DNA of 44,613 bases from Rhodocyclaceae bacterium (GTDB lineage: Bacteria > Pseudomonadota > Gammaproteobacteria > Burkholderiales > Rhodocyclaceae): positions 1-44,613 of the forward strand of contig VBWA01000025.1 in the NCBI GenBank assembly GCA_006218025.1. The letters are read 5' to 3'. The notes beneath the pieces are model-generated. The model saw only the letters and a list, made by a program, of their open reading frames with translations, was not told the DNA's origin and made no database searches. Position 1 is the stretch's first letter; the number at the start of each line of letters is the position of its first letter. The translations under genes were made by a program, and so were the position numbers. This document shows positions 1 to 44,613 of this stretch, one piece after another.

Positions 1-222
1 GGGCGCCGTGGCGCCGACCGCTGCCTTGCCCGCGGCTGGCGGCGTGCCGCGTCGCGCCAGGCTGCGCAACTTGCCTTCGGCGGCGACCGTCTGCCGATCG
101 AGATCGTCGAGCTCCAGCGAGACCAGCGCCAGGGCGGCCGCTCCGGCGAGCAGCAGCGCAAGGCCGATGAGACTCGGGCCGCGCCGCGACGCGGCGGCGA
201 AATCGATGTCGAGACGGCTCAC
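1..222 (-). CDS. GspM/PilN-like secretion assembly protein, partial
   Basis: Only the first 74 codons are inside the window; the gene continues past position 1. It starts with GTG at 222, a purine-rich GGGGGAGGG about 8 bases upstream. The visible protein has a short basic N-terminus (SRLDIDFAAASRRG), one strong membrane helix (about residues 16-37, SLIGLALLLAGAAALALVSL) and then a charged stretch (LELDDLDRQ). A short cytoplasmic tail, one transmembrane helix and a periplasmic coiled region are the layout of GspM, PilN and similar inner-membrane platform proteins. It is the last gene of the secretion operon seen here. The family call is inference from topology and neighbours; no diagnostic motif is visible. 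Confidence 0.65.
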   Translation of the reverse strand, partial: MSRLDIDFAAASRRGPSLIGLALLLAGAAALALVSLELDDLDRQTVAAEGKLRSLARRGTPPAAGKAAVGATAP

Positions 223-241
223 TGGACTACCCTCCCCCCAG

Positions 242-262
242 CCCCCTGCACAAGGCAGGGGG
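242..262. repeat. GC-rich hairpin between secretion genes
   Basis: CCCCCTGC (242-249) pairs perfectly with GCAGGGGG (255-262) across a 5-base loop. On the minus strand the hairpin lies just before the ribosome binding site of the GspM-like gene, so it could attenuate or protect the transcript. It resembles the other CCCTCCCC/GGGGAGGG hairpins of this window. Confidence 0.5.
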
Positions 263-334
263 TGACGGCGGTTCGCCGCTGCGCGGCTCCGTAGTTTGGC
301 TGCGCCTTCCTTGGGGCGACCCGGCGTCCGGCGC

Positions 335-1177
335 TCATGCGATCCGACGCGCCTCGCGCGCCGCGGCGGTCCATGGCAATGCGCTGCCGAGGCGGTGCAC
401 GGCGTCCGCCGGGAGCGGCACGGGGCAGGTGTCGGCCCCCTCGCCGCAGAGCAGCAGGCGGCCCTCGCCGGGCGCAATGCCGGCGGCGATGGCGCTGCGC
501 GTGATGAGGCCGGCGAGCAACTCGCCGCATTGCTCCGGCGCTGCCACCGGCTCGCCGTGCAGCGCCCGCCAGCGACGCTCGCACAGCAGACCGAGACTCA
601 GGCGGTCGGATTCGAGCACGGCAAACCAGGCGATGCCGCGCGGCAGTTTGCGCTGCCAGCGTCCGGCGGCGGCGGCAAACAGCGGGCGCAGGCTGCCCAG
701 GCGGCAGCCATGTGCTTCCGCCAGCTGGCGCAATGCCAGCGGCAGGGCTTCGTCGATTGCGCAGGCCGGCGTGTCGGCGCCCGGCGGCTGGCCGGCGCAG
801 CGCACCTGCCAGTGGCGACCGATCTCCCCATACACTTCGCGGAAATTGTGTCGCGCCCAGGCTTCCTGTTCGGCCGGCGCCTCGACGTCGCTCTGCCACG
901 GCAGCAGTTGCCAGCGCACGAAGTGTTCGGAGAGCACGATGTCGAGGCGCGGCGCAAGCATGGCGGCAAGCGCCGGCGGCAGACGCGCGGCGCCGGGCGC
1001 AGCGCGTGCCGGGCGCATGCGCAGCGCGTGATCGAGTGCCGCCAGCGGCGCGCGCCAGGCTTCGGTGTTGCCGTCCGCCGCGACGGCAACAGTCTCGCTG
1101 CCGCCGTTGCGGCGCAGGCGCAGACTGTCGGGCGCCAGCAGCGCCTCGATGCGTTCGGGCAGCAGGCCGGACGCCAT
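335..1177 (-). CDS. GspL/PilM-like type II secretion component (hypothetical)
   Basis: A 280-residue protein beginning MASGLLPERIEALLAP, with ATG at 1177 only 2 bases after the gspE stop, so translation is probably coupled. No transmembrane helix is evident. Position after gspE and before a single-helix protein matches the slot of GspL or PilM, actin-fold proteins that link the ATPase to the inner-membrane platform. The C-terminal GEGRLLLCGEGAD resembles the glycine-rich end of such folds, but sequence support is weak. The coding call is good (spacing, codon bias, operon position); the functional call is inferred mainly from context. The frame is also open upstream of 1177, but that part runs through gspE. 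Confidence 0.7.
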   Translation of the reverse strand: MASGLLPERIEALLAPDSLRLRRNGGSETVAVAADGNTEAWRAPLAALDHALRMRPARAAPGAARLPPALAAMLAPRLDIVLSEHFVRWQLLPWQSDVEAPAEQEAWARHNFREVYGEIGRHWQVRCAGQPPGADTPACAIDEALPLALRQLAEAHGCRLGSLRPLFAAAAGRWQRKLPRGIAWFAVLESDRLSLGLLCERRWRALHGEPVAAPEQCGELLAGLITRSAIAAGIAPGEGRLLLCGEGADTCPVPLPADAVHRLGSALPWTAAAREARRIA

Positions 1178-1179
1178 GC

Positions 1180-2853
1180 TCACGAGACCACGCGATCGAG
1201 TTCGGCGAGGCTGGTCTCGCCGCGGCGCACGAGGTCGAGGCCGGCCTCGCGCAGCAGGCGCGTGCCGTTCTTCTGCGCGGCCTCCTTGATCTGCCGCACC
1301 GGTTCGCGCGCGGAAATCATTTCGCGCAGCACGTCGTCGAGCAGCAGCACTTCGGCGATCGCCCGGCGGCCCTTGAAGCCGGTGCCGCGACACTGGGCGC
1401 AGCCCTTGCCGCGGCGAAAGCGGAAACCAGCCGTATCTTGCAGACCGGCCTGGGCGAGCAGTTGCGGCGAAGGATGGTCGTCCTCGCTGCACTCGGGGCA
1501 GTTGATGCGGATCAGGCGCTGGGCGACGACGCCGTTGAGCGCGGCGACCAGGCTGTAGGCGTCGACGCCCATGTGGGTGAAACGGCCGAGCACGTCGAAG
1601 GCGTTGTTGGCGTGCACCGTGGTGAACACCAGGTGGCCGGTCAGCGCCGCCTGCACGGCGATGGTGGCGGTTTCGCCGTCGCGGATTTCGCCGACCATGA
1701 TCTTGTCCGGATCATGGCGCAGGATGGAGCGCAGGCCGCGGGCAAAGGTGAGGCCCTTCTTTTCGTTGACCGGAATTTGCAGCACGCCGGGCAACTGGTA
1801 TTCGACCGGATCCTCGATGGTGACGATCTTGTCGTGGCCGTGGTTGATCTCGCCGATCGCGGCATAGAGCGTGGTGGTCTTGCCGCTGCCGGTGGGGCCG
1901 GTGACCAGCAGCATGCCGTAGGGCTCGTTCGACAGCTGACGCAGCGCGGCCAGCGTGGCGCCTTCGTAGCCGAGGGTTTCCAGGCGCAGGCCGGTGACGC
2001 TGTCGGTGATGCGCTGGCGGTCGAGGATGCGCAGCACCGCGTCCTCGCCGTGGATGCTGGGCATGATGGAAACGCGCACGTCGATGCGGCGGCCGCCGCC
2101 GTTGATGCGGAAGCGGCCGTCCTGCGGCACGCGGCGCTCGGCGATGTCGAGCTCGGCCAGCACCTTGATGCGCGAGATGACCTGCTCGGCGGTTTCCATG
2201 CCCTGCACGCCGCCGACGCTGACCAGCACGCCGTCGATGCGGTACTTGATGAAAATGCCGCCGGGCGCGGTTTCCAGGTGGATGTCGCTGGCGCCGGCCT
2301 TGAGCGCGTCGTAGAGCGTCGAGTTCACCAGGCGCACCACGGGGCTGGCGTCCTCGCCGATGCTCTTCAGCGAAATTTCCTCGCCCTCGGTATCGTCGGC
2401 GCTGCCGCCGCCGGCATCGGAAACGATGCCGTCCATGGCGCGCAGCGATTCCTCGTAGCTCGCCAGATAGGCCGCGATGTCGCCGGCCGGGGCCAGGTGC
2501 AGCGCCAGCGGACGCGCGGCGCGCTGGCGCGCCCAGTCGGCCAGCGCGAAGTCGAAGGGATCGACAATCGCCAGCAGCAGCGCGCTACCGTCCTGCAGCG
2601 GCACGCAGCCGCGCTGCAGGGCCTCGCCGAAGGGAATGCACTCGAAGCCGGCGGTCAGCCCCTGCATTTCCGCCAGGCCCATGACCGGAAGCCGCACGGT
2701 GGCGCCGAGACGGGCCGCGAAATCCCGCGGTCCAAGGCCGCTGGCGGCCGCGAGTGCCGCCAGCAAGGGTTCGCCGTGGCGACGCGCGGCGGCGATCTCG
2801 GCGGCGCTGAAGGGCGGCGCCGGCACCGTGGCGAAACTGCCCGGTGCGTTCAT
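1180..2853 (-). CDS. gspE: Type II secretion ATPase GspE
   Basis: A 557-residue traffic ATPase that powers pseudopilus assembly at the cytoplasmic face of the inner membrane. It shows Walker A GPTGSGKT at residues 319-326, the Asp box TIEDPVEYQ near 345, Walker B IMVGEIRD near 385, the His box TGHLVFTTVHAN near 405-416, and a C-terminal four-cysteine zinc site (CPEC at 452-455, CAQC at 485-488), which is typical of GspE and PilB. The N-terminal region to about residue 165 corresponds to the regulatory N1/N2 part. ATG at 2853 overlaps the gspF stop as ATGA. The reading frame stays open further upstream, but that part is a shadow of gspF. Confidence 0.93.
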   Translation of the reverse strand: MNAPGSFATVPAPPFSAAEIAAARRHGEPLLAALAAASGLGPRDFAARLGATVRLPVMGLAEMQGLTAGFECIPFGEALQRGCVPLQDGSALLLAIVDPFDFALADWARQRAARPLALHLAPAGDIAAYLASYEESLRAMDGIVSDAGGGSADDTEGEEISLKSIGEDASPVVRLVNSTLYDALKAGASDIHLETAPGGIFIKYRIDGVLVSVGGVQGMETAEQVISRIKVLAELDIAERRVPQDGRFRINGGGRRIDVRVSIMPSIHGEDAVLRILDRQRITDSVTGLRLETLGYEGATLAALRQLSNEPYGMLLVTGPTGSGKTTTLYAAIGEINHGHDKIVTIEDPVEYQLPGVLQIPVNEKKGLTFARGLRSILRHDPDKIMVGEIRDGETATIAVQAALTGHLVFTTVHANNAFDVLGRFTHMGVDAYSLVAALNGVVAQRLIRINCPECSEDDHPSPQLLAQAGLQDTAGFRFRRGKGCAQCRGTGFKGRRAIAEVLLLDDVLREMISAREPVRQIKEAAQKNGTRLLREAGLDLVRRGETSLAELDRVVS

Positions 2854-4028
2854 CGTATGCTCTCCGCCAGCTGGAAGATCGGCAGGTACATGAAGACCAC
2901 GATGACGCCGATCACCAGGCCCATGAACAGCATCAGTGCGGGACCGAACAGGCGCGTGGCCCAGTCGGCCCAGCGCGCCATTTCCTCGTCGTGGAAACCG
3001 GCGGCACGCTCCATCATCTCGCCCATGTTGCCGGCGCGCTCGCCGACGCGCAGCATGCGCAGCGCCACCGGCGTGCTGAGGCCTTCGTGTTCGAAGGCGA
3101 CCGAGAGCGGGATGCCCTCGGTGACCTTGACGCGGGCGCGTTCCAGCGCGGCGGCGAGACTGGCGGAGAGCAGGCCGGAAACCATCTTCATCGACTGCGG
3201 CGAGGGAATGCCGCCGCGCAGCAGCATGCCCAGGGTGCGGTACAGGCGCGCCAGCTGGAACACGCGCAGGCGTTCGCCCAGCGCCGGGATGCGCCAGGCC
3301 AGGCGTTCGCCGAGGCGACCCACGGCGGCGCGACCCTGGCGGCTGGCGAAGGCGGTCACCGCTCCGATGACGATGGCAAGCAGCAGCGGCCAGCCGTTCT
3401 CGACCAGGCCGCCCCATTCCAGCAGCAGGCGCGAGACCAGGGGCAGCTCGCCGCCGAAGTCCTGGTAGATGTGAGCGAAGCGCGGCACGACGTAGCCCAT
3501 GAGGAACAGGATCACCATGCCGCCGACCACCATCAGCAGCACGGGATAAAGCGCCGCGCTCATCAGGCGGCTGCGCAGGCCGTCGAGCTGGGTGGCATAC
3601 GCCGCATAGCGCGACAATGCTTCGTCGAGGTCGCTGGTGCGCTCGCTGGCGCGGATCGCCGCAATGAAAAGGGCGGGGAAGGTGGCGGCGGATTCCTCAA
3701 GCGCGGAGGACAGAGTCTTGCCCTGGCGCAAGGCGTCGTGGACGCCGTCGAGCACGCTGCGTACCGCGGGTCGCGACTCTTTTTCGCGCAGGGCCTCGAT
3801 GGCTTCGAGCACCGAAATGCCCGAGCGCAGCAAGGCCAGCAACTCCTGCGCGAACAGCAGCAGGGGAAACTCCTTGCGCCGGCCAAGGCCCAGGGATGCC
3901 TGCGCCACCGAGAGCACGGTGCAGCCAAGTGCCTCGGCGCGGCGCGCGGCGTCGCCGGAGTCGGTCGCGTCGAGCGTCAGGCGGGTGAGCCCGCGGCCCG
4001 GTTGCAGCGCCTTGATCGTGTACTCCAT
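2850..4028 (-). CDS. gspF: Type II secretion inner-membrane protein GspF
   Basis: A 392-residue polytopic inner-membrane platform protein. It has the usual two cytoplasmic T2SSF repeats (about 70-190 and 270-390) and membrane segments near 170-190 (LYPVLLMVVGGMVILFL), 220-235 and 365-385 (GLVIGVIVVFMYLPIF). Motifs common in GspF/PilC are visible: LRSGISVLEAIEALR near 85, ALSRYAAYATQLDGLR near 145, and PRFAHIYQDFGGELPLVSR near 205. The start at 4028 (MEYTIKALQPG) lies 6 bases after the gspG stop and the end overlaps gspE by 4 bases. The length is close to the family norm. Confidence 0.93.
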   Translation of the reverse strand: MEYTIKALQPGRGLTRLTLDATDSGDAARRAEALGCTVLSVAQASLGLGRRKEFPLLLFAQELLALLRSGISVLEAIEALREKESRPAVRSVLDGVHDALRQGKTLSSALEESAATFPALFIAAIRASERTSDLDEALSRYAAYATQLDGLRSRLMSAALYPVLLMVVGGMVILFLMGYVVPRFAHIYQDFGGELPLVSRLLLEWGGLVENGWPLLLAIVIGAVTAFASRQGRAAVGRLGERLAWRIPALGERLRVFQLARLYRTLGMLLRGGIPSPQSMKMVSGLLSASLAAALERARVKVTEGIPLSVAFEHEGLSTPVALRMLRVGERAGNMGEMMERAAGFHDEEMARWADWATRLFGPALMLFMGLVIGVIVVFMYLPIFQLAESIR

Positions 4029-4034
4029 CGCGGG

Positions 4035-4460
4035 TCACCAGTTGGTGATGTCCTCGGCCTCGCCGGTGCCGCCCGGCTGTCCATCCTTGCCATGGGACAG
4101 CAGGTCGAATTCGCCGTGATCGCCGGGCGACTTGTAGATGTAGGGGTTGCCCCAGGGATCCTGCGGGACGGCCTTCTTGAGGTAGGGGCCGGACCAGCGG
4201 GCCATGCCGGCCGGCTTTTCGATGAGGACGGCGAGGCCCTGCTCGCTGCTCGGGTAGCGGCCGACGTCGAGGCGGTACTGGTCGAGCGCCTTTTCCAGCG
4301 CGTCGAGCTGCGCGCGCGCGGCCTTGGTTTCCGATTTGCCGATCTGGGCAAAAAAGCGCGGCGCGACGAAGCCGGCGAGGATGCCGATGATGACCATCAC
4401 CACGAGCAGTTCGAGCAGCGTGAAACCATGCGGTCGGGAAGGGCTGGGATGCAAGTTCAT
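4035..4460 (-). CDS. gspG: Major pseudopilin GspG
   Basis: A 141-residue pseudopilin. After a 12-residue leader ending in G comes the prepilin peptidase signature HG/FTLLELLVVMVIIGILAG, with the conserved E5 of the mature protein. The C-terminal part carries the GspG features YRLDVGRYPSSEQGL, DPWGNPYIY and the calcium-loop-like DLLSHGKDGQPGGTGE. ATG at 4460 gives the usual short leader; the frame is open to 4595, but the extra residues look non-coding and no clear Shine-Dalgarno sequence decides it. First gene of the G-F-E operon; many systems use the order E-F-G. Confidence 0.92.
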   Translation of the reverse strand: MNLHPSPSRPHGFTLLELLVVMVIIGILAGFVAPRFFAQIGKSETKAARAQLDALEKALDQYRLDVGRYPSSEQGLAVLIEKPAGMARWSGPYLKKAVPQDPWGNPYIYKSPGDHGEFDLLSHGKDGQPGGTGEAEDITNW

Positions 4461-4718
4461 GGCTTGGCGGGCAGGTCGCTGCGGCGCGACGGCGGGGATC
4501 AATGCGAAGTGCGCAAGTCTAGGCAGGCTTTGTGACATGACGGTGAAGCGTGGGCGCCGCACGTTGCGCGGCCATGGTCCGTTCGGACTATCCATCGGGG
4601 TTGCCGCAGTGCCGGCGGCTTGCGCCGGCTTAAGCAGGCGGCAACAATTTCTCCATCAAGCTGACATCAAGCCCGGCCATGATCAGCGTCTCCCTCCATT
4701 CCACCGGGATGACGCGCC
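4461..4718. other. Non-coding region upstream of gspG
   Basis: About 258 bases between divergent genes; it must hold the gspG operon promoter, but no convincing -35/-10 pair was identified. One clear hairpin is present: GCCGGCG (4611-4617) and CGCCGGC (4623-4629) with a 5-base loop, followed by TTAAGC rather than a T run. Confidence 0.5.
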
Positions 4719-5000
4719 ATGCACCGCGAATCGATGATCGACCTGTTGGTACTCGACTGCTTCGAGAAGATGGCAGGCTCCTCGCGCGGAATCTGGCTGC
4801 TGTCCATTCTGCGCGATGGCTTCGTCGGCTTTGCAAACATGAATGACGCGCAATTGACTGACGAGTTCACCCGCAGGGGACTCAGAGCCCGCGAGGAGGC
4901 CGTGACCGGGCACGACGACTGGGATGACGCCAACGGTGTTGACGAATGGCCGTTGCTGCCGGCAGGCACAGCTCGTACGGCCGAGAAACGCGAGAGCTGA
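4719..5000 (+). CDS. Small protein of unknown function
   Basis: A possible 93-residue acidic protein, MHRESMIDLLVLDCFEKMAG and on. The first half has a balanced hydrophobic and charged pattern (GIWLLSILRDGFVGFANMND, then LTDEFTRRGLRAREE) unlike the arginine-rich shadow frames nearby, which is the main argument that it is real. A second in-frame ATG at 4734 gives MIDLLVLDC. Neither start has a strong ribosome binding site. No family was recognised. It stands alone, divergent from the secretion operon and convergent with the rhomboid gene, 13 bases away. Confidence 0.45.
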   Translation: MHRESMIDLLVLDCFEKMAGSSRGIWLLSILRDGFVGFANMNDAQLTDEFTRRGLRAREEAVTGHDDWDDANGVDEWPLLPAGTARTAEKRES

Positions 5001-5013
5001 GGCCTGGTCAACT

Positions 5014-6189
5014 CTATCGCTGCGCTTCGCCGACGGCGTTCCCATTGCCGTGACGTCCGGCGGGACGGAGTTGCCGCCCGAGTTCAGCCGCCTGTTTGCC
5101 GAGTTCTCTTGCCTTGTCGATGTGCTTCGGGTCACCCGAGCGAAGACCCTCGGCAAGGACGTGCAATTCCTCGCGGCGAATGTCGGCGTAGCCGCGCAAC
5201 AGGCGAATGGCTGCAGCGGAGGGAAGTGCCGGGCTGACAGGCAAGCGCGAAAGCTGGTCGAAGCTGCGCTCGTATCGCTCAGCGACATCGGCATCGAGGT
5301 GAGTGGCCAACTGCGCGAAGCTGAGCTCGCGCTGATTTCCCCTGGCGACCAGGGCTGACCACTCGTCGCCCATGGCAGCCTCCTGATCCAGGAATTGAGC
5401 GATTTCGTCCCGCGCCGCACTTTCTTCGCTCCAGCGATATAGCGGCGGTGGCAGATTCACAATGAGGGTGCAGACCGCTGCCGCCGTTACACCGGCAGCC
5501 GCCAGTCGGATCATCAGCGCGATCGACTCGGCAGCCCGGAGCGGTCGGTAAAACGTGATGCCCAGCAGGGTTCCAGTGACCAGACCGCCGATGTGGGCGG
5601 CATTGTCGATTCCGGGAACCAGCAGGCCGAAGGAGACCACCGCAACCGAAAACCCGGCTGCACCCCAGAACAGCCACGCAAACTCCCGTGGATGCAGGTA
5701 ATGTCTTTCGCGCCACAGGGCGACCAGCAGCGCGCCGTAGAGCCCGAAGATTGCACCCGAGGCCCCGGCGGAAACTGTCTGATTCCCTTGGGTGGACAGC
5801 GAAACAAGGTTGCCGACCAGCCCGCTGCACGCATACAGGGCGACGAATCGCCCGGAGCCGTAGATACGCTCAACGAAATTGCCGCCGTCCCATAGCGCCC
5901 ACATGTTCATGGCCAGATGCAGGACGCCGAAGTGTATGAACATGGCCGTGCCAAGTCGCCACCATTGGCCGTCCTGGGTTGCCGGACCGAAGTTGGCCCC
6001 CCAGGCCAATTGAACGTCGTTGGGCGAGTGCAAGAAGCCAGCGCCGAAACCGATCATGGCAAGGAAGACAAGCAGATTCACTGCCATCAGGACGCCGGTG
6101 GCCGGTACCCGCCGCCGGCGTGCGCGAAGCTGATCGATCAGTGTCTCGACTCCCGCCGGCGAGCCCCGGGCCGTACTTGCAATTGTCAT
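5014..6189 (-). CDS. Rhomboid family intramembrane serine protease
   Basis: A 391-residue protein with a rhomboid core at about residues 30-230 and a soluble C-terminal extension of about 150 residues. Rhomboids cleave transmembrane segments of other membrane proteins. Visible catalytic elements are GASG with nucleophile S144, the partner H199 in DNAAHIGGLVTG, and the HLAMNMWAL motif (H91, N95) of the second helix. Several hydrophobic helices surround them. The C-terminal part (FLDQEAAMGDEWSALVARGN onward, then SFDQLSRLP) is helical and not recognised. ATG at 6189 (MTIASTARG) was preferred over 6240 because GGAAAC precedes it and the upstream extension is arginine-rich. Monocistronic. Confidence 0.88.
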   Translation of the reverse strand: MTIASTARGSPAGVETLIDQLRARRRRVPATGVLMAVNLLVFLAMIGFGAGFLHSPNDVQLAWGANFGPATQDGQWWRLGTAMFIHFGVLHLAMNMWALWDGGNFVERIYGSGRFVALYACSGLVGNLVSLSTQGNQTVSAGASGAIFGLYGALLVALWRERHYLHPREFAWLFWGAAGFSVAVVSFGLLVPGIDNAAHIGGLVTGTLLGITFYRPLRAAESIALMIRLAAAGVTAAAVCTLIVNLPPPLYRWSEESAARDEIAQFLDQEAAMGDEWSALVARGNQRELSFAQLATHLDADVAERYERSFDQLSRLPVSPALPSAAAIRLLRGYADIRREELHVLAEGLRSGDPKHIDKARELGKQAAELGRQLRPAGRHGNGNAVGEAQR

Positions 6190-6334
6190 GTGTTTCCGGT
6201 CTGCTCCATCGCCCTGTGCCCGTCTTCGTGGCCCCGCCATACCAATCCGCGGTTATCTGTTTGCAACCGCGGTGCAATACTGCCGCAACCACATGTCGGC
6301 AGAATGACGGCCAGCAATCAAGGAGGAAGAGTCC

Positions 6335-6697
6335 ATGTCCCTGTCCGACCGGCGCCGATATCCGCGCTTTCCCTTTCACTCGCGGGCCACGCTGTTGCTC
6401 GACGATCGCGAGTTCAACGGAACCCTTATGGATATTTCTCTCTCGGGAGCGCTGTTTGCCCTCGACCAGTCTCTGGATCTGTCGTCCGGCACGGTATGCC
6501 GGCTGGCCATTTATCATCGTCGCCTGAATCCCGCTGAGTGCATCTGCGGCACGGTAGTCTATTGTGCCGGGCACCTCGTCGGTATCGGGTTTATGGAAAT
6601 CGGCGGCGTTGCGGAAGACGAATTGCGGCTGATGATCGAAATGAATCTTGCCTCGCCGCGGCTTCTCGACCGGGATTTGCCTGCGCTGCTGCGCTAG
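6335..6697 (+). CDS. PilZ domain protein (c-di-GMP receptor)
   Basis: A 120-residue single-domain PilZ protein. It carries both c-di-GMP binding elements: R7-x3-R11 (RRYPR) and D33-x-S-x-x-G38 (DISLSG). An excellent ribosome binding site (AAGGAGGAAG) precedes the ATG. Stand-alone PilZ proteins typically transmit c-di-GMP levels to motility, secretion or polysaccharide machines. The gene ends 15 bases before the next, a GGDEF/EAL protein, so the receptor and an enzyme for its ligand are probably co-transcribed. Confidence 0.93.
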   Translation: MSLSDRRRYPRFPFHSRATLLLDDREFNGTLMDISLSGALFALDQSLDLSSGTVCRLAIYHRRLNPAECICGTVVYCAGHLVGIGFMEIGGVAEDELRLMIEMNLASPRLLDRDLPALLR

Positions 6698-6712
6698 CCT
6701 GTATCGCGCGGC

Positions 6713-8710
6713 GTGAATGAAGTTGTGCCAGTCATCAATCTTTCACACTTCATGATTACTATGGCATCCCCGACCAAGCTCCGCAGGCGCGCCCCGGCCG
6801 AGAGCCTCCATTTTCTTCCGTCGCGCCGACCATCGATGCCAACGAACGCAAATCCGCCCACCCGCGAATCACCTCAGCGCCAGTTCGTCTTTATCAGCGA
6901 AGGACGGTTGCAGGAGGCGCCGACGGTGCGGCACCTCCTGAGATTCCTCGAACCGGTCAGTATCAATGACGCCTGCCAGGACATTCTGGATCGATTTCTC
7001 GCCGACGGCGCGATCTACGCGCTGCCGGTTGTCGATGCCGTAGCCAGGCCGGTCGCGCTGGTGGATCGCAAGCACTACGTCGAATTCTTCAGCAAGCCCT
7101 ATAGCCGGGAAATCTTCGGCCGCCGCAGCATCCTCGAACTGCTCGCCTACGAGGAGTATGAAAGCAGTGAACCCATCGTGGTCGAGGATAGCTGCAGTGT
7201 CGAAGACGTCGCGCAGATCATCATCGATGCCGGCATGCAGCACATGGTCAGCGGCTTCCTGGTCAGCAGTAATGGCTTCTACCTCGGCGTCGCCAACGGC
7301 CACGACCTGCTGAATATCATCACCCAGCGCAAGCAGGCCGAACTCTACTATCTCGCGCACTACGACAGCCTTACCGGCATTCCCAACCGCATGCTGCTCG
7401 GCGACCGCCTCGATCAGGCCTGCCGCGATGCCAAGCGCAAGGGATGTCTGGCGGCCTTGCTGTTCATCGACATCGACCGCTTCAAGCAGATCAACGACTC
7501 GCTCGGACACAGCGCCGGCGATGCGGTGCTGCGCAAGGTGGTGGACCGGCTCAAGGCATCGGCACGCGCCGCCGACACGGTGGCCCGCCTCGGCGGCGAC
7601 GAGTTCGTCATTCTGATGGAGGATCTCGACGATCCGGCGTACGTGGATGTGGTTGCGCAGCGGTTGGTGAATTCGATGCGGGAACCGATCGAGTTGCTTG
7701 GTCATTCGCTGGTCGCCACGGTCAGCGTTGGCAGCGCGATCTATCCCAGCGATGACACCGAGATCAGCCCCCTGCTGGCCAAGGCGGACGCAGCGATGTA
7801 CGAGGCCAAGGGAGCCGGCCGCGATCGTTTCTGCAGGTATTCGGCGGCCACGGCAATGTACAACCCGGCGCGCATGTCGCTGGAGAACGATCTGCGCCGA
7901 GGCATCGAACGCAACGAGCTGCTGCTGCACTACCAGCCGCAGGTCGACATTGCTTCGCAGGAACTCCGCGGTGTCGAGGTCCTGGTGCGCTGGCAGCATC
8001 CGGAACGCGGCCTCGTCGGTCCGGGTCAGTTCATTCCCGTCGCCGAGGAAAGCGGTCTCATCGTTCCGCTCGGCGAGTGGGTGCTGCGCGAAGCCTTTCG
8101 CCAGCTACGCGAATGGGAGGCGCTGGGTCTGCCGCCGCTGCGCATGTCGGTCAATATTTCAGCGCTTCAGTTCCGCCATGGCAGCCTGCCGAGCTTCCTG
8201 GCCGAGCAGATGGCGGCCTACGACATCGATCCGCGCTACATCGAGCTCGAACTGACCGAGAGCGTGCTGATGCATGACATGGATGAAGTGCTGCAAACAC
8301 TGCAGGAAATCAAGGCGCTCGGCGTCAGCCTCGCCATCGACGATTTCGGCACCGGCTTTTCCAGCCTCAGCTACCTGCGACGCTTCCCGATCGACAGGCT
8401 CAAGATCGATCAGTCCTTCGTTCGTGACATCGAGTGCACGCCAGCCAACGAGTCGATCGCCCGCGCCATTGTGGGACTGGCGAACAGTCTGTCGCTCGAC
8501 ATCGTCGCGGAAGGCATAGAGACGTCCGCGGAAAAAGCTGTTCTCGAACACATCCGCTGCACCGAAGGACAGGGCTATCTGTTCGCGAAGCCCATGTCGG
8601 CCGAGGACATCCGTGCCTGGATCACCACGCATCGCACGAATCGAGTGATCACCGACCTGTTTGACAGGGCGATTCCCGACTTCCTGCTTCAGGTCCAGGC
8701 TCTGGGATAG
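6713..8710 (+). CDS. CBS-GGDEF-EAL c-di-GMP enzyme
   Basis: A protein of up to 665 residues. About 70-205 is a tandem CBS-like region (IYALPVVDAVARPVALVDRK, then QHMVSGFLVSSNGFYLGVAN). A diguanylate cyclase domain follows with intact GGDEF (294-298) and an RAAD inhibitory site five residues before it. The EAL domain has EVL at 422-424 (the usual ExL variation), NIS, ELTES, DDFGTGFSS and VAEGIET, so phosphodiesterase residues look intact. No membrane segment is seen. The start is uncertain: 6713 follows the pilZ stop closely, while ATG at 6836 (MPTNANPPTRES) would remove an unusual basic leader. Likely bifunctional or switched by ligand binding to the CBS pair. Confidence 0.9.
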   Translation: MNEVVPVINLSHFMITMASPTKLRRRAPAESLHFLPSRRPSMPTNANPPTRESPQRQFVFISEGRLQEAPTVRHLLRFLEPVSINDACQDILDRFLADGAIYALPVVDAVARPVALVDRKHYVEFFSKPYSREIFGRRSILELLAYEEYESSEPIVVEDSCSVEDVAQIIIDAGMQHMVSGFLVSSNGFYLGVANGHDLLNIITQRKQAELYYLAHYDSLTGIPNRMLLGDRLDQACRDAKRKGCLAALLFIDIDRFKQINDSLGHSAGDAVLRKVVDRLKASARAADTVARLGGDEFVILMEDLDDPAYVDVVAQRLVNSMREPIELLGHSLVATVSVGSAIYPSDDTEISPLLAKADAAMYEAKGAGRDRFCRYSAATAMYNPARMSLENDLRRGIERNELLLHYQPQVDIASQELRGVEVLVRWQHPERGLVGPGQFIPVAEESGLIVPLGEWVLREAFRQLREWEALGLPPLRMSVNISALQFRHGSLPSFLAEQMAAYDIDPRYIELELTESVLMHDMDEVLQTLQEIKALGVSLAIDDFGTGFSSLSYLRRFPIDRLKIDQSFVRDIECTPANESIARAIVGLANSLSLDIVAEGIETSAEKAVLEHIRCTEGQGYLFAKPMSAEDIRAWITTHRTNRVITDLFDRAIPDFLLQVQALG

Positions 8711-8812
8711 CATGACCCGAAAGGACTAGCCCTGCGGAATTGCAAACGTAACAATCCGGGCTTGCGAAGCCAGTACAATTCTTGCGATGCAACATCCTCT
8801 CGGGAGGCCTAG

Positions 8813-9175
8813 ATGCAGCTCTTCTATTCTCTTTTTCGCGACGACCCGCGCATGCTGGCCGTTCGCGCCGGAGTCGAACTGTTCTCCCAGGACGATCCGG
8901 CCGACCTGATGTACGTCCTGACCACGGGCGAGGCGCGTATCCGCGTCGGCCAGCGCGAGGTCGAGAGACTCCTGCCGGGTGCCATCGTCGGCGAAATGGC
9001 TTTGATCGACCAGCAGCCACGGTCGGCCACCGTCGAGGCCGTGACCGATTGCGAGTTCGTCTGCGTCGATGAGAAGCGCTTCAAGTTTCTCGTCACCGAG
9101 ACTCCGGGTTTCGCGCTCGGCGTCATGAAGGTGCTGGCGGATCGCCTGCGCAGCGCCGATCACATGATTGGCTAG
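8813..9175 (+). CDS. Stand-alone cyclic-nucleotide-binding domain protein
   Basis: A 120-residue protein that is essentially one cNMP-binding beta-barrel. The phosphate-binding cassette is clear: LPGAIVGEMALIDQQPRSATV, with the G-E and R-S-A residues that contact the nucleotide in CRP. No helix-turn-helix, membrane helix or enzyme domain follows; the C-terminal helix (LGVMKVLADRLRSADHM) ends the protein. CGGGAGG precedes the ATG. It may act as a partner subunit sensing cAMP or c-di-GMP for a neighbouring enzyme, but the partner cannot be told from sequence. The short upstream gap holds GGCTT-GCG-AAGCC at 8759-8771 and a -10-like TACAAT. Confidence 0.85.
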   Translation: MQLFYSLFRDDPRMLAVRAGVELFSQDDPADLMYVLTTGEARIRVGQREVERLLPGAIVGEMALIDQQPRSATVEAVTDCEFVCVDEKRFKFLVTETPGFALGVMKVLADRLRSADHMIG

Positions 9176-9178
9176 CGT

Positions 9179-9204
9179 CGCCGGGACGGGTCGGCGGGCC
9201 GGCG
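9179..9204. terminator. Possible bidirectional terminator
   Basis: CGCCGG (9179-9184) pairs with CCGGCG (9199-9204) across 14 bases, between two convergent genes. GGGGCGTTTAG follows, a weak T run. Position is favourable but the structure is not strong. Confidence 0.25.
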
Positions 9205-9210
9205 GGGCGT

Positions 9211-9909
9211 TTAGTGCCGCGATGGCCACTCAAGATCGAGCGCGTGCAGCAGGCGCGCGGCGAGTTCCGCGGGACTGTGGGCGACGACATCGGGTGGAAC
9301 GCCGAAGCCGTTGACCAGGCGCTCCGCATCCTCGAAGCCGTAAGATACGACGAAAGGATGCATGCCGCAGGAGACTGCTGCAGAGTAGTCGCGGTATTCG
9401 TCGCCACAGGCATAGGCGCGCGCCGGGTTGATGTCGAAAAGCCGACGCGCGGCGCGTATCGGCGTTGCCTTATCCTCGCCAAGTGAAATGCAGGCCAGGT
9501 AGTCGAATGCTTCGCTGTCGATGCCGTGACGGCGGAACAGCTGGCGCAGGGTTTCCGCGGGCTCAATGGTGACGTTGCGCGTGACCAGTCCAACACGTAT
9601 CCCGGGAGCATCAACCAGCGTTGAAACCAGTTCGGCGATGCCGGGGAAGAGCCGGGCCTCGTGCCGATAGACTTCGGTTAGCGTAGCGAGCAATTTCTTG
9701 CGGCTCTGCTTGCCGAATTGTTGCCGCAGGTTATTGGGCAATTCGCGCAGTCCGCCGAGGTACTTGAACAGCTTGCGGCGCTTGCGGAAACGTTCCAGGT
9801 CGCCGATGTCCATGTCGTGGCGCAGGAAGGTCGTCTTGATGGCCTGGAACGCGTCTATCGTCGTGCCGTCTGCGTCGAAGACCACCAGCCTATCGCGCGA
9901 CCGATACAC
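9211..9909 (-). CDS. HAD-superfamily phosphatase of the betaine-lipid operon
   Basis: A 232-residue HAD hydrolase. Motif I is VVFDADGTT (nucleophile D12, acid D14 from the chosen start), motif II the threonine of GLVTRN, motif III the lysine of GEDKATP, motif IV GDEYRDY. Between them lies a basic helical cap (RFRKRRKLFKYLGGL). GTG at 9909 was chosen: GAGGCGG precedes it, and it leaves 11 residues before motif I; an ATG at 9939 would extend the overlap with btaB from 20 to 50 bases. The substrate is unknown. As third gene behind btaA-btaB it could act on a phosphorylated lipid intermediate, such as releasing diacylglycerol, but this is inference. Confidence 0.85.
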   Translation of the reverse strand: MYRSRDRLVVFDADGTTIDAFQAIKTTFLRHDMDIGDLERFRKRRKLFKYLGGLRELPNNLRQQFGKQSRKKLLATLTEVYRHEARLFPGIAELVSTLVDAPGIRVGLVTRNVTIEPAETLRQLFRRHGIDSEAFDYLACISLGEDKATPIRAARRLFDINPARAYACGDEYRDYSAAVSCGMHPFVVSYGFEDAERLVNGFGVPPDVVAHSPAELAARLLHALDLEWPSRH

Positions 9910-10624
9910 TTTTTGCCGCCTCGGCGCGCCTGCCGACATACAGGTAGTAGGGTGCCTGCAGTCCCGACAGGTAAGGCAGGGGCGTGCGCCGCTCGTCCGT
10001 CCAGGCGTCCGGAAGATGGCTGAGCAAGGTAGGCAGGTGGGCGGCCGACAGGTGCACTCCGTCGTGGGCAAACCAGCGCCGCCAGAAGCCACTGGCAAAC
10101 GCGCCGCCGGAAGAGGGGATGTGGAAGTCGACCACGCCGAGGCGGCCGCCGGGCTTCAGCATGCCGACGGCGTTGGCGATGGCCGCTTCCCAGTCGGGAA
10201 TCATGGTCAGGGCGTAGGACAGGAAGACGCGGTCGACCGGGGCCGGCGGCTGCCAACGGGTGGCATCGGCTTCGATGACTTCGACGTTGTTGTGCCCGGT
10301 CGCGCGTTGCCGCGCAATCGCGAGCAGGGCCGGGCAGAGGTCCACCAGCTGGATACTGGCGCACAGCTGGGCGCGCGGGCCCATTCGGTCGAGGCTGCTG
10401 CCGGTGCCGCAGCCGAGTTCGACGACGCGCATGCCCTTGCCGATTTCGAGCTTGTCGATCAATTCGCCGCGGCCGCGCAGCAGGCGTTCGCGGAAGGCGT
10501 CGTAGTGCGCCGCCTGCGGTGCATAAAAGGCCTGCAGGCGTGCCGCATGGTCGCCATGCCTGGGCTGGCCGCACGCCATGCGCCAGAGGATGCGGGCGTC
10601 GGCGCCTGTTTCAGCCGCGGACAT
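9890..10624 (-). CDS. btaB: BtaB-like SAM-dependent N-methyltransferase
   Basis: A 244-residue class I methyltransferase. The SAM-binding motif I VVELGCGTGSS lies at residues 67-77, the acidic ribose contact in QLVDLCPALL near 95, motif II-like VDRVFLSYALTMIPDW near 130, and LKPGGRLGVVDFH near 155. In characterised bacteria BtaB methylates diacylglyceryl-homoserine three times to give the betaine lipid DGTS. The call rests on the family fold plus its position directly after btaA, which it overlaps by 14 bases. It overlaps the HAD gene in turn, so all three look translationally coupled. Confidence 0.82.
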   Translation of the reverse strand: MSAAETGADARILWRMACGQPRHGDHAARLQAFYAPQAAHYDAFRERLLRGRGELIDKLEIGKGMRVVELGCGTGSSLDRMGPRAQLCASIQLVDLCPALLAIARQRATGHNNVEVIEADATRWQPPAPVDRVFLSYALTMIPDWEAAIANAVGMLKPGGRLGVVDFHIPSSGGAFASGFWRRWFAHDGVHLSAAHLPTLLSHLPDAWTDERRTPLPYLSGLQAPYYLYVGRRAEAAKSVSVAR

Positions 10625-11858
10625 CGGCGATCATGAAGCCAGCGTAGGTATGCACGCGGTCCTGGCTTTGCAGGCGCGCCGCCAGTTTGCGGTCGAAACG
10701 CACGACTTCCGACAGAGGCCGGCGCTCCGCACCAAGCTCCACCTGGTCGAGGAAAGCAGGCCTGGCGTGCGCACTGCGCAGCAGGATGCGCGCACCCGGC
10801 GCGGCGCCGGCGAGGATGGCGTTCCATTCCTCGACCAGCGCGGCCGGGTGGTAACTGCTCATCCAGTCCATGTGGTCGAGCAACACAAAGCGCGAAATCG
10901 GGTCCTCGTTGCCGTTGAGGAATTCGGTCACGGTGCAGGTGTGCGGCTCTATCCTGTCGGCGAGGCCGTTCTTGAGTGCCGTGAAATTGTCGGCCTTGAG
11001 GTATTCCGGGCAGCACTCCGGGGTGTAGCTGCCATACAGATAGACGCGCCAGAAGTAGTTGCTTGCAACGGGCAGGTTGCGGAACACGTAGTCGATCGCG
11101 TCGCGGATGAAACCAGCTACGCCGCCCGGATGCTGGGCCTGGACCAGGCGCCGCTGCGGGTGCGGCACGCCGATCAGGCTCATGGTGAGCTGCCGGCCGA
11201 GCACCCAGTTGATCGTCGGCGTCCAGAGTTCGGGTGACACCAGTTCGTCGTAGATGCGGCGCTGGGTGTCGAGGTCGTCGCAGGCAAAGAGCTCGCGGAT
11301 GCTGCTTGCCAACTGCGGTCGCAGCCGGAAATAGCTGCTGAATCCCCGCGCAACGAATCCTGCCAGGCCGTGGTAGTAGAAGCTGCCATGACGGCTGGTG
11401 AACCAATTGCCGTAGCGGTCCCAGTAAGTACGGGCGAAGCCGGACAGCTCGCCGCGCAGCCGTTGTCGATAGAGCTCGCGGAAGCGGGCGTGGTAGCCGT
11501 CGCCGAAGATCTGAAAATAGTCGTTGAATTCCAGCCTGCGGATGCCAGCCAGTTTTAGTTCGAGCAGCGCCGTCTGGCGCGGGTTGGCGTCCACCGCGTA
11601 TATGCATCGCGGCCCCTGCAGTGCGTAGTCGAGCGCGTTGCAGCCGGCGCTGGTGATGACCAGCACGGAATCTTCGGGGCCCAATCGCAGCGCATGGCGG
11701 TCGACGGCGGGGTCTTCCCAGCAGGTGTTATAGACGAGCGAGCGGCTGTAGAGGCCATCGAAGACCTTCTGGTCCAGCCGGTCCATCAGCGTGGGCGGGG
11801 TTGGCGCTGGCGCGGGTGCCAGTCTCGAATCGGGAGCATTCATGCGGACATTCGACAT
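10611..11858 (-). CDS. btaA: BtaA, S-adenosylmethionine:diacylglycerol 3-amino-3-carboxypropyltransferase
   Basis: About 415 residues of the BtaA/DUF3419 family, which moves the aminocarboxypropyl group of SAM to diacylglycerol, the first step of betaine-lipid synthesis at the membrane. Family features are visible: LVYNTCWEDPAVDR near the N-terminus, the SAM-binding VITSAGCNALDYAL, then AVDANPRQTALLELK, and later NEDPISRFVLLDHMDW. Start choice: ATG codons lie at 11876, 11858 and 11843. A Pho box with a -10-like element covering the 11876 codon would put the transcript start near 11865, which excludes 11876; 11858 (MSNVRMNAPD) is taken here and 11843 remains possible. No strong Shine-Dalgarno is seen. 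Confidence 0.88.
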   Translation of the reverse strand: MSNVRMNAPDSRLAPAPAPTPPTLMDRLDQKVFDGLYSRSLVYNTCWEDPAVDRHALRLGPEDSVLVITSAGCNALDYALQGPRCIYAVDANPRQTALLELKLAGIRRLEFNDYFQIFGDGYHARFRELYRQRLRGELSGFARTYWDRYGNWFTSRHGSFYYHGLAGFVARGFSSYFRLRPQLASSIRELFACDDLDTQRRIYDELVSPELWTPTINWVLGRQLTMSLIGVPHPQRRLVQAQHPGGVAGFIRDAIDYVFRNLPVASNYFWRVYLYGSYTPECCPEYLKADNFTALKNGLADRIEPHTCTVTEFLNGNEDPISRFVLLDHMDWMSSYHPAALVEEWNAILAGAAPGARILLRSAHARPAFLDQVELGAERRPLSEVVRFDRKLAARLQSQDRVHTYAGFMIADVRG

Positions 11859-11887
11859 GTTGGTTTCCGCAACCATAGGTCAGGACG

Positions 11888-11916
11888 GTGACACTGAAGT
11901 GACAGATTGATGACGC
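11888..11916 (-). promoter_or_regulatory. Pho box with three direct repeats upstream of btaA
   Basis: Read on the minus strand, three heptamers follow each other with 4-base spacers: GCGTCAT (11916-11910), CTGTCAC (11905-11899) and GTGTCAC (11894-11888). The 11-base period and the CTGTCA-type repeat are the pattern bound by PhoB. Ten bases after the last repeat comes TATGGT (11877-11872), placed as a PhoB-dependent -10 would be. This sits in the short gap after the HD-GYP gene and implies phosphate-starvation control of btaA-btaB-HAD. Confidence 0.72.
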
Positions 11917-11929
11917 CTGAATTGCTGGG

Positions 11930-14725
11930 CTATCCGCCAGATGCGCCCGCATCCGGCATTTCGGCATGAGTCGCCGCATATCGCGCCGGAATGCCGGCAC
12001 AAACGAACAGGTCGAACAGGTCCGGATCGAGATGCCGGCGATGTGCCATGTCTGCCATGATGGCGAGCGCCTCATCCGCCGATTTGCCCGCCTTGTAGGG
12101 GCGATCGGTCGCCGTCAGGGCCTCGAAGACATCGGCAACGGCAATGATGCGCGCTGCCAGCGACAGGTCTTCCGCCTGCTTGCCGTAGGGGTAGCCGCTG
12201 CCATCGAGGTGTTCGTGATGCCCGCCCGCGGTTTCCGGCACGGATGAGAGTTCGGGCGGGAACGGCAGGGTGGAGAGCATGGCGATCGTTCCCAGGATGT
12301 GGGCATTGATCAGATAGCGCTCTTCGGGGGTCAGCGTGCCGCTCCTGACGCTGAGGCAATGCAACTCGCCCAGATTGAGGCGATGTCGCGGCTGCGGCAT
12401 GTGCTTGCGAACTTCCTGCGCGACGCTCCTGTCGTTCTCCGGACAATCGCCGACCAGATGCTCCAGCCGATCCGCCAGCAAGTGTTCGCGTGCGGGCAAG
12501 GCCCGTGGCGGTACGCTGGCCTTGAGTTGAAGTTCCAGTTCGGAGATGCCGATGCGGTCATCGAAGGTACGCAGCCAGACTCGACTCCCGAGGTGCACCA
12601 GGCGGGCGATGTCCTCGTCGTCAAGTGCGCGCTCGCCCAGATTGCAGGCGGCGACAAAGGCGTAGTCGGCGTCAAGCGCCTGCCGGGTTTCATCCAGTTC
12701 ACGCTGCAAGAGCGCAGCATCCTTGCCTTGGGCCGCGCCGCGCCAGTAGGCAATTTCCGCATCGCGTTTGAGAACCTCGAAGCGGGTGCGGATTTCATGG
12801 ATGCGGTTGTGAACGGATTCGAGCTTGACGGACTTGTCGGTGACGTAATCCGGCACGAACAGCTTGCCGCAATCGTGCAGCCACGCCGCCAGGTGGAGCG
12901 CTTCGCGGGCGTTTTCTTCCAATGGAGCGTCGCGATAGGGGCTTGCGGGATGCGTTGCCGTGGCTTCGGCAAGCATGGCCACCAGTTCCGGCACGCGCTG
13001 ACAGTGGCCGCTGGTATAGGGAGAACGCGCATCGATGGCGCCGGCGATCATGCGGATCACCCCGTCCAGCAGCGCCTGGCGGCCTGCCAGCAGGCTTTGC
13101 CGTTCGATGGTGATGGCCATCGTGCCCGACAAGGCATCGATAAAGGAGACCAGGTCCTGATCATAGGGACCGCTCTGCGCGCCACGCACCAGTAGCAGGA
13201 GCCCGAGTTTGTCGCCGGATCGGTTGCGCAGGGGCACCATCAGCACGTGAATGGATTGTCCGGGAAACCAGGCGCCCAGCCATTCGAGGCCCGGCGGCAA
13301 GTGGCCGGCCGAGACGGCGATCTGGGAGGGATTCGGGCGGACAAGCGCCGTGTTGAAGAATGGATTCGTTTGCGTCGAGACGACTTGCGGCGACACCGGC
13401 GCCTTGCCCCCCATCCAGCGCCACGCCATTGGTTGCAATTGTTGATTCTGCTCGAAAAGGTAGACCGTGCCGCCGCCGGCATTCGCGGCTGCGATTGTCT
13501 CGGCGACGATTTCTTCAAGGAGTTGGTCATAGTGACGTTCCGCGGCGAGGCGGGCTGAAATGTCCAGAAAGCGCTGGATGGTGACGCGCATCTGATGCAT
13601 CGCCTGGGACAGGCCATCGACTTCACGGACAAGCGAACGCGGGCTCTCGCCTGAAAAACGAAAGGCCCGGACGGCGGCAGCCGTATCTGCCAGTCGCCGT
13701 AGCGAGTCGGTGATGCGGCGGGAAATCCACCAGATCAGCGGCACCATTAGTCCAAGGCCGAGCAACGTGGTCAGCAGAGTCTTTTGCAGGATCTGATTGG
13801 CGCCGACGAGCACTTCCTCGTGTGGAGCGGCCATGACCATGAGGGTCGCGATTCCAGGGGCGATCTCGCTGGACTGGGCCAGTGTTTGCCAGCGCTTTCC
13901 ATCGACCTCCAGAGTGACGATCTCGGCGCGGATCGGTTGGCCGACAGCCGCGGCCAGGATGGGCAGGTCCATGCTCGCAAGCGTCGCACCCGGCGACCGG
14001 TTTGCCGCGTCAGGCCAGGCACCATGGGATGCGGCGAGCAGAGCACCTGTGGTGTTCAGCATCGCCAACTGCGTCGATGGAGTGGCGCGCAGTCGCGACA
14101 GTATTGCCGAGAGGTTCTTCAGGCTAAGGCTGGCCCGCACGATCACGCTGCCATCGGCTGCGGCGTGGCTGACCTGCAGGCTGGGGCTGCTGTCCGGGAT
14201 CGGCGCCGCCGGCAAGACGCGCGGCGTGCCAATCGGTACCAGCCCGGCATCGAAATAGTGAACAATGTTTCCCTGCGCTTGCACCTGATCGAGCCGATAC
14301 GCGGCTTGTGCCGGTGCGCCAGCCCGACGGCGGGCTTCCGCGTGGGCCAGGGGCATCAGCGTCAGTTGGCCGGCATGCTTGCGCTCGACCGCAATCAAGG
14401 AGATGGCGGGACTGCTTTCCAGCAGGCGGGCGAGCATGGCCAGATTGTGCTTCGGAGGCGGGGTCTCCCGGAGTGTGGTAGCCAGCAGCGCTATCTGTGC
14501 CTGGACCGGAAGATAGGTCGCCGCCAGTTCGGACTGGCTTTCCCGCAGCGACCTGGCGAAGACGTCCGATACTGCCGTCAGCAGCAGGTGACGGTATTGG
14601 GTATATGCGATCGCGCCGATGGCGCCGCCGACCAGCAGCGTGACCAATGAAAACAGCGCGGCCGTCAGAACGTGGAAAGGATAGGTACGTCGCATCGACT
14701 TCGGCGAATCTGCAGGGAAAAACAT
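11930..14725 (-). CDS. Membrane HD-GYP phosphodiesterase with cache-like and GAF domains
   Basis: A 931-residue protein: N-terminal membrane helix near 16-40, a large extracytoplasmic sensor region to about 305, a second helix (TLLTTLLGLGLMVPLIWW), a HAMP-like linker with R/L-rich helices, a GAF domain near 385-540, and a C-terminal HD-GYP domain. The catalytic HD is H617-D618 (LHDCGK) and the GYP motif is G844-Y845-P846 (HLDGSGYP), both intact, so c-di-GMP hydrolysis is plausible. HD and GYP are normally about 60-70 residues apart; here about 225 separate them because a helical block (HEIRTRFEVLKRDAEI, and on to ASVPPRALPAREH) is inserted. Transcribed divergently from the next GGDEF gene. 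Confidence 0.88.
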   Translation of the reverse strand: MFFPADSPKSMRRTYPFHVLTAALFSLVTLLVGGAIGAIAYTQYRHLLLTAVSDVFARSLRESQSELAATYLPVQAQIALLATTLRETPPPKHNLAMLARLLESSPAISLIAVERKHAGQLTLMPLAHAEARRRAGAPAQAAYRLDQVQAQGNIVHYFDAGLVPIGTPRVLPAAPIPDSSPSLQVSHAAADGSVIVRASLSLKNLSAILSRLRATPSTQLAMLNTTGALLAASHGAWPDAANRSPGATLASMDLPILAAAVGQPIRAEIVTLEVDGKRWQTLAQSSEIAPGIATLMVMAAPHEEVLVGANQILQKTLLTTLLGLGLMVPLIWWISRRITDSLRRLADTAAAVRAFRFSGESPRSLVREVDGLSQAMHQMRVTIQRFLDISARLAAERHYDQLLEEIVAETIAAANAGGGTVYLFEQNQQLQPMAWRWMGGKAPVSPQVVSTQTNPFFNTALVRPNPSQIAVSAGHLPPGLEWLGAWFPGQSIHVLMVPLRNRSGDKLGLLLLVRGAQSGPYDQDLVSFIDALSGTMAITIERQSLLAGRQALLDGVIRMIAGAIDARSPYTSGHCQRVPELVAMLAEATATHPASPYRDAPLEENAREALHLAAWLHDCGKLFVPDYVTDKSVKLESVHNRIHEIRTRFEVLKRDAEIAYWRGAAQGKDAALLQRELDETRQALDADYAFVAACNLGERALDDEDIARLVHLGSRVWLRTFDDRIGISELELQLKASVPPRALPAREHLLADRLEHLVGDCPENDRSVAQEVRKHMPQPRHRLNLGELHCLSVRSGTLTPEERYLINAHILGTIAMLSTLPFPPELSSVPETAGGHHEHLDGSGYPYGKQAEDLSLAARIIAVADVFEALTATDRPYKAGKSADEALAIMADMAHRRHLDPDLFDLFVCAGIPARYAATHAEMPDAGASGG

Positions 14726-14927
14726 GCACGCGCCGGCTCCGGAACCGAATTCGCGCTGGCGAGAGAATCACCTTAGCGCGGGTTGGTTGCGGTGTCGTTA
14801 CGGTGCAAAGGATTCATCAAGCCTTCATCCGCCTGCAATGGATGCAGCGGATAGTCGGTCGAACGGTCTTGTCGGTTGGATACCCTGAGGGTTCCCGATC
14901 GGAACCGATATCCAGCGTCCTCAAACC
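14726..14927. promoter_or_regulatory. Divergent control region with two dyads
   Basis: Between the HD-GYP gene and the GGDDF gene lie a hairpin formed by ATCCG-CTGCA (14827-14837, one bulged C) and TGCAG-CGGAT (14843-14852), and a perfect inverted repeat GGTTCC-CGATC-GGAACC at 14890-14906, 21 bases before the ATG at 14928. The second could be an operator for the GGDDF gene. No standard promoter was identified. Confidence 0.4.
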
Positions 14928-16754
14928 ATGAAACAGTCAAAGCCCTTCTTGCCGATACCGGAAGGTTGTGATACCTGCGGACAGACATTGGCGGCGATTC
15001 TGGCGGAAAATGGCAAGGCTGTCGGCTCGGAATTCTCGCTGACGCCGCGTTACCGCCCGGTAGCCGATCTGGCCAGCGGCGCCATTTTTGGCCATCTGGC
15101 CAGTATTCACGGCCCACCGGAAAAATTGCTGTTCGCGCCCGCGCGCCTGTTTCGAATGGCGAGTCGACTCGGAAGAACAGCCAAGTTTGTCGATCTGTAT
15201 TTCCGGACGGTCGTGGAGCGCTTCGTCCTCGATCACGGACAGGGTTATCTGCTGCTGCCCCTGTTCGATGGCGCCGGCGATCTCGGTGAAGTCTGCATCG
15301 ACATGCTGGCCGATGCCACCAGGAATGCAGCGCTGTCCGCCGAACGCGTCATCGTGGTGCATGCCGGCGTCGGCATCCTTGACGGCGACAGGCTCGAGCG
15401 CTCGTTGGCAGCCGCTCGTGCCGTGCGCCGTTCGGGCTACATGCTTGCCTCCGGCTGCCTCAACTGTGCGCGCTCGGAAAAGCTGCTGTGGTCGGCGCTT
15501 AAGCCAGAGTTTGCGATGATCGAGGATGGAGTACTGGAAGGCTTCGATCCCAACCTGTTGCGCTTCGGTCAATTCGCCCAAATGATGGCCGCGACCGACG
15601 CACGGGGCAGTCGCGTGATCGCCCAAGGGGTCGATTCGCCGGCCTTGCTCAAGGTCTTGCGGGAAATCAAGGTGACGGGCGCATCGGGCGACTTTATCGG
15701 CAAGCCGGTGACGGTGCCGACTCATACGCTCTCGGCGGCGGCACACAAGTCGCTCGTGGGCGAAGCGCCAGGATATACCAGCCAGCACCAGGGCGGTCAC
15801 CGCCTCCATGTTCTCGAAAAGATGTTGCAGAACACTCCACCCGTCACCCCGGAAACGCTGGCCGACGAAGTCTTTGCCATGTTCGAGCGCACCCCGGATC
15901 TGCGCGCCGTTGCCATTGTGAAAAAGGACACGCCGATCGGCTTGATCGCCCGCTACGACATGGTGGACAACATGGCACGTCCCTATCGGCACGAGCTCTA
16001 TGGACGCAAGCCTTGCACGCGCTTCATGGACAAGGAGCCCTTGACGGTCGATATTCATCTGCCTCTGTCAGAGGTGTCCGAGGTCTTGGTGCACGCGCAT
16101 CCGCGCCACTTGATCAGCGGTTTCATCATTACCGACGCCGGCCGCTATCTGGGTATCGGATCGGTGCAGGACTTGGTGCGCGAGGTAGCCTTGATGCAGA
16201 TGGAGGCGGCCAAGTATGCCAATCCGCTCACCCTGCTGCCGGGGAACGTGCCGATCAACCAGTACATCGACAGCCTGCTGGTGGCGGGGGAACCCTGCGC
16301 CATCGCCTATTGCGATCTGGATCATTTCAAGCCTTTCAACGATGTTTATGGCTACGCGCGCGGCGATGATGTCATCCGGCTGACCGCGCGCATCCTCGCA
16401 GAAGTGTGCGACTCGGAAACCGACTTCGTCGGCCATATCGGCGGCGACGATTTCGTGCTGGTGCTTCGCGGCGAGGACTGGCAGGCGCGCTGCGAACAGG
16501 CGCTGAGGATGTTCGGCGAGGAGATTCTCGGCTTCTTTTCGCACGACGACATCGAGCGCGGCGGCTATGTCACGGAAAATCGCAAGGGTCTGATGGAATT
16601 CCATGCCCTGACATCGCTGTCGATCGGCGTTACCGAGGTCAAGCCCGGAGCCTTTCACTCGCACCTCGACGTATCGGTGGTGGCTGCCGAAGTAAAAAGG
16701 AAGGCCAAGGGCATTCAGGGCAACAGCCTGTATGTCAACCGGCGCACATACTGA
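14928..16754 (+). CDS. Degenerate EAL-CBS-GGDDF signalling protein
   Basis: A 608-residue cytoplasmic protein. Residues about 35-260 resemble an EAL fold without its catalytic residues: the EAL position reads IFGHLA, and ELTES and DDFG are absent, so phosphodiesterase activity is unlikely. About 290-420 is a CBS-pair-like region (LRAVAIVKKDTPIGLIARYD, then HLISGFIITDAGRYLGIG). The C-terminal cyclase-like domain has GGDDF at 505-509 in place of GG(D/E)EF, and no RxxD inhibitory site. GGDDF is seen in some EAL-CBS-GGDEF proteins; whether it is active cannot be told. The N-terminal CDTCGQ is a possible redox or metal pair. No good ribosome binding site is seen before 14928. Confidence 0.82.
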   Translation: MKQSKPFLPIPEGCDTCGQTLAAILAENGKAVGSEFSLTPRYRPVADLASGAIFGHLASIHGPPEKLLFAPARLFRMASRLGRTAKFVDLYFRTVVERFVLDHGQGYLLLPLFDGAGDLGEVCIDMLADATRNAALSAERVIVVHAGVGILDGDRLERSLAAARAVRRSGYMLASGCLNCARSEKLLWSALKPEFAMIEDGVLEGFDPNLLRFGQFAQMMAATDARGSRVIAQGVDSPALLKVLREIKVTGASGDFIGKPVTVPTHTLSAAAHKSLVGEAPGYTSQHQGGHRLHVLEKMLQNTPPVTPETLADEVFAMFERTPDLRAVAIVKKDTPIGLIARYDMVDNMARPYRHELYGRKPCTRFMDKEPLTVDIHLPLSEVSEVLVHAHPRHLISGFIITDAGRYLGIGSVQDLVREVALMQMEAAKYANPLTLLPGNVPINQYIDSLLVAGEPCAIAYCDLDHFKPFNDVYGYARGDDVIRLTARILAEVCDSETDFVGHIGGDDFVLVLRGEDWQARCEQALRMFGEEILGFFSHDDIERGGYVTENRKGLMEFHALTSLSIGVTEVKPGAFHSHLDVSVVAAEVKRKAKGIQGNSLYVNRRTY

Positions 16755-16905
16755 ATGCTGCCGCCTTGCCCATGTTGGTAGAGGCTGCAATTACTGCGCA
16801 GACTTTTCGCGCCGGCCATTTGAACAGGTCCCTGGTCATGGAAGCGATTCCACCGCTGGTTGCCGGACAGCGGTTTAATCCTGCCAAGACCAGGGCTAAG
16901 CGAAA

Positions 16906-16933
16906 TCGCCGTCCCATCAGCGCCGACTCTCGG
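16906..16933 (+). repeat. 28-bp dispersed repeat, copy 1
   Basis: One of four same-orientation copies of a motif made of TCGCCGT, a variable CCCATCA-like middle, GCGCCGACT, any base, and TC. It lies 32 bases beyond the stop of the cobalamin-binding gene, in a non-coding gap. The other copies are at 22474, 42512 and 44419. Confidence 0.6.
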
Positions 16934-16964
16934 TTCGGGCATTAATGGGCACATCCCGGGACGC

Positions 16965-17978
16965 TTACGTTGCCGCCAGCGCCTCCGGGGCATCGCGCGC
17001 GGCAAGATCGGCTCCGGTCCAGCGCCAGGCTTCTTCCAGGCTGTCGCTTGCCAGTCCGCCCAGCATGATGCGGATGCGTCCGCCGTCCGGCAGGGCGCGG
17101 ATCGCCTCGATCGCCGCACGTGCTGCCGGCAATTGCTGCGTCATGGAGACCGACAGGCCGACCAGTTCCGGCCTGAACGCGTTTACCATACCGGGCAGGG
17201 AAGCCGCCGGAACGTCGGCGCCAAGATTGAAGGCAGCCCAGCCGTCGATCTCGAAGGCATCCGCCAGCGTGCGCATGCCGAGCGCGTGGCGGTTGCCTTC
17301 GACGCAGGCGAACAGCGCGCTGCGTTGCCGGCGCGGCTTGCGCGCGGCGTGGGTGAAGGCATTGTCCACGGCGCGGTGGGCGATCTCGGTGGCGAGGTGC
17401 TCCTGCGCCACGCTGATGCGTCCCGTCTGCCACCACCAGCCGATGCGCCACATCGCCGGCCGCACAACTCGCGCCACTACATTCGGCAGCCAAGTCCCGC
17501 GAGCGCAGTCGAGCAATTGCGCTCGCGCGCCGTCGCCGTCGCCAGCCAGCAGGGTTGCGGCCAGGGTTTCCGCCGCCGGGTCGAGGCCGGCCGGCTCCTG
17601 TGCATAGTTCGGCACATCCTCGTCGCTGTCGAGTGCGCGGATCCCCGCCTCGATCAGATCGAGCACCGCCTGCCGCTTGTCATGCGGCAGGGTCTCCCCC
17701 AAAAAGCCCGCCAGATAGTGCAGAGCGCGTGCCAGATCATGCCCCGGCAGGCCTCGCCCCTGCAGGAGGTGGCTGAGCCATTGGACGTAGTGGCGAAACG
17801 CCGCCTCGCTGCCGAAATCCACCGCCACCGCCAGCAATTCCACATGCGCCTGCGTGTCCTGGTGGCAGAACGCGCTTCCCCGCTCGCCCAGCGCCATGTC
17901 GTGACTTCCCCTGTCTGCAGCCAAGGCGGCGACGACATGCTCCGCGGCGGCGGCGGCCAGTCGTCGCAGTTCCGTCAC
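16965..17978 (-). CDS. Cobalamin-binding protein with CarH-like W-x9-EH motif
   Basis: A 337-residue soluble protein. About 135-210 is the helical B12-binding cap domain and about 220-330 the Rossmann-type B12 domain. H231 in GNRHALG matches the axial-ligand HxxG; GLSVSMTQ (274-281) and MLGGLA (305-310) match the other cobalamin-pocket loops. W183 and E193-H194 form W-x9-EH, the motif that caps adenosylcobalamin in the photoreceptor CarH. There is no MerR-type DNA-binding domain; the N-terminal 130 residues are an unrecognised helical region with AFCHQDTQAHVELLA. The gene follows two coupled histidine kinases, 91 bases after the second. It may be a light or B12 sensor acting through them, which is inference. 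Confidence 0.85.
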   Translation of the reverse strand: MTELRRLAAAAAEHVVAALAADRGSHDMALGERGSAFCHQDTQAHVELLAVAVDFGSEAAFRHYVQWLSHLLQGRGLPGHDLARALHYLAGFLGETLPHDKRQAVLDLIEAGIRALDSDEDVPNYAQEPAGLDPAAETLAATLLAGDGDGARAQLLDCARGTWLPNVVARVVRPAMWRIGWWWQTGRISVAQEHLATEIAHRAVDNAFTHAARKPRRQRSALFACVEGNRHALGMRTLADAFEIDGWAAFNLGADVPAASLPGMVNAFRPELVGLSVSMTQQLPAARAAIEAIRALPDGGRIRIMLGGLASDSLEEAWRWTGADLAARDAPEALAAT

Positions 17979-18069
17979 CGTGGCTGTGGTCGAATTGTTC
18001 AGGATCTCACTCCGCGACGCGTATCAAGGCCGAGATCATGTTGCGGGGCGAGTTGCCGCCGTCGGAACC

Positions 18070-20442
18070 CTAGTCCAGCACGAAATAGAAGGTCGCACCC
18101 TTGCCCTTTTCGGCCGCCGCCCAGACGCGGCCGCCGTGACGAGCGATGATTCGTGCGACGGTAGCCAGGCCGATGCCGGTGCCGGGGAAGTCGTCGGCGT
18201 GATGCAGGCGGCTGAAGGGTCGGAACAGCCGATCGGCGAAGGCCATGTCGAAGCCGGCGCCGTTGTCGCGGACGAAATATGCCCGCTCATTCGAGGGCAG
18301 CTGCATCAAGCCGAACTCGATTTCCGCCTGCGGCGAGCGCGAGGAGTACTTCCATGCATTCGTCAGCAGGTTCTGCATCAGCACCCGTAGCAGGCCGGGG
18401 TCGCCACGGGCGGCCAAGCCGGGCGCCACCGTCAGGCGCATCTGCCTTTGCGGCTCGGCTGCGGCCAGCTCGGCGCCGATTTTGGCGGCGAGGGCGGTGA
18501 GATCGACGGTGCTCGTCCTCATTTCCAGACTGGAAATTTGTGCCAGGCGGATCATGTCCTCGATGAGGCCGCCCATGCGCTGCGCCGCGTCGCGGATGCG
18601 CTCCAGGTAGCCGCGGCAGTCTTCGCTCAGCACGGGGCCGCATTCCTCGTCCAGCGCGTGGGCGAAGCCCTCGATGGAGCGCAGCGGCGCACGCAGGTCG
18701 TGCGATACGGAATAGCTGAAGCTCTGCAGATCGCGGTTGGCGGCTTCCAGGTCGCGGGTGCGCTCGTCCACCCGTCGCTCCAGGTTATCCATCATGCGCA
18801 GCAGCGCCTCTTCAGCAGCCTGCTTTTCGACGCGCAGGCGCAGCGTCTCGATGCCGCGACCGACGTCGCCCGCCAGTTCCTCCAGCAGGCTGGCTTCCTC
18901 TTGGTCGAAGACGCCGAACTCGTCGCACGCCAGCACCAGCGCTCCCCAGACGCGCCCCCCGACGCGCACCGGCAGGCCGATCACGGTCTCGAAGCCGACG
19001 GCCTTGGCCAAGGCGTGACAAGCTCCATAGTGAGCTCCCTGGCGCACGTCGTGGATGACGCAGGTATGGCCTTCGCGGACGGCGACTCCGGCGGCGCAGC
19101 GGCCGTGTTCGTTGTCGCCCCAGGACAGCGCGATGCTCTCGCGCCAGTTCGCCGGCATTCCCTGTTGCGCGACGACCGTGAGCGGCCGGTCGATGCCCTC
19201 GTCGGCGCGGGCGACAAAGGCCACCACGCTGCCGCTCTGGCGTGCGATGACCAGGCACAGGTCGTCGAACAGGGTCTGTTCGTCCTCGGCATGGACAATG
19301 GCGTCCTTCACCGTGGTCAGCATGCGCAACGCACGGTTGGCGCGCAGCAGCGATTCGCGCGAGCGCTCCAGGTCGTGTTCGCGCGTTTCTATTCTTTCCG
19401 CCATTTCGTCGAAGCTGGCGGCGAGCCGGCCGATCTCGTCGTTGCCGTGCGGCAGGTCGGTGCGCGCCGAGAGCTGCGCCCTGCCCAAGCGTTCGGCGAC
19501 CTCGCGCAGTTCGCGCACCGGCCGCAGCACCATGCGACCACCCTCCCACCAGATGACGGCGAACAGCGCCAGCACAGTGCAGAAGACCAGCAGCGTGCCG
19601 CCGAGGAAATCGCGCAGCACCGCTTCGCTGGCCGAGCTTTTCGGCGCGGCGACCCAGAGATAGCTGCGTCCGCCCAGATCCTGGTTCAGCGGGCGGGCAA
19701 CAAAAATGCGCTCGACGCCGTCGATGCCGACCTCCTCGAAGCTCTTCGGCGCAGTGATGCCGTGGACGTGTTTGAAGACCGGGTGATCGGCTATCGACCT
19801 GCCGAGCCAGCGTTCGGGCGCCAGCACCGTGCCCTGGCCGTCGACCACGACGATGTTGGTGTCCTCGGCCGCAGGCACGTTGGCCAGCGCGCGCCCCATC
19901 CAGCCCAGATCGATCCCCAGCATCAGCACCGCGCGTGTCTTGCCGCTTTTGTCGCGCAGGGGCAAGGCCATGGCGACCGCAGGCTTCTTGCTGGTCTTGC
20001 CGATGAGATAGTTGCTGACCACCATGCGCCCATTTGACATGACGTCGCGGAACCAGTCGCGGTCGGCCACCGACGCTGGCGGCGCCTCGGAGGAGGAATT
20101 GAGGATGTCGCCGGCAGGCGAAAAAATGTTGATGATCGTCAAGTAGGGATTGTCCGCGACGGCTTGCTTCAGCACCGCATGGCAGGTCGCCGCGTCTTTC
20201 GCATCGACGACGGCGTGTGTCGCCGCCAAACTGTGCAGCAGCTGCCGGCCAAGGGTGAAGGGCAGCGCCTGTTCGCGCGCCAGCAACTCGGCAAGGTGCG
20301 CGGTGCGGGTGCGTTCCCGCGCGATCTTCTCCTCGGTATTGATCCAGCCAACGTAGACCATCAACAGCAGCACGGGCAGCAGGGCCACTGCTGCAAGAAT
20401 CAGCATGCGTCGGGTTAGCCCCCTGATTTGAACGGATGTCAT
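18070..20442 (-). CDS. Membrane sensor histidine kinase (dCache-HAMP-GAF-HisKA)
   Basis: A 790-residue kinase. Transmembrane helices at about 12-33 and 280-299 bracket a double-Cache-like sensor domain (DRDWFRDVMSNGRMVVSNYL near 128). HAMP follows at 300-355, a GAF domain at about 370-535, then HisKA with phospho-acceptor H581 (FSYSVSHDLRAPLRSIEGF) and an HATPase_c domain with N box LLTNAWKYS, G1 VRDNGAGFD and G2 GTGIGLATV. The kinase core is of the type also found in phytochromes. The start overlaps the stop of the preceding kinase as ATGA, so the two are co-translated. No receiver is attached; its partner may be one of the orphan receivers across the divergent promoter. Confidence 0.9.
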   Translation of the reverse strand: MTSVQIRGLTRRMLILAAVALLPVLLLMVYVGWINTEEKIARERTRTAHLAELLAREQALPFTLGRQLLHSLAATHAVVDAKDAATCHAVLKQAVADNPYLTIINIFSPAGDILNSSSEAPPASVADRDWFRDVMSNGRMVVSNYLIGKTSKKPAVAMALPLRDKSGKTRAVLMLGIDLGWMGRALANVPAAEDTNIVVVDGQGTVLAPERWLGRSIADHPVFKHVHGITAPKSFEEVGIDGVERIFVARPLNQDLGGRSYLWVAAPKSSASEAVLRDFLGGTLLVFCTVLALFAVIWWEGGRMVLRPVRELREVAERLGRAQLSARTDLPHGNDEIGRLAASFDEMAERIETREHDLERSRESLLRANRALRMLTTVKDAIVHAEDEQTLFDDLCLVIARQSGSVVAFVARADEGIDRPLTVVAQQGMPANWRESIALSWGDNEHGRCAAGVAVREGHTCVIHDVRQGAHYGACHALAKAVGFETVIGLPVRVGGRVWGALVLACDEFGVFDQEEASLLEELAGDVGRGIETLRLRVEKQAAEEALLRMMDNLERRVDERTRDLEAANRDLQSFSYSVSHDLRAPLRSIEGFAHALDEECGPVLSEDCRGYLERIRDAAQRMGGLIEDMIRLAQISSLEMRTSTVDLTALAAKIGAELAAAEPQRQMRLTVAPGLAARGDPGLLRVLMQNLLTNAWKYSSRSPQAEIEFGLMQLPSNERAYFVRDNGAGFDMAFADRLFRPFSRLHHADDFPGTGIGLATVARIIARHGGRVWAAAEKGKGATFYFVLD

Positions 20443-22403
20443 GGCGCCTTCTGCGTTTCGCTCTCGCGCCCATTTTGCGCGAAAACGGAAAGCTCTGCGT
20501 CGGATGGCGATTCAGGCAGTTCGAAATAGAACCTCGCGCCTTGCTCCGGCTCGCCCTCGGCCCAGATGCGCCCGCCGTGCAGGTCGATGACGCGCTTGGC
20601 GGTGGCCAGACCGATGCCCTTGCCCGCGAAGCGGCCCGCCGCGTGCAGGCTCTGAAAAGGGCGGAACAGCCTGTCGGCGTAGTCCATGCTGAAGCCGGCG
20701 CCGTTGTCGCCGACCATCAGTACTTGCGCGCCGTCCTGCCCGGCATGAGCGAAGACGATGCGCGCCGGATCACGGTCGATGGAGAACTTCCAGGCGTTGT
20801 CGAGCAGGCTTTCGACGGCGATGCGCAGCAGCCGCGGATCGCCGTGGACGACGATGCTTTCATCCACCTCTGTCTCGACGCGGCGGCCGGGCTCGCGGCG
20901 CGCCATGCCATCGAGAATTTCGCGCGCCATGTGGCCGATGTGCACCGGCTGCGCCATGAGCTCCACCTGGCTGATGCGGCCCAGTTCGAGCAGGTTGTCG
21001 ATCAACTCGCCCATGCGCACGGCGGCGGCCTGGATGCGTCGCAGGTAATCGGGCAGCTCGCCCTTCAGCGCGCTGCCGCCTTCTTCCTCGACGGCCTGGG
21101 CGAAGCCGAGGATGGCGCGCAGCGGCGTACGCAAATCGTGAGAGACGGAATGGCTGAAGGCCTGCAGCTCGCGGTTGGCGGCTTCGATCTGCTGCGTCCG
21201 TGCGGCGACGCGCTGCTCGAGGTCGAGGTTGAGCATTGCCAGTGCCTGTTCGCCCCGTTTTCTGGCCGTGATGTCCTCCTTGACGGCAACGTAATGGGTG
21301 ATCTGCCCGGTCGCGTCGAGAACGGGCGAAATCTGCGTGTTTTCCCAGAACAGTTCGCCGTCTTTCCTGCGGTTGAGCAGTTCGCCGCGCCAAACTTGTC
21401 CGCTCGAGATCGTTTGCCATAGATTGCGGTAAGTCTCCGGCAAAGTCTGGCCGGATTTGAGCAGGCTCGGCCGGCGTCCGAGCGCATCTTCGCGCGTGTA
21501 GCCGGACACTTCCGTGAAGCGCGGGTTGACGTATTCGATCGTGGCCGTACGGTCGGTGATGATGACCGACGCCGGACTGTGCTCGATGGCCTCGGTCAGC
21601 TTGCGCAGTTCGCTTTCCTTGCGGCGGATGTCGTCGAGATCGGCGGCGATGAGCTTGATGTGATCTTCGGTTTCCTCTGCCATGTGGTCGAAGGCCTCTG
21701 CCAGGCTGCCGATCTCGTCCTGCGAGCGGAAGCCGCTGCGCACGCCGTAGTCGCCGCGGGCGAAGCGCAGGGTGGCGCCGGACAACTCGCGCAGCGGCCG
21801 CGCGATGCGGCGGCGGATGTAGATAAAGGCGAAGATCAGGATGGCGGCATCGACCAGGGCGAGGCGGGCAATATCGCCGCGGGTTTTTTCCTGCAGGCGC
21901 GTGACGTCGTCGCTCAACGCCCAGGTGGCGCGGTTTGCGTGTTCGAGCAGCTTGTCGGCCTGCGCCGTGAGCTGGCGCACCCCGGCTTCGAGATTGACGG
22001 CCATCGTGCCGCTTCCCAGCAAGCGCCGCACCGCGTCGCGGTAGGCCGGCCATTCGTCGCTCACCGCCGCCAGCTCGTCGCGCGCCTGACCGTCGACCGC
22101 TTCGACATGGCGGCGGCCCTGCAGGGTTTGCAGCTTGGTTTCGAACTCGCCGAGCAGGGGCTCGATCCTGCCGGCATCGGCGCCTTCGGCCACTTCATGC
22201 AGGGTCAGCTGGATTTTCTGGCTGAGATAACGCAGGCTGCCATAAAGGTTGATGTCGGCGGCGGCGCCGTCCAGCTGGGCCAGGGCGCGATTCACCACCA
22301 GCCAGCTTCCGATGCCGGCCAGCGCCAGTCCCAGAAACAGCAGGAAAACTTTGGTGCCGATATTCAGGTGCCATCCCGCGGCGGGCGGGGGGGTGACAGG
22401 CAT
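20439..22403 (-). CDS. Sensor histidine kinase with PilJ/NarX-type sensor and PAS domain
   Basis: A 654-residue kinase. Helices at about 18-38 and 180-197 flank a helical-bundle sensor containing INLYGSLRYLSQKIQLTLHE, the signature of the PilJ/NarX N-terminal domain. HAMP spans about 198-250, a PAS domain 265-385 (ITDRTATIEYVNPRFTEVSG) with its PAC tail, then HisKA with H422 ([16 protein letters not shown]) and HATPase_c with N box LLDNAWKFS, G1 GDNGAGFSM and G2 GKGIGLATA. ATG at 22403 has GAGGAG 9 bases upstream and was preferred to an in-frame start 51 bases earlier. First gene of the kinase-kinase-cobalamin operon. Confidence 0.9.
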   Translation of the reverse strand: MPVTPPPAAGWHLNIGTKVFLLFLGLALAGIGSWLVVNRALAQLDGAAADINLYGSLRYLSQKIQLTLHEVAEGADAGRIEPLLGEFETKLQTLQGRRHVEAVDGQARDELAAVSDEWPAYRDAVRRLLGSGTMAVNLEAGVRQLTAQADKLLEHANRATWALSDDVTRLQEKTRGDIARLALVDAAILIFAFIYIRRRIARPLRELSGATLRFARGDYGVRSGFRSQDEIGSLAEAFDHMAEETEDHIKLIAADLDDIRRKESELRKLTEAIEHSPASVIITDRTATIEYVNPRFTEVSGYTREDALGRRPSLLKSGQTLPETYRNLWQTISSGQVWRGELLNRRKDGELFWENTQISPVLDATGQITHYVAVKEDITARKRGEQALAMLNLDLEQRVAARTQQIEAANRELQAFSHSVSHDLRTPLRAILGFAQAVEEEGGSALKGELPDYLRRIQAAAVRMGELIDNLLELGRISQVELMAQPVHIGHMAREILDGMARREPGRRVETEVDESIVVHGDPRLLRIAVESLLDNAWKFSIDRDPARIVFAHAGQDGAQVLMVGDNGAGFSMDYADRLFRPFQSLHAAGRFAGKGIGLATAKRVIDLHGGRIWAEGEPEQGARFYFELPESPSDAELSVFAQNGRESETQKAP

Positions 22404-22473
22404 GCAGGGCTCCTCGTTGACCAGCCGGCGTGGTTGCGGGAAGGGGGCGCACATTCCGTATTTCGGACAGGTC

Positions 22474-22501
22474 GCGCCGTCCCGCCAGCGCCGACTTTCC
22501 G
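22474..22501 (+). repeat. 28-bp dispersed repeat, copy 2
   Basis: GCGCCGT, CCCGCCA, GCGCCGACTTTCCG: 22 of 28 positions agree with copy 1 by eye. It lies about 70 bases upstream of the kinase operon start, and directly before a candidate promoter for the divergent receiver-kinase. Confidence 0.6.
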
Positions 22502-22508
22502 TCCCCGT

Positions 22509-22537
22509 TTGACCACAATATTGCTATGGATTATCAC
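22509..22537 (+). promoter_or_regulatory. Candidate sigma-70-type promoter of the receiver-kinase operon
   Basis: TTGACC (22509-22514) and TATCAC (22532-22537) are separated by 17 bases, in a locally AT-rich stretch of otherwise GC-rich DNA. A transcript from about 22544 would carry the strong AGGAGG at 22560-22565 before the leader ORF. Confidence 0.4.
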
Positions 22538-22572
22538 TAAAGTCTAATTGGATGGGTATAGGAGGTTTCCCG

Positions 22573-22704
22573 ATGCGTCATCAGGATTTTCCTGATGACG
22601 GGCGGCTCGGACCGGCGGTGATCCGCCTTTGTTTCTTGATCGCGGGATCATTCCGGCATATGCTGGGTCGTCACCCTTACCGCGATCCGGGTCTGCCCGA
22701 ATGA
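22573..22704 (+). CDS. Short leader ORF coupled to the receiver-kinase gene
   Basis: A 43-codon frame starting MRHQDFPDDGRLG. It has the best ribosome binding site of the neighbourhood (AGGAGG, 7 bases before the ATG), and its TGA overlaps the ATG of the next gene as ATGA, while that gene has no Shine-Dalgarno of its own. This makes translational coupling likely. The peptide has no recognised family. Codons 2 to 9 are made from a perfect 11-bp inverted repeat, so the leader may be regulatory. Whether the peptide itself matters cannot be told. Confidence 0.5.
   Translation: MRHQDFPDDGRLGPAVIRLCFLIAGSFRHMLGRHPYRDPGLPE
22576..22600. promoter_or_regulatory. Inverted repeat / possible operator, site A
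   Basis: CGTCATCAGGA, TTT, TCCTGATGACG: an 11-bp perfect stem. Its core ATCAGGATTTTCCTGAT (22580-22596) differs at one base from the 17-bp palindrome at 25774-25790 before a second regulator gene. It could be a DNA operator shared by both promoters or an RNA hairpin just after the leader start codon. Confidence 0.6.
22649..22659 (+). repeat. Shared 11-bp word, copy A
   Basis: CATTCCGGCAT, present again at 25853-25863. In both places it lies 61-71 bases downstream of the centre of the 17-bp palindrome and just before a receiver gene. Confidence 0.45.
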
Positions 22705-23819
22705 ACAGCGAAGCCAGCAACAGCATCCTGGTGGTGGACGACCTTCCGGAAAACCGCCGCCTTTATTCCGTCATCCTGCGCGAGGCCGGCTGCGACGTGA
22801 TCGAAGCCGCCAGCGGCGAGGAGGCGCTGGAAGTCTGCAAGCAGCGCGAATACTCGATGATCCTGATGGACGTGCATCTGCCCGGCCTTGACGGCTTCGA
22901 GACCGCGCGGCGCATCCGCGAGTTCCCCTGCTGCGGCAGCACCCCGATCGTCTTCGTCTCCGCCGTGTACACCAGCGACAGCGACCGCTACAAGGGCTAC
23001 GGCGAGGGTGCCGTCGATTACCTGCTGGCGCCGGTGGTGCCGGAGGTGCTGCGCGCCAAGGCCAAAGTCTTCGAGGAGATCTACTGGCGCCGCAAGGAAG
23101 TCGAGGAGTTCGCCCGTCTCATGGAGCGGCAGAACCGCCAGCTGCGCGCCGCCTGCGACGAACTGGAAGCCTTCAGCTACGCCGCCGCGCACGATCTCAA
23201 GGCGCCGCTGCGCGCCATCGGCGGTTACGCCGACATCCTGCTGGAGGACTACCTGCCGGCCCTCGATGCGCAGGGGCGCGAGCACCTGCGGCGCATCGGC
23301 GCCGCCACCGAGCGCATGAACGCGCTGATCGACAGCCTGATGCAACTCAGCAAGATCGCGCGCAGTGACATGCACCATGAAACGGTCGAGCTCTCCGCGC
23401 TGGCGCGCAATGTCGCGGCCGAGTTGCAGCGCGACTCGCCGCGCCCGGTGGACTGGGTCATCGCGCCGGATCTCGCGGCGCAGGGCGATTCCGGCCTGCT
23501 ACGCATCCTGCTGGTCAATCTGCTCGGCAACGCCTGGAAATACACCGCGCGGCGCGACGACGCGAAAATCGAGTTCGGCCGCGCGCCGCACCAGGGGCAG
23601 CCGGCCTTTTACGTGCGCGACAACGGCATCGGCTTCGACGCAGCGAATGCCGCCGAGCAGCTATTCCAGCCCTTCCGGCGTTTTCACAGCGCCGAGGAAG
23701 CGCCCGGCAGCGGCATCGGTCTGGCTACCGTGGCCCGCATCGTCACCAAGCACGGCGGCCGCATCTGGGCGGAATCGGCAAAACAGGCCGGCGCCACCTT
23801 CTGGTTCACGCTCGGCTGA
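22701..23819 (+). CDS. Receiver-histidine kinase hybrid (REC-HisKA-HATPase)
   Basis: A 372-residue soluble protein with the receiver at the N-terminus. D57 (ILMDVHLPG) is the phospho-acceptor, with acidic D13-D14; the conserved Lys is replaced (YLLAPVV in place of the usual LxKP). After a short coiled linker comes HisKA with H164 (AHDLKAPLRAIGGY), then HATPase_c with N box LLGNAWKYT, G1 VRDNGIGFD and G2 GSGIGLATV. Such REC-first kinases often receive phosphate from another kinase and relay it. The upstream membrane kinases without receivers are candidates. ATG at 22701 is coupled to the leader ORF by an ATGA overlap. Confidence 0.9.
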   Translation: MNSEASNSILVVDDLPENRRLYSVILREAGCDVIEAASGEEALEVCKQREYSMILMDVHLPGLDGFETARRIREFPCCGSTPIVFVSAVYTSDSDRYKGYGEGAVDYLLAPVVPEVLRAKAKVFEEIYWRRKEVEEFARLMERQNRQLRAACDELEAFSYAAAHDLKAPLRAIGGYADILLEDYLPALDAQGREHLRRIGAATERMNALIDSLMQLSKIARSDMHHETVELSALARNVAAELQRDSPRPVDWVIAPDLAAQGDSGLLRILLVNLLGNAWKYTARRDDAKIEFGRAPHQGQPAFYVRDNGIGFDAANAAEQLFQPFRRFHSAEEAPGSGIGLATVARIVTKHGGRIWAESAKQAGATFWFTLG

Positions 23820-23862
23820 AGCGCCGTCGTGACGACGGAAATGAATGTTGTCGGCAAGCATC

Positions 23863-23927
23863 GCGCGGGGCCCTATCCCCCTCCCAAGCTCCCGCTTGAA
23901 AGGGGATGGGGTCGTCCGGCCCCGCGC
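23863..23927. repeat. Long GC-rich cruciform before a start codon
   Basis: GCGCGGGGCC (23863-23872) pairs over 10 bases with GGCCCCGCGC (23918-23927); inside it ATCCCC (23875-23880) pairs with GGGGAT (23902-23907). The outer stem ends one base before the ATG at 23929, so an RNA fold would enclose the ribosome binding region. A smaller hairpin CCGTCG-TGA-CGACGG lies at 23824-23838, just after the previous stop. Confidence 0.5.
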
Positions 23928-23928
23928 C

Positions 23929-25086
23929 ATGACCGATAAGACCGACCCGTCGGGGGCAAAGCCGTTGCGCGCGATAATCATCGAAGACGCGCCCGACGAT
24001 CTGGCCCTGCTGCTGCTGGCATTGCGCCGCGCCGGTTTCGCGCCGGACTGCGTGCACGTCCAGGGGGCGGCGGAACTGGACGCGGCCTTGCGCTCCGGCT
24101 CCTGGGACATCGTGCTGTCCGATTACACCCTGCCCGATTTTTCCGGCCTGCTGGCGCTCGCCCAGGTGAGCGCCCACGATCCCGACCTGCCCTTCATCAT
24201 CATATCCGGCAACATCGGCGAGGATGTCGCCGTGGCGGCGATGAAGGCCGGGGCCCACGACTATCTGATCAAGGGCAACCTGACGCGCCTCGGCGCCGCC
24301 GTCGAGCGCGAGCTGCGCGAGGCCGGGACGCGCCGCGCCAGCCGCCGCGACGAGGTGGCGCTGAGTCATGCCAGGCTGCGCCTGCAGGCGCTGGCCAACC
24401 GCATGCTGGAAATGCAGGAGGCCGAACGCCGCCACCTCGCACGCGAGCTGCACGACGAGATCGGTCAGTCGCTCACGGCGATCAAGCTGAACCTGGAGGC
24501 GCTTTCGCGCCGCATCGGCGATGAAACGGCGCGCCGCCTCGCCGACGAGATCGCCGCTGTCGCCGGCGAGGTGCTCGACCAGGTGCGCCGCCTTTCGCTC
24601 GACCTGCGCCCGCCGCAGCTCGACGATCTCGGCCTGCGCGCGGCCATGCACTGGCTGGTCAAGCGTCACACGCGCGAACCCGGTCCGGTTATCGAGCTTG
24701 AGGCGCAGGAGGATTTGCCGCGCCTCGGGCCTGAGACAGAGACCGCCTGCTTCCGCATCGCCCAGGAGGCGCTGACCAATATCCTGCGTCATGCCGGCGC
24801 GACCCGGGTGCGCATCGTGCTGGAAGTGGACGCGGGCCTGTTCTGCCTCGACGTCTGCGACGACGGCCGCGGCTTCGACGTCGAGGCGGCGCAGGCGCGG
24901 GCGCTCGCCGGCACCAGTCTCGGCCTGGTCGGCATGAGCGAGCGCGCGGCGCTGGCCGGCGGCGAGATCTGCCTCGTCAGCAGCGAGGGAGACGGCACGC
25001 GCCTCTCGGCGCGCTTCCCGCTCGCCGCCGCGACTTCCCTCTCCCCCGGCCCCGCCCCCGCGAAGGGGGCGGGGAGCACTCCATGA
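23929..25086 (+). CDS. Receiver-HisKA_3 histidine kinase (NarX/UhpB-type core)
   Basis: A 385-residue soluble hybrid: receiver with D65 (SDYTLPDFSG), K115 and acidic E19-D20, a helical linker, and a HisKA_3 dimerisation domain with H175 in RRHLARELHDEIGQ, followed by an HATPase_c domain (AQEALTNILRHAGA, then DDGRGF and GLVGMSERA). This core pairs with NarL/FixJ regulators; one is encoded directly downstream with an ATGA overlap, so the two form a cognate pair. The last residues ([14 protein letters not shown]) are encoded by a GC-rich hairpin rather than by family sequence. ATG at 23929 was chosen because upstream residues come from another hairpin; no clear Shine-Dalgarno is seen. Confidence 0.88.
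   Translation: MTDKTDPSGAKPLRAIIIEDAPDDLALLLLALRRAGFAPDCVHVQGAAELDAALRSGSWDIVLSDYTLPDFSGLLALAQVSAHDPDLPFIIISGNIGEDVAVAAMKAGAHDYLIKGNLTRLGAAVERELREAGTRRASRRDEVALSHARLRLQALANRMLEMQEAERRHLARELHDEIGQSLTAIKLNLEALSRRIGDETARRLADEIAAVAGEVLDQVRRLSLDLRPPQLDDLGLRAAMHWLVKRHTREPGPVIELEAQEDLPRLGPETETACFRIAQEALTNILRHAGATRVRIVLEVDAGLFCLDVCDDGRGFDVEAAQARALAGTSLGLVGMSERAALAGGEICLVSSEGDGTRLSARFPLAAATSLSPGPAPAKGAGSTP
25050..25074. repeat. GC-rich hairpin inside the 3' end of a kinase gene
   Basis: CCCCGCCCCC (25050-25059) and GGGGGCGGGG (25065-25074) form a perfect 10-bp stem with a 5-base loop. It encodes the tail of the HisKA_3 kinase and ends 8 bases before the start of the NarL-type gene, so it may modulate their coupling. 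Confidence 0.55.
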
Positions 25087-25727
25087 GACCGCTGCGCCTG
25101 CTCCTCGCCGACGACCACACCCTGGTGCGCGCCGGGCTGCGCGCGCTGCTCGACGGGATGGACGGCGTCACGGTGGTGGCCGAGGCGGACAACGGCGAGC
25201 AGGCCGTCGCCCTCGCACTGGAGCACGCGCCCGACATGGCGCTGCTCGACATCACCATGCCCGGTATCAACGGCCTGCAGGCGGCTGAGCGCATCCTCGC
25301 GATTTTGCCGCAGACGCGCGTCATCATGCTCTCCATGCACTCCGGCGAGGAGTACGTAAATCGCGCACTGGCACTCGGCGTCTCCGGTTATCTGCTGAAG
25401 GACGCCGCCACCTTCGAGCTGCGCGCGGCTCTGGAGACGGTGGCCGCCGGCCACCCCTATTTGTCTCCGCGGCTCACCAGCCAGTTGCTCGAATCGCGAG
25501 CGCGCCAGAGCGAAGGCGCGCCGAAGTCGGCGCTGACGGCACGGCAAGTCGAAGTACTTCGGCTGCTGGCGCTGGGCAGGAGCGTCAAGGAAATCGCCCA
25601 CGAGTTGCAGCTCTCGGCCAAGACGGTCGAAACCTACCGCGCCCAGATCATGGCGCGTCTCGGACTGCGCGATGTCGCCAGCCTGGTGCGCTACGCCATC
25701 CGCACCGGCCTCATCAGCGCGGAGTAG
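25083..25727 (+). CDS. NarL/FixJ-family response regulator
   Basis: A 214-residue two-domain regulator. The receiver has D10-D11, phospho-acceptor D56 ([12 protein letters not shown]) and the conserved Lys in GYLLKDA. The LuxR/NarL-type helix-turn-helix lies at about 148-205 ([22 protein letters not shown], with recognition helix near [18 protein letters not shown]). The ATG overlaps the stop of the HisKA_3 kinase as ATGA, which marks the pair as cognate. Nearby palindromes at 22580 and 25774 are candidate binding sites; this link is inference. A 15-bp perfect hairpin follows the stop. Confidence 0.93.
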
Positions 25728-25731
25728 GGTC

Positions 25732-25762
25732 ACGCTCCCTCCCCTTCAAGGGGAGGGAGCGT
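25732..25762. repeat. Perfect 15-bp palindromic hairpin after the NarL-type gene
   Basis: ACGCTCCCTCCCCTT (25732-25746) and AAGGGGAGGGAGCGT (25748-25762) pair completely around a single C. No T run follows, so factor-independent termination is doubtful. It belongs to the CCCTCCCC-type intergenic palindromes seen elsewhere here and may act as a transcript 3' end or a REP-like element. Confidence 0.6.
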
Positions 25763-25773
25763 CCTCCCCCCCC

Positions 25774-25790
25774 ATCAGGAATTTCCTGAT
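25774..25790. promoter_or_regulatory. 17-bp palindrome / possible operator, site B
   Basis: ATCAGGAATTTCCTGAT, a palindrome of 8+1+8 bases and almost identical to site A at 22580-22596. It lies about 85 bases upstream of the pseudo-receiver gene. Confidence 0.6.
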
Positions 25791-25852
25791 CCCATGTCAG
25801 GGAAATGCCGATTCCCTTTCCCCGGCCGCGGGCTCAGGATGGTCTCACGCGA

Positions 25853-25863
25853 CATTCCGGCAT
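25853..25863 (+). repeat. Shared 11-bp word, copy B
   Basis: CATTCCGGCAT, identical to 22649-22659. It abuts or includes the start of the pseudo-receiver gene. Confidence 0.45.
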
Positions 25864-26242
25864 GGCCATGAAAATTCTGGTGATCGATCCGAGCCCGCTG
25901 TTCCTGCGGGCGCTGTGCAACTTCATCAACGCGCTGCCGCGCTGCGAGTGTGTCGTCGCCGCTTCGCTGGACGAAGCGCTTGGGTTGGCGGCCGTGCGGG
26001 AGATGGATCTGGTCCTGATCGCCTATTCGCTGCGTCGCGCCGGCGCGGAGAGTGCGGCGCATCGTCTCAAGACACTGGTGCCTGCCGTGCGGGTGCTGCT
26101 GCTGACGGAGGATGCGGCGGGCTATCGCAACAGTTGCCTGGCGGCGGAGGCGGATGGTTGCCTGGCCACGGATTCCCTCGGCAGCGATCTGCCACAGCTC
26201 GTCGCCGGCCTCGCGCTGGAGCTTGGAAGGGAATGCGCATGA
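25862..26242 (+). CDS. Pseudo-receiver domain protein
   Basis: A 126-residue protein with the alternating beta-alpha pattern of a receiver ([43 protein letters not shown]). The phospho-acceptor position is Ala (A54 in VLIAYSL), the N-terminal acidic pair is reduced to one Asp (D9), and the conserved Lys is missing, so phosphorylation by the normal route is unlikely. Such domains usually act through protein contacts. The ATG could be 25862 or 25868; the second also overlaps the stop of a 25-codon upstream frame. Its end overlaps the next gene as ATGA, so it is made with the REC-PAS-GGDEF-EAL protein and may regulate it. Confidence 0.75.
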
Positions 26243-28392
26243 ACGATATCGCATCACAGCAGCGCCCCCTGCGCGTGCTTCTCGTCGAGGACACGCCGGA
26301 CGACGCCCTGCTGCTGCTGCGTGCGCTGAAGAAGGCCGGCTTTGCGCCCGAACATCTGAGGGTAGACAGCGCTGCAGCGCTGCGCGACGCGCTCGCCGCC
26401 GGGCCCTGGGACATCGTCATCTCCGACTACACGATGCCCGAGTTCAGCGCCCTGCAGGCGCTGGATATTGCCAAGCGGCACGATGCCGACCTGCCCTTCA
26501 TCATCGTTTCCGGCAACATCGGGGAGGAGGTCGCGGTCGGCGCCATGCGCGCCGGCGCGCAGGACTACCTGCTCAAGCACAGTCTGGCGCGGCTGGGGCC
26601 GGTGATCGCGCGCGAAGTGGAGGAAGCCGCCGTGCACCGTGGCCGCCGCGAGGCGGAAAGCCGCCTGCTAAGTCAGCAGGTGCGCATGAACGATATCCTC
26701 GGCTCGCTCGGCGACATCGTCTGGTCGATCAGCCTGCCCGATCTGCGCATGGATTTCATCAGCGCAGCGGCGGAGGGAATTCTCGATCGCCCGGCGAGCG
26801 AGCTGCTTGGCGGTCTGAATATCTGGCTCGAAGAAGTGATTCACCCCGGCGACCGCGACCGCATGCGCGACGAGTATCTCGGCAATCTCCTGCGCAATGG
26901 CGCCGGCAGCGCGGAGTTCCGCATCCTGCGGCCCGACGGCGAAGTGCGCTGGCTGCTCGACCGCGCGCGCGTGTTCGCAGACGACAAGGGCCGCAAGTTG
27001 CGCATCGACGGCATCGCCAGCGACATTACGCAGCACAAGCAAAGCCAGGAGCAGCTCTACCGCGCCGCCCATTTCGACGCTCTGACCGGCCTGCCCAACC
27101 GCAAGCTGATGGAAATTCGCCTGCAGGAGGAACTGGCGCGGGCCGGCAAACGCGGCACCCTGATGGCGCTGTTGTTCATCGACTTCGACCGCCTCAAGAC
27201 CATCAACGACAGCCTTGGCCACAATGCCGGAGACATCGTGCTCGCCGAGCTGGCCAACCGCATGCGCGGCGTTCTGCGCGAGGAGGACACTATCGCCCGC
27301 ATCGGCGGCGACGAATTCGTGGCGATCCTGCCCGACATACGCCACGAGGCGGCGGTGGAGGGCGTGCTGGGCAAGCTGGCCGCCGCTATCGCGCCGGCTA
27401 TCGCCATTGGCGAGCATGTCATTCATTCCACAGCGAGCATCGGCGTCGCGCTCTTCCCGAGCCACGGCAGCGACGGCGAGACGCTGCTGAAGAACGCCGA
27501 TGTGGCGATGTATGCCGCCAAACGAGCCGGCCGCGACGCCTGGCGCTTCTATGCGCCGGAGATGAATGCAGCCTCGGGCAGGTTGCTGGCCCTGGAAAAC
27601 GAGCTGCGCGGCGCCCTCGGGCGCGGCGAGCTGGAACTTCACTACCAGCCGCAGGTCGACCTCGCCTGCGGTGGTGGCATCAGCGGTTTCGAGGCGCTGC
27701 TGCGCTGGCGCCACCCCAAGCGCGGCCTGGTCTCGCCCGCCGATTTCATTCCCTTGGCCGAGGAAACCGGTCTCATCGTCCCGATCGGCGAATGGGTATT
27801 GCGCGAGGCCTGTCGCCAGGCGCGGATCTGGATCGGGCAATTCAACCCCGCCCTGCGCATGGCGGTGAACCTCTCGGCGCGCCAGTTCGCTCATGCCGGG
27901 CTGGTACGAAGTGTGGCCGCGGCCTTGGCGGACAGCGGTCTCGCGGCTGCCAACCTGGAACTGGAACTGACCGAATCCCTGGTGATGCAGGAGCCGGAGA
28001 AGTCGGCCGGCGTCCTGCACGAGTTGAAGACCATGGGCATCACGCTCGCCATGGACGATTTCGGCACCGGCTATTCCAGCCTCAGCTATCTGAACCGGTT
28101 TCCGCTCGACGTGCTCAAGATCGACCGTTCCTTCGTCAACCAAATCGCTGCCGGCGCCGGCGATGCGGCACTGTGCGAAGCCATTATCGCCATGGCCGGA
28201 GCGCTCTCCCTGGAAGTCGTCGCCGAGGGCGTCGAAACGCAGGCCCAACTCGGCTTTCTGGCGCGGCACCGCTGTGACCGCATCCAGGGCTTTTTGTTCA
28301 GCAGGCCGCTGCCTGCCGCGGCTGCCACTGATCTGCTGCACGAGAAGCGCTGCCTCGATTTGTCGGGCGAAGCCGCAGGAGCGGCCTCGTGA
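26239..28392 (+). CDS. REC-PAS-GGDEF-EAL c-di-GMP response regulator
   Basis: A 717-residue protein. The receiver has D63 ([10 protein letters not shown]) and the Lys of YLLKHS; it is close in sequence to the receiver of the HisKA_3 kinase (both read SGNIGE), suggesting duplication. A PAS domain lies at about 150-275 with its PAC end ([12 protein letters not shown]). The cyclase domain has intact GGDEF (356-360) and REED inhibitory site. The EAL domain has EAL near 485, [14 protein letters not shown] and VAEGVET, so both activities look possible. ATG at 26239 overlaps the pseudo-receiver stop. A phosphorelay-controlled c-di-GMP switch is the natural reading. Confidence 0.92.
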
Positions 28393-31300
28393 ACAAGAAA
28401 CCGGTCGGGACTGAACTGGGCGCCTTTCCACTGCGGGCGGCCGCCGAGGAGCGGTGCGCAGACGGGATGACCGAGACCCCGGCGCGCCCGGCCCCGGAAT
28501 CGGCGCATGAACTGCTGCATGAACTTCAGGTGCATCGGATCGAGCTGGAAATGCAGAACGAGACCTTGCGTCAATCCCAGATTGCCCTGGAGGAATCCCG
28601 CGACCGCTACATTGAGTTCTATGACTTTGCCCCCGTCGGTTATCTCACGCTCACCGACCAGGGTCTGATTGCCGAAATCAATTTGACCGGCGCCGCCATG
28701 CTGGGAATGGATCGCGCCAGACTGCTGCAGCACCGCTTCAGCCCGTCGGTGACCGCCGAAGACCAGGACCGCTGGCACCTGCATTTCGTGGGTGCGCTGC
28801 GACTGGATGAAAAGCTGGATTGCGACGTGACGCTGCTGCGCCCCGATGGGTCACGTCTTGAGGTCCGGTTGGATAGCCTGCGCCTGACAAAGGAGGACAA
28901 GTCTTCGATGTTGCGTGTAGTGCTGACCGACATCACCGAGCGCAAGCGGGTTCAGGAAACGCTGCGCGCCAGCGAGCAGAGCTTCCACGACTACACCGAC
29001 CTGTCAGCCGACTGGTACTGGGAGCAGGATGCGAACTTCCGATTCACCCACATGTCCGGAGGCGTCTTCAACAAGGGCGGCTTCCGCGTCGCCGACAGCC
29101 TCGGCAAGACACGCTGGGAGCTGCCCATCGAGAGTGTCGGCGAGGAACAGTGGGCGGAGCACCGCGCACTGCTGGGGCGCCACGAAGTCTTCCATGACTT
29201 CACCTACAGCGTTCGCGTCGCCGACGGCACGCAGCGATGGTACCTGGTGAGCGGCAAGCCGGTATTCGCACCCGACGGCGAGTTTCTCGGCTACCGCGGC
29301 ATCGGTCGCGACATCAGCGAGCGCAAGCGCGCCGAGGCAGCGCTACGCGACAGCGAGCAGCGCTTCCGCGATTATGCCGAGCTCTCGGCCGACTGGTTCT
29401 GGGAGCAGGATGCCGACTTGCGTTTCTCGCGCCTGTCCGGCGGCGCGAACAATACCGAGGAAGGCATCCGCGTTGCAGCCATTCTCGGCAAGACGCGTTG
29501 GGAGCTGCCCATCGAGGGCGTTGACGACAGCGACTGGGTGGCGCACCGCGCCTTGCTGGCGCGGCGCGAAATCTTCAAGGATTTCGTCTATGGCTTGCGC
29601 GTCGCCGACGGCTCCTTGCGCTGGTTTTCGGTGAGCGGCAAGCCGGTCTTTGCCGCCGATGGCGAGTTCGCCGGTTACCGTGGCAGCACGCACGACATCA
29701 CCGATCGCCGGCGCGCGCAGGAGGCTCAGCAAGCCTCCGAGCAGCGCTTTCGTGACTACGCCGAGCTGTCGGCCGACTGGTTCTGGGAGCAGGATGCGGA
29801 GTTCCGCTTTACCGAGGTGAGCTACGGCGCAGGCATCCGTCCGATGGTGCCGCCTTTTTCCGACCGGAAGTCGGTCGGCAGGCACCGCTGGGATCTGCAC
29901 TATGTCAACGTGCCGGATGGTTTCTGGGACGAACACCGGCGCCTGCTGGAAGCCGGCCAGCCCTTCAACAATCTGCGCCTGCAGCGGCGCGACGGTGACG
30001 TCGCGCGCCATGTCGAACTCAGCGGCCGCCCGCTGTTCGACGGCCTGGGCCGTCTCATTGGCTACCGCGGCACGGGCCGCGACATCACCGAGCAGGTAAT
30101 CTCGCGGGAGAGACTGGAAAAGACCCTGCGCTGGCTGGAGCAGGCCGTCCGCGCTGGCGGCATCGGCCTGTGGGAGCGCGATATCGCGACATGGACCTTC
30201 CGATTCCGGGATAACTGGCGTGCGCTGTTCGGTTACGCCGCAGACGAGATCAACGACACCGCCGCGGAATTCGACCGCCTGGTGCATCCCGACGACCTGG
30301 CGCGCATCCAGGCCGCCGGCCGCGCCCACGTGGAAAGCCTGGGGAGCGCTTACGAAATCCGCTTCCGCGTCCGGCACAAGGACGGTTCCTGGCGCTGGGT
30401 GCTCTCGCGCGGCGAAGTGATGAGCGAGCCTGTCACGGGGCAGCGTATCTTTGTCGGCTGCCATCTCGACATCACCAGGCAGATGCGCAATGAGGAAGCG
30501 CTGCACGCCAGCGAGCAGCGCTTTCGCGACTATGCCGACCTCGCCGCCGACTGGTTCTGGGAGCAGGATGCCGATCTGCGCTTCACGGCCATGTATGGCG
30601 GCAGCGGCCACGAGTCTCCCGGGACGCTGCACGCGCCGTCAGACACTATCGGCAAGCATGCCTGGGAATTGCCCTATGTCGATGCGCCGGAAGGCTTTTG
30701 GGACGCGCACCGCCAACTGCTCGCCGCGCATCAGGCGTTTGCCGATCTGCCCTTCGGGTACCGCAAACCGGATGGAAGCATGCGCTACGTCCTCGTCAGC
30801 GGCAAGCCGATCTTCGACGCAGCCGGCAGATTCACCGGCTACTGCGGCGTCGGCCACGACATTACGGAGCAGGTGGTCTCACGGGAAAAGCTGGAAAAGA
30901 CCCAGCGCTGGCTGGAGCAGGCCGTTCGCGCCGGCAGCATCGGCCTGTGGGAGCGCGATGTCGACGGTTGGGCCCTCGGCTTCACGAACAACTGGAAGTC
31001 GTTGTTTGGTTACGCCGAGGACGAAATTGGCAGCGGCGCCGAGGACTTCGACCGCCTGGTGCATCCGGACGACCTGGAACGCGTCCATGCCGTCGCCCGC
31101 GCCTACGCGGACAATCCGCATGGCGAGTACGAGAGCCGCTTCCGCATCCGGCACAAGGACGGTTCCTGGCGCTGGGTGCTCTCGCGCGGCAACGTGCTGA
31201 CCGATGCCGCCACGGGAGAGCGCACCTGGATGGGTTCCCATATCGATATCACCAACCAGATGCAGGCCGAACAGAAAATAGCCGAGCTGGCCGCCCTGCT

Positions 31301-32075
31301 GGAGACGCGCGTCAAGGCGCGCACGGCGGAACTGGAGGAGGCCAATCGCGAGCTGGATGCCTTCAACTTCTCCGTCTCGCACGATCTGCGCACGCCACTG
31401 CGCGCCATCGAGGGCTTCAGCCAGGCTCTGCTGGAGGACTGCGACGAGCAACTCGATCAGACCGGGCGCGAGTATTTGCGGCGCATATGCAAGTCCACGG
31501 CGCGCATGGGCGAACTGATAGATGCGCTCTACGAACTTTCGCGCATGGCACGCGCGCCGCTGCACCTGGGTCCGGTCGATCTCTCCGCCATAGCGCAAGA
31601 TCTGGTCGTTGAACTTCGCGGGCAAGATCCGCAGCGCGCGGTAGCCATCGAAATCGCCGCGACGCCTCTTGCCCAGGGTGATGCGCGCCTGCTGCGAATC
31701 GTGCTCACCAACCTGCTGGGCAACGCCTGGAAGTTCACCGCGAAGACCGGGCCGGCACGCATCGTTCTTGGCGCGCAGCGGGACGAAGAGGGTCGGGTGA
31801 TTTACTTCTTGCGCGACAACGGCGTCGGGTTCGACATGCAGTTCGCCGACAAGTTGTTCCGCGTCTTCCACCGCCTGCACCGCGAAGAGGAGTTCCCCGG
31901 TCAGGGCGTTGGCCTGACGACCGTGCAACGCATAGTCGCTCGTCACGGCGGGCGGGTCTGGGGCGAAGCCGAGCGCGGCGCAGGAGCGACCTTCTATTTC
32001 ACCCTGTGGACCGACACAGCCTTGCTCGCCGACGCGCAGGGGAACATCGAGGACGCCGAAGTCCAGCTTCGCTGA
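28389..32075 (+). CDS. Multi-PAS sensor histidine kinase
   Basis: A 1228-residue soluble kinase with about seven PAS domains. After a helical lead ([20 protein letters not shown]) comes one PAS at 70-190. Then follow copies of two types: type A, marked by [15 protein letters not shown], starting near 196, 323, 450 and 709; and type B, marked by [17 protein letters not shown], near 576 and 835. HisKA follows with H998 ([17 protein letters not shown]) and HATPase_c with N box [10 protein letters not shown]1 RDNGVGFDM and G2 [12 protein letters not shown] at 28389 overlaps the previous stop; an ATG at 28467 ([10 protein letters not shown]) is an alternative. No receiver or membrane helix. The array suggests a sensor under expansion. 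Confidence 0.9.
29733..31286 (+). repeat. 777-bp tandem duplication inside the multi-PAS kinase
   Basis: The segment 29733-30509 (one type A plus one type B PAS domain) is repeated at 30510-31286. Within it a 43-bp stretch is identical at 30371-30413 and 31148-31190, and many other stretches match at the same 777-bp offset. A shorter 381-bp period links the three type A domains starting near 28974, 29355 and 29736. Confidence 0.8.
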
Positions 32076-32161
32076 GCGAGCGCCTTCGAAACTGAGTTGC
32101 CACGCGATGGTCGGATGGCTCGGGCGGGGTATTATTCGCGCTGACATCCACCAGGACGCTT

Positions 32162-33721
32162 TTGTTGAAAATCCCGCCCGTTGAACCCGGTACCGTCGGC
32201 CCCTGCCCGGTAGCCCCCGATGCCTTGCAGGGCATCAAACGTCAGCAGACCAACCCCGCGCGCTGGAATGGCGCCGGCTGGCAGGACTTTGTCGCGGAAT
32301 TGCGCGCTTCGGGGGTGGAACTCGCCGAGGGCGCGGCGGCTTGCGGCGTGTATGCCACCGATGCCGGCGGCACGGCCTACGGCCAGCCGCATGGCGTGGT
32401 GCTCGCGCGCAGTGCCGGCCAGGTTTCTCTGCTGCTCAAGGCGGCGCAGGCCCACCGGGTGCCGGTCACGGTACGCGGCGGCGGCCTGACCACCGAAGGC
32501 GAATCGGTGGCCTTCGGCGGCGTGCTGCTCGACATGAGCGGCATGAGCCGGGTGCTGGGCGTCGACGCGGCGGCGCTGACGGTGCGTACCGAGGCCGGAA
32601 TCTACTGGCACGCCCTGGCCGAGGAACTGCGCCGTGAAAATCTGGATTACCTTTCGGCGCCGCTCAACCTGACCTCCTCGGTCGGCGGCACGCTGGGCGT
32701 CGGCGGCATCGACGTCAATTCTGCGCGGCTCGGTTGCAGCGCCGACCAGGCGATCTCCTTGCAGGTGGTGACGCCGACCGGCGAGATCGTCGAATGCTCG
32801 GACAGCGAGAATGCGGAGCTGTTCCAGCGCGTGATCTTCGGCTACGGCCAGTTCGGCGTCATCACCGAAGCGACGCTGCGCGTGCGTCCCTACACGCCGC
32901 TGGCTATGCACTATTACTACTACTCGTCGCTGCGCACCGCGATCGAGGATCTGCAAATGCTCGACCGCAACGATGCCAGCGATTACTCGGGCATCCTCAC
33001 CATCATGGATTGCGCGGTGAACCTGCTGGTGGCCTTCGACTCGGACGAGCGCGAGGCGGCGTTCCGCAAGAACTGGGAGTCGCGCCTGCGCGGCCATGGC
33101 GAGTTCGGCTTCGCGCTGTGCATGGCCGGTCACTATGCCCTGCGTCCGTGGAAACTGGGCGAGGCGCTGTATCTGCTGCAGCGCAAGCAGGCCGTGTTTC
33201 CCGAGTTCCGCCGGCCCGAATACATGCGCGATGGAAAAATGCATGACCGCACGGTGGTGTTTTCGCGCGCGGTGTGGAAGCACTGGGGCTCGCGGCAGAT
33301 GGTGATTCCCGATCTGGCGACATCGGCCGACAAGTTCATCGAGGCGGTGGAACGCGGCAACGCGATCTGCCGCCAGTATTTCACGCACTACACGCTCTAC
33401 TGCGTCGGCATCAAGTTGCGGCCGGAGCACAAGCCGCACTACGAAATGTCCTGCGTGCCGCCTGATGCGGAAGGCTGGGCTTACGGCTGCGAATTCGAGC
33501 CGATGATCGAAGGCGGCATATACAGTCGCGATCATTTCCAGGCCTTCAAGAACGCGATCTACGACGTCGGCCTCGACCTCGGCGCCAGCTACTACCGCTT
33601 CGGCGGCATGATGAAAGGCTACATCCGGCGCGTGTTCGGCGATGCCCTGGTGGACCGGCATCTGGCCATGAAGCGCCGCGCCGATCCGGCGCTGATCCTC
33701 AACCGCGACGTGATCTTCTGA
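32162..33721 (+). CDS. FAD-linked oxidase (FAD_binding_4, cytokinin-dehydrogenase/GlcD-like)
   Basis: About 519 residues. The FAD-binding half has the features of the p-cresol/cytokinin oxidase fold: VVLARSAGQVSLLLKAAQ, the pyrophosphate loop VTVRGGGLTTEGES, and SVGGTLGVGGIDVNSARLG followed by VVTPTGEIVECS. The C-terminal substrate half is not diagnostic. No ATG is available; TTG at 32162 or 32165, after CCAGGACG, is the likely start. Its TGA overlaps the ATG of the Fe-S protein by one base. Paired with a GlcF-like partner it probably passes electrons from an organic substrate; the substrate is unknown. Confidence 0.82.
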   Translation: MLKIPPVEPGTVGPCPVAPDALQGIKRQQTNPARWNGAGWQDFVAELRASGVELAEGAAACGVYATDAGGTAYGQPHGVVLARSAGQVSLLLKAAQAHRVPVTVRGGGLTTEGESVAFGGVLLDMSGMSRVLGVDAAALTVRTEAGIYWHALAEELRRENLDYLSAPLNLTSSVGGTLGVGGIDVNSARLGCSADQAISLQVVTPTGEIVECSDSENAELFQRVIFGYGQFGVITEATLRVRPYTPLAMHYYYYSSLRTAIEDLQMLDRNDASDYSGILTIMDCAVNLLVAFDSDEREAAFRKNWESRLRGHGEFGFALCMAGHYALRPWKLGEALYLLQRKQAVFPEFRRPEYMRDGKMHDRTVVFSRAVWKHWGSRQMVIPDLATSADKFIEAVERGNAICRQYFTHYTLYCVGIKLRPEHKPHYEMSCVPPDAEGWAYGCEFEPMIEGGIYSRDHFQAFKNAIYDVGLDLGASYYRFGGMMKGYIRRVFGDALVDRHLAMKRRADPALILNRDVIF

Positions 33722-34729
33722 TGCCGGCAACCCTTGCCCGGGCGCCCGCCGCGCCCCGCGATTACGCCGCCTGCAGCGGCTGCAACCTGTGCCAGCTGGT
33801 CTGCCCCATGTGGCGCAGCCATCGCGATCCGCGCTTCACGCCCGCGGGCATGGCAAAGGCCCTGCAGTATGGAGCGACGGCAGCCTGGCTCGCCGCACCG
33901 GTCGAGGCCTGCTCGCTGTGCGGTGCCTGCGACCCGGTCTGCCCGGAGGGTATCGACCTGCCCGGCTTGGTCATGGATCTGCGGCTTCAGTTGGCAAACT
34001 CGTTGCCGTCGCCAAACCCGGCGCTGCTCGATGATCTTCGCGCGAGGCTGCAGCAGGGCGCAGCGGCGCCAGTCGTGTCGCGCTCCGCCCCCTTGCTGTT
34101 GCCCGGAGCCGATTTGCGTGCCGACGCCGCGCTGCTGGCGCGAGTGCAAGCCCTGCTCGGGCTCGCCATCGCCGACGACGATGGCGCCGACATCGCCCTG
34201 GCGCTCGAACTCGGCGTCGAGATTCCGCAGCATCGTCTGCAGCAGTTTCTTGCGTCCCTGAACGGCCACAGCATCGTCGCTGCGGATGGCCTCTTGCTGC
34301 GCCAACTGCGCCGCTGGTTGCCGGGGTCGCAGCGCATGGGCCTCGGGGCGGCTTTGAGCAGTCGCCCGGCGGTACGCAGCAATTTGCTCGCCACCGACCT
34401 CTATGTGATCGAAGCGCGCGGCTACCATGCCGACTACGAACGCATGGTGGCCTACTACGATCGACTGCAACTCGAAACGGGCTGCGCGCTCAACCTCGAT
34501 CTGCAGCGCATCGCGATTCCGGCTGTCGCCCAGGGCCTGTCGCAGAAACTGGAAGTAGCTCCCGGCGACGACGGCGCGCAGGCGAAATGGATACTGAAAG
34601 GGCGCCGACCCGCCCGCATCGTCGTCGAAAGCATGGCCGACTGCGCCGCCTTCGAGCGCGTCTGCGACCTGCCTGTTGTGCACCTTGCCGAATTGGGGGA
34701 AGATCCGGAAATGATAAAGAGGAGGCCGC

Positions 34730-34743
<14 letters not shown>
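33721..34743 (+). CDS. Dicluster 4Fe-4S protein, GlcF/HdrD-like N-terminus
   Basis: A 340-residue protein whose first 85 residues hold two classic [4Fe-4S] motifs, CSGCNLCQLVCP and CSLCGACDPVCPEG, as in GlcF, LutA and HdrC-type subunits. The remainder lacks the repeated CCG (cysteine-rich) domains of GlcF/HdrD; instead it carries an unrecognised region with LATDLYVIEARGYHADYERMV. It is sandwiched between an FAD oxidase and a geranylgeranyl-reductase-like flavoprotein, both overlapping, which suggests an electron-transfer subunit joining two flavins. The role is inference from context. Confidence 0.82.
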
Positions 34744-37907
<3,164 letters not shown>

Positions 37908-38042
37908 ACAGGAGGGCTTCGCACGCCATCCTCTCCCCAGCCCCTTATCGGCAGTTGAATCCGCCACCCAGAGCAGTCACTCAGGTCAGGCAAAGGGAAA
38001 CCTTGCCGAAGCGAGCCCTGAATAGACCGCCTCCAGTCCCGG

Positions 38043-38639
38043 TTAGATAGCGGGGCCGCGACCGACTGCAGACTGAAAGTAGAAGTCGAGCATCGCGCTC
38101 AGCGGCGCTGGACTCCCTCGCAACCGGCTACGAAGCGCAGCACCCTCCCAGCAGTCCACCAGAAGGCTTGCCATGCGTTGCGTATTGGAGCCGACGGGGA
38201 TGTCACCCTGCTTTCGAGCCTCCTCCAGGCAAACGGCGAGGCGCTTGGCGATTTCGGAAAAACAGCCCTCGACTTTCCGCCTAAATACCTCGCTGACACC
38301 TGCGAGTTCCTGTCCGAGTCCGCCCAAAAGGCATCCTAGGTAACCCTCTCTCCGATAGCTCTGCTGCACCGTTTCGAAGAAGCGACGCACCCGCTCGAGC
38401 GGGGGGCGGTCAGTGTCTGCGAGGCAAGCGTCAAGACCCGCATGCACATGCCCCATATATTGGTCGATGACCTGGAGGGCGAAGTCCTCTTTGTCCTTGA
38501 AGTGATGGTAGAAAGAACCCTTCGGGGTACGCGTAGCTGCGAGCAGAGCCTGAACGCCTAAATCGTGGTAGCCATGCTCAAGGAGCATGGACATCCCCGC
38601 GTCGAGCAGGCGCTGCTTCGTTGAATGGACCGGCTGCAT
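38043..38639 (-). CDS. TetR-family transcriptional repressor
   Basis: A 198-residue regulator. The N-terminal helix-turn-helix spans about 8-54 (TKQRLLDAGMSMLLEHGYHD, then TPKGSFYHHFKDKEDFA), the typical TetR pattern. The C-terminal ligand domain has YLGCLLGGLGQELAG and resembles the AcuR/NemR-like group. The gene follows a cupin gene on the same strand, 117 bases away, and a perfect TetR-style operator precedes the cupin, so this protein probably represses the pair. The inducer is unknown; relatives respond to electrophiles or small organic acids. Confidence 0.88.
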   Translation of the reverse strand: MQPVHSTKQRLLDAGMSMLLEHGYHDLGVQALLAATRTPKGSFYHHFKDKEDFALQVIDQYMGHVHAGLDACLADTDRPPLERVRRFFETVQQSYRREGYLGCLLGGLGQELAGVSEVFRRKVEGCFSEIAKRLAVCLEEARKQGDIPVGSNTQRMASLLVDCWEGAALRSRLRGSPAPLSAMLDFYFQSAVGRGPAI

Positions 38640-38756
38640 TGTGGTCGGGTAATGAGTCCTGGAGAGCGAACCGCGTCGCGGGAGTTTAACTCAGCCTCCA
38701 ACAGTGGTGCGTGCCTGTGCTCGCTGCCGTAGAGCACCCGCGTCGCGGCTCCCCGG

Positions 38757-39149
38757 CTAACCCAAGCTCTTTACCTTCTCGATCATGTGATTGATGACTT
38801 GACTGTGTTCGTGCTGCGGGCTGAACATGACAATCTCTGCGTCAGCGTCGACCTTTACGTTGTGCCCAGGCGGCCAGTAGAAGAGGTCATTTGTCTTCAC
38901 CGTTTCCTGCACGCCGATCGCATCGGTCGTAGTGATCTGACCACGTATGACGAAGCCCCAGTGAGGGCATTGGCAGAGGTTGCCTTCCAATCCCTGGAAG
39001 AGCGGGGTCGTATCGACACCCGCTGAGAGAGTGAAATACTCGCCGCTGATTGAGCTTGGTTTGCTCACGACACCAAAATCCGTTCGCTGACGAATCACTG
39101 CGCCGGGGATCTCCATCCGAACGTCCACGTTGTCTTTGGCCACATGCAT
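38757..39149 (-). CDS. Cupin-fold protein
   Basis: A 130-residue single cupin. The core reads CPHWGFVIRGQITTTDAIG and later DLFYWPPGHNVKVDADAEI, with His residues in the positions used for metal binding in many cupins. AAGGAGAAG precedes the ATG. Small cupins of this kind are often binding or isomerase proteins of unknown substrate. The 24-bp palindrome 31 bases upstream of the ATG indicates TetR control. Confidence 0.82.
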   Translation of the reverse strand: MHVAKDNVDVRMEIPGAVIRQRTDFGVVSKPSSISGEYFTLSAGVDTTPLFQGLEGNLCQCPHWGFVIRGQITTTDAIGVQETVKTNDLFYWPPGHNVKVDADAEIVMFSPQHEHSQVINHMIEKVKSLG

Positions 39150-39180
39150 GGTTGCTTCTCCTTTTTAATCGTGTTTTAGG

Positions 39181-39204
39181 AAACTAGACCGATCGGTCTA
39201 GTTT
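39181..39204. promoter_or_regulatory. Perfect 24-bp TetR-type operator
   Basis: AAACTAGACCGA followed by its exact complement-reverse TCGGTCTAGTTT. The inner TAGACCG/CGGTCTA is the form of operators described for TetR regulators such as NemR. On the minus strand TTGCAA and TAGTTT, 16 bases apart, overlap it as -35 and -10, so bound repressor would block the promoter of the cupin gene. Confidence 0.8.
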
Positions 39205-39449
39205 GCAATTGTACGCAGGAGTCGACCGGTGTCAACCAGGCTATCGGATCAGCGCCGAATCGGGGGCCTCGGAGTGCTCGCCCCGGACAAGCTTTGGTCG
39301 GGTTTGCGGCAGACACGGGTCGGACGATTAAATGATCGCCCAAGGAAAACACTAAACACTCGCTGAACGATTTAACCAATCTGTTGCATCTATCGGTTGA
39401 ATCCACCCCGAACGACAGACCTCCAAGGCGGAGCGCCTGAAGGTGTTAC
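39205..39449. other. Non-coding stretch
   Basis: About 245 bases with lower GC than the surroundings around 39330-39400. Short frames cross it but none has credible protein character. Together with the damaged gene beside it, this looks like eroded sequence. Confidence 0.4.
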
Positions 39450-40121
39450 CTATACCTGATTCGCCACCCCACTGACCACATGCCCCGTCGGCACCAGCCG
39501 TGACGCCGGCTCGCAATGCCGGGTCTGGTCGTCGAAGAAGAAGTCGGGTTCGAATTCGCGCAGGAAGTGGCTCTTCTCCAGGCCGCCGAGGAACATGGCT
39601 TCGTCGACCTCGACCTTCCATTCCATCAAGGTGCGGATCGCGCGTTCGTGGGCGGGGGCACTGCGCGCGGTGACCAGCGCGGTGCGGATTTTCATTTGGC
39701 AACCGGCGCTGTCTGCGCGCAGGCGGTGCAGGGCTTCGAGCAGGGGCAGGAAGGGGCCGGGCGGCAGCGGATGGAGGGCGCGGCGCTCCTCGTGGTCCTG
39801 GAAGGCGGCGAGGCCCTGTTCCTGGAACACGCGCTCGGCCTCGTCCGAGAACAGCACGGCGTCGCCGTCGAAGGCGATGCGTACTTCCAGCGGATGCTTC
39901 TCGGCCTCGGTCAGCGATGCCGCATACGCGCGCGCGGCTGGAAAGCCGGCGTTGAGCGCTTCGCGCACGTCGGCCTCGTTGGCGGAAAGGAACAGGTTGG
40001 CGCCCAGCGGCTTGAGGTAGTGGAAGGGCGGCCGCCCGCGCGTGAATACACCGCGTTTGAGCGACAGCCCGGCGGCGGCGGATTTGAAAATGCGCAGGCC
40101 CGAGGCGTTCGCGCTGCGCTT
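39450..40121 (-). pseudogene. 5'-nucleotidase (NT5C1A/cN-I family), N-terminus lost
   Basis: The 3' part encodes a clear cytosolic 5'-nucleotidase of the cN-I family, including the HAD-like RIAFDGDAVLFSDEAERVF, LVTARSAPAHERAIRTL, DEAMFLGGLEKSHFL and FFFDDQ. In the same frame upstream (about 40119-39969) conserved sequence continues, SANASGLRIFKSAAAGLSL and RPPFHYLKPLGANLFLSANE, but it has no ATG, GTG or TTG before the GTG at 39968, and the expected first 100 or so residues are missing. At about 40097-40121 the homology stops and a malic-enzyme-like frame takes over. A 172-residue product from GTG 39968 would lack half the fold. Most likely inactive. Confidence 0.75.
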
Positions 40122-40209
40122 CGGTGAATGCGGTGCCCCGGTTGTCGAGCGGGTCGCGCAAGCAGTCGACGCGGCGATTCGTCGCCGCCTGGAAAGCGCC
40201 GAGCGGCAC
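40100..40209 (-). pseudogene. Malic-enzyme-like N-terminal fragment
   Basis: From GTG 40209 one frame reads VPLGAFQAATNRRVDCLRDP and then LDNRGTAFTEAQRERLG, which resembles the start of SfcA-type malic enzymes (LLRDPLLNKGTAFTEAER...LG). The resemblance stops at the LG, where the 5'-nucleotidase sequence begins in another frame. The shared GAACGCCTCGGG at the switch could be the join point of a deletion. Recognition is from memory of the family and needs a search. Confidence 0.5.
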
Positions 40210-40259
40210 GCTTTCCCGGTCCTGTTCGAAACCGCCTGAGCGCTTTCGGCCCGTGATCT

Positions 40260-42380
40260 TCAGGCGCGCTTGTCCAGCGAATGGATGGCGCCGTGAATGG
40301 CGCGTTCGAACATGGGCCGGTCGGGCGTTACGATGCTGGCCGTCTTGTTCCTTAGCCGTACCGCCAGGGCTTCCGGCGTGATGGAAATGGCGCATTCCGA
40401 TGCGCTGTTGCTGAAGAGGAACAGCGTCCGGCTGGTGTTGATCCAGGTCAGGCGCTCGCGGCGGCTTTGTCCCGCCGTGATGAAATCGATCCAGTCGCCG
40501 CGCACGAGCTGGCGCACGCGGCGCAGGTCGGCGCGGTCCGGCGTGCTTTCCGCGTCGAGCTCGCCGGCGCCGGGAAGCGAGATGTCCTGCACGCGGACAC
40601 CCGACTTGGTGGCATGGCTGACCTGCAGGGTCGGCCCCGCGCTGCGAGCGCGCGGCTTTTCCTCCGGCGCCGGTGCCGGCTTGGCCTTGTCGGCCGGGCG
40701 CTCCTGCTTTTCCGCGCGCAGCGCTGCGATCTGCAGATCGACCAGCGTGTCCATGAATGTTTTGCGCTCGGTGGGCGCGGCGCCGATTTCGTCGAAGCCG
40801 GCATTGAGCTTTTTCAGCAGCCCGGGCAGCGCGGCGGCATGCCGTTTGCGTTCCCCCGGATCGTGCTTCGGCCTCACGGCCCAGATCAGCGAGACGGCGG
40901 TCCCCAGGGCTTCCTTGGTGGGCGCGCCGTCCTCGCCGGCCTGCGAGATCCTGCCCTGCACCACGTCGCGCCAGTAGCTGCGCAGGAACTCTTCGATCTG
41001 CGTCGGCACCATCGGCCCCAGCAGCAGCTCGATGCAATGATTCGCCGCCCTTTGCGCGCGCATCTGGGCCACGCGGGTGAGGCGGATTTCCTCCTCGCGG
41101 GCGTGTACGGCGTCGGCCAGCTCGCGGTCCTGCTGTTCCTCGATCTTCTCGCGCTCGGCGAGGAAGGCATCCAGCTCCGCGTTCGCGGCGTCGAACACTG
41201 CCATGTCGCCGTCGTACGTGGCCTGGACCTTGTTGACCAGCTCCAACAGTTTGACGAAGAAGGGGTCGTCGATATTGACCACCTTGCCCCAGCGGATCGC
41301 GACGGTCGAAATGCTGTCCAGGAAGCGCCGCGCCGGGTGGCTGCGGTCGGCGAAGAAGCGCTGGTTGAGCATGGCTGCTTTCAGCACCGTGGATTGCAGG
41401 CGGGCCACCAGCCCCTTCATGCCGTTCGCGACGTTCGGGTCGTTGAAGATCTGGTCGAACAGTTCGGCGACGATGTCCAGCGAGACGGCTTCCTGCAGGC
41501 GCACGCCACGCGCGGCGCCGCTGTCGCGTGCCATGCGCACGATGTTGGTGTGGGTGTCGGGGTTCGCCGGCGCCGGCGCTGCCTGCAGCGTCTTCATCGA
41601 GTCGAAGAGTTCCAGGCTGCCGCTGCCGGACCCGTTAGTGGCGGCTTCTCCGTCCTTGGTGCGCGCCTTCACCAGCCGGTCGAGGGCGCTCGCCATCCTG
41701 GCCGATTCGGCGGCGACCTCGTGGGGGTCGACCAGCGCCATCTCCCGGTAGCTGCGCTTGAGGCGAGGCAGGATCTCCGCGTCGATCAGGGTTTCGTTCA
41801 CGACGCGATAGAGCTGGGGCAGTTCCGGGGCCAAGTGCTCGCCGACCAGTTGCAGCAGCGTGATGCGCGCTGCCGTGTCGTCGGTCACCTCGCCGCAGGC
41901 GGCCTCGATGCAGGCCCACAGCGACGCCAGCTTGAATGACGCGTCGCCCGGCGTCATGGCGCTGCGCAACACGAGGTAGGTAATCCGCCGTTCCAGCGGG
42001 TTGGTCTCTTCGCGGCAGGCGGTGGTCAGGCGGTCGAGGATCTGGTTGGACGCGATCTGTATCGATTCCGCGGCCTTGCTCAGCAACTGCAGCTTGGCCG
42101 GTTCCTGTGATCCGATGCCCGGTCGGGCCGCCTTGAAGCTGCGACCGGCAAGCGCCGCCTTGAGGGCGGGCGCCACCTTGCCCCAATGGGCGGACAGGGC
42201 GAGCTTGAGGGTGGCGGCGGCCATGCGCCGTTCCGGTTCGCGGGCGGGATAGGTGCGCGCCGTGACGACCTGGACCAGTTCCGGGCCCAGTTCCTCGACC
42301 AGCTCGCACAAGTCGCTTTCCATCTGCTCGCGGCAGCCGGCAATCAGCTTCGCCAGCGTTGCAGCGTCTTTTTCCGTCAT
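40260..42380 (-). CDS. DUF1631 family protein
   Basis: A 706-residue cytoplasmic protein of the DUF1631 type, found in beta- and gammaproteobacteria and sometimes mislabelled thymidine phosphorylase. It is mostly helical, with a charged coiled region near 440-480 (AFLAEREKIEEQQDRELADA), a flexible Ala/Pro/Lys linker near 575-600, and a C-terminal beta-rich part of about 110 residues (VRGDWIDFITAGQSRRERLT, then FLFSNSASECAISITPE) that recalls a PilZ fold. The RxxxR/DxSxxG residues are not evident. Single gene. Its role is unknown; a c-di-GMP link would suit the region but is speculation. Confidence 0.85.
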   Translation of the reverse strand: MTEKDAATLAKLIAGCREQMESDLCELVEELGPELVQVVTARTYPAREPERRMAAATLKLALSAHWGKVAPALKAALAGRSFKAARPGIGSQEPAKLQLLSKAAESIQIASNQILDRLTTACREETNPLERRITYLVLRSAMTPGDASFKLASLWACIEAACGEVTDDTAARITLLQLVGEHLAPELPQLYRVVNETLIDAEILPRLKRSYREMALVDPHEVAAESARMASALDRLVKARTKDGEAATNGSGSGSLELFDSMKTLQAAPAPANPDTHTNIVRMARDSGAARGVRLQEAVSLDIVAELFDQIFNDPNVANGMKGLVARLQSTVLKAAMLNQRFFADRSHPARRFLDSISTVAIRWGKVVNIDDPFFVKLLELVNKVQATYDGDMAVFDAANAELDAFLAEREKIEEQQDRELADAVHAREEEIRLTRVAQMRAQRAANHCIELLLGPMVPTQIEEFLRSYWRDVVQGRISQAGEDGAPTKEALGTAVSLIWAVRPKHDPGERKRHAAALPGLLKKLNAGFDEIGAAPTERKTFMDTLVDLQIAALRAEKQERPADKAKPAPAPEEKPRARSAGPTLQVSHATKSGVRVQDISLPGAGELDAESTPDRADLRRVRQLVRGDWIDFITAGQSRRERLTWINTSRTLFLFSNSASECAISITPEALAVRLRNKTASIVTPDRPMFERAIHGAIHSLDKRA

Positions 42381-42511
42381 TTCAGGGGTGGCCGGAGTGT
42401 CGAGGTGCCGAATTATCCCATCGGTAGCCGGCGCGCATATTTCCGGAATGAAAGTATTTCCGGTCCTCCAAGGGCTTTCGGGGCGCCGGAATCTTCCTGA
42501 GCCGATAAGCC

Positions 42512-42539
42512 TCGCCGTGCCGCCGGCGCCGACTATCAG
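42512..42539 (+). repeat. 28-bp dispersed repeat, copy 3
   Basis: TCGCCGT, GCCGCCG, GCGCCGACTATCAG: same orientation as the other copies. It lies 22 bases beyond the stop of the EamA gene. Confidence 0.6.
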
Positions 42540-42561
42540 GATTCGCGCCCGGCCCCTTCGC

Positions 42562-43455
42562 CTATCCTTTCCGGATCAGGGCGGCGCGCAGCCGCGGCCA
42601 TAGCAGGTTGAGCGCCAGGCCGGCCATCACCAGCGCGGCGGCGGCCAGCTTCCAGGGCGGCAGCGATTCGTCCAGCCACAGCGCCGCGCCGCCCATGCCG
42701 AACACCGGCACCAGCAGGGCCATCGGCGTGATCGTGGCCGCGGGGTGTCTGGCCAGCAGCCAGCCCCAGGCCGCGTAGCCGAACAGCGAATTGCCCCAGG
42801 ATTGGTAGGCCACCGCGGCCCAGGTCGACGCGTCGGCCGCCCGCAGCGCCGCCGAGATCGCATCCCAGCCCTCGAAGAGCAGCGATAGGGCGACCAGCGG
42901 CGGCACGGCGAAGGCGCTGGACCAGACCACATAGGCGACCATGTTGGCCGGCGCGCCGCGTATCGCGGCGATATTCCCACCGGCCCACGAAAGCGCCGCC
43001 AGCAGCACCAGCAGCAGGCCGAGCGGCGTGGTGCTGCCGTCCGTATGCAGGATGATGACGGCGATTCCCGCCGAGGCGAGCAGCAGGGCGAACCACTGGA
43101 AGCCGCGCACCCGTTCGCCGGCGAGGCGCATCGACAGGCCGATGGTGAAGAACACCTGGATCTGAATCACCAGCGAGGCGAGGCCCGGCGAGATATGGCC
43201 GTTCATGGCGACATAGAGCAAGCCGAACTGGCCGACCCCGATCAGCAAGCCATAGAGCGCAAGGTTGCCCAAGCGCACCGCCGGGCGCGCAAAGAAGAAC
43301 ATGGCGGGAACCAGCACGAGGCCGAAGCGCAAGGCCGCGAACAGCAGCGGCGGCAGATGCCCGAGGGCAACCTTGATGACCACGAAATTGCTGCCCCAGA
43401 CGGCGACGACGGCGAGCGCGAGCAGGAAGTGTCGCAAGGGAAGGGCGGCGGGCAT
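42562..43455 (-). CDS. EamA/DMT-family exporter
   Basis: A 297-residue inner-membrane protein with about ten hydrophobic helices in two EamA repeats. The start MPAALPLRHFLLALAVVAVW followed by GSNFVVIKVAL is typical, as are GLLYVAMNGHISPGLASLV in the first repeat and GYAAWGWLLARHPAATITPM with LLVPVFGMGGAALWLDE in the second. It resembles the EamA subgroup that exports cysteine pathway metabolites, but substrate cannot be assigned. Stands alone on the minus strand, bracketed by two copies of the 28-bp repeat together with the toxin-antitoxin pair. Confidence 0.9.
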   Translation of the reverse strand: MPAALPLRHFLLALAVVAVWGSNFVVIKVALGHLPPLLFAALRFGLVLVPAMFFFARPAVRLGNLALYGLLIGVGQFGLLYVAMNGHISPGLASLVIQIQVFFTIGLSMRLAGERVRGFQWFALLLASAGIAVIILHTDGSTTPLGLLLVLLAALSWAGGNIAAIRGAPANMVAYVVWSSAFAVPPLVALSLLFEGWDAISAALRAADASTWAAVAYQSWGNSLFGYAAWGWLLARHPAATITPMALLVPVFGMGGAALWLDESLPPWKLAAAALVMAGLALNLLWPRLRAALIRKG

Positions 43456-43567
43456 GCGGCGATTGTCGCATGCGGGATATGCCCTCTCTGCAACCGTGGC
43501 TACGGCTGAGGTGGCGGCGACACTGCCGCGACGGCCGTCGACGAAAAGTCGGGCCGCCCGGGAACGT

Positions 43568-43903
43568 TCAGGCCGCCACCAGCACCGTCACCAGGCCCGC
43601 CGCGTGATTCGCCGCTTTCGGGCGAATCACGATTTCCACATCCCTGTCGAGCTGGGTGATGAAGTGCAGCAGGCGTTCGGAGGAAAAGCGGCTGAGCTTG
43701 TAATTGCGCAGCTCCGAAATGTGCGGCTGGGGGATGCCGAAAATCCCGGCGACTGCCGTCTGCGTGAGCTTGCGCTCCTTGATCAGATCGTTGAGGCGCA
43801 TCGCCAGTTGCGTGCGCAGCTTGCGTTCGTCGGCGTCGGCAAAGCCAAGGTCCTTGAACACGTCACCCGTGCCCACCTCCACCCGTTCAGTCTTTTTTGC
43901 CAT
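43568..43903 (-). CDS. HigA-like XRE-family antitoxin
   Basis: A 111-residue protein with a central helix-turn-helix (MRLNDLIKERKLTQTAVAGI, then FGIPQPHISELRNYKLSRFS) and a C-terminal strand region DRDVEIVIRPK, typical of antitoxins paired with Gp49-like HigB toxins. ATG at 43903 has GAGGTGC upstream and overlaps the toxin gene end by 17 bases, the usual toxin-first order. It should bind the toxin and repress the promoter through the palindrome at 44274. It appears intact although its toxin is not. Confidence 0.88.
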   Translation of the reverse strand: MAKKTERVEVGTGDVFKDLGFADADERKLRTQLAMRLNDLIKERKLTQTAVAGIFGIPQPHISELRNYKLSRFSSERLLHFITQLDRDVEIVIRPKAANHAAGLVTVLVAA

Positions 43904-44264
43904 AGCGCACCTCGTAGTCATTGCGAGCCAACTTCAAACGTTCATGAATCAGGTCGATGTCGGTCTTGGCGGTACGGATACCGGAAGGCGATTTCTTCTG
44001 GAAGCAGTGCAGCACATAAACCGCCTTCGCGAACCGCACCGTGTAGACCATCCGGTAGGTGTCGCCCCGATGATCCTCGACCAACTCGAACACGCCCGGT
44101 CCCTATCTCTTCCACGGCTTTGCCGCCGGCGGCTGGCCGCCCAACTGCACAACGCCCAAGGCGTAGCCAAAATCACTGACCACGTCGCCGGGAAAATCCA
44201 GCAGATCGCGCTTGGCGGAGCCAATCCAGTGCAGCGGCCGTTCATGTCGAGGCGAAGAACTCAT
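43887..44264 (-). pseudogene. HigB-like (phage Gp49-type) toxin with in-frame stop
   Basis: From ATG 44264 the frame reads MSSSPRHERPLHWIGSAKRD, then LLDFPGDVVSDFGYALGVVQ and AAKPWKR, and meets TAG at 44103-44105 (codon 54). Right after it the same frame continues as GPGVFELVEDHRGDTYRMVY and VLHCFQKKSPSGIRTAKTD to a stop at 43887. Family members have a residue such as Gly or Leu where the stop lies. The total of about 124 codons is the normal length. Thus a single nonsense change seems to have split the toxin; a restart near 44093 would give 68 residues without the first strands. Amber suppression or sequencing error would restore it. Confidence 0.8.
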
Positions 44265-44273
44265 GGTCGAAGT

Positions 44274-44289
44274 ATACCGTTTTCGGTAT
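44274..44289. promoter_or_regulatory. Toxin-antitoxin operator palindrome
   Basis: ATACCG-TTTT-CGGTAT, a perfect 6-4-6 inverted repeat 9 bases before the toxin ATG. On the minus strand TATACT overlaps its end as a -10, with TTTCCA 17 bases earlier, giving a leader of almost no length. This is the expected site for autorepression by the HigA-like protein. Confidence 0.7.
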
Positions 44290-44613
44290 TGGGTGGAAAG
44301 CTGGCTGGACGGCGACCCCGTCTGCCCTGATTGCTGCCACGCCGGTCGGCACCGGCAGGCCCGTGGCTCCGTCAGGGTTTCACATTCCTCCGCCTCGGGC
44401 CTGCCGGCGCCGGCCTCATCGCCGTGTCGCCGGCGCCGACTTTCCGAGAAAGGACTTCAATTCAAACCCGAGGTTTGCGAAGGAAGAATGCCCGCGCAAC
44501 GCAGCATGTCAGGCGGGCAGAAAGTCAAATCACTCTGACCCCAATAGCTACCGCTGAGGTAGACCGGCTTTCCCGGACGGTTTAATCAGGGCACACCATC
44601 CGTTCCTCGAATT
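44290..44613. other. Non-coding edge region
   Basis: No credible gene is seen in these 324 bases. They hold copy 4 of the 28-bp repeat, and CACTCTGACCCC near 44529, a phrase that recalls ends of small mobile repeats but cannot be assigned. Short frames here are arginine- and proline-rich and look random. Confidence 0.45.
44419..44446 (+). repeat. 28-bp dispersed repeat, copy 4
   Basis: TCGCCGT, GTCGCCG, GCGCCGACTTTCCG: closest to copies 2 and 3. It lies about 155 bases upstream of the toxin start, in the same orientation as the others. Confidence 0.6.

Follow-up and report, generated by a model that had tools for sequence, protein, structure and literature searches.

Photocobilins, a class of photoreceptors that use B12 together with biliverdin (BV), were described in 2024 (PMC10979010). 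According to the available part of that paper, photocobilin groups differ in whether the adenosylcobalamin (AdoCbl) domain is located at one end of the protein or the other, control of a fused diguanylate cyclase was shown, and BV in SasPcob is contacted by Asp270 and Trp296 (PMC10979010). Light-responsive cobalamin-binding domains carry a light signature of GxxW, EH, GxxH and GxxxP, as given for SignatureFinder in the accessible section of its description (PMC11796333), and a CXQD motif is ascribed to photoglobins in the accessible text of a further study (PMC10151467). The word "kinase" is absent from the main text of the two photocobilin papers searched for it. In literature joining photoglobin or globin, B12, biliverdin and histidine kinase, nothing closer than one review, available in part, was found (PMC11908464). 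Here we describe a predicted photocobilin that lies in a histidine kinase locus of a Rhodocyclaceae bacterium (genome G000). The window is the whole stretch of DNA that was analysed, 44,613 nucleotides of contig VBWA01000025.1 (assembly GCA_006218025.1).

Results

The gene and its domains were annotated as follows.

16965..17978, minus strand: predicted photocobilin-type protein, photoglobin plus cobalamin-binding domain, 337 aa; GTG start, possible CTG start at 18002
17628..17978, minus strand: residues 1-117, the N-terminal photoglobin domain with its five main helices
17856..17867, minus strand: C38-H39-Q40-D41, fits CXQD; D41 aligns with the BV contact Asp270 of SasPcob
17778..17780, minus strand: W67, by alignment the counterpart of Trp296, which adjoins BV ring D in SasPcob
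17364..17573, minus strand: helical cap, Pfam B12-binding_2 (residues 136-205, E 3.1e-10)
17397..17441, minus strand: light signature G180xxW183 ... E193-H194 (sequence, alignment)
16974..17321, minus strand: Rossmann cobalamin domain, Pfam B12-binding (residues 220-335, E 3.6e-15)
17286..17297, minus strand: G228xxH231, with H231 the expected lower axial ligand of cobalt (sequence, alignment)
17208..17222, minus strand: GADVP, the GxxxP part of the light signature (sequence, alignment)

The GTG start lies 91 bp from the stop of the upstream kinase gene HK2. In the 86% sibling G028 an ATG stands at the position of the window's CTG (18002-18000) with the same GGAG in front, and the spacing with a start of the sibling type is 66 bp in G028 versus 67 bp in the window. 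Therefore, the window protein may begin 8 codons ahead of the GTG, and translation may start at either the CTG at 18002 or the GTG at 17978. The promoter/terminator scan returned no promoter-like site and an indecisive 8 terminator-like sites versus 4.0 expected, and it is not proven that the photocobilin and kinase genes form one operon.

In the cobalamin part, H231-x-x-G234 and W183-x9-E193-H194 are legible in the sequence, and the light signature published in the accessible text (PMC11796333) is complete. Q184 occupies the position of His132 in CarH, and SasPcob likewise has Gln there. By plain sequence and by Foldseek this part was closest to the MerR-family protein CtMerR (8jbs), ahead of 8j2w. 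In an alignment of 19 full-length proteins, a count that takes in the window's own, W67, W183, E193, H194 and H231 were present in all 19, P257 in 18 and G228 in 14. A response of the window protein to light through AdoCbl is likely.

Cobalamin domains took up the whole-protein PDB fold search, and hence the globin was modelled and searched as a separate piece; the E-values from Foldseek were weak, with 0.015 as the best. The alignments, with residue numbers shifted by 6 as counted by eye, place D41 and W67 opposite Asp270 and Trp296 of SasPcob. A five-helix bilin-type globin (photoglobin) is fused to a CarH-like AdoCbl domain, the combination that marks photocobilins, and from sequence and predicted models the gene product is very probably a photocobilin-type protein of globin-first order. 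The earlier note had read the 337-residue protein as a CarH-like B12 sensor without a DNA-binding domain. Its residues and the missing MerR-type domain were borne out: no MerR/HTH or other DNA-binding family was matched by Pfam at E <= 0.001 and a globin stands in that place. The light signature also fits that description; the N-terminal photoglobin of about 120 residues had been overlooked, and a globin-B12 photocobilin describes the protein better.

Cofactor supply

The heme oxygenase family PF01126 had no match in the window genome (99.97% complete), and therefore the use of biliverdin is unproven. The family had no match in 14 of the 16 photocobilin genomes, the window's included, and was present in G445 and G037; it was matched in 2 of the 13 genomes with at least 90% completeness and at most 5% contamination, the other three being <90% complete or >5% contaminated. 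No phytochrome (PF00360; PHY domain) was matched in the window genome. The cobalamin adenosyltransferase family PF02572 was present there, and was matched in 5/16 photocobilin genomes.

The missing heme oxygenase match raises the question whether a bilin is required by the globin of this branch. Light could be sensed by AdoCbl alone, the globin serving as a structural cap and no longer taking up bilin, largely as in AbPcob. The missing PF01126 and PHY matches favour this alternative, as does the change of D41 to His in the three G565 copies (Asp is kept in 14/19 full-length proteins), and AbPcob itself binds BV weakly according to the available part of its report (PMC10979010). However, D41 and W67 are retained in the window protein and the local motif fits CXQD. 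Furthermore, bilin could come from neighbouring cells or be made by heme oxygenases that PF01126 does not cover, and not all of the 16 genomes are complete. We regard sensing by AdoCbl alone as a serious contender that falls somewhat short of an even chance, and bilin use by the window photocobilin as close to balanced, leaning slightly towards no.

The kinase locus and its conservation

The genes beside the predicted photocobilin were as follows.

18070..20442, minus strand: HK2, 790 aa; dCache, HAMP, GAF, HisKA, HATPase_c (Pfam)
20439..22454, minus strand: HK1, 671 aa; PilJ-like, HAMP, PAS, HisKA, HATPase_c (Pfam); alternative ATG at 22403
22704..23819, plus strand (divergent): RRHK, receiver-HisKA-HATPase_c hybrid (Pfam)
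23917..25086, plus strand: RRHK3, receiver-HisKA_3-HATPase_c hybrid (Pfam)
25083..25727, plus strand: NarL/GacA-type response regulator, receiver plus LuxR HTH (Pfam, NCBIfam)

The two upstream kinases proposed before were found as described: the HK1 and HK2 genes overlap by ATGA, and the H, N, G1 and G2 boxes are complete in both. Each has sensor domains of its own. In the longest frame of HK1 the ATG at 22403, the end coordinate given in the earlier note, falls at residue 18. The G010 match likewise starts at residue 18, which makes this ATG a plausible start of HK1. As a separate observation, the locus is flanked (11930-16754) by genes for an HD-GYP protein and for an EAL-CBS-GGDEF protein, which places c-di-GMP signalling beside the light-sensor genes.

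Four loci were compared (G000, G028, G101 and G010), and the divergent RRHK3-NarL pair was the element common to all of them. In G000 and G028, HK1-HK2 and the photocobilin gene lie near this pair, with RRHK in between in G000. The window RRHK (22629-23819) was not seen in the examined part of the sibling locus (L031 2612-3385), where another short frame, possibly antitoxin-like by eye, occupies its position. In G101 the photocobilin gene (71%) lies beside RRHK3-NarL and HK1-HK2 are absent there; in G010 it is HK1-HK2 (71% and 76%) that lie beside RRHK3-NarL, with no orthologue of the window photocobilin. The kinase-kinase-B12 order, for which a genome survey had been suggested, was thus kept in the sibling and not in the other two loci. 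The gene order in these four genomes suggests that RRHK3-NarL receives HK1-HK2 and the photocobilin as two inputs that can be separated, and coupling to HK1-HK2 in particular is doubtful.

A wider view came from the 19 full-length proteins, found at 7 places in the window genome and 200 relatives, 9 places among 369 class genomes and 3 places among 398 phylum genomes; 48 genomes of the class of G669 gave no further full-length photocobilin. Left out were G778 (photocobilin over two frames), G645, and B12-only matches including G085, G094 and G140. G554 was kept but is doubtful, since its N-terminus is unrecognised by the globin profile and its branch is very long. A histidine kinase gene adjoined on the same strand in 10/19 rows, or 9/18 without the window's own: G000 and G028 (upstream pair), G025, G037 twice, G010, G231 and G375 (two kinases each), G382 and G669. 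In G025 kinases lie on both sides, the upstream one only with the long frame, and in G669 photocobilin and kinase gene are 187 bp apart. HATPase_c was matched by Pfam for each of these rows except G028, whose two kinases share 87% and 82% identity with HK1 and HK2. G642 is an eleventh candidate, where the next gene carries the A6 domain (see below) and is cut by the contig end. No same-strand kinase was in view for 8/19 rows (G101, G509, G445, G565 three times, G554 and G576); G101 has a convergent kinase only, G554 an FtsX-type gene and G576 an unknown gene that is cut.

On the tree, 5/6 members of the window's group (G000, G028, G101, G025 and G037 twice) and 4/4 of a second group (G382, G010, G231, G375) were kinase-linked. 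Support was mixed (5/16 inner branches starred), and 16/500 label shuffles needed as few changes. Against a guessed chance of 6% for a kinase neighbour, 10/19 gives p ~3e-8, a guide only as the rows are related.

These data bear on a further alternative, that the photocobilin has its partners elsewhere and that its adjacency to HK1-HK2 is an accident of a signalling-rich region. The separate occurrence of HK1-HK2 in G010 and of the orthologue in G101 is in its favour, and the other seven window proteins scanned by Pfam are all signalling proteins. However, the same-strand kinase in 10/19 rows argues against it, with an overlap or a gap of <20 bp in seven (G025, G037 twice, G010, G231, G375 and G382). 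In addition, G010 has a single full-length photocobilin match, which belongs to the second group and has its own kinase, and HK1-HK2 are about 7 kb away from it. Accidental adjacency is therefore a possibility that we hold only tentatively. Coupling of the photocobilin to the kinases of its locus, in a general sense, is plausible, at about even odds. For the signalling to adjoining kinases predicted in the earlier note, the gene neighbourhoods give support at the family level, and for a dedication to HK1-HK2 only in part.

Partner domains and split forms

A6, a PAS-like domain by eye with no Pfam match, heads the genes beside five photocobilins:

L070 5654-7036
L071 2015-3358
L037 8143-9459
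L080 2708-4009
L079 3-635

The A6-bearing kinases lie beside the photocobilins of G231, G375, G010 and G669, and G642 is a case outside the profile. At 1e-8, A6 was found in 2/369 class genomes, in both beside photocobilins, and both matches are themselves rows of the profile. The PAS-like domain A8 occurs in the kinases beside the photocobilins of G025 and, twice, of G037. A8 as a photocobilin-exclusive partner was ruled out by its 15 places in 13/200 genomes: three belong to the kinases of the profile itself, a fourth to a GGDEF protein that adjoins the globin-less B12 gene of G140, and among the remaining 11 no B12 gene was found near the 8 inspected. Outside the 200 genomes, A8 was found near the B12 gene of G645 and near the split photocobilin of G778. 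The window genome gave no match to A6 or A8, and HK1 and HK2 carry neither.

G085 and G094 have split photocobilins, with one gene for the globin and the next for the B12 part (L038 5919-7282 and L039 4445-5810), followed by a long gene that encodes PAS-GGDEF-EAL in G085 and a GGDEF-like protein in G094. In G140 a B12 gene lacking the globin precedes the GGDEF protein with A8. Thus the module occurs recombined with several outputs.

Discussion

On balance we lean towards a stand-alone, globin-first photocobilin, an AdoCbl light switch that would act by protein contact on the kinases of its locus. From what was observed, namely the domains and residues of the protein, the similar folds of the predicted models and a gene order that is conserved in part, we infer the cofactors, the light response, the contact and the direction of the signal as follows. 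AdoCbl is most likely bound base-off, with H231 below the cobalt, and its adenosyl group most likely stacks on W183 while E193-H194 hold it across the dimer. By analogy with SasPcob, green light (or red, if a bilin sits in the globin) would break the Co-C bond and open the dimer. Q184 at the position of CarH His132 predicts a light state with a water ligand, like that of SasPcob, and no bis-His state. The changed oligomer would then act on the locus kinases by protein contact, feeding RRHK3 and the NarL-type regulator; contact is the proposed output because no DNA-binding or enzymatic domain was recognised. The window photocobilin would most likely be a light input to a multi-kinase relay. If this is true, a kinase-wired stand-alone photocobilin would amount to a B12-based, light-controlled two-component system, useful for optogenetics.

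In a broader version, which we consider unlikely as a whole, the multi-kinase relay would be conserved and the photocobilin a light input that can be detached from it. HK1-HK2 (membrane sensors) and the photocobilin (light) would be alternative or combined inputs to RRHK3-NarL, integrating light and periplasmic signals by protein contact, with AdoCbl and no self-made bilin. Elsewhere in Pseudomonadota the same class would drive kinases through PAS-like partner domains, of which A6 is found only beside photocobilins.

A sensor of cobalamin availability, whose apo and holo states are read by the kinases, would need no light at all. This is improbable, as the published light signature is present, the W, E, H and H residues are kept in 19/19 proteins, and photocobilins and CtMerR rank above corrinoid carriers (VIA table). 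A corrinoid methyltransferase subunit of the MtaC/MtbC type can be dismissed, since the NCBIfam matches are weak, at 39 bits for MtbC and 33 bits for pyl_corrinoid, and far below the curated cut-offs (350 and 215 bits), the W/EH light residues and a globin domain are present, and none of the eight window proteins scanned by Pfam is a methyltransferase.

The kinase link of the preferred light-switch reading is not put forward as a first, since Schneider's photoglobin work of 2022 reportedly already ties photoglobin and B12 domains to signal-transduction domains of prokaryotes.

Comparison with known systems

CarH/LitR (5C8A-5C8F, 3WHP) and CtMerR (8JBS) have a MerR DNA-binding domain, whereas the window protein has a globin instead and no His132 equivalent. 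Its TransRegCarH score of 57 bits is far from the curated cut-off of 400. AerR and PpaA are stand-alone cobalamin domains with no further domain, and the target of AerR is CrtJ, not a kinase. The window protein carries a globin and so falls outside AerR/PpaA; AerR (7TE2) and the SCHIC domain of AppA (4HEH) have no photoglobin and are 18-20% identical to it, and the AerR match by sequence gave 18.4 bits (E 0.012). The BBAG-2 globins resemble photocobilins in the association of a bilin globin with a B12 protein, and a split arrangement is seen in G085 and G094. In the available part of their description they differ by separate genes, an RGMC motif rather than CXQD and an association with heme oxygenase (PMC10151467).

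The closest systems are the photocobilins SasPcob (8J2W/8J2X) and AbDPcob (8J2Y). As far as the accessible text on them goes, they share with the window protein the CarH-type W-x9-EH cobalamin domain and the five-helix bilin-type globin, and SasPcob also the Asp and Trp of the BV site and the Gln at the His132 position. Unlike both, the window protein, known from its sequence, has the globin N-terminal and the cobalamin domain C-terminal, and its gene lies in a kinase locus. It very probably belongs to the described photocobilin class, and its possible kinase wiring and missing heme oxygenase are the parts of note.
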